A stretch of DNA of 64,000 nucleotides from Lentilactobacillus farraginis DSM 18382 = JCM 14108 (lineage in GTDB: Bacteria > Bacillota > Bacilli > Lactobacillales > Lactobacillaceae), in NCBI RefSeq assembly GCF_000583655.1, contig NZ_BAKI01000011.1, positions 1 through 64,000 on the forward strand, written 5' to 3'. Position 1 is the stretch's first letter. Every line of letters starts with the position of its first letter. The position numbers were made by a program, and so were the translations under genes. The notes beneath the pieces are model-generated. The model searched no databases, was not told the origin of the DNA, and saw nothing but the letters and a program-made list of their open reading frames with translations. This document shows positions 1 through 64,000 of the stretch, piece by piece.

Positions 1-1
1 A

Positions 2-35
2 AGTTGTCAGTGGCAATCCCTCGCTTTTGACAACT
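2..35. other. Inverted repeat at the window edge
   Basis: AGTTGTCA (2-9) and TGACAACT (28-35) are perfect 8-bp arms around an 18-base loop. The element lies at the very start of the transcript predicted from the promoter at 41-69, so it could be a 5' hairpin of the off-window gene's leader. It could also be an operator, or a terminator for a rightward gene, although no clean T-tract follows. Confidence 0.4.
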
Positions 36-40
36 ATTTA

Positions 41-69
41 ATATTACCACGCTGCTTTTGCGATGTCAA
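41..69 (-). promoter_or_regulatory. Strong sigma-A promoter firing off the left edge
   Basis: Read on the minus strand there is a consensus -35 TTGACA (64-69), a 17-bp spacer and a -10 TAATAT (41-46). Transcription would start near position 35 and leave the window leftward, so the gene served is not visible. No start codon with a ribosome binding site is seen in the 35 bases left. Confidence 0.65.
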
Positions 70-336
70 CAACTTTTTTCAATCAACTAAATTGCTGAAA
101 ATCAAAACTTGGTAACTCACTGAAGCAGCATAGATAAATATACCGGATAACACCGCATTCGTCAACCCCTAAACCCAAAAAGTTTTTTGACAAAGTCCCC
201 AAAACACTCGCCAATTTTCGTACTTTCTGGCCAATCACGAACATCAGACTATTTTATATAATTATCGTTCGCTTTAAAAGTGGTATAGCTGTTAAAAAGT
301 CGTGATACCCAATTATTTGTTCACGTTTCAGTTAAT

Positions 337-374
337 AAAAAAAGAAGCCAATATCATTTTCTGATACCAGCCTC
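337..374 (-). terminator. Rho-independent terminator of the ltaS operon
   Basis: On the minus strand a 13-bp stem with several G-U pairs (arms 344-356 and 362-374) is followed by seven Ts (337-343). It lies about 130 bases beyond the ltaS stop. The rest of the gene-free stretch 70-501 shows no open frame with a start and ribosome binding site. Confidence 0.7.
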
Positions 375-501
375 ATAAAAGATCTGATGATAAACAGCCA
401 ACATACTTAGCTGTCAAATGCACTCAAATCATTTAAAATTTCGACAACTTCTGTGATTAAAAGAACCTAAACGGCGGTATAAAGCAACTCCTTTAAAAAG
501 C

Positions 502-2562
502 TTATTTCAGCTCGGGAGCATCCGTTTTATATAGATCCATGGTCGACTTGCCGTCATTCTTATCCTCAATACTTGTTGGATGCACCTCATTAGCTTTCTT
601 AAGGTTGGCAATCCCCTTAGTATACTGATAAGTAAAGTCCTTCTTATTAACTTTCTTGAAACCCTTAGGCGTGTAGAAACGCAATAAATCACCATAAATA
701 ACCCGATCAGAAAGGGATAGTTCCGTCGTTACATGGTTTTGAATTGAAGCAATTTCTTTCTTTTGACTAGTGTTGGGCGTGATTTCCTTCCCTGTCTTAG
801 TTAAGTAAACGGAGCTGCCGACTTTCGTATATTTAGGTGTAACAAAGTCGCCGTCTCTAAACGCCACTCGCTGGTCATGTTGTTTAGATAACAGATCGGT
901 TCCAAACTGAATCGTGTCATTATCTTTAATCCCCAATAAATGAAGCAACGTCGGCAAAACGTCAATTTCGCCGCCATACGTATGCCGAATGCCGCCTTTT
1001 AAGCCTGGCATGTGAATCATAAATGGTACTTTTTGAAATTGTGCCAAATCATAATTATTGATGCTCTTTTTATGCAGTAATTGTGCAATTGCCGGCCGAT
1101 GATTATTAGAAATCCCGTAATGGTCACCATAAAGAACAATCATGCTGTTCTTATAAAGACCCACTTTCTTCAAATAACTCAAAAACTCGGCAAATGCCTG
1201 ATCCAGATAATGCGCTGTCTGAACATACGGATCAACAGTTTTGTCCCCCGTTTTGGTAGCCGGGAAATCAGTATTCTGCTTATCAAGCAGGTATGGATAA
1301 TGATTGGTAAGCGTAATCAGCTTGGCATAAAACGGTTGCGGTAATTGCTGGATATAGTTTGCCGCGTCTTTGAAAAAGATTTTATCTTTCATACCATAGC
1401 CAACGTTATATGACGGCTTGGTTTTGTAATACTGGGAACTGAAAAAGTACTGATAGCCCCATGATTTATAGGTACTGTCCCGATTCCAAAAGCTGGGAAC
1501 ATCCCCATGAAAGGCAGCTGTCGTGTATCCATGTTGATCCAGAATGGCCGGCGCAGCCTGGAAGGTGTTTTGGGCCCCATAAGTGACCATCGCGGAGCCC
1601 TGCGGCAAGCCGTAAAGCGAGTTTTCCAACATTATTTCAGCATCGGACGTCTTCCCCTGGGCAACTTGATGATAAAAATTATCGAAACTCAAGGTGTTTT
1701 GGTTTTTGTAAAAAGCATTCAAATGCGGGGTAACCGCTTTACCGTCAACCTTATAGTTAATCAGAAATTGCTGAAAACTTTCCAAATGGATGATAAACAC
1801 ATTTTTCCCCTTAGCTTTTCCAAAATACTGTGGATTGGCAGCCGCTCGATTATTTTTTAAGTACTTCAAAATCGAATCCATGTCACTGGCTTTGGCATGT
1901 GATCTGGTAGCCGACTCCTTATGTGTTTGATAGGCGTTAAAAGCCGCATACTCATTTAACCCCAGATATTTTACAATGTAGTTATTGTCAAACGTCCGAG
2001 TCAATAGTCCCGATCGGTCACTATTGGCAAGACCGTATTCACCAACCATCAAAATCAAAGCCAATCCTGAAATTAACGCAGCATAACGCTTTTTAAACGG
2101 TCGCGCATCAATTCGAATAACTTTAAAAGCCAACAATAAAATTAAAACAACGATGTCTAAAAAAACCAGGAAGTCCGAAAAATGAATAATTTCCATCAAA
2201 CTTTTTCCCAAGTTGTTTTGGACATTGCCACTACCTTTTATAATTCCCATTGATAAAAAATCAGAAAATTCACGGTAATAAACGATATTAGCGAAGATCC
2301 AAATACTTTCAAGAAAATCGATAATCATCATCAACCAATAGGATAATCGGCCACTAAAATACAGCGCGATCCCGACTGTTAAAAGAGCTGCCGGAATTGG
2401 ATTAACTGCCAACAGAAACTGTTGCATGCCACCCTTTGCGCCAAGCGTAAACTTTGTTTGATAGATAATATACGTTTTGATACAAAACAATACCACAACC
2501 AGAAGAAAGAAACCCAATCTGGTATTAAAGAAATTTAATAGTCGTGATTTCTTTGTAGACAT
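502..2562 (-). CDS. ltaS: Lipoteichoic acid synthase (LtaS family)
   Basis: The product (686 residues) polymerises glycerol phosphate from phosphatidylglycerol onto the glycolipid anchor outside the membrane, making lipoteichoic acid and releasing diacylglycerol. The sequence has about five N-terminal membrane segments (to about residue 180) and then an extracellular sulfatase-like domain. The catalytic threonine is visible at Thr305 in the motif GKTSDAE, matching the family nucleophile, and metal-binding motifs such as HLES and YGDHYG are present. Length is usual for the family. It is last in a leftward operon after two glycolipid glycosyltransferases and a flippase-like protein, which supports LTA assembly. 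Family paralogues such as LTA primases cannot be excluded. Confidence 0.93.
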   Translation of the reverse strand: MSTKKSRLLNFFNTRLGFFLLVVVLFCIKTYIIYQTKFTLGAKGGMQQFLLAVNPIPAALLTVGIALYFSGRLSYWLMMIIDFLESIWIFANIVYYREFSDFLSMGIIKGSGNVQNNLGKSLMEIIHFSDFLVFLDIVVLILLLAFKVIRIDARPFKKRYAALISGLALILMVGEYGLANSDRSGLLTRTFDNNYIVKYLGLNEYAAFNAYQTHKESATRSHAKASDMDSILKYLKNNRAAANPQYFGKAKGKNVFIIHLESFQQFLINYKVDGKAVTPHLNAFYKNQNTLSFDNFYHQVAQGKTSDAEIMLENSLYGLPQGSAMVTYGAQNTFQAAPAILDQHGYTTAAFHGDVPSFWNRDSTYKSWGYQYFFSSQYYKTKPSYNVGYGMKDKIFFKDAANYIQQLPQPFYAKLITLTNHYPYLLDKQNTDFPATKTGDKTVDPYVQTAHYLDQAFAEFLSYLKKVGLYKNSMIVLYGDHYGISNNHRPAIAQLLHKKSINNYDLAQFQKVPFMIHMPGLKGGIRHTYGGEIDVLPTLLHLLGIKDNDTIQFGTDLLSKQHDQRVAFRDGDFVTPKYTKVGSSVYLTKTGKEITPNTSQKKEIASIQNHVTTELSLSDRVIYGDLLRFYTPKGFKKVNKKDFTYQYTKGIANLKKANEVHPTSIEDKNDGKSTMDLYKTDAPELK

Positions 2563-2720
2563 TATGCTTGTTCCTCCAAAATTTCTTACAGTCGTTATTC
2601 AGCCGACTGAATATGATATCTCCTGGGGCCTGCCTATCCAGTCCTCAAAAATAAAGCTATTTTGAACCATACCCAAGCCGCCTTCGCTTCCAAAACTTAA
2701 TCAGGAAAGTTTAAGTGAAC

Positions 2721-3761
2721 TTAATTTTTCTTTTGAATTTTCTTGTGTGAATCGTTAACTTTGTCGGGTTTAATCAGCAGTGCCGCCGCACCAACAATCA
2801 TCCCAAAATAATACGTTAAAAGCCGCCATAAAATCATTGCCAATACCAATTTACTGTTACTGGAAATGTAACTTTGAAACAACGATTCAAAACTGAATTC
2901 TGCACCACCGGAGCCGCCTGGGATTGGAAAGAGTGAAATGATCATGACAATCATAATATGCAGGCTGGTAACCATAAAGACGTTAACATTATAGTAACCA
3001 AACGCCAGCATAATGAAGTAGGGAATTAGGTAGTAAAAGCTCAGCTGAACCAGCGTTAACAGGACAACCTTGAACATCAGCTTCGGTTGTCGGCCAATTC
3101 GAATACTTTCTTCATACAAATTATCAATTTTTTCGTACAAAGTCGTTCGCATTTGGTAGTATTTCTCATCCTTGACAAACCATTTTACAGGATGAAACAA
3201 AATTTTAGTAACCTTCTTGGTAAACGCCGGCCAATACATCACCATTAGTAGTCCGACAATAACAAAAAAGTGAATCAGAAAACCAAAGAGGACAAACAAC
3301 GATAGGTAATGCATCTTAGTAGCTACATAATGAAATCCGATAATCAGACTAATAAAAAAATTGACAACGATCATGGCTTGATAAACCACAAACTTCATCA
3401 ACAAAACCGAGCTGGCCCGGCCGCCGTCAATCCCAGTCTGCAGCATAACAACCAACTGGCCCGGCTGCCCACCGGAAGAAAACGGGGTAATGCCATTAAA
3501 CAGCTGCTCTACCAATGGGACTCGAAGCGCGTCTTTAAACGTAAACGAGGTCACCCGGTTGGACACAAGCACCTTCGTGATAACCGCTTCAACCAAGAGG
3601 TACATACAAATACAGCCAAATGACACGAGCAGCCACAACGGATCCAAGGTAAAGAAATCATGAATCAGAACACGCAACTTGACATCCCGCATTGAATAAC
3701 CAATGATTAAAATGCCTATTAGCACCATCAGTATGAAAGTAAATTTATTTTTCCGTGACAT
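2721..3761 (-). CDS. Flippase-like integral membrane protein (UPF0104 / LPG-synthase TM family)
   Basis: This 346-residue protein is almost entirely hydrophobic helices and matches the family of the membrane half of lysylphosphatidylglycerol synthase (MprF/YbhN type). The family signature NGITPFSSGGQPGQL is present near residue 90. There is no aminoacyl-transferase domain, so it does not make lysyl-lipid itself. MprF's membrane domain flips lipids. The gene starts 2 bases after lafB ends and sits between the glycolipid glycosyltransferases and ltaS, so I infer it may move the LTA glycolipid anchor across the membrane. That role is inference; the family call is firm. Confidence 0.8.
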   Translation of the reverse strand: MSRKNKFTFILMVLIGILIIGYSMRDVKLRVLIHDFFTLDPLWLLVSFGCICMYLLVEAVITKVLVSNRVTSFTFKDALRVPLVEQLFNGITPFSSGGQPGQLVVMLQTGIDGGRASSVLLMKFVVYQAMIVVNFFISLIIGFHYVATKMHYLSLFVLFGFLIHFFVIVGLLMVMYWPAFTKKVTKILFHPVKWFVKDEKYYQMRTTLYEKIDNLYEESIRIGRQPKLMFKVVLLTLVQLSFYYLIPYFIMLAFGYYNVNVFMVTSLHIMIVMIISLFPIPGGSGGAEFSFESLFQSYISSNSKLVLAMILWRLLTYYFGMIVGAAALLIKPDKVNDSHKKIQKKN

Positions 3762-3763
3762 GC

Positions 3764-4786
3764 TTAACCTTTCTCAGCCTGTTGATTATAAAAATCATGC
3801 CAAATTTGCGCCAAATGACTTTCCGAATACCGTTGGCTGGCGGCTGCCGCCTTTTTAGTCAGCTCCGATAACGCAGCCGGATTCAAAAGCAGAGCCTGGA
3901 GCTCTTCATTCATTTCATCGACATTGGCAGCCTTTAGATAATATCCCTTAATAATCGACTCATAAAGGTCCAAATTGCGAAGCATCACTGGTGTATGGGT
4001 TGAAAAAGCTTCGAGCACAGACATCGGAAACAGCTCATTATACGAAGGCAACAAGAACAAATCAGCCATGTTATAATAATCAACCATTTTTTTACGATCA
4101 ATAATTCCAGGAAATGCCAAGTTATTAGGTGGATCCTTCACTATTTTTTCAAGCTCGGGATATCCCTCAGTCATTTTTCCAAACGAAAAGCCGCCGGTCC
4201 AAATGAACTGAAGCTGCGGGTTTCTTTTTGCCAATTCCACGAAGTCCAACACCCCTTTGCGGGTTTGAATCTGGCCGCTTCCCAAGATGGTAAACTTATC
4301 CGGGTCATACCCCCGCTTTTCCCGCAACCGTCGTTTAGTTGCGTCATCAGCAGGATGAAACTCCTCGCGATTAACAAAATTTGGAATGTAGGTAATGGCA
4401 TCATGCTTAATGCCGTATTTTTCCAATTTCGGAATAAAGGACGGGTTAACAACTACCAAATGATCCATTCGTTTATAAAACGCAATGACATACCAATAAA
4501 CCAATCCCTTAATTGGCTGCGGAATTTTTAAACTGCCTTCCAGTGTTTCGGGCAGAAAATGGACATAGCCGATTTTTCGCCCCCGCTTTTTGAAAAAGGT
4601 TGATGCAAAAAAAGTCGGATTAATCGTGTGATAATGACTAATATCTGAACGGGAGTAGTCATTAATTTTAATATCAAATTCCTCTGGAAAATATTTTTTT
4701 AACATATTTATCAATTCAGAGTAGGCACTTCCCACACCCTGGCCCTTAACTTTCGTAGCCGTTGAGAACATATTGATTTTAAGCAT
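3764..4786 (-). CDS. lafB: GT4 glycosyltransferase, second glycolipid step (LafB-like)
   Basis: A 340-residue family 4 retaining glycosyltransferase. The E-x7-E motif of the family is visible in NELFPMSVLEA near residue 260, and the nucleotide-sugar domain contains a GSGQIQTRKGVLDF stretch. It has no signal peptide and would work at the inner membrane face. Its position directly after lafA and before the flippase-like gene and ltaS matches LafB, which adds a second sugar to glucosyl-diacylglycerol to form the disaccharide LTA anchor. The sugar donor (UDP-glucose or UDP-galactose) cannot be read from the sequence. Confidence 0.8.
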   Translation of the reverse strand: MLKINMFSTATKVKGQGVGSAYSELINMLKKYFPEEFDIKINDYSRSDISHYHTINPTFFASTFFKKRGRKIGYVHFLPETLEGSLKIPQPIKGLVYWYVIAFYKRMDHLVVVNPSFIPKLEKYGIKHDAITYIPNFVNREEFHPADDATKRRLREKRGYDPDKFTILGSGQIQTRKGVLDFVELAKRNPQLQFIWTGGFSFGKMTEGYPELEKIVKDPPNNLAFPGIIDRKKMVDYYNMADLFLLPSYNELFPMSVLEAFSTHTPVMLRNLDLYESIIKGYYLKAANVDEMNEELQALLLNPAALSELTKKAAAASQRYSESHLAQIWHDFYNQQAEKG

Positions 4787-4806
4787 ATAAACTCCTTTAA
4801 AAACAA

Positions 4807-5993
4807 TTATTCAATATTTGTAGCGGTCGGATCACCCTGCAGCTGTTGTTCAACCGTGACACTATGGTAAAAATCCACAACCCGTTTTGCAAACGTTTCA
4901 GCAGAAATTTCTTTGAGCTTCTGATCTAAAATCTTTTTGGCCTGCGGGCTGTTATTATCCACCGGATTTATTAGATACCGGGCAACTGTTTCGACAAACG
5001 CATCAGCGTCTTGAACGTTTTTCCAAGTGACGGATTGTTCAACAGGCCGTCCGTATAATCACTGGCGGTTACAACCACTGGTAGGCCGGCTGCCATTGCC
5101 TCAATATAAGTTAATCCCTGGGATTCAGAATTAGACGTCGAAACGAACACATCGGCCGCCTGATAAAATGCGTTTACGTGATCATTATTGACCTCACCCG
5201 TAAAAATAACGTGATCCGCCACGCCAAGCGAATCTACCTGATTAATCAAATCTTCTTTGGCAGGCCCATCACCGACAATCATTAAAACGCCATCTGGAAC
5301 CTGTTTCAAAATTGAAGGCAGCAGGTTAATCATCTCGGAAATATTCTTTTCATAAGCTAATCTACTGATAGATAACATCATCGGCGTTTTCTCGGAAAGA
5401 TGATATTTTTTTCGGATGTCAACGTGTGTAGCTGTTGCATACATACCAATATCCACACCAGTAGGAATAATTCGCATTTGACACTTAACACCATATTCCG
5501 TTAATTTATCAAGCACTCTGTCGGAAGGTGCAATAACGCCAGCCAAATGGTAGCAAAATGCCAATGTACCTTCTTTAACGTGCACCGGTTTTAGCAGCTT
5601 ACCGTTCGCAACATAGTGTAAATAATCTTCATACATCGTGTGATACGTATGAACACAAGGAATGTTTAAATTCTTGGCAACAAATTTGCCAATCATGCCC
5701 ATTGAAAATTCCGTTTGCGTATGGACAATATCCAAATTCAACTCCTTGGCAATTTCATATGCCTGGAATAACCCCCGGACAGCAATTCGCCGATCCGTAA
5801 ACGAAATGAACGGAATGCTGGAAAAGCGAAAAATATTTCGTTCATATGTATCCTTATCAACATGGGGGTCCGTTGTCGTAAAAATATAAACCTGATTTTC
5901 CTGGCGTTCCAACTCGTTTTTAAGTGTCTTAATTGAAGTGGCAACACCACTAACTTGGGGGAAATAAGTGTCTGTAAAGATACCAATATTCAT
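4807..5993 (-). pseudogene. lafA: 1,2-diacylglycerol 3-glucosyltransferase LafA, one frameshift
   Basis: The start is clear and the GT4 core is intact: N-terminal MNIGIFTDTYFPQVSGV, substrate region HTQTEFSMG and the E-x7-E motif ESQGLTYIE. LafA transfers glucose from UDP-glucose to diacylglycerol, the first step of the LTA anchor. The reading frame runs into a stop at 4971, giving 340 residues. Another frame, open from about 5016 down to the stop at 4807, continues the protein (DADAFVETVARYLINP onward), for a total near 395 residues, the expected size. One base appears to be missing around 5000-5016. The lost C-terminus is about 60 residues. A sequencing error is likely because the downstream operon is intact. 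Confidence 0.85.
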
Positions 5994-6110
5994 GAACAGC
6001 CCCTCCTTTCTAAAGGAAACATCAACTTTCTAAACGCTACCCATCAATTTAATCTTAGATGCACTTTGCCGGACCGAAAGCTTCCCACCGCCAGTCTGAC
6101 AATCATTGTA

Positions 6111-6139
6111 ATTATATTTGTTTAAACCCGTGAATGCAA
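6111..6139 (-). promoter_or_regulatory. Promoter of the lafA-lafB-ltaS operon
   Basis: On the minus strand: -35 TTGCAT (6134-6139), 17-bp spacer, perfect -10 TATAAT (6111-6116). It lies about 120 bases upstream of the lafA start and no other promoter of similar quality is seen before ltaS. Confidence 0.7.
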
Positions 6140-6155
6140 ACAATCAATGTTAACA

Positions 6156-6203
6156 AAACAAGCTGTCAAACGGCATCCGTTAGCCATTGACAGCTTGTTT
6201 TTA
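6156..6203. terminator. Bidirectional terminator downstream of ptsI
   Basis: Arms AAACAAGCTGTCAA and TTGACAGCTTGTTT form a long stem with A/T tracts on both sides. It follows the ptsI stop at 6223 on the minus strand and isolates the PTS operon from the lafA promoter. Confidence 0.8.
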
Positions 6204-6222
6204 AGTTATTTATAAGTATCTC

Positions 6223-7944
6223 TCACGGCTTTTCAAGCGCCTGATGAACATACTTCAAAACCTGCTGGCTGGTGCTGGCCAAACTGACTGTTTTATTGGC
6301 CAACGTCACCATCTCTCTTGAATCAAGCTCCTTAATTAGTGCTCTTGACTTCAAAATTGAAGTGGCACTCATTGAAAACTCGTTAAGACCCATCCCGACT
6401 AAAATCGGAATTGCCTTTTGGTCACCGGCCATTTCACCACACATATAAGCAGGCGTCCCATTATCATGGCAGGCATCGATAACTGACTTAATCAGCCTCA
6501 AAACAGCTGGATTATAAGGCTGGTACAAGTATGAAATTCGCCGGTTGCCACGGTCAGCAGCCATCACATACTGAATCAAGTCATTGGTGCCAATACTCAT
6601 AAAATCAACCACGTTTGCGAATTGATCCGCCAATAATGCTGCCGCTGGCACTTCAACCATTATGCCAAGTTTGATATTGCCCACGGGGATATCTTTGGCG
6701 ACTAATTTTGTCCGTTCATCCTCAAAGATTCGTTTGGCGTGTTTAAACTCCGTCACCGTGGCGATCATTGGAAACATAATCGATAAGTTTCCGAAAGCAG
6801 AAGCTCGAATTAACGCCCGAAGTTGCGTTCGAAAAACGTCCGGCTGATCCAAACTCATTCGAATTGCCCGATAGCCTAAAAACGGATTTGCTTCATGCGG
6901 TGTATGCAGATATGGTAGATCTTTATCGCCACCAATATCAGCTGTTCTGAAAATAACCGGCTTTCCAGCCATTTTCTGAACAACCGTTTTATAAACGTTA
7001 AATTGCGCCTCTTCCGATGGAAGTTTATCAGAATCCATATACAAAAATTCAGTCCGGAAAAGACCAATTCCTTCGGCACCATTGTCAATGGCTGCTTGTA
7101 AATCATCTAAAGTGCCAATATTAGCCGCGATAATCGGATGCTTGCCATCTGAAGAAGTTGTCGCAGCGTTTCTAAAGGCTCCTAACTGTTCATTTCGCTG
7201 CTGATATTGGCGCTGCTTCTCATGATATGCCTGTCTTTCATCGGCCGTTGGCTTAACGATGACATTACCAGTTAAGCCGTCAACAATGACCGGGTCGCCG
7301 TCCTTTATGTCTGCTAACGATCCTTGAAAACCGACAACCGCCGGAATTTCCATTGTCCTGGACATAATTGCTGAATGAGACGTCCGACCGCCCATATCAG
7401 AAACAATCCCTTTAACATAATTAGGAACAAATTGCGCCGTGTCACTTGGTGTTAAATCATGGGCAATAATAATTACTTGATGATCAATTAAAGCCGGATC
7501 ACTCAGCGGAACACCTAACAAATGGCTGAGTACCCGCTTCATAACATCCTTGATATCAGTTGACCGCTGCTTTAAGTAATCATTATCGGTCATTGAATTA
7601 AAGATCTGAATATAACTGTCCGATACATTTTTTAACGCGTATTCTGCATTGACATGTCGCGTCTCAATCATCGTTTTAATTCGTTTCAGCAGTTCCGGAT
7701 CCGACAAAATCGCAATATGTGCTTTAAAGACCTCAGCTTCATGTCTACCGAGGTCTTTAAGAGTTCTTTGTTGGATTGTACGAAGTTCCTGCTTGGAAAC
7801 TTCAATTGCCTGATTCAAACGCGCAATTTCCGCATCTGAATCCTTAATCGTTTCTTTATTAAAACTCAGATCAGGTTCAGTCAACCGAAATGCAGATGCA
7901 ATCGCAATTCCATCACTTGCGGCGATCCCCTTAAACTTTGTCAT
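6223..7944 (-). CDS. ptsI: PTS enzyme I (phosphoenolpyruvate-protein phosphotransferase)
   Basis: The product (573 residues) takes phosphate from phosphoenolpyruvate and passes it to HPr, the first cytoplasmic step of all PTS sugar uptake. The phosphorylated histidine is His190 in GGRTSHSAI. The C-terminal PEP-binding barrel carries the motif EVPAAALLADQFA and the signature DFMSIGTNDLIQY. Length matches the family. The start lies 4 bases after the ptsH stop, so the two genes form one operon, as is usual in Firmicutes. Confidence 0.97.
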   Translation of the reverse strand: MTKFKGIAASDGIAIASAFRLTEPDLSFNKETIKDSDAEIARLNQAIEVSKQELRTIQQRTLKDLGRHEAEVFKAHIAILSDPELLKRIKTMIETRHVNAEYALKNVSDSYIQIFNSMTDNDYLKQRSTDIKDVMKRVLSHLLGVPLSDPALIDHQVIIIAHDLTPSDTAQFVPNYVKGIVSDMGGRTSHSAIMSRTMEIPAVVGFQGSLADIKDGDPVIVDGLTGNVIVKPTADERQAYHEKQRQYQQRNEQLGAFRNAATTSSDGKHPIIAANIGTLDDLQAAIDNGAEGIGLFRTEFLYMDSDKLPSEEAQFNVYKTVVQKMAGKPVIFRTADIGGDKDLPYLHTPHEANPFLGYRAIRMSLDQPDVFRTQLRALIRASAFGNLSIMFPMIATVTEFKHAKRIFEDERTKLVAKDIPVGNIKLGIMVEVPAAALLADQFANVVDFMSIGTNDLIQYVMAADRGNRRISYLYQPYNPAVLRLIKSVIDACHDNGTPAYMCGEMAGDQKAIPILVGMGLNEFSMSATSILKSRALIKELDSREMVTLANKTVSLASTSQQVLKYVHQALEKP

Positions 7945-7948
7945 GAAT

Positions 7949-8215
7949 TTAGTCAGTCAATCCTTCTGATTTCATAGTTTCGGTAATGGCATCCAATGCT
8001 TCTTTTTCATCGTCACCATCCGCAGTAATAGTAACTGACGCACTTTGGCCGACCCCAAGTGACATAACACCCATAATTGACTTCAAATTAACAGACTTTT
8101 CTTGATATTCAAGTGTAATATCCGAATTAAATTTGCTGGCTGTTTGAACCAATAAGGTTGCTGGGCGTGCATGAATCCCGGTTTCTGCAGTGATGTTGTA
8201 CTGACGTTTTTCCAT
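7949..8215 (-). CDS. ptsH: Phosphocarrier protein HPr
   Basis: An 88-residue HPr. Starting at 8215 (MEKRQYNIT) places the active histidine at His15 in GIHARPA and the regulatory serine at Ser46 in [12 protein letters not shown], exactly the standard numbering. A slightly earlier in-frame ATG at 8224 overlaps the ribosome binding site AGAGGAG and is rejected. His15 relays phosphate from enzyme I to the sugar permeases. Ser46 is phosphorylated by HPr kinase to drive CcpA-dependent catabolite repression. Confidence 0.97.
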
Positions 8216-8332
8216 TTCAATCATTCTCCTCTGGTCATATTATAAGAAGGCAGGCAGACTATTTAATGCTATAACAAATGAGAAATCACTCACTGTCTGA
8301 CTTACTTTCTAAAATTATTCCTTACTCATCTA

Positions 8333-8361
8333 AGAATAGCAATATATAAGCGAAAATACAA
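8333..8361 (-). promoter_or_regulatory. Candidate promoter of ptsHI
   Basis: Minus strand: -35 TTGTAT (8356-8361), 17-bp spacer, -10 TATTCT (8333-8338). The leader to ptsH would be about 110 bases. It sits just downstream of the stop of the 71-residue gene, so read-through from that gene is an alternative source of transcript. Confidence 0.5.
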
Positions 8362-8389
8362 GCTTTACATGAACCGCTTACACCATTTT

Positions 8390-8605
8390 TTAAGATTTTT
8401 GATTTTGTTCATCGTGTTCAAAAATATAGGTTATCACACCACCTTGGCCAGCCGTGCCAATAATCCGTTTTCGCTTATCATAATTCATGTAAGCCGTTTG
8501 AAAAGCCATAAATGCTTCGGGCTGAACCACAATTTTTTTAATTTCACCAGTTTCAAGCTGCTTTAACTGTTTTTCAAAATCAAAGCCCTTTGTGTTGTCA
8601 GTCAA
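8390..8605 (-). CDS. Conserved small protein of unknown function
   Basis: A 71-residue acidic and lysine-rich soluble protein with no signal peptide or membrane segment. The start is a TTG preceded by AAAGAGG at good spacing. I do not recognise a domain; the middle (VVQPEAFMAFQTAYMNYD) looks like a folded helix core and the C-terminus (GGVITYIFEHDEQN) like a strand and tail. It lies upstream of ptsH on the same strand, and its own leader holds the nested inverted repeats at 8646-8725. No function is assigned. Confidence 0.7.
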   Translation of the reverse strand: MTDNTKGFDFEKQLKQLETGEIKKIVVQPEAFMAFQTAYMNYDKRKRIIGTAGQGGVITYIFEHDEQNQKS

Positions 8606-8645
8606 ACGTGAATCCTCTTTTCAATAAAATTTAATTACTCATCAA

Positions 8646-8725
8646 TGTTAGAAAAATTTATCGGCTACACCGATCAAATAACCGCCGAAACCGAATTAAG
8701 CGCTTTGCTTTACTTAATTCTAACA
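8646..8725 (-). other. Nested inverted repeats in the leader of the 71-residue gene
   Basis: Three overlapping dyads occur in 80 bases: TGTTAGAA (8646-8653) with TTCTAACA (8718-8725), ATCGG/CCGAT around 8660-8674, and GAATTAAG (8693-8700) with CTTAATTC (8713-8720). On the minus strand the ATCGG hairpin is followed by AAATTTTT, which resembles a weak terminator, and the outer arm overlaps the GAATTAAG arm, so the pairings exclude each other. This could be an attenuator-like leader. Within 8606-9030 the only other signals I see are the clpE control region and a weak minus-strand hairpin with GAAA loop near 8850. Confidence 0.35.
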
Positions 8726-8914
8726 TAAGTGGTACTTTGATATTGTAACGCAACTTGGAAATTTCTCAATCTATCAACCAAGCCTATCGGATAGGTCAAA
8801 GTGTTAGACAACAGCTCAATGGCTAAGGGCATCGCTTTTTAGGACACTTTAAAAACAACGGGAAACCGTTGCTGGAGACTTAACCAACCGGTTGATTACT
8901 TTGAGTTCAATTAC

Positions 8915-8942
8915 TTGATTCAAATTGCGCTTGTTGTATAAT
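8915..8942 (+). promoter_or_regulatory. Promoter of clpE
   Basis: -35 TTGATT (8915-8920), 16-bp spacer, perfect -10 TATAAT (8937-8942). The start of transcription would fall near 8949, immediately at the CtsR site. Confidence 0.7.
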
Positions 8943-8952
8943 CATAGTCAAA

Positions 8953-8969
8953 GGTCAAAGTTGGTCAGT
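8953..8969 (+). promoter_or_regulatory. CtsR operator of clpE
   Basis: GGTCAAA-GTT-GGTCAGT is a direct heptad repeat with a 3-base gap, as in the CtsR consensus RGTCAAA-NAN-RGTCAAA; the second heptad has two mismatches. It lies just downstream of the -10 box, where a bound repressor would block initiation. CtsR regulation of clp genes is established in low-GC Gram-positives. Confidence 0.75.
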
Positions 8970-9030
8970 ACCTAATTCGTACATTATTTTGTCCTTTTAC
9001 TTTCTATTTACAAAAGGAGGAAAGCAATTA

Positions 9031-11268
9031 ATGCTATGCCAGAATTGCCATAAGAATCCAGCAACCATTCATCTTTACACAAACGTGAATGGTCAGAAGC
9101 AAACTATTAATCTTTGTCAAAATTGCTATCAACTCCTCTCTAACAAACAACGCAACACAGGAGGTGCTCAAGATATGGCTCAAGATCCATTCGGTTTTGG
9201 TGGTTTGGATGATATTTTCCGAGCAATGCAAGGCGGAAATATGAATCCAAATCCACAACAAATTCCACCAACCCAACCCCAAGGGCCCGGTGGAAATGGC
9301 CGTGGTAACGGCAGCCGTCAAGGCGGCAACAGTCTACTCGGCCAATATGGGATTAACATGACACAAATGGCCAAAGACGGCAAAATTGATCCGGTTATCG
9401 GCCGTGACAATGAAATCCAGCGGGTCATTGAAATCCTCAATCGACGAACAAAGAACAATCCTGTTCTGATTGGTGAAGCCGGTGTTGGGAAAACAGCCGT
9501 TGTGGAAGGACTTGCTCAGGAAATTGTTTCCGGCAACGTTCCTGCCAAACTTCAAAACAAACAAATTATCAGACTTGATGTTGTTTCACTTGTTCAGGGG
9601 ACCGGAATCCGTGGTCAATTCGAACAAAGAATGCAGCAATTGATTAAAGAAGTTCAGGATAATCCGGACATCATTCTCTTCATTGATGAAATTCATGAGA
9701 TTGTGGGCGCCGGTAATGCTGAAGGCGGCATGGATGCAGGTAATGTTTTGAAGCCTGCGCTTGCCCGTGGCGAATTTCAATTAATTGGTGCCACAACTTT
9801 GAAAGAATATCGGGATATTGAAAAAGATTCCGCTCTGGCTCGACGTCTTCAACCAGTTACGGTTGATGAGCCGTCACCTGAAGAAGCCGTTAAAATCCTC
9901 AAGGGTATTCAAAAGCGTTATGAAGACTATCATCACGTTAAATACACTGATGATGCCATCAAAGCTGCTGTTAAGCTTTCGGATCGTTACATTCAAGATC
10001 GATTCCTGCCTGACAAGGCGATTGACCTTCTGGATGAGGCCGGTTCAAGAAAGAATTTAACAATTAACGCGGTTGATCCAAGAACCGTTCAAGAAAAGAT
10101 TCAAAATGCCGAAAAGCAAAAGCAGGCTGCTTTGCAAAGTGAGGACTACGAGAAAGCTGCCTACTATCGTGATCAGGTAAACAAACTTGAAAAAAATGCC
10201 AAATCAGATAGTCTTGACGCGGCAGATACGCCAAAGGTCACTTCTAAAGATATGGAAAAAATTGTCGAAGAAAAGACCGAAATCCCGGTTGGCGAACTTC
10301 AAGCCAAAGAACAAACCCAACTCAAGAATCTGGGGCCCAACCTTGAAAAACACGTCATCGGTCAAAATGAGGCTGTCGAAAAGGTGGCTCGAGCCATTCG
10401 TCGTAATCGAGTCGGCTTTAACGGTACCGGCCGACCAATTGGTTCCTTCCTGTTTGTCGGTCCAACCGGAGTTGGTAAGACTGAATTAGCCAAGCAATTG
10501 GCCCGTGAACTCTTTGGTTCCAAGGACGCCATGATTCGGTTTGATATGTCTGAGTACATGGAGCCGCATTCAGTCGCTAAATTAATCGGGTCACCTCCCG
10601 GCTATGTTGGTTACGAGGAAGCCGGTCAACTAACTGAACAAGTTCGTCGTCATCCATATAGTTTGATTCTACTGGATGAAGTTGAAAAGGCCCATCCTGA
10701 TGTCCTGCATATGTTCCTGCAAATTCTTGACGATGGTCGATTAACCGACAGTCAGGGACGAACCGTTTCATTCAAGGATACCATCATCATCATGACCAGT
10801 AACGCCGGCCAAGGGAATGCAGAAGCCAACGTTGGCTTTGGGGCCGCCGCATCCGGCAAGACGCATTCAATTATTGATAGACTTACCGACTACTTCAAAC
10901 CGGAACTTCTAAACCGATTTGACGACATTGTTGAATTCAATCCACTAAGCAAGCCGGATCTTCAAAAGATTGTTGGGTTAATGATCGATGAAGTTAATGG
11001 CATGCTCGCTTCTCAAGGATTGTTCATTAATGTCACTGACAAGGCAAAGGCCAAGTTGGTCGATCTGGGTTATAACCCACAAATGGGCGCTCGACCGCTC
11101 CGACGCGTTATTCAAGAACAAATTGAAGATAAAGTTGCCGACTACTACTTGGATCACGAAGGTGCTGCAAGATTAACTGCTGACGTTAATAATGATGGTA
11201 ATATCACCATTTCCACCGATGACAGCCATCAAGCAGACGCCTCAACGACTTCTGAGCAGACAAAGTAA
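9031..11268 (+). CDS. clpE: ATP-dependent Clp protease ATPase subunit ClpE
   Basis: The start at 9031 follows a strong AAGGAGG box (9014-9020) and gives 745 residues. The N-terminus is the ClpE-type zinc finger (MLCQNCH and LCQNCYQLL), which distinguishes it from ClpC. Two AAA+ modules follow, with Walker A motifs [15 protein letters not shown] and [15 protein letters not shown], separated by a UVR-like coiled segment ([18 protein letters not shown]). ClpE unfolds damaged proteins for ClpP and is induced by heat, consistent with the CtsR operator upstream. It is single-gene: a terminator follows directly. Confidence 0.96.
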
Positions 11269-11286
11269 TTTAGATTACCTTTAAAT

Positions 11287-11322
11287 TAAAGCACGCGGGA
11301 AAATTTTCCGCGTGCTTTTTTC
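11287..11322 (+). terminator. Rho-independent terminator of clpE
   Basis: Perfect GC-rich stem with arms AAAGCACGCGG and CCGCGTGCTTT, ending in a T-run. It begins about 20 bases after the clpE stop. Confidence 0.9.
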
Positions 11323-11417
11323 TTGGGCAAGAAACGGCTAACCTTGCCGAAAACCAATCCAGGATTACAAAAATCTCTTAAAAGTTTTTTTCAAAGTTAT
11401 GCCACCCCGGCCGGTAT

Positions 11418-11425
11418 GCTATAAT
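11418..11425 (+). promoter_or_regulatory. Extended -10 promoter of the MucBP/SH3-like gene
   Basis: TG-C-TATAAT with a perfect -10 at 11420-11425 and no strong -35. Transcription would start near 11432, which argues against the ATG at 11436 and for the ATG at 11457 as the start codon. Confidence 0.55.
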
Positions 11426-11456
11426 TTTCTTTAGAATGTTTGATGGGGGCAATTTG

Positions 11457-12566
11457 ATGACTTTCTTTAATTGGCTACAAAAACACTTACAAACAATTAC
11501 ACCGTCAATTCGGCCAAGTCAGCGAAAAAGACGCGGGCGGCATTTTGACTACCATCATCGCAAGCGGCAGTTTTTAGAAACCAATCGGACTGCCCCACTT
11601 CACCCCGATGAAACCGCGACAAGCATTTCAAAAAAAGATAAATCAGACCCGGAACCGGCTAAAATTGTTGACCCCTCGCCACTTGACAATCAGCATCAAG
11701 CTCAGGTTATCTTTAGTTACTTGGATGAAGCCGAAATTCCAATTGCTAAATCCGACATTTTTCACGGCATCGTAGGTGACAAAATTCAGTTTAAAATTCC
11801 CAGCTTTGCTGATTACTACTTAACGGCAATTGATAATTTCACTTATCAATTTGAAGCAACCAACCAAACCGTCACTTTTCGATTTGCCTTGAAAAACGGT
11901 CTCCCCGTCATGATCTATTGCTTGGATACAGATACCGGTCAGATTTTAAGATCTGTTCAGATATTAACGGGAAAGCTTGGCCATCAATACCGACTAACAG
12001 CCCCAGAAATTAAGGGCTTTCGCGTCATCAGCAGTACCGGAGCAACCTATGGCCAATTTGACCGCCAAACCCATGGCGTCATCTTTGCCTATCGCCGGAA
12101 AAATTGGGAGACCGTCCAACCAGTTGAATACTTCGTAAAGCTGAAAAATGCCCACGAAGTTTTCAATAATCCGCAAGGACAGACATTAAAAACCGGCCTA
12201 CCGGCAAACATTATTATTAAGGTCTTTGCCAGAATTGACCTGGCTGATAAATCCAGCTGGTTAAACATCGGCGGCTTTGAATGGATCCGCAATACTCATC
12301 TCGAGCCAAGCAACCCGCCGCTTCATCATTTAATCGAACAAATCACTAAAACTTCTCGAAATCCGGCCCGATTAGCCGGCACAATTAATTTTGTACCCCA
12401 TAAGGCAATTGCGATTTTTAATAAGCCCTATGGCAAAAAAACCGGCGCTTTGATGCACGGCAGCCGGGTTTCAATCACCGCAACCATTGTTGATGACCAA
12501 AACCTAATTTGGTATGAATTAGCTGATGCCGGGGTAGTTCCGAAAGCATATGTCACCGTTGATTAA
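11457..12566 (+). CDS. MucBP-like and SH3-like domain protein without export signal
   Basis: A 369-residue protein; the ATG at 11457 has a GGGGG box at proper spacing. After a very basic, low-complexity N-terminal region (to about residue 75) come two MucBP-like repeats (about 80-145 and 146-212), each with a Y/F-x-D/A core and a GxxG-Y segment, then two SH3-like modules (about 215-285 and 310-369). Such domains normally bind mucus or cell wall outside the cell. However, I see no signal peptide, membrane segment or LPXTG anchor. Either export is non-classical, or the protein is cytoplasmic. It stands alone between two terminators. Confidence 0.6.
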   Translation: MTFFNWLQKHLQTITPSIRPSQRKRRGRHFDYHHRKRQFLETNRTAPLHPDETATSISKKDKSDPEPAKIVDPSPLDNQHQAQVIFSYLDEAEIPIAKSDIFHGIVGDKIQFKIPSFADYYLTAIDNFTYQFEATNQTVTFRFALKNGLPVMIYCLDTDTGQILRSVQILTGKLGHQYRLTAPEIKGFRVISSTGATYGQFDRQTHGVIFAYRRKNWETVQPVEYFVKLKNAHEVFNNPQGQTLKTGLPANIIIKVFARIDLADKSSWLNIGGFEWIRNTHLEPSNPPLHHLIEQITKTSRNPARLAGTINFVPHKAIAIFNKPYGKKTGALMHGSRVSITATIVDDQNLIWYELADAGVVPKAYVTVD

Positions 12567-12576
12567 AATCAAAATA

Positions 12577-12621
12577 AAACGGGATTGCGGCAAAAAATAA
12601 TTTTGCCCAATCCCGTTTGTT
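12577..12621. terminator. Bidirectional terminator
   Basis: Arms AAACGGGATTG and CAATCCCGTTT with a second paired block (GGCAAAA/TTTTGCC) form a long stem between two convergent genes, with A- and T-rich flanks for both directions. Confidence 0.85.
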
Positions 12622-12688
12622 TATTTAATCTCGATTATTGCTGAGCGGCAACGGCCGCCAAAAGGCAACTTTCTGCCCCAAGCTTACA

Positions 12689-14116
12689 TTAAAGGTTTTT
12701 ATCCATATTAAACGTTAAGTTTGAAAGTGTTAAGCCCTTTTCAAATAGTTGATGAATCATTTGTTCAGTCGCTATTCTCATCATTTTGACAACTTGATGA
12801 TTTTGCTCCGTCAAATAATTTGTCAATTCTTTTCCGGTAAGCCCATTTGCCTCGTCAATTGTTGCCTGAACATGTCGGCGTAATTTTTCCTTCACATCGG
12901 TCAGAAAGTCGATATCATCCTGAATAAATTCAGAATAGTGTGATTCAACCAAGACGGACAATTTTCGATACATCCAATAAGCGCTCTTATCATCGCAGTG
13001 AAGGGGCGTTTTCTCATAGCTTTCATCAGTATCATTAGCATTGCCAAAGAATGGCACGTAAGGAGAAAAGGCTGGCACCCCAAAGTTCAACCACATAATT
13101 GCCGCACAATCGTTTGCTACGTCATTACGAATTTGCAGAACGTGCGAATTTTGCGTTCGATTCATCGAAATCGGCCTAAAAAGGGTCTTGGTTGCTTCAT
13201 TGCCCTTCCCCAACGGATCATATTCCGTTTCATTGTAATGAGAACTTAAAATATATTCAACGTCCTCAACACTAATCTTCTTATCCGTTCTGCAGATAAA
13301 CGGCAAATCCGAAGAAGTTGGCGATTGCTTGATTTCCGGATTTAAATACCGCTGACCAAACCATACCCGCGGCGTATTATAGTGCCGATCCTTTTCGTTA
13401 TCGGTTCCAAAAATCCGCCGAAAGTTAAAGCCCGTTTTACTGGTATTTAAATGATACTTGGCAACAAATTCCTGAATACCATCAGAATACATAAAATTAT
13501 CGGGGTCATCAAAGTCAACTTGTTGAATAGCAACTTGGTTGGCTGTAATGGCATAGGCGTCATCAGGAATTCTTTGCGCGACCCAGTGATGGCCGGTAAC
13601 AATTTCCATGTACCAGACTTCATCCCGATCACTGAACAAAACGCCGTTGCCCTCTGGTGAGCCATACTGCTTGATTAAATTACCAAGATATGAAACCCCT
13701 TCCCGGGCAGAATTAATATACGGCAAAACCATCGATTGGAGTGAATCCTCCGCCAGGCCATCCGCAACCAATGGATCAAAAGCCAAGGCACGTTCGTTGC
13801 CGTACACGCTTTCAGTGGCACTCATCGCAACATTTTTTTCGTTAAAACCACTTTCAGCATAAACCCCTTCTTTAGCAACGTCAGCGTTCGGCGTTAAAGA
13901 ATACCGATAACCCTTTTCAGGAAGTGGCGCGGTAAAACCGTTTTGATTAGATTTCCACGTCTCGTGACGATCCGAAACAGCCGGCTCAATATAGAATCGT
14001 TGCGGTGTCAGCGGCAGAAAGGTATCGTCATTTCTGGCAATCATCGTTGAACCGTCAATCGATGCTTTTTTACCGACCAATACTGATGTACAAGCTGACA
14101 AATGCTTCAAAGCCAT
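12689..14116 (-). CDS. pepD: Dipeptidase, peptidase family C69 (PepD type)
   Basis: A 475-residue N-terminal-nucleophile hydrolase that cleaves dipeptides inside the cell. The motif ACTSVLVGKKASIDGSTMI near the N-terminus is the family signature; Cys9 would be the nucleophile once the short leader is removed. Length is typical of lactobacillar PepD proteins. It has its own ribosome binding site GAAAGAAGAG and begins 21 bases after the prfC stop, so it may be co-transcribed with prfC. Several PepD paralogues usually exist per genome, so the exact symbol is tentative. Confidence 0.9.
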   Translation of the reverse strand: MALKHLSACTSVLVGKKASIDGSTMIARNDDTFLPLTPQRFYIEPAVSDRHETWKSNQNGFTAPLPEKGYRYSLTPNADVAKEGVYAESGFNEKNVAMSATESVYGNERALAFDPLVADGLAEDSLQSMVLPYINSAREGVSYLGNLIKQYGSPEGNGVLFSDRDEVWYMEIVTGHHWVAQRIPDDAYAITANQVAIQQVDFDDPDNFMYSDGIQEFVAKYHLNTSKTGFNFRRIFGTDNEKDRHYNTPRVWFGQRYLNPEIKQSPTSSDLPFICRTDKKISVEDVEYILSSHYNETEYDPLGKGNEATKTLFRPISMNRTQNSHVLQIRNDVANDCAAIMWLNFGVPAFSPYVPFFGNANDTDESYEKTPLHCDDKSAYWMYRKLSVLVESHYSEFIQDDIDFLTDVKEKLRRHVQATIDEANGLTGKELTNYLTEQNHQVVKMMRIATEQMIHQLFEKGLTLSNLTFNMDKNL

Positions 14117-14137
14117 AAAAAATCTCTTCTTTCAAAA

Positions 14138-15712
14138 TTATAATTTAGCAGTTAACGTAACGTCCGGATATTTTTGCTTAAACCAGCGCATCGCAAATTC
14201 ATTTTCAAATAAGAACAACGGCTGACCAGCCCGATCCTTAACCAAAAGATTTCGTGAGGAGGACATCTTTTCATCAAGTTGATCCGGTTCAACCCAACGG
14301 GCAATCTTATGCCCCATCGGTTCCATATTGACATCCGAATTATACTCATTTTTCATTCTGAATTGGAAAACTTCAAATTGCAGTTGACCAACCGCACCTA
14401 AAATGTAATCGTTTGTCGTATAAGACATGTATAATTGAACGGCGCCTTCCTGGACCAACTGATTAATCCCCTTATGAAATGATTTTTGCTTCATCACGTT
14501 TTTAGCAGAAACCCGAACAAATAATTCTGGGGTAAACTGCGGCAGTTTTTCAAATTCAACCGGTTTTTTACCGGTGTAAATTGTATCCCCAATTTGGAAA
14601 TTACCGGTATCATAAAGCCCGATAATGTCGCCAGCAACGGCCGTCTTGACGTTTTCCCGGGTATTTGCCATGAATTCGGTTACGTTGGATAACCGCAACT
14701 TTTTCTGGGTACGATACAGATTTACGTCCATTCCTTTTTCAAATTCACCCGAACAAATCCGCACAAAGGCAATTCGATCACGGTGATTTGGATTCATGTT
14801 CGCCTGAATTTTAAATACAAACCCGGAAAACTGATTTTCATCAGGTTCAACCACATCACCGGATTGGGTTTTGTGAGCACTCGGTGCCGGTGCGTACTTC
14901 AAATAGGCATCGAAGAATGTTTTAACCCCAAAGTTGACTAAGGCAGAGCCAAAGAAAACCGGCGTCAAATCACCTGTCGCAATTTTGGCCTCATCAAATT
15001 GATTTCCGGCCATATCCAATAAATCAATGCTATCGCGGGTTTCTTTAAACTGATCGTCTTCTGCCAGTTTCGGATCGTCAATCGGATTATTATCGTCATC
15101 CAGCTTAACCATCCGACTTTTTTGCGCGTGCGTGTATAACTCAACTCGATGATTATACCGATCAAAAATACCTTCAAGTGTTTTTCCCATTCCAATCGGC
15201 CAATTCATCGGATAAGCTTGAACGCCCAAAACGGTTTCCAATTCATCAATTAAATCCATCGGATCACGGCCGTCCCGATCCAGTTTATTCATAAATGTAA
15301 AAATCGGGATTCCCCGCATCTTACAAATCTGAAACAGCTTTTTTGTTTGGGGCTCAATTCCTTTAGCCGAATCAATTACCATAACGGCCGAATCCACGGC
15401 CATCAAAGTCCGATAAGTATCCTCGGAGAAATCCGCATGCCCCGGCGTATCCAAAATATTGATCCGTTTGCCGCCATAATCAAATTGCATCACGGAACTG
15501 GTTACAGAAATCCCCCGCTTTTGCTCAATTTCCATCCAATCTGATTTGGCAAAATTCCCCGTCTTTCGAGCTTTGACGGTCCCAGCCTGTCTAACAACGC
15601 CACCGAAAAGCAACAGCTGCTCGGTAATCGTCGTTTTACCGGCATCCGGATGGGAAATGATCGCAAACGTTCTTCGAGTACTGTCCCTTGTCTGTAAGTC
15701 TTGATTACTCAT
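14138..15712 (-). CDS. prfC: Peptide chain release factor 3
   Basis: A 524-residue translational GTPase that recycles release factors 1 and 2 after termination. The G-domain motifs are present: [15 protein letters not shown] (P-loop), [14 protein letters not shown] (G3) and [11 protein letters not shown] (G4). Switch-region sequence [15 protein letters not shown] is typical of RF3 and distinguishes it from EF-G. The length and the ending ([11 protein letters not shown]) match the family. The ribosome binding site GAAAGGAAG precedes the ATG. Confidence 0.96.
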
Positions 15713-15767
15713 GTTTACTTCCTTTCAAACGCAAAATAACTAACTAAGTTTAACATATTCACACAGC

Positions 15768-15803
15768 AAAAAGCCACCAACCGACTGATTGGCAGCTTGG
15801 CTT
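15768..15803 (-). terminator. Terminator downstream of the tagF-like gene
   Basis: On the minus strand the arms AGCTGCCAATC and GGTTGGTGGCT pair with a few G-U pairs around a short loop and are followed by TTTT. It sits just past the stop at 15813. Confidence 0.75.
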
Positions 15804-15812
15804 GGGCCTGAA

Positions 15813-18698
15813 TCAAACACCGCTCTCAATTTGATGCATAACGTAGTTAACCACTTTCAACGAACTTAACCCATCATTAATCGCACAGAAACGATTATAG
15901 AAATTCATAAATCGCTGATTGGCACTCATATCCGAATGCTCAAGTGCATGGTGAATTTCAGCCAGTAATTCTTTAGAATTATGGGCAATCTTTCCCGGTA
16001 AATCACGTTCATAGTTTAAATAAAAGCCCCGTAACTCTTCTTTATACAAATGGTAATCATACGGATAAAACAAAATGGGCCGCTTCAAATAGGCGTAATC
16101 GAAAAAGACGGACGAGTAATCGGTAATCAATAGATCGGAAACCAGATATAAATCACTAATATTTGGATAGTTTGAAAAATCATAGACAAAATCAGAATAA
16201 TCAGAAATATCAAGCGCATTGGAGATCAAGTAATGCATCCTTAAAATTAAAACAGTATCATCGCCGAAGGACTTGCGAAAATCATCCAACCAAATGGCAG
16301 TTCAAACGTATACTTTCCCTTTTCCGCGAATTGATTATCCCGATAAGTTGGCGCGTACATGACCACTTTCTTATCCAAAGGAATCCCCAATTTATTTTTA
16401 ATTTCCGTAATTTCATCAGGTTGGGTATTGATTAATTCATCGTTTCTGGGATAACCGATTTTAAGAATCTGGTTATTGAACCCAAAAGCCGACCTAAAAA
16501 TCTGAGTTGAATAATCATTGGGTGAAACCAGGGCGTCCCAACGGTTAGCTCCCGAACAAAGTTCTTATGATATTTGGCAGTCGTGGTCCCCGGCATCGAC
16601 ACGTTTTCGATATCCAAGCCTAATTTCTTAAGCGGGGTACCGTGCCAGGTTTGAATATAGGTAACGTAATTCGGTTTCTTGACCCACGACGGAAAGCGGG
16701 CATTACTGATCCAGAACTGGGATTTTTCCAGCAGCCGAACCCACTTTGACGTGCGTCGAATCACATAAGCAATCTGATTTTCTTTACAAAAAGCCTTTTG
16801 CGAACGATCAATTGACCAAACCATCCGAATACCGGGATACAGCGTTTGAAACAACCGATAAATGGCATATGGGCTGTCACTGACCTGACGGCCGCCAAAG
16901 CTTTCAAAAATAATGGTCGTGTTTTCATAAGGCGAATGACCTGCTTTAAACAGGAACCGCATTCTGGCCAAATTTAATTTATCCTGGACCATCCGACAAA
17001 CGTCAAGCACCCCATGGGCTTTACCACCAGCAGCAATTAATTTCTGAGGCAGCGACGCACCCTTAAACTCTTTTACCAAAATACCGTTGTCAAACCGTTT
17101 TTCAATCGTAATGACCCGATTTCCCGGTAAGTCAGCTTCAATGGACTGCCCGCTTAACGACTTGGAAATAATCAGTCGCTGAACAATTTCCCGCTCATGA
17201 AGTTCATATCTGATAAACAATTCTCCAACAGAGTCTTGTGGGATATCGGTCAGCGGAATGCCAACTTTAAACATGCCCTTAAACATTGTTTGAGAAACCG
17301 GATAGTCTAACTTACCATCGGTTGTTCGATTTTGTAGAATAATCCGTTGATTCTTAATCGGTGTGCCGTTAATTTTATTATAACCCGTAATTTCCAAGCC
17401 CGTATCCGTCAAGTTAATGGAATTGATCATAAAATCCTGATCAGACTGGTGCGTCCGAATATTAAACAGTGCCATCCCAGCGGCATCGCTATTAAACTGA
17501 TAGTAACTGGTTAATTCCAGTTGATGACGATCACTTAAGTACTCACTTTCGACTTGAACCACATTTTTAAAATCAGCCGCATTATCGATTAAAAAATCTG
17601 CCATTCAAATTCCGTTTGATCAGCTGATTCAAAATGGAACTCCTGGGCATCGATTTTTACCCGTACAATATTATGGTTCAACACCTTCGTGATGGGCTTC
17701 ATCATCGATGCCAAACTGTTTTTTTCCACGAACAGCATATAAGCATGTTCTAGTGAACTGGCAACGTCTAATAATTCAAATTCCAGAACTTGAAGCCCTT
17801 TTTTTTGATGGACTCCCGATAAGATTGCTCGCAATGTTGATTTCCCCTTAATAATTAAAGATTTGCTTTCCTGGTAAATACTTGGAAGCATCAATCACGT
17901 TATCGATATCCAAGTAAACTCGAGCACTATCCGTATTTAAATTCAGCAATACCTGATGATAAAAAGCGTTGATATCATTATAACGATGATAATCACTATA
18001 CGATGTCGCCTTTGTCACCACCGATTCACCTTTAGTTTCATAATGCGTTAGCGGATCTTCTTTTTTATTACCGGAAATTTCCGACAAGCTGCTTGGAACC
18101 GGAATTAGTGATGTTTTGGCAACGCATAGTGAATCTTTTGCTCAATCACGTAATTGCTAAAGCGAAAGACCAGTTCAGAGTTGGCATTCAACAACAGACT
18201 TTCCGTCACCAAATCATCGCTGCATCGCTCAATGCCATACAAATGATCCTGTTGATTATAATTATTAATCTGAATAATCCGACTATTTTTATCAAACAAG
18301 ATTGTATGTAACCGAACCTGATTTTTGCCGTAAAGTGTTTCCGCAACAATATTGCCGTCATGATCAACGTACCTGACCACTTTATCGTGACCGGCATGTG
18401 ATTCATAAGGTGTCAAAGCTGTCAGCTCCACCTTCAGATAATCTGTATCCGTTAACCGAACACCTGAACGATCGGCATAAACATCGCCCAAGGTAATCAC
18501 ATTGACCCCCTGCTGAAGATGCTCCCGATTTCTGATCATCTCAAACTCGCGTTGGGCTTGCCAAACTTCATCAAAGTTGGTCATCGCAAATAAAATTGCC
18601 ACTTCATAGTGGTCATTCAACAATGTCAGCAGTTGCTGCAAAAAAGTCGGCTTTCGAATACCTTGAATTGTTGTTACCAAGAAAATTGCCCGTCTCAT
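15813..18698 (-). pseudogene. tagF: TagF-like CDP-glycerol glycerophosphotransferase, five frameshifts
   Basis: The locus would encode about 960 residues but is split into six segments by frameshifts near 18110, 17875, 17592, 16550 and 16292; four need one added base and one has an extra base. When frames are joined the protein is continuous. The C-terminal third is a clear poly(glycerol phosphate) polymerase domain, with TWHGTPLKKLG, APTYRDNQF and ITDYSSVFFDYAYLKRP. The first 400 residues are unusual: a start like MRRAIFLVTTIQGIRK and a beta-rich block (VRYVDHDGNIVAETLYG) that recalls TagE/Gtf1-type proteins. The family extends wall teichoic acid from CDP-glycerol, and tagD lies just upstream. 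It has a good AGGAGG site, so it was recently functional. Confidence 0.85.
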
Positions 18699-18730
18699 TA
18701 TTTTCCTCCTAGCCCTTTACAAATCATAAT

Positions 18731-18773
18731 AAAAGGGGGCTGGTGCAAAACACCCAGTTTTGCGAACAGCCTC
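18731..18773 (-). terminator. Terminator between tagD and tagF
   Basis: Minus-strand stem with paired blocks AGGCTG/CAGCCC and CAAAAC/GTTTTG followed by CCCCCTTTTATT. It would end most tagD transcripts; no separate promoter for tagF is obvious in the remaining 30 bases, so tagF may depend on read-through. Confidence 0.7.
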
Positions 18774-18791
18774 TCTTTAGTCCGGTAACAC

Positions 18792-19202
18792 TTAGGCCTG
18801 CCAATCCTTTGAATCGGTCAAGCCCAAATCTTCCTTAATTTTGGTAGTTGAAATACCTTCTGTTCTCGGCAAATAAACAACTTCACAGTAATCCTTCAAA
18901 AAATCAAATTTACCTTTCCAGTCGTCGCCCATTACAAATACATCGATGTTTCGTTCCTGCACATCGTGGATTTTTTGATCCCAATTGGTCTCCGGAATCA
19001 CTTCATCCACATATTTAATTGCTTCTAAAATGTATTTTCGATCTTCATAGGACGTGTATGCTTTTTTACCCTTTTCAGCATTAAACTCATCAGAAGATAA
19101 GCACACAGTTAGATGATCACCAAGGGCTTTGGCCCGCTTTAACAATCTAACGTGACCCTTATGCAGCAAGTCAAATGTCCCGTAAGTAATTACTTTTTTC
19201 AT
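18792..19202 (-). CDS. tagD: Glycerol-3-phosphate cytidylyltransferase
   Basis: A 136-residue cytidylyltransferase making CDP-glycerol from CTP and glycerol 3-phosphate, the donor for poly(glycerol phosphate) wall teichoic acid. The nucleotide-binding HxGH motif is in YGTFDLLHKGHVRLL, and the second family motif RTEGISTTKI lies near residue 115. Length matches characterised TagD proteins. It is intact, unlike the tagF-like gene downstream that would use its product. Confidence 0.96.
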   Translation of the reverse strand: MKKVITYGTFDLLHKGHVRLLKRAKALGDHLTVCLSSDEFNAEKGKKAYTSYEDRKYILEAIKYVDEVIPETNWDQKIHDVQERNIDVFVMGDDWKGKFDFLKDYCEVVYLPRTEGISTTKIKEDLGLTDSKDWQA

Positions 19203-19310
19203 AAAATCTCCTACTATCTGTTACTAGAAATTAAAATAAACACAACTTAAATAGTAGCATAACCAGATTCAACGTCAACATGAATTAAGAATTATTAAAA
19301 ATAATTAACG

Positions 19311-20420
19311 TTAATCCAGCTGGTAGATATTATACAAGTGAATCAAAATGACCTTTACAATCGCGTAAAGCGGGATCGCCAAAATCATTCCCATTAAGCC
19401 GGCAATATTTCCGGCAGCCAGCAAAATAATGATAATTGTCAACGGATGAATTTGCAGTGACTTTCCAATAACATTCGGATAAACCAGATTACCGTCGATC
19501 TGCTGAACAATAACGACAATAATAACGTTGTAAACCATGCTCAGCCAGCCACCGTGGGAAAAGGACACCATTAAAGCCGGGGCAATTCCGATATATGGAC
19601 CGATGTAGGGAATGACATTACAGATACCGGCAATTACGCCAAGCAGCAGGGCATATGGCAGTCCAATAATTAAATAACCAATGGCCGTGAAAGTCCCGAC
19701 AAATAAACACTCAATCATTTGACCGGAGATATATTTTGAAATCGTTTTATTCATTGCAGACAGCAAATCCATTGTCTGCTCGCGATGCTTTTCAGGAAGT
19801 AATGCTTTGATGTTGGGGGCTAACCGGTCCCCATCTTTTAACATGTAAAAAAGAACGACCGGAACCGTAACAGCGATAATCACCGCATTGGCGGCTGCTG
19901 AAATAATACCGCCAATTCCGCTGGTTAACCCATTAAAAAAGCTGTTGGCGTAATCAGTAATATTAGTTGTGAATTTTTTTGACAATTGCGTAAAATCAAT
20001 TTTCTTTAACAGCTGCTGGGAATTCATTTCCTTTAACGTTTTTTCAAGCAGTTGCCGGCCATCATTAATAGCACCAGGAACGTTGTTGGCCAAGGTCATC
20101 AATTGATTCAACACTTTGGGAATAAAAACGGTTGCCAACAGCACAATAATGCCGATCAGCAATAAAAAGACCAACGTTACCGCCCAGGTACGGGAAAGCC
20201 GCTTTTTTCCCAACGGAATTCTGGTCAACAAGCTGACAATCGGATTCAACATGTAGTAAAGAATCCCTGCCAGTAAAACCGGAATAAAGATGGTCGAGAA
20301 AAAAATTGCAATCGGCGAAAACATAAAACTAATTTGTGTACAGCCCCAAATGATCCCAACAACAATTAAAATTTCAAGGGACCAAAACATCAGCGAGGAG
20401 CTTCTCAATTTTTTTAGCAA
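19311..20420 (-). CDS. AI-2E (PerM) family membrane protein
   Basis: A 369-residue polytopic protein with about eight membrane segments arranged as in the AI-2E/PerM family; the conserved C-terminal block GICNVIPYIGPYIGIAPA and LVYPNVIGKSLQIHP is clear. The start is a TTG with a distant AGGGGG box. Family members have been linked to autoinducer-2 export or sodium/proton exchange, but the substrate here cannot be inferred. It stands alone, with a terminator from the upstream gene before it. Confidence 0.85.
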   Translation of the reverse strand: MLKKLRSSSLMFWSLEILIVVGIIWGCTQISFMFSPIAIFFSTIFIPVLLAGILYYMLNPIVSLLTRIPLGKKRLSRTWAVTLVFLLLIGIIVLLATVFIPKVLNQLMTLANNVPGAINDGRQLLEKTLKEMNSQQLLKKIDFTQLSKKFTTNITDYANSFFNGLTSGIGGIISAAANAVIIAVTVPVVLFYMLKDGDRLAPNIKALLPEKHREQTMDLLSAMNKTISKYISGQMIECLFVGTFTAIGYLIIGLPYALLLGVIAGICNVIPYIGPYIGIAPALMVSFSHGGWLSMVYNVIIVVIVQQIDGNLVYPNVIGKSLQIHPLTIIIILLAAGNIAGLMGMILAIPLYAIVKVILIHLYNIYQLD

Positions 20421-20483
20421 TAGCAGTGTCCCCCTAACAGATTCAACTTAATTACGTCAATTGTATCATGGAAACCGATTATG

Positions 20484-20527
20484 AAAAAACAGCCGTTAAG
20501 CAAATTAAGCTTTGCCAAACGACCGTT
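20484..20527 (-). terminator. Terminator of the DUF402 gene
   Basis: Minus-strand arms AACGGTCGTT and AACGGCTGTT pair with two G-U pairs and are followed by a T-run, about 14 bases after the stop at 20541. Confidence 0.65.
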
Positions 20528-20540
20528 ATTCAAGTGACTC

Positions 20541-21092
20541 TCATTTACGTTGGCGGGATAGTTCCAAGTAGCGCTCATACCAGATTGCAATAAAATCCTT
20601 TGAAAACGGACCTTTTTCGTTGTCAATCCAATCAACAATCATCCGAACGTTTTTTTTCAGGATATGGTCGATCTCCGGCCCATAATCCCAGCGTTTGCTG
20701 AAAGCCAGATATTCATCGACATCCAACAGCTTTCGCCTGCCGTCCGGAAAAACTTTAACGTCTAAGTCGTAATCAATGTATTTCAAGGCTTCTTTGTCTA
20801 AAACATACGGGGAAGCTAAATTGCAATAATAGGCAATGCCGTCATCCCTAATCATCGCGACAACGTTAAACCAATAATGTTTATGAAAATAAACCAAAGC
20901 GGGTTCTCTGGTCACCCAATGACGACCGTCATCTTCAGTGACCAAAGTGTGATTATTACATCCAATAAGTGAATTTTCGCTATTCTTTAATACCATCGTA
21001 TCTCGCCAAATCCGATGCAAGCTGCCATCATGTTTGTAGCTTTGAATCGCAATGAAGTCACCCTCCTTTGGCATCTTTTGTCCACGTGGCAT
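20541..21092 (-). CDS. DUF402 nucleoside tri-/diphosphate phosphatase (YgaC/Ntdp type)
   Basis: The start at 21092 ([13 protein letters not shown]) gives 183 residues and aligns with the Bacillus YgaC/Staphylococcus Ntdp family along its length: [12 protein letters not shown], a TREPA block, and the acidic metal-binding stretch [14 protein letters not shown] near the middle, ending [15 protein letters not shown]. Members hydrolyse nucleoside tri- and diphosphates with a divalent metal. An upstream GTG at 21104 is possible but has no better ribosome binding site. Confidence 0.85.
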
Positions 21093-21209
21093 TATGGTAC
21101 CCACTTTCTGAATAAGCTATCAGCTACGATTGTTACCAATCCAATGGTAATTATATCAGAATGGCCGGCTTTTTCCGAATGAAATAAATAACAACCATTA
21201 TCCAAATTG

Positions 21210-22007
21210 CTATTCATCCAAATTAGACAGTGCTGTCTCAATATCTGCCATTGTAAACCCCTTACGAAAAAGCGCCTGTTTTGTTTTTTGGATTCGCTGA
21301 TAATTTTCAAGCCCGCGATACTTTCGCCAATACTTCTCGGCCGCTTGACGAATAATTTCACGGTCATGATCGGCCAATGGCGTCATATCAACCCGTTCCA
21401 TGATATCGCCGATCAGCTCAAAGCCAAAGCCGCGGCGAACCAACATTTCTTTTATTTTATTAATTGCCATCTTTTGAGATTCCCGTTGATAATGCTTCAT
21501 CTGTGATTCAGCTACCCGCACACCAATTTCAATCACCTGTGATTCAGGAAAATAGTCAGCCAGAGCCGCCTCGATTAATGATTGGTCAATCTTTTTTTCG
21601 AGTAGCTTTTGATGAATCCAGCCGGGGCCGTTTTTCCTTTGGCGAACAATCGTCCGCACGTAACTATCTGCGTACTTCCGATCGTTTATCAGCTGCTGAT
21701 CCTTTAATTGATCAATCACCTCGTCAATTGCCTCGTCATCATCCGTTAACGTCTGCAGTTTGGTTCTCACTTCAGCTTCCGTTCTTAAATTATGAGCCAG
21801 GTAATTTAACGCCCGTGTATGTAATTTTGAGAGGTTATCAGCAGTTTTTAGGGTCTCAATCAACTGTTTATCAAGTTCCATCCCCTTAAACAGCCGATAC
21901 TTAATAAAGACTGCCTCACTAATTGGGAAAGCATATTGGCCGTCTACATAAACATTGAATCGTCCCTTCCGTTTTTGGGCTTGGATTTTGGTAATTTTTT
22001 GAGTCAT
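21210..22007 (-). CDS. recX: Recombination regulator RecX
   Basis: A 265-residue RecX, which limits RecA filament growth. It is built of repeated three-helix modules; LAHNLRTEAEVRTKL and RKNGPGWIHQKLLEKKI are the characteristic tandem-repeat segments. The length matches the longer Lactobacillales form, which has an N-terminal beta-rich extension (GRFNVYVDGQYAFPIS). It is transcribed away from the flavodoxin-like gene. Confidence 0.92.
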   Translation of the reverse strand: MTQKITKIQAQKRKGRFNVYVDGQYAFPISEAVFIKYRLFKGMELDKQLIETLKTADNLSKLHTRALNYLAHNLRTEAEVRTKLQTLTDDDEAIDEVIDQLKDQQLINDRKYADSYVRTIVRQRKNGPGWIHQKLLEKKIDQSLIEAALADYFPESQVIEIGVRVAESQMKHYQRESQKMAINKIKEMLVRRGFGFELIGDIMERVDMTPLADHDREIIRQAAEKYWRKYRGLENYQRIQKTKQALFRKGFTMADIETALSNLDE

Positions 22008-22044
22008 GCAACCACTCCCTTCACTACAAATCTGTCAGATTAAA

Positions 22045-22073
22045 TTCACATTACCGAATGGATTTGCTATACT
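22045..22073 (+). promoter_or_regulatory. Promoter of the flavodoxin-like gene
   Basis: -35 TTCACA (22045-22050), 17-bp spacer, -10 TATACT (22068-22073) with an upstream TG that makes it an extended -10. Confidence 0.7.
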
Positions 22074-22104
22074 GAAATCAAATTAGAATAGAGGAATGAC
22101 TAAT

Positions 22105-22559
22105 ATGATAACTGCTCACGTTGTTTATGCCACCATTACCGGCAACAATGAAGACATTGCCGATATTGTCACGGAATACTTTGAGGATGCCGGTGTTAAG
22201 GTAACCGAAACTGAAATTTCCCAAACCGATCCATCCGTTTTTGAAGATGTTGATATTTGTGTCGTTTGTCCTTATACATACGATGAAGCGCACTGCCGGA
22301 AGAAGGACTGGATTTTTACGATGACTTGGCCGATGAAGATTTAAAGGGCAAGGTCTTTGGGGTTGCCGGTTCTGGTGATACTTTTTACGAAGAATACTAT
22401 AACGTTTCCGTTGACAAATTTGAAGAAACGTTTAAAAAGACGGGTGCTACCCAAGGTGCCGACAGCGTTAAAATCAATTTGGAACCGGACGAAGACGATA
22501 TTAAAAAGCTTGATGCTTTCGCCGAAAAGCTTATTGAAAAGGCAAAAAACGGCCAATAA
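22105..22559 (+). pseudogene. Flavodoxin, one frameshift
   Basis: Joined across one missing base near 22288 this is a normal short-chain flavodoxin of about 151 residues, an FMN electron carrier. The first part has the FMN phosphate loop ATITGNNEDIA; the second part (GVAGSGDTFYEEYYNVSVD) is the typical flavodoxin half with the GSGD loop. The junction should read YTYDEGALPEEGLDFYDDL, which needs one added G in GAAGCG. The second ATG at 22105 is chosen because AGAGG is too close to the first. A homopolymer sequencing error is the simplest explanation. Confidence 0.85.
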
Positions 22560-22576
22560 ATCAATCAACTATCTTA

Positions 22577-22616
22577 AACAGTTTCAGGCAGCTTTACTGC
22601 TTGAAACTGTTTTTTA
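22577..22616. terminator. Bidirectional terminator
   Basis: Arms AAACAGTTTCA and TGAAACTGTTT with an inner GCAG/CTGC block, flanked by A and T runs, between the convergent flavodoxin-like and YihY-like genes. Confidence 0.85.
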
Positions 22617-22622
22617 TTCGAC

Positions 22623-23522
22623 TTATCGTTTACGGTGCCTTTTTGCCCGCCTTAAAACCGAGTCAATGGCATCCGGCTGCTCCTGAATACTGCCCATTTT
22701 CAACTCTTGAATAGTTGCGTTAATCACGCCGCCTAAAAGCATAATCAGACCGGAAAAATCCAGCCAAAACATCAGGACAATAAACGTCCCGATCGTCTTA
22801 TAAGCATCAATTCGATGAGCAAAAAAAGTAACATAAATCGAAAAGGCCTGTGCCAATACCAACAATCCGACCGTCGTGAATAAGGCCCCAACCCATACAT
22901 ACTTAAACTTCACTCTTGCAGTGGGGACAATATAAAACAAGATACATAGTAACAGCCAGATTAATAAAATGGTGGTCGGCCATTTGGCAGTTGAAACAAG
23001 GTTGATAATCGATGTTGGTATGTGAAGCAACGGCGAGAGCCAATTAAAAATAAACTGACTCAGCGCAAACGCAACCATCACCGCAACTACAACCACAATC
23101 AACAGCAGCATCCACAAAAAGGACAGCAGCCGATTGGCAATGGCCGTTTGGTTTTCTGCTACGCCGTAAGCTTTATTAATACTGCGCTGAAAAGCCGCGA
23201 TTGCCCGGCTGGCAGACCAGATTGTCACAATCAGTCCAATTGAAAGCTGACTGGTACCGCCGCTTTTTAAGGTGGAATCAATGACCGGTTCAAGCGTCGT
23301 ATAAATTTTATCAGGGAAAATCGGCCTGGCATAAAGCATAATCTCTCCTGTATGAATATGAAACAGGTTTAAAATACTGCCGCCGATAAATAAAATCGGA
23401 AAAATTGACAACAGCGAATAAAATGCCAATACGGCCGCGGAATCGGAAACATCCCCCTGTGAATAACGACCAACCAGGATTTGAATAAACTGTTTAATTT
23501 TTAGAAAAACTGATTTAATCAT
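22623..23522 (-). CDS. YihY/UPF0761 family membrane protein
   Basis: Starting at 23522 (MIKSVFLKIKQF, after AAGGTTGGG) the protein has 299 residues and about six membrane helices. Family marks include SDSAAVLAFYSLLSIFPILF near the N-terminus, WSASRAIAAFQRSINKAYG, and the C-terminal FIVLMFWLDFSGLIMLLGGVINA. The family was once called ribonuclease BN by mistake; its true role is unknown. An upstream in-frame start at 23567 would overlap wecB and is less likely. It begins 22 bases after the wecB stop, so the two are probably co-transcribed. Confidence 0.85.
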   Translation of the reverse strand: MIKSVFLKIKQFIQILVGRYSQGDVSDSAAVLAFYSLLSIFPILFIGGSILNLFHIHTGEIMLYARPIFPDKIYTTLEPVIDSTLKSGGTSQLSIGLIVTIWSASRAIAAFQRSINKAYGVAENQTAIANRLLSFLWMLLLIVVVVAVMVAFALSQFIFNWLSPLLHIPTSIINLVSTAKWPTTILLIWLLLCILFYIVPTARVKFKYVWVGALFTTVGLLVLAQAFSIYVTFFAHRIDAYKTIGTFIVLMFWLDFSGLIMLLGGVINATIQELKMGSIQEQPDAIDSVLRRAKRHRKR

Positions 23523-23544
23523 TATTCGCCCAACCTTATCAACA

Positions 23545-24663
23545 TTATTTATTCGAAAAATAGTCAACTATTGCTTTCAAAATTCTTTCAGAAGCTTTTC
23601 CATCACCGTACGGGTTTTTGGCAGTTGCCATCTGCCGATATTCATCCGCATCATCCAATAGTTGATTCATATTTTGAGCCACCGTCTCAGGATTGGTCCC
23701 AACCAACCGCAGTGTCCCCGCTTTGATTCCCTCGGGCCGCTCAGTCGTCTCCCGAAGAACCAAAACCGGTTTCCCAAGTGACGGTGCTTCTTCCTGAACG
23801 CCACCGGAGTCAGTCATAATAAAATAACTTCTAGCGGCCAGATTATGAAAATCCAAAACGTCAAGCGGCGCAATTAAATGAACCTGCGGGTTACCATCAA
23901 ATATTTCATGGGCCACCTTCTGGACGGCTGGGCTGAGATGAACCGGGTAGACAACTTCCACGTCGGGGTGGGCCTTTAAAACCTTTGTAATCGCTTCAAA
24001 TGTCCGTTTCATTGGCGCACCCTGGTTCTCGCGTCGGTGCATTGTCAGCAGAATCATTTTTGAAGTCGATTTCAACTCCTCTAGGACGGTATGCTGATAG
24101 TCTGTGGAAACCGTCTGTTTAAGCGCGTCGATTGCGGTATTTCCCGTTACAAAAATATTAGCTGCCGGATGATTCTCTTTAAGTAAATTATGCCGACTTA
24201 ATTCGGTGGGCGCAAAATATAAGTCTGCCAAAACATCAGTTAATTGCCGATTCATTTCCTCCGGGTAGGGCGACCATTTATGCCAAGTTCGAAGGCCGGC
24301 TTCAACATGGCCAATCGCAACCTGATGATAAAAAGCGCTCACGCCGGCAGCAAACGTCGTCGTGGTGTCGCCATGAACCAAAATAACGTCCGGCTTTTCC
24401 TGTTCAACAACCGGATCCAGTAATGTTAAAACCCGGGTGGTAATATCGCTTAATGTCTGTCCCTTTTTCATAATATTCAAATCATGATCCGGTTTGATAT
24501 GAAAAACGGCCAACACTTGGTCAAGCATTTCCCGATGTTGCGCTGTCACCACCGTCACCGGTAAAAAGCGCTCCGGTTGCTGCTGCATCATTAAAATAAT
24601 CGGTGCCATCTTAATTGCTTCGGGCCGGGTTCCAAAAATGGTCATAACTTTTATAGGTTTCAT
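23545..24663 (-). CDS. wecB: UDP-N-acetylglucosamine 2-epimerase (non-hydrolysing)
   Basis: A 372-residue GT-B fold epimerase that interconverts UDP-GlcNAc and UDP-ManNAc. Family motifs are present: MTIFGTRPEAIKMAP at the N-terminus, HVEAGLRTW, TMHRREN and TDSGGVQEEAPSLGKPVLVLR. In Gram-positives the enzyme (also called MnaA) supplies ManNAc for the linkage unit of wall teichoic acid, which fits tagD and tagF a few kilobases away. The ribosome binding site AAAGGAGAATTG is strong. Confidence 0.95.
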   Translation of the reverse strand: MKPIKVMTIFGTRPEAIKMAPIILMMQQQPERFLPVTVVTAQHREMLDQVLAVFHIKPDHDLNIMKKGQTLSDITTRVLTLLDPVVEQEKPDVILVHGDTTTTFAAGVSAFYHQVAIGHVEAGLRTWHKWSPYPEEMNRQLTDVLADLYFAPTELSRHNLLKENHPAANIFVTGNTAIDALKQTVSTDYQHTVLEELKSTSKMILLTMHRRENQGAPMKRTFEAITKVLKAHPDVEVVYPVHLSPAVQKVAHEIFDGNPQVHLIAPLDVLDFHNLAARSYFIMTDSGGVQEEAPSLGKPVLVLRETTERPEGIKAGTLRLVGTNPETVAQNMNQLLDDADEYRQMATAKNPYGDGKASERILKAIVDYFSNK

Positions 24664-24690
24664 TTCAATTCTCCTTTGACAAGTGCTTTC

Positions 24691-24699
24691 ATTATAACA
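24691..24699 (-). promoter_or_regulatory. Extended -10 promoter of wecB
   Basis: Minus strand TG-T-TATAAT with the -10 at 24691-24696, about 30 bases upstream of the wecB start; no good -35 is visible. Confidence 0.55.
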
Positions 24700-24862
24700 A
24701 ACCTGGTTGGTTCGAAAAGTCGTTTCAACAAAGTTCGGTTATTTTTTGAAAATCAGCAGCTGTTTGAACTTCAAAAATTGTGTTTGGGTTATGTTTGCAT
24801 AACAATCAAACTATCGAACTGGCAGTTTTAACCAGATCGTAAACCCGAACTTTTTTCCATTA

Positions 24863-24871
24863 TGTTATAAT
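24863..24871 (+). promoter_or_regulatory. Extended -10 promoter of the GT2/GtrA operon
   Basis: TG-T-TATAAT with the -10 at 24866-24871 and no strong -35. The leader to the glycosyltransferase start is about 175 bases. A palindrome GTTATG-TTTG-CATAAC (24788-24803) lies between this promoter and the wecB promoter and could be an operator for either; nothing else is seen in 24700-24860. Confidence 0.5.
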
Positions 24872-24914
24872 TTGATGATGTACATACCATAAGGCATTTT
24901 GGAGGGTGAGTAAA

Positions 24915-24983
24915 TTGCGCCGTAGTTTCAAAATTACTGGTCAAAATTGGCTTCATAAAGCCGACTTTTTAGGTATCGCCTGA
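24915..24983 (+). CDS. Candidate 22-residue leader peptide (uORF)
   Basis: A TTG start preceded by a very strong GGAGGGTGAG box opens a frame of 22 codons, beginning RRSFKITGQNWLHKAD after the start residue and ending at TGA 24981-24983. The end of this frame overlaps a hairpin with arms GGTATC (24972-24977) and GATACC (24987-24992). The frame lies wholly in the leader between the promoter and the glycosyltransferase start. The strong ribosome binding site is the main support; it could equally be a remnant of a longer gene start. Confidence 0.35.
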   Translation: MRRSFKITGQNWLHKADFLGIA

Positions 24984-25052
24984 ACAGATACCCGGTAACC
25001 ATTGGCTATAACACGTTAACATTGATTATTTTTAACAATTGGAGGATCTATC

Positions 25053-26000
25053 GTGAAGACAATCAGTCTAATCGTTCCTTGCTATAATGAGGAACCGACT
25101 GTCGAGCTTTTCTACAATACAACGGAAAAAGTATTTAAACAGTTAAATGAAACCCGCAGTGGCGACTACCAACCGGATTATTTATTTGTAAATGATGGTT
25201 CTGCAGACAAGACACTGGCAATCATGCGTCGACTGCATGACGAACATCCCGACACCGTTCACTACCTTTCGTTTTCAAGAAACTTCGGCAAGGAGTCGGC
25301 TTTAGCTGCCGGCTTAAGCAATGCCAAGGGAGATTACGTCGCAGTGATGGACGTCGATTTGCAGGATCCACCACAATTGCTGCTCCAAATGGTGGCTATT
25401 TTGGAAGACCCCAATCAGGATTATGAGGTTGTTGGCTGTGTCCAGACCTCACGTAAGCAAAATCCAATTCGAGGCTTTCTTTCAGCCAGCTTTTATAAAA
25501 TCATTAATAAAATGTCCCGAGTACAATTAAAACAAAATGTTCGCGACTACCGGTTAATGACACGCAAATACGTCGACGCTTTATTGGAACTACCGGAATA
25601 TAACCGGTTTTCCAAGGGCATGTTCTCCTGGGTCGGCTTTAATACCAAATATCTGGAATACGAAGGGGTTCCCAGAGCTGCCGGAACCAGTTCCTGGTCA
25701 ATCTTTCAACTCTTTGAATATTCATTGGAAGCCGTTGTCGACTTTTCAGACGTCCCGCTAAAGATGGCAACACTGGTTGGCGGCTTAATTTGCTTTTTAT
25801 CAGTTATCGGGTTAATATTTGTCGTTGTTCGGGCACTTTTCTTTGGTGGCTCCGTTAACGGTTGGGCATCACTGGTTTCCATCATTCTGTTCTTAAGTGG
25901 CGTCCAACTGTTCTGCCTGGGAATTGTCGGTAAATATATCGGCAAAATTTATCTCGAAACCAAGCACCGACCGAAATTTATTATTGCAGAAAGAAAATAA
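25053..26000 (+). CDS. GT2 polyprenyl-phosphate glycosyltransferase (CsbB/GtrB-like)
   Basis: A 315-residue family 2 glycosyltransferase of the dolichyl-phosphate-mannose-synthase type, which loads a sugar onto undecaprenyl phosphate. Motifs: SLIVPCYNEEPTVE at the N-terminus, FVNDGSADKTL, and the metal-binding MDVDLQDPPQL. Two C-terminal membrane helices (about 230-300) anchor it. It starts with GTG after GGAGG. The GtrA protein follows after 6 bases; the pair loads and flips a sugar used to decorate a surface polymer. The final transferase is not in the window. Confidence 0.92.
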   Translation: MKTISLIVPCYNEEPTVELFYNTTEKVFKQLNETRSGDYQPDYLFVNDGSADKTLAIMRRLHDEHPDTVHYLSFSRNFGKESALAAGLSNAKGDYVAVMDVDLQDPPQLLLQMVAILEDPNQDYEVVGCVQTSRKQNPIRGFLSASFYKIINKMSRVQLKQNVRDYRLMTRKYVDALLELPEYNRFSKGMFSWVGFNTKYLEYEGVPRAAGTSSWSIFQLFEYSLEAVVDFSDVPLKMATLVGGLICFLSVIGLIFVVVRALFFGGSVNGWASLVSIILFLSGVQLFCLGIVGKYIGKIYLETKHRPKFIIAERK

Positions 26001-26006
26001 TATCCA

Positions 26007-26432
26007 ATGAAAAAAATACTTGCACTTTACGACAAATATCAGGAAGTTATCGCCTACCTTTTTTGGGGCGTCATCACCACAATTGTTAATATTGGGGTGT
26101 TCGAAGGTTTTCATTTGTGGACAAACTGGAACTATATGATTAACAACGCCATTGCTTGGTTTATCAGCGTTCTCGTAGCTTATTTATCAAATCGGGCATA
26201 TGTCTTTCATTCAACGACCCGCGGCTTTGGAGCCTACCTTGGTGAAATGATGTCGTTTTTCGGTGGCCGGTTGCTTGTTTTGGTCCTCGAACAAGGTATT
26301 CTGTTTGTTGGGATCACTTTACTGAGTGGCAATCAGTTAATCGTAAAAATTATTGATAACGTTATCGTGGTAATCCTTAACTACTTCTGGTCAAAGTGGG
26401 CAGTCTTTCGAGATCAAAAGCAAAAATCTTGA
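26007..26432 (+). CDS. GtrA family membrane protein
   Basis: A 141-residue protein with four membrane helices and the GtrA-family pattern (LFWGVITTIVNIGVFEG, then AIAWFISVLVAYLSNRAYVF, then YFWSKWAVFRDQK). GtrA proteins are thought to flip undecaprenyl-phosphate-linked sugar to the outer face of the membrane. It sits 6 bases after the GT2 gene, so the two are translationally linked, and it is followed by the 50-residue membrane protein gene. Confidence 0.9.
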   Translation: MKKILALYDKYQEVIAYLFWGVITTIVNIGVFEGFHLWTNWNYMINNAIAWFISVLVAYLSNRAYVFHSTTRGFGAYLGEMMSFFGGRLLVLVLEQGILFVGITLLSGNQLIVKIIDNVIVVILNYFWSKWAVFRDQKQKS

Positions 26433-26465
26433 CTTGGCCAATCAATAATTGAAAGGAACTTGATC

Positions 26466-26618
26466 ATGCAAAGATTTAATTTCAACCGTCAAACCCTGCG
26501 TAAACGAAAAGCCGAATTTCCGGAAGGGTACTATACAGTGGCCGACGGCTTTAAACTACTGGGGATGGCCGCCATCTTGATCATTATTTTGGTTGTTTGC
26601 GCGCAATACTTAATGTAA
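26466..26618 (+). CDS. Small single-pass membrane protein of unknown function
   Basis: A 50-residue frame from ATG 26466 to TAA 26616-26618 with a good GAAAGGA box. The N-terminal half is basic (MQRFNFNRQTLRKRKAEF) and the C-terminal half is one hydrophobic helix (LLGMAAILIIILVV), giving a positive-inside single-pass protein. It follows GtrA by 33 bases and precedes the operon's terminator, so it belongs to the GT2/GtrA operon. I recognise no family; it could be an accessory subunit of the sugar-transfer module. Confidence 0.6.
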   Translation: MQRFNFNRQTLRKRKAEFPEGYYTVADGFKLLGMAAILIIILVVCAQYLM

Positions 26619-26624
26619 TCACTT

Positions 26625-26682
26625 AAAAAGACGGTTATCAGCGTCAGCTCATCAGTGCTGGCCTTGATAATCGTCTTTTATT
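26625..26682. terminator. Bidirectional terminator
   Basis: Twelve-base arms AGACGGTTATCA (26629-26640) and TGATAATCGTCT (26665-26676), one G-U pair, with A-run before and T-run after. It ends the GT2/GtrA operon rightward and the tRNA-Arg transcript leftward. Confidence 0.85.
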
Positions 26683-26716
26683 GTACCTGCATATCGCTTA
26701 ATAAAACCGTTGGAAC

Positions 26717-26789
26717 TGACCTCACCCGGACTCGAACCGGGATCAACCGCTTAGGAGGCGGGTGCCCTATCCAGTTGTGCTATGAGGCC
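26717..26789 (-). tRNA. tRNA-Arg (anticodon CCU)
   Basis: Read on the minus strand, 73 bases fold as a tRNA. The 7-bp acceptor stem pairs GGCCTCA with TGAGGTC (one G-U), the anticodon loop CTCCTAA carries CCT (reads AGG, arginine), and the T arm has the invariant GGTTCGAGTCC. The CCA end is not encoded, as is common for many Firmicutes tRNAs. No integrase or prophage lies next to it. Confidence 0.93.
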
Positions 26790-26891
26790 AAAACAATACA
26801 TACCGATTTTCTCATTTATCAATCGACATGTAAAGGATAATTTTTAAGATTCTCTCTTTCAACTGCCCATTAAACATTGTAAGCCGAAGTA

Positions 26892-28181
26892 TCAGGACTT
26901 TTTGGCCCGTTTGTTCCGCATTCCTTTTCGCTTTAAATGCTTATTTTTCTTAGGATGTTTTTTGACAGCTGCCGGTGCTCGGCGTGGCTTGTGTGATTCA
27001 TGGGACAATTCTTTTGAACCATCAACGGGCGTTTCGTGATTGACCTGCGGTGCCGGCTGCTTAATCGTTGCTTTTTCAGGCTTGACGTCCGACAACTGAT
27101 TACCGTTAAAATAGATATTTGACAGATCGAACTGATCGCCAACCTGCTGCTTCAAGCGGCGCAAATCATGATCGTCGCCCATATTAATGACCAACCCGGT
27201 TTGATGCATCCGTCCGGTTCGGCCTACCCGATGCGTATAGGTTTTGGCATCGCGTGGTAAATCAAAATTAATGACGGCCGGCAGCTTGGGAATGTCAATG
27301 CCGCGCGCCGCAACGTCCGTCGTTAAAAGTAATCGGACTTTTCCCTTTCGAAAGTCCCGCAACGCATTTTGACGACTGGTTTGATTCTGCTCACTGGTCA
27401 ATTTGGCAGTTTCACGAACGTGGCGATGAATTAAAAATCCGGATACTTTTTGTAACGTATTAAGCTGGTCAAAAAAGACGAGGGCTTTAAAATCTTTCAT
27501 ATGCAAAAATCGCAACAACATCTGCTCTTTTTTTAAATTTGAAACCTGCAGCAGGCCATGCTTGACAACCCCCCGGGTATCATCAACCGCTGTCACATCA
27601 ATCGATTCAATCTTCTGATTAAACCAACGATTGGCATGGCTTAAAATATCATTTGAGGTTGCTGAAAACAGCCCTAACTGCGTATCAGCAGGTGCCTGAT
27701 CAACCAGATTTCGAATATCATCCAGGGTATCTTCACTTAAAAGATTATCCGCTTCATCAATCACAATCGTCTGAACTGAATCCAACTTTAATTTTCCGAG
27801 CTCAATTAAGTTCATCAATCGACCAGTTGTGCCGACAATCACGTTTGGGTGCTCTTTAAGGCGATCAATCTGTCGGGAAATGTTCGCACCGCCAACCACA
27901 CCTTGAACCGTTAAATTAACCAATTTACCCCATTCAAGCATCGTCTTCTGCGTTTGCATCGCCAGCTCGGCTGATGGCTCTACCACGATTAGTGACAAGC
28001 CGTCTTCGGGTCTAAGCCGCTCCAGTAGGGGAATAGTAAATGCTACCGTTTTTCCTGAGCCGGTCGGCGCGATGCCGACAACGCTTTGCCCCGCCGCCAG
28101 TGGCTCGTAAACGGCTTTTTGAATTGCTGTCCACTGTTGATACCCCAAAGCCTTAGCATGCTTTTCAAATTCACTGATCAT
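26892..28181 (-). CDS. DEAD-box RNA helicase (CshB-like)
   Basis: A 429-residue helicase with motif I PTGSGKT, motif II DEAD (in VIDEADNLLSED), motif III SAT (LFSATSND) and motif VI HRVGRTGR. The tail after about residue 350 is very basic (KKHPKKNKHLKRKGMRNKR), as in RNA-binding tails of Gram-positive CshB-type helicases. The length near 430 fits CshB rather than the longer CshA. The likely role is unwinding RNA during ribosome assembly, decay or cold stress. Confidence 0.92.
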   Translation of the reverse strand: MISEFEKHAKALGYQQWTAIQKAVYEPLAAGQSVVGIAPTGSGKTVAFTIPLLERLRPEDGLSLIVVEPSAELAMQTQKTMLEWGKLVNLTVQGVVGGANISRQIDRLKEHPNVIVGTTGRLMNLIELGKLKLDSVQTIVIDEADNLLSEDTLDDIRNLVDQAPADTQLGLFSATSNDILSHANRWFNQKIESIDVTAVDDTRGVVKHGLLQVSNLKKEQMLLRFLHMKDFKALVFFDQLNTLQKVSGFLIHRHVRETAKLTSEQNQTSRQNALRDFRKGKVRLLLTTDVAARGIDIPKLPAVINFDLPRDAKTYTHRVGRTGRMHQTGLVINMGDDHDLRRLKQQVGDQFDLSNIYFNGNQLSDVKPEKATIKQPAPQVNHETPVDGSKELSHESHKPRRAPAAVKKHPKKNKHLKRKGMRNKRAKKS

Positions 28182-28198
28182 GCGTTTTCTCCATTCTG

Positions 28199-29200
28199 TT
28201 ATTCTGTTTCGCCAACAAAGAAGATGTGGGCATCCTGTCGTAAATTAAACAGAATTTTATTAACGTAAACACTTAGTTGACGCCAGTAAGCGTAGTCTTT
28301 TTGATTTTGATCGTTGGCCGGATCATTGATAATTCTGGCAAAATCATTAGCCTCTGGAATCATTGGATTTTGACCGCTATCAGTTCCCAGCGGATGACGG
28401 GTGCCATCCTGGTCAAGATAATCAACGTGTTGAATCTCACCAGCATCATCGATTTCAATCAAGTCCTTTAAACCATAAATCTCCGAGGTCATGTGCGAAT
28501 TGGAAATTTTGGAAAAGTTCAGGGTTACGGTATATTCCGGATAACTCAGAATGGCTGTTCCTTTTCCGTCAACACCGGTTCGAATTAATTGCGGATAATA
28601 GGCAACCTCTTCCGGCATTCCAAATAACGTAACCGCATCATAAACTGTATAGACACCCAAATCCTGCAGCGCGCCGCCACCAAACTTCGGTGAAAAGACA
28701 TTGGGCGTTTCACCATTTAGGACTTTGTCATACCGGGAAGAATATTTCGAATAGGTGAATTCCGCACCGGCAACAGTTTTCAGTTCACCAAGCTTTTTCT
28801 GAATAGAAAGAAAGTTGGGCGTGTGAATATTTCGCGCTGCTTCAAAGTAAAGAACGTCGGGATGTTGATCCAACAGCCGCTGAATTTCAGCCATCTCTTT
28901 CTGGTTCATAAACGCCGGTTTTTCAACGATCAGATTTTTACCATGTTCAATCGCCAGCTTGGCTTGCTCAAAGTGGACGCTGTTGGGTGATGCGATGTAA
29001 ACCGTATCAAACGTATCGCTGGCAAAAAATGCCTTTAAATCATCAAATGAATCAGCCGCCCCATTTTTATCTGCAAATTGTTCAGCCGTTTCAATGTGTC
29101 GTGAATAAACAGTTGTGACGTCATACAATCCCGTGCTTTTAACTGCGTCAACAAACTGTTGGGTAATCCAGTTGGTACCGATAGTTCCTAATTTAATCAT
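28199..29200 (-). CDS. Gfo/Idh/MocA family oxidoreductase
   Basis: A 333-residue NAD(P)-dependent dehydrogenase. The N-terminal Rossmann half starts KLGTIGTNWITQQFVDA, and the family motif EKPA is in NLIVEKPAFMN near residue 98. The C-terminal alpha/beta half carries FGGGALQDLGVYTVYDA, which contains the catalytic-site block of the family. The substrate (probably a sugar or polyol) is not predictable. It is adjacent to the helicase gene with 17 bases between. Confidence 0.88.
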   Translation of the reverse strand: MIKLGTIGTNWITQQFVDAVKSTGLYDVTTVYSRHIETAEQFADKNGAADSFDDLKAFFASDTFDTVYIASPNSVHFEQAKLAIEHGKNLIVEKPAFMNQKEMAEIQRLLDQHPDVLYFEAARNIHTPNFLSIQKKLGELKTVAGAEFTYSKYSSRYDKVLNGETPNVFSPKFGGGALQDLGVYTVYDAVTLFGMPEEVAYYPQLIRTGVDGKGTAILSYPEYTVTLNFSKISNSHMTSEIYGLKDLIEIDDAGEIQHVDYLDQDGTRHPLGTDSGQNPMIPEANDFARIINDPANDQNQKDYAYWRQLSVYVNKILFNLRQDAHIFFVGETE

Positions 29201-29293
29201 CTAGAAAACCGCCTTTCCTATTTAAATTGTAACAATGTTTTAACGTGATTAACATCTAAAATAGCTATCTTCAACTAACAATGACGACTATAA

Positions 29294-29302
29294 TGCTATA
29301 AT
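29294..29302 (+). promoter_or_regulatory. Extended -10 promoter of the DUF4828-like gene
   Basis: TG-C-TATAAT with a perfect -10 (29297-29302), about 34 bases upstream of the TTG start. Confidence 0.55.
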
Positions 29303-29335
29303 GTGTTCCAATTATGATTAGAGGGGATGTTTTTA

Positions 29336-29691
29336 TTGCGCAAAAGAAGCATTATTATCTTTTTAATTTCTTTTCTCATCGGTTTTTTTCGGACCCCCAA
29401 ACGTCAAAAACAGGCAACCCACGTTGATCCCCTGTTTTTGCCGGCACTTGGTATTTTAAAGATGCCCACAACCGGCGACACAAACTTGAAGTGGGTCCCG
29501 ACCTCAAGTTGACAATTGATGGCAACGATTCATCGGCCAAAGTTTCTGCTGTAAAAAAATACCAAGTTTCCTACGTAGATCGTTACGGCTACAAATTAGA
29601 AATTCGGGCAAATGAAGCCCGCCCCGTTAAATTTTACGATGAATCCGACAATAATACTTATGACTTAAATTCAAGTTTAGAGAACCGCTAA
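29336..29691 (+). pseudogene. DUF4828-like protein, one frameshift
   Basis: The likely start is TTG at 29336, placed well after GAGGGG. The first part is basic with a short hydrophobic segment (SIIIFLISFLIGFF). The second, in another frame, is a small beta-rich domain (GTWYFKDAHNRRHKLEVG, then GPDLKLTIDGNDSS) ending at 29691. Adding one T to the T-run at 29435-29439 joins them (DPLFFAGTWYFK) into about 119 residues. This resembles the DUF4828 family of Lactobacillales. The function is unknown. The homopolymer location suggests a sequencing error. Confidence 0.7.
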
Positions 29692-29724
29692 AAGCAGTCG
29701 CAGGACATTTGTGGCTGCTTTTAT
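29690..29724. terminator. Bidirectional terminator
   Basis: Arms AAAAGCAG (29690-29697) and CTGCTTTT (29715-29722), flanked by A/T, between the convergent DUF4828-like and GH25 genes. Confidence 0.7.
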
Positions 29725-29741
29725 AATGCCGCCCTGCCAAC

Positions 29742-30503
29742 TTAATTTTCAAGATAACGGGCCCACTGCCGGCGACTGCCGTTAAAGACCGACATTGGCA
29801 GAAATATCACCTGCCGATCCAATGTAAAGTGCTGCTTAGGGGTAACCAGCATAAAAGTAGCGTCACCATTTGGCTTCCCCAACTGTGCGTCCGTCAGCCA
29901 AAATTGGGTCCGTTCTGTAGCTTGCAGCTTAAGGTGCTGCATGATGGTATGACTTGTTGAAATAATCACCGGCCGCTTATAGTAAGTCCGAATGGCCGTC
30001 ATCAACTTTCGGATATGCTTTCGAGCAGCTGACCAGTGAACCGTCCCCTCATCGTAATTCCCATAATACTGAACTAAAATGCAAATTGGCAAACTACCGG
30101 TATTGGTAGCAACCTGACGGACAAAATTCTTAAATTGCGCTTTGGGCGAACTGCTAAAGCTAAAATAATGATAAACGCCAACCGGCAGTTGAGACCCCTG
30201 GCTGCGTTGAAAATTACTTAAAAAATTATCGTCAGCATAGGTTGCCCCCTGAGTTGCTTTTAAGTAAACAAACTTAACCCCATTATTTTTTAAACTTTCA
30301 AAATCAATATAACCATTACTTTGATCAATCGAAACGCCTCGAATCGGATATTTTTTCAATTCCTGTTTTGCGTGCCAACGCCAAATCGAAAAAAGCGTGA
30401 CCAGCAAAAGGAATAACAAAAAAATGCCAAAAATCACCTTACGGGTTCGCTTTCGCCGTCGGTAAGTTTCAGCATAAATTGGTTGAATATCTCTTCGTCG
30501 CAT
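29742..30503 (-). CDS. GH25-fold membrane-anchored protein, probably catalytically inactive
   Basis: A 253-residue protein with a basic N-terminus, one membrane helix (about 24-42) and a GH25 (muramidase) domain outside the cell. The fold is clear: RGVSIDQSNGYIDFESLK, FVYLKATQGATYADDNF, GVYHYFSFS and a C-terminal VFNGSRRQW. The first acid, Asp60, is present. But the family's central D-x-E pair, expected just before YYGNY, reads L143-V-Q145, and the C-terminal acid expected before SVFNG is also missing (L235/P236). Three of the four catalytic acids are lost, so I infer a wall-binding pseudoenzyme. Confidence 0.75.
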   Translation of the reverse strand: MRRRDIQPIYAETYRRRKRTRKVIFGIFLLFLLLVTLFSIWRWHAKQELKKYPIRGVSIDQSNGYIDFESLKNNGVKFVYLKATQGATYADDNFLSNFQRSQGSQLPVGVYHYFSFSSSPKAQFKNFVRQVATNTGSLPICILVQYYGNYDEGTVHWSAARKHIRKLMTAIRTYYKRPVIISTSHTIMQHLKLQATERTQFWLTDAQLGKPNGDATFMLVTPKQHFTLDRQVIFLPMSVFNGSRRQWARYLEN

Positions 30504-30567
30504 AAATCTTCATCTCAGTTATATTGGGAATATTTTTCTGGTGGTGTGGCTTGTTTCATACACTAGT

Positions 30568-30688
30568 TTAGGACTGCTCCGCTAACCATAAACCTGCACG
30601 TAAGGGATCCCTTTTAAAAATCCAAACCCGGGATTTCTAAAAAGAACGCCTTACGCTCCGGTTTATCCCGGGTTAGCTCCGCACACTG
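30568..30688. repeat. Structured tandem repeat, copy 1
   Basis: First of two adjacent units of about 121 bases, from TTAGGACTGC to GCACACTG, spaced 123 bases apart. It folds into one long nested hairpin: GCTAACC/GGTTAGC (30581-30587, 30671-30677), ATAAACC/GGTTTAT (30588-30594, 30660-30666), GTAAGG/CCTTAC (30600-30605, 30649-30654), CTTTT/AAAAG (30611-30615, 30640-30644) and AAATCC/GGATTT (30618-30623, 30631-30636). Confidence 0.75.
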
Positions 30689-30690
30689 TT

Positions 30691-30812
30691 TTAGGACTGC
30701 TACTCAAAGCAATGCCGCTCCGTCTAAGGGATAAATCTTAAAAATCCAAAACCGGGATTCCTAAGATTCACGCCTTATACTCCGGGCATTAACCGCTTTG
30801 CTTCGCACACTG
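30691..30812. repeat. Structured tandem repeat, copy 2
   Basis: Second unit, diverged from copy 1 but with the same nested pairing by compensating changes: AAGC/GCTT (30707-30710, 30795-30798), AATGCC/GGCATT (30711-30716, 30785-30790), TAAGG/CCTTA (30725-30729, 30773-30777), AATCTTA/TAAGATT (30734-30740, 30762-30768) and AATCC/GGATT (30743-30747, 30755-30759). It ends against the stop codon of the RpiR-type regulator. The two copies fill the gap between the regulator and the GH25 gene. Confidence 0.75.
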
Positions 30813-30813
30813 T

Positions 30814-31659
30814 TTATCCCCTAGTACTTTCAATTATATTTTGGACGCTATGGATTGTGTCTTCAGTTGCCGGCCCCATTCTGACCGTTGCCATCATGAA
30901 CAAAGTATCAATAATCGTCATTTGTGCCAACAGTGAGTACATCCCTTCGGAGCGGTAATTAGACTCGTCACTTGAAGAAATAAATGCAATATCACTATGA
31001 CCAACTAACGGCGAGTCCTGATAACTGGTAATTGCGATCACCGGAACCTTACGGCGTTTCAGTGTCTCGGCAATTTTAATTGTCTGCCGGTTCTTTCCGG
31101 AATGTGAAATAACAATCGCACAATCATCCTCCCCCAATTTTACAGCTTGCATCAACTGTACGTCAAAGTCGGGGTAGTAAAAACAGTCAATCGACGTTCT
31201 TAAAAATTTGTGGTACCCATCCAAAGCAGCTACCGAAGACCCCCCTAAGCCAAAAAAGCCTAACCGGCGGCAATGAATAATCCGAAGTACCGAACGGGCA
31301 AATTCAGACTCATCAATGCTTTCCCGAGTGTCTTGAAGCGCCCGCTGTGAACCGGAAAAAATTTTATCCGCAATCGTCGACAACGTGTCGTTTGCATCAA
31401 TATCCTTAAAAATCGGTAAATTTTGCGGTCTTAATTGCGTATAGGCTAACGATAACGTGAATTCACGAAAATTTGAATAGCCAAGTGTTTTCACTAATCT
31501 GGAAACAGATGCGGTTGACGTATCAGTAACGGCTGCCAAATCCTCAATATTGGCTTCCGAAGCAGCCTGTGGGTTTTCAATAACATATTTTGCAATTTTT
31601 TTGTTCGTCCGACTTAAATTATCAAAAGATTGTTTCAATATTTGAACTGGTGAGCTCAT
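30814..31659 (-). CDS. RpiR/MurR-family regulator, probable gluconate repressor
   Basis: A 281-residue regulator with an N-terminal helix-turn-helix domain (IEDLAAVTDTSTASVSRLVKTLG) and a C-terminal SIS sugar-phosphate-binding domain (about 120-270; GLGGSSVAALDGYHKFL and VISHSGKNRQTIKIAETLK). It is divergent from gluconate kinase and permease genes with two palindromes between, so it most likely controls them in response to a phosphorylated sugar acid such as 6-phosphogluconate. The ligand is inferred from context. Its stop codon abuts repeat copy 2. Confidence 0.88.
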   Translation of the reverse strand: MSSPVQILKQSFDNLSRTNKKIAKYVIENPQAASEANIEDLAAVTDTSTASVSRLVKTLGYSNFREFTLSLAYTQLRPQNLPIFKDIDANDTLSTIADKIFSGSQRALQDTRESIDESEFARSVLRIIHCRRLGFFGLGGSSVAALDGYHKFLRTSIDCFYYPDFDVQLMQAVKLGEDDCAIVISHSGKNRQTIKIAETLKRRKVPVIAITSYQDSPLVGHSDIAFISSSDESNYRSEGMYSLLAQMTIIDTLFMMATVRMGPATEDTIHSVQNIIESTRG

Positions 31660-31717
31660 TTTTAATCACCTTTCATTCTATCTATAAAGAGCGGTTAATT
31701 ATTACAATTCCAATTAC

Positions 31718-31734
31718 TTGTAAATATTTTACAA
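31718..31734. promoter_or_regulatory. Palindromic operator 1, gluconate control region
   Basis: TTGTAAA-TAT-TTTACAA is a perfect 17-bp palindrome between the divergent regulator and gntK. It has the same spaced TGTAA/TTACA pattern as the HexR sites of the RpiR family. It lies 8 bases upstream of the gntK -35 and near the regulator's own promoter region. Confidence 0.6.
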
Positions 31735-31742
31735 CAAAAAGG

Positions 31743-31771
31743 TTGCATTGTGAAATTGTTTTTCATATAAT
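31743..31771 (+). promoter_or_regulatory. Promoter of gntK-gntP
   Basis: -35 TTGCAT (31743-31748), 17-bp spacer, perfect -10 TATAAT (31766-31771). The leader to gntK is about 205 bases. I see no cre site, small gene or clear terminator in that leader, only a GGGAGG near 31870 without a usable start codon. Confidence 0.7.
31751..31765. promoter_or_regulatory. Palindromic operator 2 inside the gntK promoter
   Basis: TGAAATTGTTTTTCA has TGAAA/TTTCA arms and fills the spacer between the -35 and -10 boxes of the gntK promoter, an ideal place for repression. It resembles operator 1 loosely. Confidence 0.45.
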
Positions 31772-31981
31772 ATTGTAGTCGCTTACATTAAGCAAAAAGA
31801 AAGATGCTTATGTTTGATGCAATGCGGTAGGCATGGTAAATTTAGTGCGAAGCGATATCGGAATTGGGAGGTTCTTTTCGTCTTTTTTAATTATGAAACC
31901 AACTATGTATTATTTTAGCGTGTTTTTTCAGATTCGAAAACCGATATTTCTAACTTTAATTTCAGAAAGGAAGTTATTTTA

Positions 31982-33544
31982 ATGGCTTACACATTAGGTG
32001 TTGATATTGGTACAACCAGTGTCAAAACAGTCCTATACGATACAGATGGCAAAGTTCACGGCTATTCAAACAACGGCTATCCGCTTTATCAGGACACACC
32101 TGACATGGCAGAAGAAGACCCTGAAGAAATCTTTTCTGCAATGCAAGACGGTATAACAGAACTTATTCGAAAAGCAAATTTAAAATCGGGTGAATTGAAA
32201 GGGATTGCATTCTCGTGTGCCATGCACAGCTTGATTCTTTTGGATGCAGATCACAAACCGCTTACCCGAGCGATTACCTGGGGAGACAACCGAGCCGTTA
32301 AATACGCAGATGATTTGAAGGCCAGTCCGGAAGGTATGGAAATTTATCAACATACCGGAACCCCGATTCATCCGATGACCCCCCTGACCAAATTAATCTG
32401 GCTGCGTAATGATCATCCGGATTTATTCAACCAAGCACGTTGGTTCGTTGGAATTAAAGAATATATTCTTTACAAACTCTTTGGTACCCTAAAAGAAGAT
32501 TATTCAATCGCTAACGCAACCGGGATGTTTAATATCTACAATATGGACTGGGATGACCAAGCACTTAAATTAGCCGGCGTTACCCGTGACCAGCTCCCTG
32601 AACTAGTGGACACAACTTATCAGTTAAAGGGTATGCATGATCAATACGCCAAAGTATTGGGGATTGATGCTGAGACACCCTTTATTATCGGTGCTTCCGA
32701 TGGTCCTTTAGCTAATTTGGGAGTTAACGCCATTCAGCCCGGTGTCGTTGCCGTGACAATCGGAACGTCCGGTGCCGTTCGGGTGGTGGCGGACAAGCCG
32801 CATACCGATCCAAAAGCCCGGGTGTTCTGCTACTACCTGGCCAAAAACATGTGGGTTATCGGCGGGCCGGTTAACAACGGCGGCGTTGTCTTCCGTTGGG
32901 TTCGTGATCAACTTTGCGCCCCTGAAAAAGTAACTGCCGAACAGATGCACATCGATCCTTATGATCTGTTAACTCAGATTGCGGCTAAAATCCCCGCTGG
33001 TTCTGATGGGCTCCTATTCTTCCCATTCCTTGGCGGCGAGCGGGCACCAATTTGGGATGCCAATGCTCGTGGATCATTCTTTGGGTTAAATCGGACTCAT
33101 ACACGGGCCCACATGATTCGAGCCGTTCTTGAGGGAATTGTTTACAACCTGTATACAGTTATGTTGGCACTGGAAGAAGTCGTTGGCCGACCAACCAGTA
33201 TTCAGGCTAACGGCGGCTTCGCCCGGTCCGCTCTTTGGCGCCAAATGCTGACCGATATTTTCGAACAGGATGTTGCTATTCCGGAAAGTTTTGAAAGTAC
33301 CGCACTGGGAGCTGCTACTTTGGGGATGTATAGCCTGGGCCTGATTGACAGCTTAACAGATGTCTCAAACTTTGTTGGGACCACGGTTGTTCATCATCCC
33401 GATCCAAAGAATTTCCCAGCTTATCGGGAACTGGTACCAATTTATATTCGTCTAAGCCGTTCGCTGCAGCCTGAATATAAAAATATTGCGGACTATCAGC
33501 GTCGTCATGAACATGAAGATGACTTTTCAAAGAAATCGGAATAG
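31982..33544 (+). CDS. gntK: Gluconokinase (FGGY family)
   Basis: A 520-residue FGGY sugar kinase that phosphorylates gluconate with ATP to 6-phosphogluconate. The N-terminal phosphate loop GVDIGTTSVKTVLYD is clear, as are SCAMHSLILLD and ITWGDNRAVKYADDL in the sugar-binding half and TIGTSGAVRVV and ANGGFARSALWRQML in the second half. Length fits GntK of Firmicutes rather than the short GntK of enteric bacteria. It is the first gene of a pair with a gluconate permease, and the product enters the phosphogluconate pathway. Confidence 0.93.
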   Translation: MAYTLGVDIGTTSVKTVLYDTDGKVHGYSNNGYPLYQDTPDMAEEDPEEIFSAMQDGITELIRKANLKSGELKGIAFSCAMHSLILLDADHKPLTRAITWGDNRAVKYADDLKASPEGMEIYQHTGTPIHPMTPLTKLIWLRNDHPDLFNQARWFVGIKEYILYKLFGTLKEDYSIANATGMFNIYNMDWDDQALKLAGVTRDQLPELVDTTYQLKGMHDQYAKVLGIDAETPFIIGASDGPLANLGVNAIQPGVVAVTIGTSGAVRVVADKPHTDPKARVFCYYLAKNMWVIGGPVNNGGVVFRWVRDQLCAPEKVTAEQMHIDPYDLLTQIAAKIPAGSDGLLFFPFLGGERAPIWDANARGSFFGLNRTHTRAHMIRAVLEGIVYNLYTVMLALEEVVGRPTSIQANGGFARSALWRQMLTDIFEQDVAIPESFESTALGAATLGMYSLGLIDSLTDVSNFVGTTVVHHPDPKNFPAYRELVPIYIRLSRSLQPEYKNIADYQRRHEHEDDFSKKSE

Positions 33545-33604
33545 TTCAGCTCTATAGATTATGTCTGAAAAAATAAGTGACTCACTCGAAAGGAGATTGA
33601 TGAG

Positions 33605-34960
33605 ATGGAGTTAATAGGTTTGTTAATCGGTATTATCATCCTACTGGTTTTAATCATCAAATTTAAAATCAACACCTTTGTTTCCCTGGTATTAACCGCT
33701 GCAATAACCGCGATTATGCTGGGAATGCCATTGGGTAAGATTGCCGATTCAATTACAAACGGTATTGGCAGTCAATTAGGCGAATTATCAATGGTCTTTG
33801 GTTTTGGTGCCATGCTTGGCAGACTGGTTTCTGATTCCGGTGGTGCTTACATGATCGCCAATACCCTGATCAAACGATTTGGTAAACAGCGACTGCAAAT
33901 TGCCGTTATGATTGCTTCGTTTATTTTAGGAATTGCGCTATTCTTCGAAGTTGGAATGGTCTTACTGGTTCCGATTGTTTTCGCAATTGCTGTCGAGGCC
34001 GGCGTTCCAATTCTTTATTTGGGTATTCCAATGGCCGCTGCTTTATCCGTTACCCACGGTTTTCTGCCACCACATCCAGCACCAGTTGCCATTGCGCAGG
34101 TATTGGGTGCCAATGATGGCCGGGTTCTGTTATTTGGCTTTATCATTGCAATTATCGCGGCATACATTGCCGGTCCGCTTTTCTCGAAAATCGCACGCAA
34201 GTTTGCGCCGGATGCTTTTAACCGAAAAGGAAACCTTTCTTCAATCGGTGAAGTTAAACAATTCAGTCCGGAAGAATCACCATCATTTGGTCTTTCGGTT
34301 CTGACCGCACTTTTCCCGGTTATCTTACTGGCAATCGCAACTATCTATAAGATGACCGTTAACGGCGGGGTTGATCCAAAACACCCGTCAACGCTTGATT
34401 CAATCATTGAATTTATCGGTTCACCAAGTATTGCAATGTTAATTTCCTTGTTCTTTGCAATGTGGACAATGGGCTGGGCCCGTAAGCGGACAACCGCCCA
34501 AATTATGGAATCACTTGAAAATGCTGTTAAATCCATTGCCATGCTGCTCCTGGTTATTGGTGGTGGTGGTGCTTTCAAGCAGGTTCTAATTGATGGTGGT
34601 GTGGGTAAAGAAGTCGCCAAGATCTTCTTGGGCTCCTCAATCTCACCATTAATTCTCGGCTGGCTGATCGCCGTCGTTTTACGGGTTGCCCTTGGTTCAG
34701 CAACCGTTGCTTCACTGACGGCCGCTGGAATCGTTGCCCCATTAATGGCTCAATCAGGCGTTGATCCTGCTTTAATGGTATTGGCAATCGGTGCCGGTTC
34801 GCTTGCCGCATCACACGTTAACGATGCTGGTTTCTGGATGTTTAGAGAATATTTTGATTTAACAATCACCCAGACACTGGCAACTTGGACGGTTCTTGAA
34901 TCGATTATTTCAGTCGTCGGAATCGTACTGGTTATGATTTTGAATCTCTTCTTCCATTAA
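33605..34960 (+). CDS. gntP: Gluconate:H+ symporter (GntP family)
   Basis: A 451-residue permease with about 12-14 membrane helices. GntP-family signatures include FGFGAMLGRLVSDSGGAYM, TASL-like SATVASLTAAGIVAPL, the long Gly-rich LLVIGGGGAFKQVLIDGG, and SHVNDAGFWMFREYF near the C-terminus. The gene follows gntK after 60 bases with an AAAGGAGA ribosome binding site and is transcribed with it. It is expected to import gluconate, although some relatives carry other sugar acids. Confidence 0.92.
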   Translation: MELIGLLIGIIILLVLIIKFKINTFVSLVLTAAITAIMLGMPLGKIADSITNGIGSQLGELSMVFGFGAMLGRLVSDSGGAYMIANTLIKRFGKQRLQIAVMIASFILGIALFFEVGMVLLVPIVFAIAVEAGVPILYLGIPMAAALSVTHGFLPPHPAPVAIAQVLGANDGRVLLFGFIIAIIAAYIAGPLFSKIARKFAPDAFNRKGNLSSIGEVKQFSPEESPSFGLSVLTALFPVILLAIATIYKMTVNGGVDPKHPSTLDSIIEFIGSPSIAMLISLFFAMWTMGWARKRTTAQIMESLENAVKSIAMLLLVIGGGGAFKQVLIDGGVGKEVAKIFLGSSISPLILGWLIAVVLRVALGSATVASLTAAGIVAPLMAQSGVDPALMVLAIGAGSLAASHVNDAGFWMFREYFDLTITQTLATWTVLESIISVVGIVLVMILNLFFH

Positions 34961-35004
34961 TTCAACCAAAAAATCAATTGCAATTGTTTGCTATTTTTAT
35001 TCAA

Positions 35005-35057
35005 AAATAACGGTTGACCTACTGATGTTTTGTCAGTGAGTCAACCGTTATTTATTT
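35005..35057. terminator. Bidirectional terminator
   Basis: AAATAACGGTTGAC pairs with GTCAACCGTTATTT, with a further ACTGA/TCAGT block inside. It separates gntP (rightward) from bioY (leftward). Confidence 0.9.
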
Positions 35058-35083
35058 GGTCATTTTTTTAAACAACCCCGTCA

Positions 35084-35619
35084 TTATATTTGTTTGATTC
35101 CGGGTACTCGGACGCGTTGTGCCACCAAACAGGCGACAACGGCCTTTAATGTGTCTCCGGGAATAAAGACGATATTAGATACCAATGCGCTTAATAATGG
35201 CATACCGGTACTGACAGCCAGCCATAGTGAGCCGATAACATCGACAACCAGTACCGCTCCAATCCAGGTACAAAGCAATTTTTGCCAAAAATGCGTCATA
35301 AACTTTAATGACACCGTGCTGCCAATCAAGGCCGGCGTTAACAGCCAGCCAATCAGATAACCGCCGGTTGAACCCGCAAAAACAACCGGCCCGGCTTGAC
35401 CGCCACTCAAAACCGGAAACCCAATTAACGCAAGCAGCAGAAATAACCCGACTGAAATACTCCCCCGCTTTGGCCCTAAAACAACACCGGCAATCATCAC
35501 CCTAAATTTTGCAGGACAATGGGGACCGGAATAAACCCAAGTGGAATTGGTGGAATCAATCCCAGCACAATGATAACAGCTGTCATTAGTGCAATTTCAG
35601 TTACCTCACGAATTTTCAT
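35084..35619 (-). pseudogene. bioY: Biotin transporter BioY, one frameshift
   Basis: The start is ATG at 35617-35619 after AAGAAGGAATG. The first 40 residues (MKIREVTEIALMTAVIIV...IVLQNLG) reach a stop at 35500; adding one G in the GGG run at 35500-35502 joins to VMIAGVVLGPKRGSISV and gives a normal protein near 178 residues with about six helices and the motif GYLIGWLLTP. BioY is the substrate-binding unit of the energy-coupling-factor biotin importer, or works alone. A sequencing error in a G-run is likely. Confidence 0.88.
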
Positions 35620-35663
35620 TAAATATCATTCCTTCTTAATATTGGATAAGTTAAGTTTTTGCC

Positions 35664-35690
35664 GTTAACCGATTTTTGATTTTGGTTAAC
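35664..35690 (-). promoter_or_regulatory. BirA-type operator upstream of bioY
   Basis: GTTAACC (35664-35670) and GGTTAAC (35684-35690) form an inverted pair 13 bases apart, between birA and bioY. This matches the spaced GTTAAC half-sites of the biotin repressor in bacteria, with a slightly short spacer. It sits 45 bases before the bioY start, where bound BirA would shut off bioY when biotin is plentiful. Confidence 0.7.
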
Positions 35691-35710
35691 CACAATTGGA
35701 CAACAAAAGG

Positions 35711-36703
35711 TCAGCCGTGATAAGCACTGTCCGGTAGAAAGACCTTCTTTACTTCACCACTGGAAACCGTTGTTGTCCGGCCATCATCCCGTCGAATAAC
35801 CAATGCCCCCTCCTTGTTAAAGCGCAGGGCAGTGCCAATGACCGTTTGATTTCCCATCACGACTTCGATCCTTTGACCTAATGTTTCAGAAAGCGCTGCG
35901 TATTCAGATAAGAAGCTGCCGGTTCGATATGTTTGGTACATATAAAAGAAATTATCAATAATCGCCGCCACGATCCGATTTCGATCAATTTCGCTTCGAT
36001 CAACGATCGCGCCAGCCTTATGCCTGATCTCATCTGGAAATCCCTGAGAACTAATATTAAGGCCAATTCCAACGATGACGTTTTCATGAATGCCGTCTTC
36101 CAAGCTGGAAATTGTTTCGGTTAAGATGCCCCCACATTTTTTATGATGTGCCAAAATATCGTTTACCCATTTAACCCGAAAATCAACCTGAGGGAAAAAC
36201 TGTTTTAATGTCCGAACAACACAAACCGCCGTCCCTGTTGTAATCAAACCCGAATGAATCGTCGTTCGATTCTGTAAGGGCAGCAGTAAACTCATATAAA
36301 TTCCAGTTTTACCGGGTGAATAAAATTGCCGATTTAAGCGACCTCTACCATGGGTCTGCGTATCCGCTACAAAAATTTGTGGACAAGCCGCTGTAAAATG
36401 GCTGCTGTAAGCCTTCGCGTAATCATTGGTCGATGTCAGTTTTTTAAACGTGTGAATTTCGACAGGAAACGTTGTCATTCGATAATGTTTGATAACTTGG
36501 GCATCAAAACACGTTGAATATTGGTAACGGTAACCCAGCCCCTTTTTGGTCGTGATTTTATGACCGCGACGCTCTAATTTTATAATGTTGTTATAAATCG
36601 CCGGTCGACTGATCTTTAATCGCTTTGCCAACTCGTTTCCTGAAATATATCGATTGTCCGAAGACAATAACTCGTGCAACACTTCCGATTGATGATCCGC
36701 CAT
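35711..36703 (-). CDS. birA: Biotin-protein ligase and biotin operon repressor BirA
   Basis: The start is ATG at 36703 (GTG at 36706 is also possible), giving 330 residues. It has an N-terminal winged helix (SGNELAKRLKISRPAIYNNI) and a ligase domain with the biotinyl-AMP loop HGRGRLNRQFYSPG, KWVNDIL and a C-terminal SH3-like domain (ALVIRRDDGRTTTVSSGEV). It attaches biotin to AccB, whose gene is a few kilobases away, and as the two-domain class it should repress bioY through the operator at 35664-35690. Confidence 0.94.
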   Translation of the reverse strand: MADHQSEVLHELLSSDNRYISGNELAKRLKISRPAIYNNIIKLERRGHKITTKKGLGYRYQYSTCFDAQVIKHYRMTTFPVEIHTFKKLTSTNDYAKAYSSHFTAACPQIFVADTQTHGRGRLNRQFYSPGKTGIYMSLLLPLQNRTTIHSGLITTGTAVCVVRTLKQFFPQVDFRVKWVNDILAHHKKCGGILTETISSLEDGIHENVIVGIGLNISSQGFPDEIRHKAGAIVDRSEIDRNRIVAAIIDNFFYMYQTYRTGSFLSEYAALSETLGQRIEVVMGNQTVIGTALRFNKEGALVIRRDDGRTTTVSSGEVKKVFLPDSAYHG

Positions 36704-36818
36704 CACTGATTACCTCGCTAACCTGTCAAAATAAAAATTGTGCCAAAGACTATCCGGTCAAAATTATGTAACAACCATCATCTTTATCGCAACAAGCGCA
36801 AAATTTTGGGGTTACATC

Positions 36819-36846
36819 ATTGATATATAACATGCCATATATCAAT
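36819..36846. promoter_or_regulatory. 28-bp palindrome upstream of birA
   Basis: ATTGATATAT and ATATATCAAT are perfect 10-bp arms around AACATGCC. It lies between the birA start and the fabI stop, without a T-tract, so it looks like an operator rather than a terminator. No regulator is known to me for this exact motif. Confidence 0.4.
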
Positions 36847-36851
36847 TGCTT

Positions 36852-36928
36852 CTCCGAATAACGGAAAACAACTTCATATCAGCATAAATAATCTATAACT
36901 AGTTCAAAGAAGTTTCCGTCATCCGAAG
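36852..36928 (-). other. Long-range hairpin 3' of fabI
   Basis: On the minus strand CTTCGGATGACGGAAAC (36912-36928) can pair with GTTTTCCGTTATTCGGAG (36852-36869), 16-17 pairs with a few wobbles and one bulge, around a 42-base loop. There is no following T-run, so it is not a classical terminator. It may protect the 3' end of the fatty-acid operon mRNA. Confidence 0.4.
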
Positions 36929-36947
36929 TCGACCGACCTTTTGTAGA

Positions 36948-37706
36948 TTAAATCAAATGAACCCCTTTATCCACATAAACAATGTCGCCGGTCATCCCAG
37001 TTGCCAAATCACTCATTAAAAAGGCCGCTACATTGCCAATTTCAGAAGTTGTAACACTCTTTTGGTCAACCGTTCGAGATTCTGATTCCTTAAGTAATTC
37101 ACTATGGTGCTTAATTCCCGTAACAGCTAACGTTTTCACTGCCCCGGCTGAAATTGCGTTTACCCGGATACCGGCTTCGCCCAAGTCGGAAGCCAAATAA
37201 CGAACGCTGGATTCCAAAGCTGCCTTGGCAACTCCCATCATGTTGTAATTTGGAATTGCCCGTGTAGAACCAAAATACGTCAATGTCAAAATACTGCCCG
37301 GCGTGTTTAGGATCGGCTGTGCATAACGGCTGACAGCAATTAACGAATAGGCACTGATATTTTGTGCCAAATCATATCCGTCTCTGGATGTGTTAACCAG
37401 ACCGGATGTCAGTGTTTCTTTGTCCGCATAAGCAATTGCATGAATGACCCCATCAATTTTAGTGTACTTTTGACCAATTTCTTCAAAGGCCCGCTTGATA
37501 TTCTCATCTGCTGAAACGTCACATTCAACCAAATCTGCCTCTTCAGGCACAAACCGCTGCAGACTCTTTTTAATTCGATCATTTTGATAGGTTAAAACAA
37601 CTTTGGCACCCTGATCCAAAATCGCCTGGGTACACCCCCACGCGATACTTCTTTTATTTGCGACCCCCATGATCACAATTGTTTTTCCATCTAAAAAGCC
37701 ACTCAT
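36948..37706 (-). CDS. fabI: Enoyl-[ACP] reductase FabI
   Basis: A 252-residue NADH-dependent reductase for the last step of each fatty-acid elongation cycle. The glycine-rich start is IVIMGVANKRSIAWGC, and the FabI-type Tyr-x6-Lys pair is visible in NYNMMGVAKAALESS. This is the triclosan-sensitive FabI class and not FabK or FabL. It closes the 13-gene operon and lies 26 bases after accA. Confidence 0.95.
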   Translation of the reverse strand: MSGFLDGKTIVIMGVANKRSIAWGCTQAILDQGAKVVLTYQNDRIKKSLQRFVPEEADLVECDVSADENIKRAFEEIGQKYTKIDGVIHAIAYADKETLTSGLVNTSRDGYDLAQNISAYSLIAVSRYAQPILNTPGSILTLTYFGSTRAIPNYNMMGVAKAALESSVRYLASDLGEAGIRVNAISAGAVKTLAVTGIKHHSELLKESESRTVDQKSVTTSEIGNVAAFLMSDLATGMTGDIVYVDKGVHLI

Positions 37707-37732
37707 TTATTCGGCCTCCAAATTCAATTTCT

Positions 37733-38503
37733 TCAAAACTTTCGATAGCGTTCTTTACGCTGACGCAACAACTCATCTACTGGCAGATTTTTTAATTCAT
37801 TAAATTGATTATAAAGAAAATCCCGTAATGGCTTTAGATCATCACCGGGTCGATACTCATGAATAATTTGATCAATAATACCACTTTTTAAGAGATGATC
37901 CGGTGTTAACTTAAGATCCTCCGCGGCCTGCGCTACCTTTGACGAATCTTTCCACATAATACTTGCGTAGCCTTCCGGTGATAAAACAGAATAAATACTG
38001 TCTTCAAACATAAACACCTTATCACCACAAGCCAGCGCAATCGCACCACCACTACCGCCTTCACCAACAATCACACTGATGTAAGGCACTTTTAACTGCA
38101 TTCCGACCTGCAGACACTGGGCAATTGCCGAACCGATGCCGTGATATTCAGCTTCAACATCCGGCCAAGCTCCCGGTGTATTTACCAGTGCGAGAATCGG
38201 CCGATGAAACTTTTCAGCCTGCTTCATTAAGCGCAACGCCTTACGATAACCTTCGGGCTCAGGGCTGCCGAAATGCCGCTTAATATTTTCATCAGTGTTG
38301 GCGCCCTTGCGAATACCAACCACCGTTACCGGTTCATCGTTAAGCAGTCCAACACCACCGATAATCGCCTGGTCATCACCATCCGAGCGGTCACCGTGAA
38401 GCTCAAAGAAGTTATCAATTAATCCGTGAATCAATTCATCGGTTGAGATCTTCTTCGTACTTCTAGCGGCCTGAACCCGTTCATAAGCTGTTTTCTTAAC
38501 CAT
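37733..38503 (-). CDS. accA: Acetyl-CoA carboxylase carboxyltransferase, alpha subunit
   Basis: A 256-residue crotonase-fold subunit that with AccD transfers the carboxyl group from biotin to acetyl-CoA, forming malonyl-CoA. Family motifs: ELHGDRSDGDDQAIIGG, NTPGAWPDVEAEYHGIGSA and GEGGSGGAIALACGDKV. It overlaps the accD stop by 8 bases, indicating translational coupling. It lacks the long N-terminal helix of the E. coli form, which is usual in lactobacilli. Confidence 0.94.
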   Translation of the reverse strand: MVKKTAYERVQAARSTKKISTDELIHGLIDNFFELHGDRSDGDDQAIIGGVGLLNDEPVTVVGIRKGANTDENIKRHFGSPEPEGYRKALRLMKQAEKFHRPILALVNTPGAWPDVEAEYHGIGSAIAQCLQVGMQLKVPYISVIVGEGGSGGAIALACGDKVFMFEDSIYSVLSPEGYASIMWKDSSKVAQAAEDLKLTPDHLLKSGIIDQIIHEYRPGDDLKPLRDFLYNQFNELKNLPVDELLRQRKERYRKF

Positions 38504-39338
38504 TTGCGTCCTCCTTTTTATGCAGGGAAAGCAGGTTGGTCAATACTTGTTTTAAATCATTTCGCTGCACGATCGCATCCACAAAGCCATGCTCAAGGAC
38601 CGTTTCAGCTCGTTGAAAGTTCTTGGGAGGCTTTTTCATAATCGTCTGTTCGATTACCCGCCGCCCAGCAAAACCTATCAATGCATGACTTTCAGCTAAG
38701 ATAATATCGCCCTGCATCGCAAAGCTGGCCGTTACCCCACCGGTTGTTGGATCACAAAGAACCACAACGTACAATAAACCGGCTTTACTATGGGCTTCAA
38801 CTGCCTGTGAAACTTTCGCCATCTGCATAAGTGAATGAATCCCTTCCTGCATTCTGGCACCGCCGGAAGCCGTAAACATCACTACCGGTAAGCGTTCACT
38901 GGTTGCTTTTTCAAACAATCTGGTGATTTTTTCACCAGTTGCACTGCCCAGGCTCCCCATGATGAAGAAGGGATCCATAATCCCGGCAGCTACCTTCATA
39001 TCCGCCAAAGTTCCAATCCCGGTCAAGACGCTCTCTTTGATCCCGGTTACTTTTTTACCCTTCGCAACTTTTGCAAGGTATTTTTCATCCTGATACTGCT
39101 TGGGAACCGTTAAATTGGCATCGAGCTCATCAAACGCGTCAAAAGTAATCTTTGCCCGCCGTTTGGCAGTAATCCGGAACCCAAAACCGCAGTTCGGACA
39201 AATCCGCTGTTTACCGGCCCGCATCGAAAAGAACGTCGCGTGACAAACCGGACACTCCTTCATAATGTTGTCGGGGATATTGTCCATGCGCTTCTTCAGC
39301 TCTTCACGACTGGGCATTTTAAACCGACTTTGCAGCAT
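38496..39338 (-). CDS. accD: Acetyl-CoA carboxylase carboxyltransferase, beta subunit
   Basis: A 280-residue carboxyltransferase beta subunit. The N-terminal zinc ribbon is CPVCHATFFSMRAGKQR followed by ICPNCGFGF, and the core has TASGGARMQEGIHSLMQMAK and LCDPTTGGVTASFAMQGD. The start ATG follows GGAGGGGATTAG. The accC stop codon overlaps it by 20 bases, so the two are coupled. Confidence 0.95.
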   Translation of the reverse strand: MLQSRFKMPSREELKKRMDNIPDNIMKECPVCHATFFSMRAGKQRICPNCGFGFRITAKRRAKITFDAFDELDANLTVPKQYQDEKYLAKVAKGKKVTGIKESVLTGIGTLADMKVAAGIMDPFFIMGSLGSATGEKITRLFEKATSERLPVVMFTASGGARMQEGIHSLMQMAKVSQAVEAHSKAGLLYVVVLCDPTTGGVTASFAMQGDIILAESHALIGFAGRRVIEQTIMKKPPKNFQRAETVLEHGFVDAIVQRNDLKQVLTNLLSLHKKEDANG

Positions 39339-40698
39339 CTAATCCCCTCCTGTCAGCAAGGACATCATTTTCAATAAAGCTGGTAGAATAAGTCCCTTCC
39401 TTGAATCGATCAGTGGTAATCAGCTTGTAAAGAAAAGCCTGGTTGGTTGTCACACCCGTGATTTCAAGTTCACCAAGCAAACGCTTCATTTTAGCAATCA
39501 CAGCATCCCGATCATTCAAATGAACGATTAACTTTGCAATCATTGAATCGTAAAACGGTGAAATGAAGCTGCCATTAGTAATACCGGCATCAATTCGAAC
39601 ACCCAATGAGCCGTCCGGGAAAAATAAATGGTTGATTTTTCCGGGTTGCGGCGCAAAATTATTTTCCGGATCCTCAGCGTTTAGCCGGCATTCCAACGCA
39701 TGACCTTTAACGGCCGCGTCTTCCTGGGTAAAGGCCAGTTTTTCACCACTGGCAACTGCCAGCTGTCCCTTTACCAACTCAATTCCCGTTACTTCTTCGG
39801 TAATGGTATGTTCAACTTGGAGCCGAGTATTCATCTCCATAAAATAAAAATGGTGCTCCGCATCCATTAGGAATTCGTAGGTACCGGTATTGGTATATCC
39901 AAGTTTTAAAGTCGCCTGAGCCACCGTTTCACCAAGTTCTTTTCGTTCAGCCGGCGAAATCAGAACACAGGGACTTTCTTCAATCACCTTTTGGTGGTTC
40001 CGCTGAAGGGAGCAATCACGCTCCGGCAAATAAACAACGTTGCCAAAGTTATCGGCGATCACCTGCATCTCAACGTGTTTGGCATTTCGAATCAACTTTT
40101 CCACATACATACTATTATCGTTAAAGGAGGCCTGGGCTTCCTGTTGTGCCTGTTGAAATGCATCCCGCAGCTGGTCGGGACGGTCAACTTCACGAATTCC
40201 CTTACCACCGCCACCAGCAGCCGACTTCAATAAAACCGGAAAGCCGATTTTCTCAGCAATCTTTTCAGCCTGCTCAACGGAAGTAACGTCGCCTTCACTA
40301 CCGGGAATAACCGGCACACCGGCTGACTTCATTGCTTCACGGGCATTTGCCTTATCCCCCATTAAAGAAATCAGTTGGTGACTGGGGCCGATAAACTTGA
40401 TATGGCACGACTCACACAGTTCGGCGAACTCCGCGTTTTCGGACAAAAAGCCGTAACCGGGATGAATGGCTTCACAGCCGGTTAAAGTTGCCGCACTGAC
40501 AATTTGAGTCATATTTAAATAAGAATCGCTGGGCTGCGGCCCGCCAATGCAGATTGCTTCGTCTGCCAAGTGAACAAATAGACTGTCTTTGTCGGCACTG
40601 GAATAAACTGCGACCGCTTCAATATCCATATCATGAAGTGCCCTGATAATTTGTACGGCAATCTCTCCACGATTTGCCACTAAAACCTTTTTAAACAT
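39319..40698 (-). CDS. accC: Biotin carboxylase
   Basis: A 459-residue ATP-grasp enzyme that carboxylates the biotin on AccB using bicarbonate and ATP. The start is ATG 40698 (MFKKVLVANRGEIAVQII) after GAGGTGAG; an earlier frame start is rejected. Motifs include HPGYGFLSENAEFA, KSAAGGGGKGIR, the MEMNTRLQVEHTITEEVTG metal/active-site block and the C-terminal EITGVTTNQAF. Confidence 0.96.
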   Translation of the reverse strand: MFKKVLVANRGEIAVQIIRALHDMDIEAVAVYSSADKDSLFVHLADEAICIGGPQPSDSYLNMTQIVSAATLTGCEAIHPGYGFLSENAEFAELCESCHIKFIGPSHQLISLMGDKANAREAMKSAGVPVIPGSEGDVTSVEQAEKIAEKIGFPVLLKSAAGGGGKGIREVDRPDQLRDAFQQAQQEAQASFNDNSMYVEKLIRNAKHVEMQVIADNFGNVVYLPERDCSLQRNHQKVIEESPCVLISPAERKELGETVAQATLKLGYTNTGTYEFLMDAEHHFYFMEMNTRLQVEHTITEEVTGIELVKGQLAVASGEKLAFTQEDAAVKGHALECRLNAEDPENNFAPQPGKINHLFFPDGSLGVRIDAGITNGSFISPFYDSMIAKLIVHLNDRDAVIAKMKRLLGELEITGVTTNQAFLYKLITTDRFKEGTYSTSFIENDVLADRRGLDAAKSV

Positions 40699-40734
40699 AT
40701 GCTCACCTCTCAATTCTCCCAATTAAACATGCTC

Positions 40735-41151
40735 TTACTCCACTGCAAATATCAAATCCGCCTCACAAATTACTTTGGCTTCACGGGTAATTACCCCGTG
40801 CCCCAAGCCAATGTTTGCACGTAATTTTTTCATTTCCACTTTAAATGTTAATTGATCACCAGGCCGAAAATCATCTTGAAATTGGGCGTTCTTAATGCCA
40901 CCAAAGAAAACATTTTTACCGTGATACTCAGGTAACGTTAAAATGGCGGCAACGCCTGTCTGGGCCATGGCTTCGATCATAATCGGCCGAGGCACCGTCA
41001 ACTGGCCCGCCTGCTGATTGGCAAAAAACCACTCATTAATCGAAATCAGCTTCACCGCAGTGGCCGTCTTGCCGGCTGTCACTTCCAAAAAACGATCAAT
41101 CATTTGAAAGGGATACCGTTGCGGAATCACATCGTTTACTTCTGGTTTCAT
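40735..41151 (-). CDS. fabZ: FabZ-like hot-dog protein lacking the catalytic histidine (FabZ2)
   Basis: A 138-residue FabZ-fold protein. FabZ dehydrates 3-hydroxyacyl-ACP. The N-terminus (IPQRYPFQMIDRFLEV) and the helix PIMIEAMAQTGVA with its glutamate Glu60 match the family, but the usual FFxGHFPG block reads FFANQQAG: the catalytic His position is Gln46. FabZ1 at 46353-46799 keeps the His. So this copy is probably inactive on its own, modified in activity, or a partner of FabZ1. It sits between accB and accC, its usual place. Confidence 0.85.
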   Translation of the reverse strand: MKPEVNDVIPQRYPFQMIDRFLEVTAGKTATAVKLISINEWFFANQQAGQLTVPRPIMIEAMAQTGVAAILTLPEYHGKNVFFGGIKNAQFQDDFRPGDQLTFKVEMKKLRANIGLGHGVITREAKVICEADLIFAVE

Positions 41152-41156
41152 TCAAA

Positions 41157-41639
41157 CTACCCTTTCGTTACTTGAAAAATCGGCTGACCGTATTCCACCA
41201 TGCTGCCGTCTTTAACCAGCACATTGGAAATGGTCCCGGAAACCTCACTCTTAACCTCGTTAATCATCTTCATAGCTTCGATTACGCACACAACGTCGCC
41301 TTTATTAACCTTATCGCCCTGTTTTTTATAGGGTGGCTTATCCGGATCTGGTGCAAAATAAACCACGCCAACCAAAGGCGCTGTGATTTCTTCAACGTCA
41401 TCAGGCTTTTCAGTTTCGTCTGCTGATGGTTGATCGTCTTTTGGCGCTGCCGGCCGACTTGATTCATGATGAACACTATCATTGTCAACAACCTCAGTTG
41501 CCTGAGGGGTACTTACAAGCCGATCCGCACTATCACGTTTGCTTAATGATAATTTGAAATCGTCTTGGGTTAATTCAAAGTTTTTTAATGACGATTTATC
41601 AAATTTATCCAATAACCGCTCAATTTCTTTCTCATCCAT
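41157..41639 (-). CDS. accB: Biotin carboxyl carrier protein of acetyl-CoA carboxylase
   Basis: A 160-residue carrier. The C-terminal biotinyl domain has the biotin lysine Lys124 in EAMKM, the target of BirA. Before it is a flexible acidic and proline-rich linker (about 45-85). The N-terminal region (MDEKEIERLLDKFDKSSLKN) is the usual AccB extension. It lies directly after fabF, and the stop is followed by fabZ2 within 6 bases. Confidence 0.95.
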   Translation of the reverse strand: MDEKEIERLLDKFDKSSLKNFELTQDDFKLSLSKRDSADRLVSTPQATEVVDNDSVHHESSRPAAPKDDQPSADETEKPDDVEEITAPLVGVVYFAPDPDKPPYKKQGDKVNKGDVVCVIEAMKMINEVKSEVSGTISNVLVKDGSMVEYGQPIFQVTKG

Positions 41640-41642
41640 GAA

Positions 41643-42872
41643 CTACTCACATCCCTTGAATGCAATAACGGCATTGTGGCCACCAAAACCAAATGAATTA
41701 CTAATTGCATAATTAACAGGGGCCTTCTTGTTGTCCTCATTTACCAAATCAACCGTGCAGGCTTCATCTTGGTTGACAACACCGACATTAACCGGCATCT
41801 GATTGTGGCGAATTGCACCAATCGTCGCAACTGCTTCAATCGCACCAGCGGCACCCAAAGCGTGACCCGTCATGCCTTTTGTACTACTTACTTTGACATG
41901 ATCGTTCTTAGCAAAGACTTCGCTAATTGCTTTTGATTCAGCGCTATCATTTGCATGGGTACTGGTTCCATGCGCGTTAATATAGTCCACGTCGCTGGCA
42001 TCAATTCCAGCTTCATCAACTGCCATTTGCATTGCCCGCTTGGCCCCGTTACCGTCCGGATCAGGTGCCGTCATATGATAAGCATCGCTAGTTGTCCCAT
42101 AACCGACAATTTCGGCCAGAATGTTGGCACCACGCTGCTTAGCATGATCATAACTTTCCAGAATCAATGTGCCGGCACCTTCACCCATTACAAAACCGTT
42201 TCGATCCTTATCAAACGGAATCGATGCTTTGAGGGGATCCGCCGTCTTTGAAAGCGCAGTGATAGCTGCAAAACCGGAAATCCCAATTTCGTTAACGGAA
42301 GCTTCTGAACCACCGGCAATCATTGCCTCAGCTTTTCCCTGCTTAATGTATTCAAACGCATTACCAATGGCATTGGTCCCGGTTGAACATGCGGTAACAA
42401 TTGCCTGACTGGTGTTTCGCGCGTTAAACGCAATCGAAATATCACCGGCGGCCATATTAACAATTGAGTTTGGCACAAACAGCGGTGATACCCGTTTTGG
42501 TCCCTTGTCATGCATTTTGATAACCTGCTGTTCAATCGTGGTTAAACCACCGATTCCGGAACCGTAAATAACACCTAATTCTTCAGGTTTAATGTTATCT
42601 TCGTTTAATCCGGCCATTTCCATTGCTTCATATGCGCTGTACAATGCATAGTTCACAAAAAGATCGTTTCGTTTAGCAGCTTTTTTGTCAAGCCTGTTAA
42701 GTGGCTCAAAGTCCTTAACTTCACCAGCAACCGAAATACCGGTTGGTTCAGCATCAAACTTGGTAATCTTGTTAATGCCGACTTTTGAATCAAACAAATT
42801 CTGAAGGAAACTTTCAACGTCGTTTCCGATGGGGGTCACGGCTCCCATTCCAGTGATAACTACTCTGTTCAT
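41643..42872 (-). CDS. fabF: 3-oxoacyl-[ACP] synthase II
   Basis: A 409-residue elongation condensing enzyme. Its active cysteine is Cys162 in TACSTGTNAIG, and the two catalytic histidines are in NAHGTSTHAND and KGMTGHALGAAG. It extends acyl-ACP with malonyl-ACP. The length and the ending NSFGFGGHNAVIAFK fit FabF. It follows fabG by 19 bases. Confidence 0.97.
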   Translation of the reverse strand: MNRVVITGMGAVTPIGNDVESFLQNLFDSKVGINKITKFDAEPTGISVAGEVKDFEPLNRLDKKAAKRNDLFVNYALYSAYEAMEMAGLNEDNIKPEELGVIYGSGIGGLTTIEQQVIKMHDKGPKRVSPLFVPNSIVNMAAGDISIAFNARNTSQAIVTACSTGTNAIGNAFEYIKQGKAEAMIAGGSEASVNEIGISGFAAITALSKTADPLKASIPFDKDRNGFVMGEGAGTLILESYDHAKQRGANILAEIVGYGTTSDAYHMTAPDPDGNGAKRAMQMAVDEAGIDASDVDYINAHGTSTHANDSAESKAISEVFAKNDHVKVSSTKGMTGHALGAAGAIEAVATIGAIRHNQMPVNVGVVNQDEACTVDLVNEDNKKAPVNYAISNSFGFGGHNAVIAFKGCE

Positions 42873-42891
42873 GAAATTACTCCTTCAATAC

Positions 42892-43623
42892 TTAAATTGT
42901 GAGTCCACCATCGACCGTAACAACTTGGCCGGTGATGTACTGATTGGCAACCAAAAACGCAACGGTGTCGGCAACTTCATCCGCCTCGCCAAACCTTTTC
43001 AAAGGAATTTGATCAGCAAATTCCTGTTGGCGCCGTTCACTCATTTTTTCTGTCATATCAGTCCGAATCATTCCCGGTGCAACCGCGTTACAACGAATAT
43101 TGCGCAGGGCACCTTCACGGGCAGCTGTCTTGGTTAAACCAACCAAGCCGGCTTTACTGGCTGAATAATTAGCCTGGCCAAGATTACCATGCAGCCCAGA
43201 AATGCTTGAGATGTTAACAATCGCGCCTGTCCGGGCTTTTTGCATCACTTTCATTGCGAACTTAGTCATATTAAAGGCACCGGTCAAATTGGTATCAATA
43301 ACCGCTTTAAAATCTGCCAGCTTTAAGCGACTCAACAGCTTATCCCTGGTAATTCCGGCATTGTTAACCAAGACGTCCAACTGACCATGCTTTTCAACGG
43401 TCGATTCGACCATTGATTTGGCATCATCTTCATTTGCAACATCACCGATTAAATTGTCATACCGGTTTTCAAATGCCGCTAAGTCCTTTTTGACGCTATC
43501 GGTTAATTCGTGGTGGGTATTGATAACGACAAAGAAGCCGTCATTTAACAACCGCTTCGCAATTGCCAAACCAATTCCTTTGCCGGCACCAGTTACCAAT
43601 GCAATTTTCTTTGATTCACTCAT
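42892..43623 (-). CDS. fabG: 3-oxoacyl-[ACP] reductase
   Basis: A 243-residue short-chain dehydrogenase. NADPH motif ALVTGAGKGIGLAIA at the N-terminus, the catalytic Ser (ISSISGLHGN) and YSASKAG Tyr-Lys pair, and the C-terminal YITGQVVTVDGGLTI are present. It reduces 3-oxoacyl-ACP. Its start overlaps the fabD stop by one base. Confidence 0.96.
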   Translation of the reverse strand: MSESKKIALVTGAGKGIGLAIAKRLLNDGFFVVINTHHELTDSVKKDLAAFENRYDNLIGDVANEDDAKSMVESTVEKHGQLDVLVNNAGITRDKLLSRLKLADFKAVIDTNLTGAFNMTKFAMKVMQKARTGAIVNISSISGLHGNLGQANYSASKAGLVGLTKTAAREGALRNIRCNAVAPGMIRTDMTEKMSERRQQEFADQIPLKRFGEADEVADTVAFLVANQYITGQVVTVDGGLTI

Positions 43624-44540
43624 TATTTCACCAACTTCATGTTTGATCTGACGCTATTCAAAGTTTCAACACTATCAATGTGATAAGCCGTTACGTTTGG
43701 AATCGTCTTTAAAGCAAACTTCATTAAAGTATCACCCGGGCCGATTTCAATCATTGCCTGGCTGTCCATATCGTGAAGCTGCTGTAGACAATCAACAAAG
43801 TGGGTCGGATGAATCAATTGGGCTGCCAGTGTTGGTTTCATTTGATCAACTTCAAAGGGCTTCTTGGTCGTGTTGCTGATGACTGGAAACTTAAAGTCAT
43901 GAAAATGAACGTTCTTAATCCGATCAGCCAGCAAATCACTGGCTTCCTGCATAAAGGGCGTATGTGAAGCAACCGTCATCTTTAGCGGAACCACTCGTTT
44001 AATACCATGTTCATGTAAGTAATCGGCAGCAGCAGCCAGCCCATCTTTGGAACCACCAATCACAATTTGTGAAGTTGTATTGTAGTTGGCGGGATAAACC
44101 TCGCCGGCTTGAGAGCCAACCCGACAAGCTTCCTCAACTATATCGGGGTTGGCTTTTAAAACAGCCGCCATCTTACCAGGATGATTTTTACCTGCCTGAT
44201 CCATATAATGGCTACGATCGCGGACCAAGGGCAGCGCCTCTTCAAATTGAATGCCACGAGCAGCAATCAACGCGCTGTATTCGCCCAAGCTTAAACCGGC
44301 AGCCCCAATCGGCGAACCGATTTCTTTTTCCAGAATTCGATAAATACCGGTACTCATGGCAACAATTGCCACCTGTGTATTTTCAGGATCGGCCATCACC
44401 GATGCATCACTCAAATCCAATTCCAGAATATCGGACGCTTCGTCAATGGTCTGTCGATAGATGTCTTCCTGGCGGTAGAGATCCTGACCCATCCCGGCAA
44501 ATTGTTTTCCCTGACCGCTAAATAAATAACTTAATTTCAA
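43623..44540 (-). CDS. fabD: Malonyl-CoA:ACP transacylase
   Basis: A 305-residue acyltransferase that loads malonyl groups on ACP. Start LFSGQGKQFAGMG and the nucleophile Ser84 in GLSLGEYSAL match the family; the C-terminal VIEIGPGDTL-like segment reads MIEIGPGDTLMKF. It lies 12 bases after acpP. Confidence 0.96.
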   Translation of the reverse strand: MKLSYLFSGQGKQFAGMGQDLYRQEDIYRQTIDEASDILELDLSDASVMADPENTQVAIVAMSTGIYRILEKEIGSPIGAAGLSLGEYSALIAARGIQFEEALPLVRDRSHYMDQAGKNHPGKMAAVLKANPDIVEEACRVGSQAGEVYPANYNTTSQIVIGGSKDGLAAAADYLHEHGIKRVVPLKMTVASHTPFMQEASDLLADRIKNVHFHDFKFPVISNTTKKPFEVDQMKPTLAAQLIHPTHFVDCLQQLHDMDSQAMIEIGPGDTLMKFALKTIPNVTAYHIDSVETLNSVRSNMKLVK

Positions 44541-44552
44541 AATATCAACTCA

Positions 44553-44792
44553 CTATTCAGCTTTTTGTTTGAGAACGTAATTTACCAAGTCTTCAACAGT
44601 TTCCATACCGTCATCCGTTTCAATTTCAATGTCGTATGTGTCTTCAATCTTGTCAACAACTTCAAAAATATCCAAGCTGTCCAAATCAAGATCGTTTTTG
44701 AAGTTGGTATCTTCTTTGATCTTGTCTGCGTCAACGTCCAATTGGTCTACGATAATGTCCTTAACTTTGTTAAATACCTCTTCTTTTGTCAT
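44553..44792 (-). CDS. acpP: Acyl carrier protein
   Basis: A 79-residue acidic four-helix protein. The serine that receives the phosphopantetheine arm is Ser39 in DLDLDSLDIFEVVD. It carries growing fatty acyl chains. A second AcpP usually exists elsewhere in lactobacilli. It follows fabH after 74 bases, with a good GGAGGAATTTAC box. Confidence 0.95.
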   Translation of the reverse strand: MTKEEVFNKVKDIIVDQLDVDADKIKEDTNFKNDLDLDSLDIFEVVDKIEDTYDIEIETDDGMETVEDLVNYVLKQKAE

Positions 44793-44866
44793 GTGTAAAT
44801 TCCTCCGAAATAATTTTATTTTTTAGTTACCGACTACCCGATGGCAGCCAGCATTCATAACTGTGC

Positions 44867-45850
44867 TTAGAATTTCAATATGATGGTGCCAACTGTTAAT
44901 CCGCCGCCAAAACCTGACAGCAAAACGACATCCCCCCTTTTAATGGTCCCGTCACTCACCAACTGGTCCAATAAAATCGGTTCGCTGGCAGCCGCGGTGT
45001 TGCCATATTCATCGATATTAACCGGAAATTTATCCATCGACACGTTTAATGCTGTCGCGATTCGTTCAACAATCCGCTTGTTGGCCTGATGTAAAACAAA
45101 GTGATCAATCTCATCTGCCTGCATTGAAGCTGCAGCTAGTGCCTGGTTAATCGATTCGGGAACGTTGTTAACCGCAAATTGATAAACCCGCCGCCCGTTC
45201 ATCTTAAAGAACGGTGAAAAGGCCTTTTGCTGGTCCATAAATGGCGTTGGCACACCAGTTTGACCGGCAGTCAGATAATGACCAAGGGTCCCAAGGGTCT
45301 TTAAATTTTCAGAAATAAACGCGTCTTCGGTTTTAACCGTATTGCTGAGCAAAACACCGCCGGCCCCGTCACCGAATAAAACAGCAGTGGAACGATCGTG
45401 CCAATCGATTAATTTACTCAGCGTTTCACCGCCGATTAAAATTGCTTTTTTTGACTGATCATCCATCAGCATCTGCTTGGCCATGTTAAGCCCATAGACA
45501 AATCCTGAACATGCTGCATCAATATCCATTGCAACCGCATTAGCTGCTCCCAGGGCTCCCTGAACCATTGCACTCACGGAAGGCGTCAGATAATCCGGTG
45601 ACATGGTCGCCACAATAATGAGGTCAATTTCACTTGAAGAAACACCGCTCTTTTGCAAAAGTTGTTGGGCAACCGCCGTGCATAGCGAACTGGTAGTTTC
45701 ATCCACTGCAATGTGTCGACGCTTGATACCGGTCCGCTGAACAATCCAGTCGTCCGAAGTATCCATCATCGTTGCCAATTCATCATTATCAACGGTTTTT
45801 TGAGGCGCCTGGCTCGCGGTTGCTAAAATTTTGAAGCCTTCAAATTTCAT
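44867..45850 (-). CDS. fabH: 3-oxoacyl-[ACP] synthase III
   Basis: A 327-residue initiating condensing enzyme joining acetyl-CoA and malonyl-ACP. The triad is visible: Cys114 in DIDAACSGFVYG, His in HFVLHQANKRI and Asn in DEYGNTAAASE. Its start overlaps the fabT stop by 4 bases, so fabT and fabH are translationally coupled. Confidence 0.96.
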   Translation of the reverse strand: MKFEGFKILATASQAPQKTVDNDELATMMDTSDDWIVQRTGIKRRHIAVDETTSSLCTAVAQQLLQKSGVSSSEIDLIIVATMSPDYLTPSVSAMVQGALGAANAVAMDIDAACSGFVYGLNMAKQMLMDDQSKKAILIGGETLSKLIDWHDRSTAVLFGDGAGGVLLSNTVKTEDAFISENLKTLGTLGHYLTAGQTGVPTPFMDQQKAFSPFFKMNGRRVYQFAVNNVPESINQALAAASMQADEIDHFVLHQANKRIVERIATALNVSMDKFPVNIDEYGNTAAASEPILLDQLVSDGTIKRGDVVLLSGFGGGLTVGTIILKF

Positions 45851-46314
45851 TTTGTTGAAACCTCACCAATAAAATCTTCAACGTTAATCAACGCTTGTTT
45901 CATTTTTTTAATTGCAGGTCCGTCAAACCCCTTCAGACATTGTTCTACCAATTTTCGGTGAAAAGCATAGTGCGCCCTGTACAACAGTCGGCCCTTACTG
46001 GTTAATGTCAGATTAATAATCCGCCGATCCTGTTGGTTTGTAATCCGGGTAATATAACCCTTACGCTCCAAATTATTGAGATTGGCGGTCAGCGTCCCCT
46101 TACTCAATCTCAATATTCTGGCAACTTCCGAAGTTGTTTTGAGGTCATGCAATCCAATCGTGTGAACCAAATGAAGTTCCTTTGCAGTAATGTCCTTAAA
46201 CCGACTCTTTCTAATTTCGCTCTCTTCAATTCGCATGATTTGATCATAAATGTCCACCAGGGCGTCACTAATAAAGTTGTAATCCGCTTTAATTTCATTA
46301 CTTGTGGCATTCAT
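45847..46314 (-). CDS. fabT: MarR-family fatty-acid repressor FabT
   Basis: A 155-residue winged-helix regulator with MarR-family core (TSEVARILRLSKGTLTANLN recognition region and ITRITNQQDRRIINLTLT wing). The location between fabZ1 and fabH in the fatty-acid operon, and the FabT palindrome in the promoter upstream of fabZ1, identify it as FabT. It binds long-chain acyl-ACP and then represses the operon. The start ATG follows TAGGAGAA. Confidence 0.95.
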   Translation of the reverse strand: MNATSNEIKADYNFISDALVDIYDQIMRIEESEIRKSRFKDITAKELHLVHTIGLHDLKTTSEVARILRLSKGTLTANLNNLERKGYITRITNQQDRRIINLTLTSKGRLLYRAHYAFHRKLVEQCLKGFDGPAIKKMKQALINVEDFIGEVSTK

Positions 46315-46352
46315 TGGTTAATTCTCCTAGTTTTACGGTACCGTAACACAAA

Positions 46353-46799
46353 TTAGATTTTCTTTTTTGGATCCGGAACAATAAATGTCAGGGTAGTGGA
46401 GCAGGCAACTTTTTCATCAACCTTTGCTTCACATTTGACTTTCCCCATATTATCCCGTTGTTTTTCCATTTCAACGTGAAGTTTCAAAACGTCTCCGGGA
46501 CGGACAACCTTTCGGAACTTGGCATTATCGATTGAGCCAAGATAAGCCGTTTTCCCCTGATATTTTTCGGTCTTAAGGATCAAGATTGAAGCTGCCTGGG
46601 CAAGTGATTCGATAATCAACACGCCGGGCATAACCGGATTACCGGGAAAATGGCCTTGGAAAAACTCTTCGTTAATCGTAACATTCTTTGTACATACAAT
46701 TGACTCGCCAGGATTCAATTCGTCAACCCGATCCATAAATAAAATTGGATAACGGTTTGGAATTAATTCCATAATTTCAGATGCGTCTAGTACACTCAT
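46353..46799 (-). CDS. fabZ: 3-hydroxyacyl-[ACP] dehydratase FabZ (FabZ1)
   Basis: The ATG at 46799 after GAAAGGAAG gives 148 residues. The catalytic His50 is in FFQGHFPGNPVMPG, and the glutamate helix IIESLAQAASILIL is intact. It dehydrates 3-hydroxyacyl-ACP. It is the first gene of the operon. A longer in-frame extension upstream would run over the promoter region and is rejected. Confidence 0.95.
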   Translation of the reverse strand: MSVLDASEIMELIPNRYPILFMDRVDELNPGESIVCTKNVTINEEFFQGHFPGNPVMPGVLIIESLAQAASILILKTEKYQGKTAYLGSIDNAKFRKVVRPGDVLKLHVEMEKQRDNMGKVKCEAKVDEKVACSTTLTFIVPDPKKKI

Positions 46800-46916
46800 T
46801 GGTTTCTTCCTTTCAGTTGTTAAACTGGTGACCCGGTCTTTCGAATAATTAACAGCCAACCTGCAATTAAATTTGATTAACCTGATCATAGGTATCCATT
46901 TTTTTGGACAAATCAC

Positions 46917-46945
46917 ACTATATACTAAAATAGTTTGAGAATCAA
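46917..46945 (-). promoter_or_regulatory. Promoter of the fatty-acid operon
   Basis: Minus strand -35 TTGATT (46940-46945), 17-bp spacer, -10 TATAGT (46917-46922). The leader to fabZ1 is about 110 bases. It is the only strong promoter seen for fabZ1 to fabI. Confidence 0.75.
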
Positions 46946-46955
46946 ACTATTTTAG
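46925..46955. promoter_or_regulatory. FabT operator, 31-bp palindrome
   Basis: Perfect 14-bp arms CTAAAATAGTTTGA (46925-46938) and TCAAACTATTTTAG (46942-46955) around GAA. The core AGTTTGA-GAA-TCAAACT matches the FabT box ANTTTGANNNTCAAANT. It covers the -35 and nearly all of the spacer of the operon promoter, so bound FabT would exclude RNA polymerase. The rest of 46956-47080 is AT-rich with an imperfect repeat of GATTTGGATTAA and no gene. Confidence 0.85.
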
Positions 46956-47080
46956 TTAACGGCATTATTAAATAAGCCTATTTTACCTAACTGAACCGCG
47001 AAAATAAAGGATTCTTGATGATTTGGATTAAAAATAAAAATTTAATGAGAAAATCCTGCGTACTGATTTGGATTAACAAA

Positions 47081-47128
47081 TAAAAAAAATAAAACGAAAT
47101 TGCTGATCTTGAATCTTCAGCAATCCCG
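47081..47128 (-). terminator. Terminator of the betaine transporter operon
   Basis: Minus-strand arms CGGGATTGCTGA (47117-47128) and TCAGCAATTTCG (47095-47106) with one wobble and an A/T-rich T-tract following (47081-47094). Confidence 0.8.
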
Positions 47129-47185
47129 TTCAACTTTCATATTCAATTTTCGATCGGCTTTTAGTTCAAGCCATGGTTGATAAAC

Positions 47186-48088
47186 CTATTTCAGATCCGA
47201 AATAGTGTTAACGTTCTTCATATAAGTTGGAACAGCTAAGCCGACTTTGGCACCGTGCAGATTTTCACCCAGGTCATCAAAACGACCCTTGAAGTCTTTA
47301 TAGTAAAGTCCTTGCGTATTTGGCAGCCAAGCACTAACCGTCCCGTCGGCTGCTTTCGTCGCAATTGAAGTCCACATTGGCTGGAGCTCCATTGCCTGAA
47401 TCGTAACCTGATAGCCAAGCGTTCGCAGCGCATTGGCAACCACATTAGTAGAAGCAATTTCTGAGTCCCAAGCAACGTAGGTCAGCTTAATTTTTTGCCC
47501 CTTAACGTGCTTAATACCCTTTGTCCAAGTATTAACCTGGGCCTTATTTTGCTTAATCCAGTCATTAGCAGCTTTTCGCGGACTTTCACCGCCATTAACC
47601 TTTAACATGACAGCCGACATCTGTTCAGGATTCCAGTGGAATCGATTCAACAGTTCATAAGCTTCAGGCTTGTCCTTCTTTAACCCTTTTCGTACAATCG
47701 TATTAATATCTTCCGTTTTCCCATAGATATTTTTAGGATCTTTTAAAAACTTCAGTTTATATTTAGTGAACATCCAGTGGGGTGTCCAACCGGTAATCAC
47801 AATTGGCTGTTTATATCGAATTGATTTTCCAAGTGTCGATAACATTGCAGCAGTAGAACTCGTTTGCAACTGCCAGTTTCCCTTATCCAATCCATAGGCT
47901 TTCATCGCTTTTTGCGTTGTTGCCATCTCACCAGCTCCGGCTTCAATTCCGGTAATGGTGTAGTTAATCTGCTTGCCAACACTTTCCTTTGGATTGTATT
48001 TCGCCATTTGACTGGAACATCCGGAGAGGAGAATGATGGAAAAAAGGACCGAAATAAAGATTAGTAATTTACTGGTTGACTTTTTCAT
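47186..48088 (-). CDS. opuAC: Glycine betaine ABC transporter, substrate-binding lipoprotein
   Basis: A 300-residue lipoprotein with a signal peptide ending in the lipobox LLSGC near residue 24, so it is anchored outside the membrane. The mature part is a glycine betaine/choline binding protein (OpuAC class) with aromatic-rich segments (ITGWTPHWMFTKYKL and ATKAADGTVSAWLPNTQG). It is the last gene of the transporter operon. Confidence 0.93.
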   Translation of the reverse strand: MKKSTSKLLIFISVLFSIILLSGCSSQMAKYNPKESVGKQINYTITGIEAGAGEMATTQKAMKAYGLDKGNWQLQTSSTAAMLSTLGKSIRYKQPIVITGWTPHWMFTKYKLKFLKDPKNIYGKTEDINTIVRKGLKKDKPEAYELLNRFHWNPEQMSAVMLKVNGGESPRKAANDWIKQNKAQVNTWTKGIKHVKGQKIKLTYVAWDSEIASTNVVANALRTLGYQVTIQAMELQPMWTSIATKAADGTVSAWLPNTQGLYYKDFKGRFDDLGENLHGAKVGLAVPTYMKNVNTISDLK

Positions 48089-48100
48089 CTGAACTCCTTT

Positions 48101-48952
48101 CTATGCCTTTGGCGTTTTGCTCCGATTAATTGCCTGGGTAATTCGATCCAGAATAATTGCCAAAATAACAATTGCTAAACCAGCCGCAAAACCGCTACCG
48201 GCATCGTTTCGACCAACGGCAAAATAAACTTTGTTACCAAGACCCATTGCCCCAATCATGGATGCAATTACAACCATTGAAAGAGAGAGCATCATACTTT
48301 GATTAACGCCGGCCATTAACGTTGATTTGGCTAACGGCAGCTGAACTTTCATCAGCTTTTGCCATGCCGTTGAGCCATATGAATCAGCCGCTTCAATTAA
48401 ATCAGCCGGAACTTGGCGAATACCCAAATTGGTCATTCGAATTGTCGGTGGCATCGCAAAAATAACAGAAGCGATGACCCCGGGAACCATCCCGATACCA
48501 AAGAAAGCAACGGCAGGAATTAAATAAACAAAGGCAGGCATTGTCTGCATGAAATCAAGGATCGGTTTAACGATGATTTCTACCGCTTTTGATTTAGCCA
48601 TCCAGATTCCCAGCGGAACGCCAATCACCAACGCAATTAAACTCGATGTTAGAACCAGTGTCAGCGTTTGAGTCATGTCACGCCAGTAGCCTTGATTCCA
48701 AATATAAATCAGCCCAATTAATTCAAAAGCAATCAATGACCAATGCTTAGTCTTTCGGTTAAGCCAATAAGTGACACCGACGACGATGATAATAAACAGC
48801 CAAATCGGAATTAAATCAAAAATCCACTGAAAACCATTAATAATACCACCGATGAAATTAGTGATGCCGTTAAAGAAACCGGTAAAGCCTTCCAGCCAGT
48901 TAACAAAATGATTAATCCAATCCGACACCGGTAATTGTGGTATATTAGTCAT
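48101..48952 (-). CDS. opuAB: Glycine betaine ABC transporter, permease
   Basis: A 283-residue membrane permease with about seven helices and the permease signature EAADSYGSTAWQKLMKVQLP that contacts the ATPase. It starts inside the end of opuAA (8-base overlap) and is followed by opuAC. It provides the path for osmoprotectant uptake. Confidence 0.93.
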   Translation of the reverse strand: MTNIPQLPVSDWINHFVNWLEGFTGFFNGITNFIGGIINGFQWIFDLIPIWLFIIIVVGVTYWLNRKTKHWSLIAFELIGLIYIWNQGYWRDMTQTLTLVLTSSLIALVIGVPLGIWMAKSKAVEIIVKPILDFMQTMPAFVYLIPAVAFFGIGMVPGVIASVIFAMPPTIRMTNLGIRQVPADLIEAADSYGSTAWQKLMKVQLPLAKSTLMAGVNQSMMLSLSMVVIASMIGAMGLGNKVYFAVGRNDAGSGFAAGLAIVILAIILDRITQAINRSKTPKA

Positions 48953-50143
48953 TTACGTTCACCTCATTTCCTGAAATTGCCCCCAGAACGGCACCTCTGA
49001 TGATAATACCCAACAGGTGCTTTTGATCATCAACAACCGCAAATGGAATGGATGTCTCTGAAATTTTTTCCATAATTGTCGTAATTGGTGTATCCGCCGC
49101 TGTTGTCGGAACATCACGCTGCACGACAGAATCAAGCTTCGTGATCTTCTTTCGAATAAGATCCATTACATGGCTGGCGTCGACAATTCCAATAAATTCC
49201 CGCTTGTTGTTAACCACATATACCGAGGAAATTTCATTTTCAAGCATTCGCCGCATAGCAATTCTGGGACCATCTTTATCAATGTTGACCGTGTTTGGTC
49301 GAATCATGACATTAGCAGCTGTCAAGACTTTGGTTCGATCAACATCTTCAATGAAGCGTTCAACGTACTCATCAGCCGGCTGCGTCAAGATCTCTTCCGG
49401 CGTCCCGATTTGGACAACTTCACCGTCTTTCATAATCATGATCCGATCACCAATTCTTAAAGCTTCGTTTAAATCATGTGAAATAAAGACAATCGTTTTA
49501 TGGAGATTTTCCTGCAGGTCCAACAATTCATCCTGCATATCTTTTCGATTTAAAGGATCCAGCGCTGAGAAAGCCTCATCCATTAACAGGATTTCGGAAT
49601 TATTTGCCAAGGCTCTGGCGAGGCCAACCCGCTGTTGCATCCCACCAGAAAGCTGGGTTGGATATTGATCATCATATCCATGAAGCCCAACCAGCTCTAA
49701 AGCCTCATGAGCTTTTTGATGGCGGGTATCTTTGTCAACACCTTGAACTTCCAATCCATAGGCGGTATTTTCAATAATCGTTCGGTTAGGAAACAACGCA
49801 AAGTTCTGAAAAACCATGCTCATCTTTTTTCGCCGAACATTCAGAAGTTCCTTTTTATCCAGCTTTGTTAAATCCTGACCATCCAGGAAATTTTCCCGGA
49901 AGTTGGTTCGATCAATCGGTTGATCATTCGAATAATTGTCGACTTCCCACTGCCGGATAGTCCCATAACAACAAATATCTCACCATCATTTACGGTGAAA
50001 GAAGCATTATTGACACCAACTGTGGCACCAACTGAATTCAAAATTTCAGCCTTTGACTTCCCGGCTTTCACAAGCTCTTGGGCTCTCTGAATTCGTCTGC
50101 CGAAAATCTTGGTTAGGTTTTGTACTTTGATTTTTTCTGTCAT
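48945..50143 (-). pseudogene. opuAA: Glycine betaine ABC transporter, ATPase, one frameshift
   Basis: The frame from 50143 carries the N-terminal helix [17 protein letters not shown] and Walker [14 protein letters not shown] but stops near 49868. Another frame continues with MSMVFQNFALFPNRTI, the signature LSGGMQQR, Walker [12 protein letters not shown], and C-terminal tandem CBS domains to 48945. Adding one T to the TTT near 49890 joins them ([11 protein letters not shown]). The joined protein, near 400 residues, fits OpuAA, which senses ionic strength through the CBS domains. A homopolymer error is the likely cause. Confidence 0.88.
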
Positions 50144-50172
50144 ACGCTTCCTCCTCTATCAAAATTAACCTT

Positions 50173-50199
50173 AAAAAAATGACACTCGGACGGGGTGTC
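50173..50199 (-). terminator. Terminator-like hairpin in the opuAA leader
   Basis: On the minus strand GACAC-CCCGTCCGA-GTGTC (50181-50199) is followed directly by a T-rich tract (50173-50180). It sits about 30 bases upstream of the opuAA start and downstream of the likely promoter, so it could work as an attenuator. The stem is only five base pairs. The GTGTC/GACAC pair could instead be an operator. Confidence 0.5.
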
Positions 50200-50230
50200 G
50201 TGGATTTTTCATAAAAGAATAACGATTACT

Positions 50231-50267
50231 ACCATAACAAAAAATGAAGTTTCAATCAAACGATTGA
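50231..50267 (-). promoter_or_regulatory. Promoter of the opuA operon with overlapping palindrome
   Basis: Minus strand -35 TTGATT (50254-50259), 17-bp spacer, -10 TATGGT (50231-50236). The palindrome TCAATC-AAAC-GATTGA (50252-50267) covers the -35 box and is a candidate operator. The rest of 50268-50613 holds a weak CCCAC/GTGGG hairpin near 50472-50495 and no gene I trust. Confidence 0.5.
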
Positions 50268-50613
50268 CCTAAAAACGCCCTTTAATTATAGATTAACATT
50301 TTCTTTGCAAAACGGGACCGTAAAAGCTTTCTCAGCTGTTTTACAAGAATTTGCCGTTTTCCACATCAGATTGGCTTTAATGACTGCCAAATCGGTCTTC
50401 GTAGCTTAGATAACTAAAAAATAATGGTTTTAATAAAAGAGATGATGAAGGACGATTTTTTAAGCAAACAATGCCCCACAAATTTTAGGCGTGGGACGAA
50501 GGGCAACTTCCAAAGCACAATCGAATTAGTCAAATATTCCGAGCTTAAATGTTTGGGCAATTCGATTTTGCAGCAGAAAATTACCTTTCGGCGTTTGCAC
50601 TCGGTAATAATCG

Positions 50614-50659
50614 TGATTAAAACAAACGGGGCTAGACAAAATTACTTTTGTCTCAGCCC
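50614..50659 (-). terminator. Terminator of rlmD
   Basis: Minus-strand GGGCTGAGACAAAA (50646-50659) pairs with TTTTGTCTAGCCCC (50628-50641, one bulged base) and is followed by GTTTGTTTTAATC. Hairpins of this GGGCTGAGACAAAA type recur between genes in lactobacilli. Confidence 0.65.
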
Positions 50660-50672
50660 TCTCCCACGCAAA

Positions 50673-50714
50673 CAAGCCCCAAGATTAAAGTTTTGACTTT
50701 GACCTTGGGGCTTG
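50673..50714. terminator. Second hairpin downstream of rlmD
   Basis: Perfect 11-bp arms CAAGCCCCAAG (50673-50683) and CTTGGGGCTTG (50704-50714). On the plus strand it is followed by GAGACTTTTTT. It may act as a first or backup terminator for rlmD or block rightward transcription. Confidence 0.55.
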
Positions 50715-50762
50715 AGACTTTTTTAGATTATTTATTTAGCTAAACCAATTTTCGATGGTATT

Positions 50763-52133
50763 TTAACGAACTTTTTCAAATACCGTTACGGATTCAACGT
50801 GAACCGTTTGTGGAAATTGGTCCACCGGCTGAATCGGTTGATTAATCTGATAACCATGTTCCAAAAGCAGCTTTGCATCTCTCGCAAGCGTTGCCGGATT
50901 GCAGGAAACATAGATTAATCGTTGTGGGGACATCCCGGCAACACTTTCAATCAAAGACTCATCCAAACCTTTTCGCGGTGGGTCAACCACAACCACATCC
51001 GGTTTCAAGCCATCTTTTTGCCACTTGGCTAGTTGGTCTTCCGCCTTACCGGTAATAAATTGGCAATTGTTCAACTTGTTCAGCCGGGCATTTCGATTGG
51101 CATCTTCAATGGCTTCGGGAACAATATCAACACCATAAACCTTCTTGACGACTTTTGCCAACGACAGCGAAATTGTCCCAATACCGCAATAAGCATCGAT
51201 AACAACGTCATTTTCATTCAACCGGGCCTTTTGAATAGCCAATTTATACAATTTCTCGGTTTGAACAGGATTAACTTGATAAAACGAGTTTGGTGAAATT
51301 TCAAACTTCAGCCCCATTAACTGATCCGTAATAGTTCCCTTTCCCCAGAGTACCTTGTTTTGTTCACCCATCAATGCATTTGTATTTTTAGGATTGATAT
51401 TTTGCACAAGGCTCTTCACTTCGGGGAGTTGGTCAACAATTTCCGAAACTAATTCGGCTTCACTCGGTAATTTTCGACTCTTAGTGATTAGCACCACCAT
51501 CATCTCATGTGAATAGTGACCTCTACGCACCATGATATTTCGAATAACACCCCGATGGCTTTTTTCGTCATACGGCGTAATTTGAAACTTCCTAAGAATA
51601 TTTCTGACTACTACAACGGCCTTATCAATTTCCGGATCCTGAATATAAAAATCTTCAATTGGCACCAAATCATGGGAATGCTTTCGATAAAAGCCGGTTT
51701 GCAATTGACCATTCAGCAGCCGAACAGGGATTTGAGCCTTGTTGCGATAATGATAAGGCGTTTCCATCCCAATTGTCGGTGCTACCTCGACATCAAGTTT
51801 CATTTTGTCAAAATCGACCTGAATTTGGTGTTGCTTAAACATCAACTGGGCCGGATAAGCCAGGTGTTGAAGCAGCGCAATCCCGGTCTGGGTGTATGCT
51901 CGATTTACCGGCTCAACCCGATCAGCGCTTTTTTTCAAAATTTTAATTGTTTTCCCAAAAGCGAAGTTTTTCTTGACCTTCGTTACTTGAATCGTAACCG
52001 ATTCGGTTGGCAGTGCGTTCTCAATGAAAATCGGAAAATCATCAATTTTAGCGACTCCCAATCCCTGATAAGTCAAGTCAGTTACTTCAACATCGTATTT
52101 TTGATTTTTTTGTACGGGTACTTGTGTTTTCAT
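50763..52133 (-). CDS. rlmD: 23S rRNA (uracil-C5)-methyltransferase, RlmD/RlmCD family
   Basis: A 456-residue SAM-dependent methyltransferase. The N-terminal TRAM domain is about residues 5-60 (DVEVTDLTYQGLGVAKIDDFP). The SAM-binding motif DAYCGIGTISLSLA and the catalytic cysteine in YVSCNPATLARD with DPPRKGLDE are present. The classical iron-sulphur cysteines before the SAM domain seem absent, as in the Firmicute RlmCD type that methylates U747 and U1939. It is downstream of dagK after a terminator. Confidence 0.92.
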   Translation of the reverse strand: MKTQVPVQKNQKYDVEVTDLTYQGLGVAKIDDFPIFIENALPTESVTIQVTKVKKNFAFGKTIKILKKSADRVEPVNRAYTQTGIALLQHLAYPAQLMFKQHQIQVDFDKMKLDVEVAPTIGMETPYHYRNKAQIPVRLLNGQLQTGFYRKHSHDLVPIEDFYIQDPEIDKAVVVVRNILRKFQITPYDEKSHRGVIRNIMVRRGHYSHEMMVVLITKSRKLPSEAELVSEIVDQLPEVKSLVQNINPKNTNALMGEQNKVLWGKGTITDQLMGLKFEISPNSFYQVNPVQTEKLYKLAIQKARLNENDVVIDAYCGIGTISLSLAKVVKKVYGVDIVPEAIEDANRNARLNKLNNCQFITGKAEDQLAKWQKDGLKPDVVVVDPPRKGLDESLIESVAGMSPQRLIYVSCNPATLARDAKLLLEHGYQINQPIQPVDQFPQTVHVESVTVFEKVR

Positions 52134-52158
52134 TTATTCACCTTTGCATTTACTTATA

Positions 52159-52196
52159 AGCAAAAATTGCGAGTCGAGAATTCGAATCGCAATTTT
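52159..52196. terminator. Terminator after dagK
   Basis: Perfect 10-bp arms AAAATTGCGA (52163-52172) and TCGCAATTTT (52187-52196) with a T-rich tract on the minus strand. It ends the pcrA-to-dagK cluster. Confidence 0.75.
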
Positions 52197-52214
52197 CTTC
52201 AACAACCTATTAAA

Positions 52215-53225
52215 CTATTCTTTATCGGGCAACTTGTCAACACCTTTGACGAAGTTCTTTTCAACCCGTTTCATTTCATCTGTTTCATTAGAGTAAGCAT
52301 CATCCGGGATTTCATCGAGATTAGCATAAAAAGTAATGTGCTGTTTTAAATCAACAAACGTCATTGGTGCATCGCCACCGTATTCACCATCCAGGTTGAT
52401 TAACATCCGATCACCCTTTTGGGCCGGTTTAGCGGTTACTTTCCGGGTTTTTTCGTAAATTATCCGTGGATCATCAATATGACGGCCACCATTTAAAACT
52501 TTTGAGGCTAAGTGAAGGATTTCAACCAGATTACTGGTCTTAACAATAATTAACGTAAACTTGCCGTCGTCCAACGAAGCATCAGGAACAATTTGTTCAA
52601 AACCACCTACAGAATTAGTTAAGGCGAGGAAAAACATAGAAGCTTTGCCTCTGAATTCACCATGATCATATTTAATATCCATCTCAATTGGTTTAATCCT
52701 TGGTAAGAGTTCAGCTCCCCTTACCAAGTAAGCCAAATAACCAAAGAACGTTTTCAGATCAGATGGCACATCATACGTCAGTTCAGTCAAAAGACCACCA
52801 GCAGCAATGTTAATAAAATAATTTTCACCGGCACGACCAATATCCATATTAATCGTTTGCTTTTTAAAGATAATCTTGGCAGCATCAACCGGATCTTCTC
52901 GCGGTATGTGAAGTGCCCGCGCATAATCATTAGTTGTTCCTGCCGGTATAATTGCCATTTGAGGACGTTTCTTCAATGGTGCAACGCCATTAACGACTTC
53001 ATTAATGGTACCGTCACCACCGGCAGCAACAATCAACTCAAAGCCTTCCTGAGCCGCTCGCCGTGCTTCATTTTTGGCTGAATCCTTTTGAGGAGTTGTT
53101 GCAAAAGCACTGGTTTCAAATCCTGCATGCTCAAAAACATCCAAAATATCAACCATTTTCTGCTTTAGAATTTCTCTTCCGGAAGTCGGATTATATATCA
53201 CTCTCGCCCGTTTTCGCATAACCAT
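52215..53225 (-). CDS. dagK: Diacylglycerol kinase (DgkB/DagK)
   Basis: A 336-residue soluble lipid kinase. The nucleotide motif GGDGTINEVVNG is near residue 65, preceded by IYNPTSGREILK. It phosphorylates diacylglycerol to phosphatidic acid, recycling the diacylglycerol that LtaS produces (ltaS is at the other end of the window). The C-terminus is acidic and lysine-rich. It follows gatB by 9 bases. Confidence 0.94.
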   Translation of the reverse strand: MVMRKRARVIYNPTSGREILKQKMVDILDVFEHAGFETSAFATTPQKDSAKNEARRAAQEGFELIVAAGGDGTINEVVNGVAPLKKRPQMAIIPAGTTNDYARALHIPREDPVDAAKIIFKKQTINMDIGRAGENYFINIAAGGLLTELTYDVPSDLKTFFGYLAYLVRGAELLPRIKPIEMDIKYDHGEFRGKASMFFLALTNSVGGFEQIVPDASLDDGKFTLIIVKTSNLVEILHLASKVLNGGRHIDDPRIIYEKTRKVTAKPAQKGDRMLINLDGEYGGDAPMTFVDLKQHITFYANLDEIPDDAYSNETDEMKRVEKNFVKGVDKLPDKE

Positions 53226-53234
53226 TCTGACCTT

Positions 53235-54656
53235 CTACTTATTCATAGAGTCCTTTAATAATTTATTAACAATCTGTGGATTTGCTTTTCCATGAGTTTG
53301 CTTCATAATTTGGCCAACCAAGAAGCCGATAGCTCGGTCTTTACCATTGTGGAAATCCTCTACAGACTGTGGATTGTCTGCAATGACGCTGTTAACAATC
53401 GGTTGAAGCTTGGCAGGATCCGATAACTGGACCATTCCTTTTTCTTCAACAAATTTCTTAGGTTCTTCACCCTTGGTAATTGCCTTAAAGACCTTCTTAG
53501 CCATCTTTGAAGAAATTGTCCCATCAGTAATCAACTTAATCATTGTTGCCAAATGTTGCGGCGTAAGCTTTGTATCCTGCAACTCAACTTGGTTGTCGTT
53601 CAGGTACTCGTTAACGCTTCCTTGCAGATAATTGGCAGCTAATTTGGCATCGGCGCCTTCACGAATCATCTGATCAAAGAAGTCAGACATTTCTTTAGTC
53701 TGAGTCACAACCATTGCATCATAGTCGGTAATCCCTAATTCATTAACATATCGTTGCCGACGTTTATTAGGTGCTTCTGGTAATTCCTTAGCAATCTGGT
53801 CAATCCAGTCTTGAGAAATATCAAGAACAGGAAGATCAGGTTCCGGGAAGTAACGATAATCGTCAGAACCTTCCTTAACCCGCATCAATTCAGTTTGGCC
53901 TGTCGTTTCATCAAATCGACGGGTTTCTTGTTGGATAGTACCACCAGACATCAATACCCGTTGCTGACGCTGTTCTTCATATTCAAGACTTTTGCGAACA
54001 TAATTGAATGAGTTAATGTTCTTCATTTCGACTTTGGTACCAAATTCTTTTTGACCGATTGGCCGAATAGAAATGTTGGTATCAACCCGCATGGAACCCT
54101 CTTCCATTTTAACGTCTGAAACGCCGGTGAATTGAACGATCTGTCGTAACTGTTCCAAGTAGGCGTAGGCTTCATCCGGTGAAGCAATATCCGGCTTTGA
54201 AACAATTTCAATTAACGGGGTGCCCTGACGATTCAGGTCAACAAATGAGTGTTCAGACTCATGGGTATTCTTACCGGCATCTTCTTCGATATGCATTTCC
54301 GCAATCCCGATTTTCTTCTTTTGGCCGTTAACTTCTACCTCAACCCAGCCATCGTGCGCAATTGGTGTTTCAGATTGCGTAATCTGATAAGCTTTGGGAT
54401 TATCAGGATAGAAGTAATTCTTTCGGTCAAAATGTGGATGCCGCTCAATTTCAGCATGAAGTGCCAAGCCAGCCATAATACCGTCGTGAACGACGCCCTT
54501 GTTGGTTGTTGGTAAAACACCGGGGTAACCCCAATCAATAACGTTGGTGTTGGCATTTGGTTTATCACCAAATTCAACGGGAGAAGGACTAAAAATCTTG
54601 GATTTCGTTTTAAGCTCAACGTGGACTTCCAAACCAATTGTTGTTTCAAAATTCAT
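53235..54656 (-). CDS. gatB: Aspartyl/glutamyl-tRNA amidotransferase, subunit B
   Basis: A 473-residue subunit that binds misacylated Glu-tRNA(Gln) or Asp-tRNA(Asn) and converts it to the amide form with ammonia from GatA. N-terminal [24 protein letters not shown] and the [14 protein letters not shown] block match. The C-terminal YqeY-like domain is present to residue 473. It shares a base with the gatA stop. Confidence 0.96.
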
Positions 54657-56119
54657 TAGTTGTTTCCTCCCATCTTCGGTGTCTGCTTCGCAAAATCAGT
54701 TGCTTGTTCAAATGCATTACCAGCTTGATAAACTGTCAATTCGTCATAGGGACGTCCAATCAATTGAACCCCGACCGGCAAGCCCTTGGAAAAGCCGGCA
54801 GGAACTGACATTCCGGGAAGTCCAGCCAAGTTAACCGGTAAAGTCAAAACATCGTTCATGTACATTGTCATTGGATCTGAAACATCTTCACCAATACCAT
54901 AAGCAGGAGTTGGTGCGGTTGGTGCCAAAATCAAGTCAAAATCTTTAAAAACGTTTGTAAAGTCGTTAATCATCAAAGTTCGAACTTGGGCGGCCTTTTT
55001 AAAGTAAGCATCGTAAAAGCCGGCTGAAAGTGAGAAAGTCCCAAGCATAATTCGCCGTTTAACCTCATCGCCAAAACCTTCGGAACGTGATTTGATATAC
55101 AAATCATCCAGATTTTTAACATTCTTAGCGCGACGCCCATATCGAATACCGTCAAACCGTTGTAGGTTAGACGATGCTTCGGATGAAGAAATAATGTAGT
55201 AAGCAGCGACACCGTATTTTGTATGTGGTAATGAAACCTCATCAACCGTTGCTCCCAGCTTCTTAAACGTTTCGGCAGTCTCATTAACAACCTTCTTAAC
55301 ATCATCATCCAATCCTTGAGCCATAAACTCTGAAGGAATTCCAATCCGTAAGCCCTTAACCCCTTTTTTCAAAGTACTTGTGAAGTCAGGAACTTCCTTT
55401 GTTGAAGATGTTAAATCATGATCATCATGCCCGGCAATGGCGTTTAACAATGTTGCGTTATCGGCAACGTTTCGTGTGATTGGTCCAATTTGATCCAAAC
55501 TGGAGCCAAATGCAATCAATCCCCAACGGGAAACCCGACCATACGTTGGTTTCATTCCGACAACTCCGTTAAAAGAAGCCGGTTGCCGAATAGAACCACC
55601 TGTGTCAGAACCCAGCGCAGCAATTACTTCGCCGGCAGCAACTGCAGCGGCAGAACCACCTGATGAGCCGCCAGGAACTTTCGTTTTATCCCATGGATTA
55701 TGTGTAATCTTAAAAGCGGAATTTTCAGTTGAGCCACCCATCGCAAATTCATCCATGTTGGTTTTGCCAACCGCGATGGTGCCGAGCTTTTTCATTTTAG
55801 CCGCTGCGGTCGCATCATAAATAGGCGTAAAGTTTTCCAAAATTTTGGAAGCTGCCGTTGTCTTTAATCCCTTTGTAACGATATTATCTTTAATGGCTAC
55901 CGGCATTCCAGATAAAAGATTATCCGGTTCAATCCCGTTTTCATCAAGTTGCTTGGCTTGTGCCAAAGCACCGTCTTCATCAAGTGTTAGAAACGCATTG
56001 ATATCACCATCAACCTGCTTGATATTCTTTAAAGTCTGGTTGGTTAACTCTTCGGCAGAAATGTCTTTATCGACTAACTGCTTGTGAATGCTGGTCAATG
56101 ATTGGTTAAAATAATTCAT
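54656..56119 (-). CDS. gatA: Aspartyl/glutamyl-tRNA amidotransferase, subunit A
   Basis: A 487-residue amidase-family protein that hydrolyses glutamine and channels ammonia to GatB. The catalytic Ser-cisSer-Lys set is visible: [22 protein letters not shown] and [13 protein letters not shown]. Length is normal. Start and stop overlap gatC and gatB by one base. Confidence 0.97.
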
Positions 56120-56430
56120 TATTCGTTCGACCCACTTTCATCAATAATTGTCGGAACCCGGATGTAACCATCCTGCGTATCCGGAGCATTATCAAGCAAT
56201 GCTTGACGCTGATGCCAATTATCAGCAATATCTTCCCGCATGACATTCACTTGATCCGTGACGCTGCTTGTCGGTTCAACACCGTCAGTGTCTACTTCAC
56301 TCAAAGTCTCAAATAAACCAATAATTTTGTCCAACTGGGTTGTAAAGTATGGCAGCTGATCGTCATCAATCTTTAGCTTAGCCAGTTCGGCGACGTGCTT
56401 TACTTGATCTTCGGAGATCTTTTCAGTCAT
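56119..56430 (-). CDS. gatC: Aspartyl/glutamyl-tRNA amidotransferase, subunit C
   Basis: A 103-residue small subunit that stabilises GatA/GatB. Start [21 protein letters not shown], then [16 protein letters not shown], match GatC. It is the first gene of gatCAB, with 87 bases to camS upstream. Confidence 0.95.
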
Positions 56431-56517
56431 TGAAATCCTTCTCTCTTCTGAAAATAGTCATTTTATTTAGCAACAATGTTCATTTTAACATATAAATTAA
56501 ACTGATTTCTTACAAAA

Positions 56518-57660
56518 TTAGTAACTGTTAAAGATATGAGCTGAAAACTTTTTCTCATTTTCTTTACGCGATAGGAAACTCTGAATTCCTTCCGTTGATT
56601 GAACCGTAATATCGATTGGCGCATTTGCAGGTAAATATTTTTGAGCTGCGCTTTGAATGTATTGTGTAAAGCTGATGATTTCAGTTTGACTGTAAAATTG
56701 CGTCGTGATATTGATATTCATCCCGTTTAAGGCCCCATCCGTGTATTGCGCCTGTGCTGTCACACCACTTAAATTAGGGAAAAATGTCTGAACTTGGGAT
56801 TTAAAATTATCAAATGAATCCTCGTCGTTTTGACTCGGTCCTTTTTTATTTGATTGAAGCGGGAAAACGTAGTTCTTTTGCTTTACCTTGGTCCATTTGT
56901 CAATGCTGTTTGATCCCTTATTATTGGTTGAATAAGCAAAGAAATTGCCCCCAACCAGACTATCATCGGAAGCCTGCTTATACAATGCAATCACAATTGG
57001 AATGTTTTTCAATTTTTTATTTTTCCGTAGTCGCTGCAAAACCTGGCCGGCAATTTTTTTACCTTCGCGACTAATTTCAGCATTGGAAATATGGGTTTCA
57101 TAAGTTGGACCGTATTGCTTCTTCTTATAATAATCCACGGAATTAATGGCTAACCCGATTGTCATTCCTTGCAGGCTTAACGACTTACCATTCCGTGTCA
57201 TAAAGTCCTGCTCACTAATCTGTGACAGATACACCGGTGTTCTGGTATTGGGATTAGTTGACTTAGACTTTTTAGGATTCAGACCGGTTGGATTTGATTT
57301 GGATTTTCTGCCTAACCAATTTTCAACCCGGTCTGTCGATAAATATTGACCTTCCTGAAAAACGTATTTCTTTGTAGAAAACTCTTTCTTGGAAATATTA
57401 AGTAATCCGTTTTCGAATCCTTTGATATTGAATTGATTTGACTCCTGTTGAACACTAACACCACGTGATTTACTAGTCTGGTAACGGCCGTTTTTAATGA
57501 CCCCTTGATAGTAACTGGCATTTGTTTGCCCAGTTAACTGCGTTTTGGCCTTTGAACTACCGGAATTAATGGTATCATTGGATAAGTTATCAACGCTTCC
57601 ACAGGCCGCCAACAGGATTCCGGTTAAAACAACCGAAATTCCCAGAAATATTTTTTTCAA
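56518..57660 (-). CDS. camS: CamS family lipoprotein
   Basis: The likely start is TTG at 57660, because GGAGG lies 8 bases before it; an upstream ATG overlaps that ribosome binding site. The 380-residue product has a lipoprotein signal peptide ending in LLAACG, so it is membrane-attached outside the cell. The rest matches the CamS family, first described as a sex pheromone precursor (cAM373) in enterococci. It lies between ligA and gatC, its conserved place in Firmicutes. Its cellular role is unknown. Confidence 0.92.
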   Translation of the reverse strand: MKKIFLGISVVLTGILLAACGSVDNLSNDTINSGSSKAKTQLTGQTNASYYQGVIKNGRYQTSKSRGVSVQQESNQFNIKGFENGLLNISKKEFSTKKYVFQEGQYLSTDRVENWLGRKSKSNPTGLNPKKSKSTNPNTRTPVYLSQISEQDFMTRNGKSLSLQGMTIGLAINSVDYYKKKQYGPTYETHISNAEISREGKKIAGQVLQRLRKNKKLKNIPIVIALYKQASDDSLVGGNFFAYSTNNKGSNSIDKWTKVKQKNYVFPLQSNKKGPSQNDEDSFDNFKSQVQTFFPNLSGVTAQAQYTDGALNGMNINITTQFYSQTEIISFTQYIQSAAQKYLPANAPIDITVQSTEGIQSFLSRKENEKKFSAHIFNSY

Positions 57661-57678
57661 AATTGATTCCTCCATACG

Positions 57679-60356
<2,678 letters not shown>

Positions 60357-60369
60357 ATCATCCCAACCT

Positions 60370-62600
60370 TTATTTTTGCTTTGTAATTGGTGCAAACGCT
60401 GCTAACAAACGCTTGATTCCTTTTTGTTCAAAAGCAATATCCAGTTCCATATCCTCGCCGGTCCCCGAAACTTTAACCACCGTTCCGGTTCCCCATGCTT
60501 TATGTGACACTTTATCACCCACGGCCCAAGCCGCTTTGTCGGCACCGGTCCCCTTTGGCTTGATAACTTTCTGGGCTGGCTGATGATAGGTCGTTGCAAC
60601 AGCCCGCTTGGTTCGACGATCAAACGGTGTTGTTAATGGTTTCTCACGTTGACCGGCATTTTCGTAATCTAATAATTCCTGTTTAATCTCATCGATAAAC
60701 CGAGATTCCGGATTGTTTTGCCCTTTACCATAAAGCATACGTGAATAGGCGTTTGTTAAATACAATTTTTCCTTCGCCCGTGTAATACCAACGTAAGCCA
60801 ACCGCCGTTCTTCTTGTAACTCTGATTCGTCTTGAGCTGCGCGGGCAAGTGGAAAGAGGCCTTCTTCCATCCCCATAATAAATACTACCGGAAATTCCAA
60901 TCCCTTGGCTGCATGTAATGTCATTAACGTAACTTCTGAGTTCTCTTCATCAAGATCGTCCTGATCAGATACTAATGCTAAGTCACTTAAGAAGTTAACC
61001 AAATTATCCTGCCCACTCTGATCCGGGTTTTCCTGATCATATTTTTGAGTAACGGAAATAAACTCTTCCAGGTTTTCCAAGCGGGTTTGAGCTTGCAGAG
61101 TATCCGAAGCTTTCAACGTACTCAAATAACCACTCTTATCTAAAACTGCTTCCGTCAACTCGGTAATCGTCATTGCATCCATCTTTTCGGCAATCCCACT
61201 GATTGTCCGTTCAAATATTGAAATTGAATTCTTGGCCCGCTTGGATATTTCATTCGCCAAGTCAATATTCTTTGACGCCTCCAGAAGAGACCAGCCATGG
61301 TCATTGGCAAATAACCGCAACTTCTCGAGACTGGTCTGCCCAATCCCTCGCTTTGGCTCATTAATTACACGTTCAAAACTCATGGAATCCCTGGGATTTC
61401 CCAGCAGTGTCAGGTAAGCGAGAACATCGCGGATTTCCTTTCGATCGTAAAACTTGTGACCGCCAACCATCGTATAAGGGATGTTGGCCTTTAACAGTGT
61501 CTCTTCGATCACCCGCGATTGCGCATTTGTTCGATACAAAATCGCAAAGCTACCGTAATCACGATTTGGCTTTCGGATTTCATCCTGAATTTTGCTGACA
61601 ACGTAACGGGCTTCGTCATTTTCATTCTGACCTCGATAATACGAAATCTTTTCTCCTTGTTCGTTTTCAGTCCAAAGATTTTTATCAGCCCGATTCATAT
61701 TATGCGCAATTACCGAGTTAGCGGCATTCAGTACCGTTTTAGTTGACCGATAATTTTGTTCTAGTAATGTCACATGTGCATCCGCGTAATCTTTTTTAAA
61801 ATCCAGAATATTTTGCATATTGCTCCCCGCCAACCATAGATACTTTGATCAGCATCACCAACCACACAAATATTACGATTTTTTTTGGCTAGTGTGTTCA
61901 CCAGCCGGTACTGCGCTTCGTTTGTATCCTGATACTCATCAACATGAATATAGTGAAACTTATCCTGATAATATGACAATACATCTGGAAACTGATCAAA
62001 TAATTCAATTGTCATCATAATCAAATCATCAAAATCCAAGGATTCATTTTGATGCAATTCTGCCTGATAGCGTTCATAAACATCTGCGACAATTTGATCA
62101 AAAGCGCTAACTGCCTGCTCCTTAAACGCTTTAGGCGTCAATAAATCATTCTTGGCATTCGAAATTGCTGATAAAATTGCCCGGGGATCGAACTTCTTGG
62201 GATCGATATTCAAATCTCGTAAAACCCGCTTAACCAGCGTTCGCTGCTCACTGGTATCTGCAATCGTAAACGCCCGGTTAAACCCTAATTGATCGATATT
62301 TCGCCTCAAAATGCGCACACAGAGCGCATGGAAGGTTGAGACCCATACATCATCACCACTCTCATCAAGCAGCTTAGAGACCCGTTCACGCATTTCACGG
62401 GCTGCCTTGTTGGTAAAAGTAATCGCCAAAATGTGCCATGGCATCACATGATTATGCTCAATAATGTAAGCAATTCGATGCGTTAAAACCCGAGTTTTAC
62501 CACTACCGGCACCAGCCATAATCAAAACCGGTCCTTCAGTATGGATAACTGCATCTTTCTGATCTTTATTTAAACCCTTTAGTAAACTATCTTCTACCAC
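60370..62600 (-). pseudogene. pcrA: ATP-dependent DNA helicase PcrA, one frameshift
   Basis: The first part (from [18 protein letters not shown]) has Walker [17 protein letters not shown], the [15 protein letters not shown] Walker B and the QSIYGWRGA motif, then goes out of frame near 61823. The second frame continues the protein at [12 protein letters not shown] with YRSTK, LMTLHAAKGLEFP and VGITRAKEKLYL to 60370. One base is missing in GGAGCAATATG (junction WRGANMQN). The joined length is about 743 residues, as expected. PcrA is essential in related Gram-positives, so this is best read as a sequencing error. Confidence 0.9.
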
Positions 62601-62673
62601 TAATTATGCCATCCTCTCGAAAGTATCCATTTAATTATACCAAATATACGTTTGGCTCGCCTTGCTTTTAAAC

Positions 62674-62697
62674 ATAAAAAAAGTCGGAATTTCCGAC
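62674..62697 (-). terminator. Terminator of the PurK-like gene
   Basis: Minus-strand GTCGGAA-A-TTCCGAC stem followed by TTTTTTT just past the stop at 62702. It separates this gene from pcrA, so the pcrA promoter should lie between 62601 and 62675. Confidence 0.85.
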
Positions 62698-62701
62698 GAT
62701 T

Positions 62702-63910
62702 TTATTTTTTTTCATATTTTGATTTAAAATCAATATCAGCCCAGATACCGGTTGCTTCAATCTTCATTAGCGTATCCGGAATTGATTCAGTTGGAATCAA
62801 AACATGCCCAACGGGATCGTCGGGATTATCTGTCTGGTTCCCATAAAAAGAAAAATGCCAATTCCCCTTTATGACCCACTGCGTTTGAACCCGCTGATAT
62901 TCTTTTTGTCGAATAGCTTGAAAAACCGTTGGTGTGCCGGTAATTATTGCGGTTAGCGGTAAACCGGCAATTGATCGGATATGCTGCTCAAATTCGTTTA
63001 CATTTGCCGCAAAATCAAAAAGAAAACCAGCGGGACTTAAGATTGGTGCTACTCGATTAACGTAAATCGACCCACTCTTTGCTAAGAAAAGCGAAATTTC
63101 AAAAGTACCAACGTAATCGATGTTTTTAGCAATTTCATCAGTAATTCGATGCATTTCTTTTTCAACACTAGGGTCCAAATTAACCGGCGTAAAGGCGGTC
63201 ATAATTTGTTCGTCAGCGTAAATTGCTTCAACGATTGGAAAAGCAACGGTCTTTCCATCCGCCTGACGTGTCACGATAATTGAATAATCAGTATCATGTT
63301 CAACAAACGATTCCATAATATAAGTACCGGAATCAAGCAGGCCGGAAGCCGCCACAATATCCGCTTGGTTGTTGATGATTAGCTCCTTATCGCCCAACAA
63401 CCCCCTTTGGATTGGCTTTAAAATTGCCGGGTAGCCAATCGAATTAATTGCTTGATAAATGTCCTCCAGCGTAACGATTGTTGCATAAGGGGCCATGTTA
63501 ATATTAAGTGTCTCAAAAAAACTTCTTTCAATTAACCGGTCTTGGCTGATGTCTAATAAAGAATCACCCTGGGGAACTGAAGTAAATTGCGAAATGTAGT
63601 GAATGACATCCGAATCAATCGAAGGACTGTTATAAATAACCACGTCACAACGCTCCGCAAACATCTTTAATGTCTGCTTGTCATCCATCCGACCAATGTA
63701 CTTATAGTCAGCTAAGCGAATTGCCTTACTATCCTCATTTGAACTATACATTCCAACGTTGAAGCCCATCTTCTTTGCAAAATAAAGAAGCGTTGGACTG
63801 CTAACACTGTCACCTAAAATTCCGATTGTTTGATCAGGGTATAAGATGTTTGCTTCTGTCAATGATTTCACTACTTTCATATCTCGATTACTTGGAATGA
63901 GCGGGAACAA
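62702..63910 (-). CDS. PurK-like ATP-grasp protein
   Basis: A 402-residue ATP-grasp enzyme like PurK (N5-CAIR synthetase): Rossmann start IGILGDSVSSPTLLYFAKKM, ATP-grasp core with YPAILKPIQRGLLGDKELI and the metal-ligand block FAANVNEFEQHIRS. The start is TTG at 63910 after GAGGAG. The sequence is diverged and no other purine gene is near; true purK normally sits with purE. It could be a paralogue with another substrate. It ends at its own terminator upstream of pcrA. Nothing else is seen in 63911-64000 except AT-rich DNA. Confidence 0.75.
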   Translation of the reverse strand: MFPLIPSNRDMKVVKSLTEANILYPDQTIGILGDSVSSPTLLYFAKKMGFNVGMYSSNEDSKAIRLADYKYIGRMDDKQTLKMFAERCDVVIYNSPSIDSDVIHYISQFTSVPQGDSLLDISQDRLIERSFFETLNINMAPYATIVTLEDIYQAINSIGYPAILKPIQRGLLGDKELIINNQADIVAASGLLDSGTYIMESFVEHDTDYSIIVTRQADGKTVAFPIVEAIYADEQIMTAFTPVNLDPSVEKEMHRITDEIAKNIDYVGTFEISLFLAKSGSIYVNRVAPILSPAGFLFDFAANVNEFEQHIRSIAGLPLTAIITGTPTVFQAIRQKEYQRVQTQWVIKGNWHFSFYGNQTDNPDDPVGHVLIPTESIPDTLMKIEATGIWADIDFKSKYEKK

Positions 63911-64000
63911 TTAATGCTCCTCGCCCTATAAAATTAAACGTTTCATAACATTAGTTTATTTTACTACTTTAACAATTAGTCAACAAAGGTGACCTTGCCA

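Follow-up and report, generated by a model that had tools for sequence, protein, structure and literature searches.

The genome of Lentilactobacillus farraginis DSM 18382 contains a high-copy repeat family, often in tandem arrays, whose units of ~124 nt each form a single long hairpin that is maintained by compensating changes. The starting point was the window, a stretch of 64,000 nucleotides (positions 1 to 64,000 of contig NZ_BAKI01000011.1), in which an array of two tandem units (30566-30813, minus strand) occupies the space between a RpiR-type regulator gene and a GH25 gene (Table 1). In the reading that we prefer, to which we give a probability of roughly 55%, the element is a structured non-coding repeat that forms an mRNA hairpin at gene ends, either in the 3'-UTR or between cistrons, and that spreads non-autonomously. 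The family is best called a small structured interspersed repeat, a known kind of element whose nearest representatives are BOX, REP, ERIC and bcr1, and is itself apparently undescribed. A strongly structured repeat, with up to dozens of copies in a single lactobacillus genome, is absent from Rfam 15 and, if the element sets message stability or message separation in operons, it would represent an overlooked genome-wide layer of gene control.

The window array and its neighbours

The first-pass annotation of the window had described two tandem repeats with nested hairpins, a description that holds (Table 1). Over an ungapped core of 91 nt the two units share 76% identity, and 87 of the 123 columns of their alignment are invariant (~71%, by counting). 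Each of them folds into one long nested hairpin, for which the five nested stems reported initially are a fair by-eye description, although RNAalifold draws four helices (3, 7, 7 and 25 pairs). That description had been made on the plus strand; however, the better-paired strand is the minus one (RNA fold z of -4.94 and -5.24, compared with -3.27 and -3.35 for the plus strand), on which the RpiR and GH25 genes are likewise encoded. The AGTG at the start of the 5' unit lies 2 nt past the RpiR stop codon, and the array ends 62 nt before the GH25 gene.

Table 1. Features of the window array and of related units elsewhere.
Feature	Location	Strand	Evidence or remark
5' unit (first in RNA order)	30689..30813	-	cmsearch, model 1-125, 132.2 bits; fold z -5.24
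3' unit (second in RNA order)	30566..30689	-	cmsearch, model 1-125, 132.8 bits; fold z -4.94
Possible degenerate copy of the unit's 5' start, closing the array (AGTGTATGAAACAAGCC)	30548..30565	-	by eye; p 0.14
TAA stop codon of the RpiR-type gene, abutting the array	30814..30816	-	ORF 30814-31659; sequence
RpiR-type regulator gene (HTH_6 + SIS), upstream, co-oriented	30814..31659	-	PF01418, PF01380
GH25 gene, downstream, co-oriented	29742..30503	-	PF01183; orthologues in 24/24 genus genomes
Second-subtype units, own contigs	C115:27003, C116:14607, C109:24086, C127:103596
Near-identical unit by divergent gene	L146-L150, L152, L074 around 1501-1623
SufB/D-type units	L022, own contig C94, 7971-8648		L. 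hilgardii (L090) arrays at matching flanks

No intrinsic-terminator-like site (a GC-rich stem plus a T run) is present in 29650-31900, which makes read-through into the next gene plausible and led us to reject an intrinsic terminator as the identity of the element. Rfam 15 has no match over the element at gathering score and none at E <= 1 in 30450-30950; the sole match in the window at gathering score is a tRNA gene (26717-26789, minus strand). The Rfam sRNA Ref68 (Lacto-3), which matches one element-bearing locus (L144, 2914-3041), was discarded as a candidate: ~1.3 kb separates it from the element, and the two fold differently. In the literature, covered through open-licence papers so that a description elsewhere could be missed, no description of the repeat was recognised.

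A single hairpin maintained by compensating changes

For 55 full units of the L. farraginis genome, which were found by similarity to the window units so that their pair counts lean towards the fold, the RNAalifold consensus comprises 42 pairs, 26 of them with compensating changes on both sides. In this alignment 98.1% of 2309 cells are paired, compared with 83.0% in 500 shuffles; both sides have changed in 367 cells, compared with 103 in the shuffles, and the covariation score of 0.465 (0.167 in the shuffles) was reached by none of the 500. Structures slid by 1-3 columns pair in only 33.7-45.7% of cells. The 33 units gathered from many genera, whose counts lean the same way because they were found by similarity to the window units and with a covariance model of the same fold, have 93.2% of cells paired (63.8% in shuffles) and both-side changes in 38 of 43 pairs. 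Despite this leaning, the size of the effect and the slid-structure controls make chance untenable. The claim that the fold is under selection is supported, including the excess of compensating changes over controls in a larger alignment on which the first-pass annotation had made it depend. Linkage between the classes of nested stems is weak (z 0.2 to 2.1) and both arms of each stem stay matched, which may mean that nested modules have been exchanged or that the stems evolve independently. The unpaired segments, namely CGGTTAG and the apical loop, are conserved across genera.

The fold had been ascribed to RNA or single-stranded DNA alike, and of these two RNA is the one favoured. When the own-genome units are read on the minus strand, their non-Watson-Crick cells comprise 231 G.U and 6 A.C, the latter being what G.U on the opposite strand looks like. 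Removal of four columns in which G.U is the majority leaves 60 G.U and 6 A.C, and in the cross-genus units the ratio is weaker (85 to 21). This preponderance of G.U shows that the pairing favours RNA of one strand, which is the minus strand in the window. However, single-stranded DNA folds better than shuffles too (z -2.6 to -3.9) and DNA tolerates G.T better than A.C, so that the DNA form becomes less likely and nothing more.

Placement at stop codons and candidate role

A usable 5' end is available for 48 of the 52 own loci (the position count excludes the other 4), and of the arrays at these loci 31 run in the same direction as the preceding gene (sense) and 17 in the opposite one (antisense), so that sense arrays predominate. 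With gene ends called by a longest-ORF script rather than by annotation, 20 of the 31 sense arrays have their start at -3 to +5 nt relative to the upstream stop codon. Restricting the set to the 28 sense arrays with a called downstream gene, 18 lie at the stop, compared with 5.8 expected under uniform placement and a maximum of 13 in 200,000 simulations. A wider, overlapping set of 71 arrays was drawn from 123 loci by excluding duplicates, arrays whose best unit scores < 40 bits and arrays that lack a full 5' end or lie < 200 nt from the locus edge; a sense upstream gene is present for 49 of them, and by counting 35 of the 49 start within -3 to +5, the zero point of the distances being set here one base further upstream. 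Of 24 sense cases in other genomes, 14 are at the stop, 4 of the 14 representing one orthologous gene and 7 of the 14 belonging to genera outside Lentilactobacillus; these come from 34 loci, which overlap the 71-array set and remain from 43 after removal of three (two 5'-truncated, one without a match) and of six flank duplicates.

This placement fits an mRNA-end element as the candidate role. By anatomy and by analogy with REP, BOX and bcr elements, the element would be transcribed into mRNA as a 3'-UTR or intercistronic hairpin, and its stem of ~40 pairs, sited directly past the stop codon, would act as an obstacle to 3'-to-5' decay or as a processing point. Such a barrier would protect the upstream message or separate it from what follows, giving the two cistrons different fates; in the window, the RpiR message would be separated from that of GH25. 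Copies would spread non-autonomously, through some mobiliser or through recombination between copies, and would be kept at gene ends because the protein is left intact there. Against this mRNA reading stand the 11 of 31 sense arrays that lie off the stop, the 17 of 48 arrays that are antisense, the antisense copies near CorA genes described below, the ability of DNA to fold as well, the weaker ratio of G.U to A.C in the cross-genus units and the failure of the mobiliser screen described below to yield a candidate. In five of the 11 sense arrays away from the stop, the ORF extends into the element for 5 to 37 nt and only then reaches its stop. The distance between the own antisense arrays and the divergent gene ranges from 19 to 622 nt, and some arrays of other genomes have their start ~20 nt ahead of a divergent start codon.

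The exact start at the stop codon would also suit an element acting on translation termination, in which a hairpin 4-12 nt past the stop influences the terminating ribosome through recycling, reinitiation or read-through to the next cistron; the exact position of the hairpin would then be selected. Intercistronic cases are in keeping with this, such as that of a SufB/D-type gene, which is followed by a single unit located 8 nt before the next gene (FeS_assembly_P), itself followed by a second single unit (Table 1). With 11 of 31 sense arrays elsewhere, 17 arrays antisense and some arrays of other genomes just ahead of divergent start codons, we regard this alternative as distinctly improbable. 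About equally doubtful is the idea that the Bacilli harbour a hitherto unrecognised RNA-level repeat whose targets are the stop codons themselves. The commonest own junction, found in 9 of the 20 stop-adjacent arrays, consists of a T that becomes TAG with the element's own AG, and copies might thus be placed past the first letter of the stop by a mechanism tied to mRNA or to termination. If this were true, the family would amount to a mobile 3'-UTR that passes between the ends of genes and leaves proteins unharmed.

The conservation across genera of the unpaired CGGTTAG segment and apical loop could also be accounted for by a class of regulatory RNA, riboswitch-like or bound by a protein, with a coherent set of target genes. 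However, the genes followed by the 20 stop-adjacent arrays of the own genome are a mixture of metabolic, transport and regulatory ones (17 have a Pfam family), the element follows genes instead of preceding them, and most of the orthologous sites read are empty, all of which makes this possibility very remote. The mixed functions of the upstream genes likewise led us to reject a functional regulon. The exact placement of the element at stop codons makes two questions accessible to testing, namely how such repeats choose their sites and what effect a hairpin directly past a stop codon has on a message.

Copies in the genome and spread among Bacilli

Querying the draft genome of L. farraginis (2.84 Mb, 129 contigs) with the window pair, BLASTN lists 65 matches at E <= 10, and a script applied to the stretches around the BLASTN and model matches delimits 109 pieces at 52 loci, including 80 full units. 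One full unit is present at 23 loci, two at 14, three at 7, four at 2 and none at 6. Units at different loci attain identities of 98.4% and 96.7%, with up to 98.4% for pairs in different contigs, and the median pair is 72% identical. A second subtype with an AGAGTG... start, as in other genera, exists in this genome beside the main AGTGTG/AGTGAG type (Table 1).

An exact pattern across the unit junction was found in 20 stretches, which comprise copies in Lentilactobacillus hilgardii, dabitei, raoultii, rapi, fungorum and parabuchneri and one contig filed as a Fibrobacteres MAG (L094 51-70). Covariance model R1 matched 20 of 60 relatives at E <= 0.01, that is 17 of 24 genomes of the genus (including the own genome and a very weak match in G018), 3 of 13 from other genera of the family and 0 of 23 from other families; in a wider draw at E <= 1e-4 it matched 42 of 151 Lactobacillaceae genomes and 17 of 40 genera. 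Further copies had been anticipated from the window pair and exist in abundance, in the own genome as well as across the family, and the view of the element as a dispersed intergenic repeat was correct. Model R2, which was built from many genera, matched 11 of 299 genomes of the class, namely the own genome and 10 in five other families. Copy counts from these multi-genome model searches are lower bounds, as at most 58, 23 or 11 candidates were scored per genome. Some R2 matches in other families are tandem units with a ~123-nt period. The repeats of these families (L191-L194, L196) read AGAAAAGCGGAAGC...GGAGCTGGACAA and have a plan like that of the Lactobacillaceae units, several of them in tandem; by eye, this plan consists of a base stem, stem A, a C-G-x-T-T-A-G-like segment, stem B, an inner stem and a return-side CTG. 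The Lactobacillaceae family and its look-alikes in other Bacilli likely share common descent. In seven genomes of six genera, a near-identical unit lies by the same divergent gene (Met/His-rich start, by eye; Table 1), as if the region had been transferred horizontally in its entirety.

Filled and empty sites and the anatomy of arrays

In a profile scan of the GH25 loci of the 24 genus genomes, the RpiR-GH25 spacer contained the element in two cases, the own genome with two units and L. hilgardii with one; at two other loci, pieces are found behind GH25 instead (L106; L104 weakly). Ten of the 24 RpiR-GH25 spacers were read, of which two are filled directly behind the RpiR stop and eight are empty. 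A second site is provided by the CorA gene, which has the TAG junction in the own genome and was found in 15 of 24 genomes. By eye, a sense element lies exactly at the native stop in 3 of these 15 (own genome, G003 and L. hilgardii, where the element is shortened and of another subtype), and the remaining orthologues end at the corresponding residue without an element at the stop. Filled and empty orthologous sites therefore exist, and the occurrence of RpiR and CorA orthologues with and without the element indicates that the protein end is native at these two sites. No obvious short target-site duplication was seen by eye at the two filled/empty sites. Four CorA orthologues have antisense copies of the family in the spacer, <=320 nt past the gene (L185, L186, L187, L188; by eye).

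Many arrays are closed by a remnant of the unit's own start, as at the L. hilgardii RpiR-GH25 site, where a ~19-nt copy of this start follows the unit. The sequence past the last full unit resembles the unit start in 30 of 46 own arrays (p <= 0.01, shuffling), and a remnant score >= 14 is found in 27 of 46 own arrays compared with 1 of 44 control stretches; the remnant of the window array is not significant alone (p 0.14). In a set of 30 arrays with such a remnant, obtained with a partly different cut from that of the preceding count, the remnant resembles its own array's first unit more closely than the first units of other arrays (0.80 vs 0.75), a value as high being reached in 0 of 20,000 permutations; compared with the inner units, the first unit is not clearly closer (p 0.06, 16 arrays). 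In genera other than Lentilactobacillus, the 5' arm is often missing from later copies while the 3' arm is retained. Five loci (L066, L106, L143, L144, L161) have one full unit and then partial copies without the 5' arm, in which the inner hairpin and the 3' arm are kept. Together, this anatomy suggests that recombination among the copies underlies at least part of array growth and exchange.

A selfish DNA repeat could likewise show dispersed copies, both filled and empty sites, folding of single-stranded DNA and tandem arrays that end in a 5' remnant similar to their first unit. In such a repeat the hairpin would serve as the single-stranded substrate of some transposase or recombinase, as in REP and IS200/IS605 ends, and would have no role in mRNA. 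This is the foremost competitor of the mRNA hairpin, but we consider it unlikely, in part because of the excess of G.U over A.C (231:6) and in part because of the distribution of candidate enzymes. The screen for a mobiliser covered the Y1_Tnp (RAYT/TnpA-type) and RVT_1 families in the 24 genus genomes. Y1_Tnp is present in 7 of them and absent from the element-rich G003, G004, G006, G014 and G019, and the sole own copy (contig C122, 62283-62657) lies ~41 kb away from the single array located on this contig; a link to a REP-like transposase, for which the first-pass annotation had suggested a test, is not supported. RVT_1 is present in 8 of 24 and absent from the own genome, G004, G006 and G014. 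Eight element-bearing genomes lack both families (G004, G006, G008, G009, G013, G014, G021, G022). Neither distribution tracks the element, and both the Y1 transposase and the RVT_1 reverse transcriptase of a retroelement were rejected as mobilisers. The element is moreover nearly absent from plasmids and absent from phages for the queries used: the window query gave one weak plasmid match (Secundilactobacillus paracollinoides, 70 nt, 78.6%) and none in phages, and one unit each from two other genera matched neither plasmids nor phages. A 16-base pattern has matches in two viral contigs (L201 3479-3501; L202 6557-6579), and a second pattern matched no viral contig.

Comparison with known repeats

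The nearest parallel is BOX, which is likewise structured, intergenic and high-copy. In the available part of its description, BOX of Streptococcus pneumoniae, together with RUP and SPRITE, is presented as able to be co-transcribed and as currently dormant; it is modular (boxA, B, C), with terminal inverted repeats likened to those of IS, and 36 copies provide the stop codon at the extreme 3' end of a gene, the evidence for truncation not being strong (PMC3049150). Unlike BOX, the element has one 124-nt hairpin per unit, no terminal inverted repeats, head-to-tail arrays and a range of many genera, this comparison being one with the published description and not with sequence.

REP/BIME elements with RAYT are palindromic extragenic repeats for which, in the sections drawn on here, an effect on mRNA stability and movement in trans have been proposed (PMC3733652, PMC2817692), and REPs are given as 20-40 bp long with a GTAG or CGTC tag (PMC3733652). 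The present unit differs in its length of ~124 nt, in having no constant GTAG at either end (own-genome consensus AGTGTGCG...GnAGCAGTCCTAA) and in that Y1_Tnp does not track it. It also differs from MITEs, which have terminal inverted repeats of 15-30 bp, as its outermost 6 5' columns are unpaired and its first helix comprises only 3 pairs. The absence of these defining features sets the element apart from both groups.

The bcr1-bcr18 repeats of the Bacillus cereus group share with the element an intergenic location and structure, a likeness judged from descriptions and not from sequence. As far as the excerpted account goes, about half of their copies are in mRNAs, some have a conserved RNA structure, bcr3 is correlated with mRNA decay rate in B. 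cereus and bcr1 is called MITE-like (PMC3446304); the length of Bcr1 is listed as 147-167 bp (PMC2267715). The families Sta-1, Bhal-1 and Efa-1, recorded in the portion of that survey at hand as intergenic with a common stem-loop or double hairpin and with sizes of 105, 74 and 163, respectively (PMC2267715), differ from the element by listed size, again by description and not by sequence. The same portion lists a family of L. johnsonii, Lac-1, which is 231 bp long and lies within coding sequence (PMC2267715).
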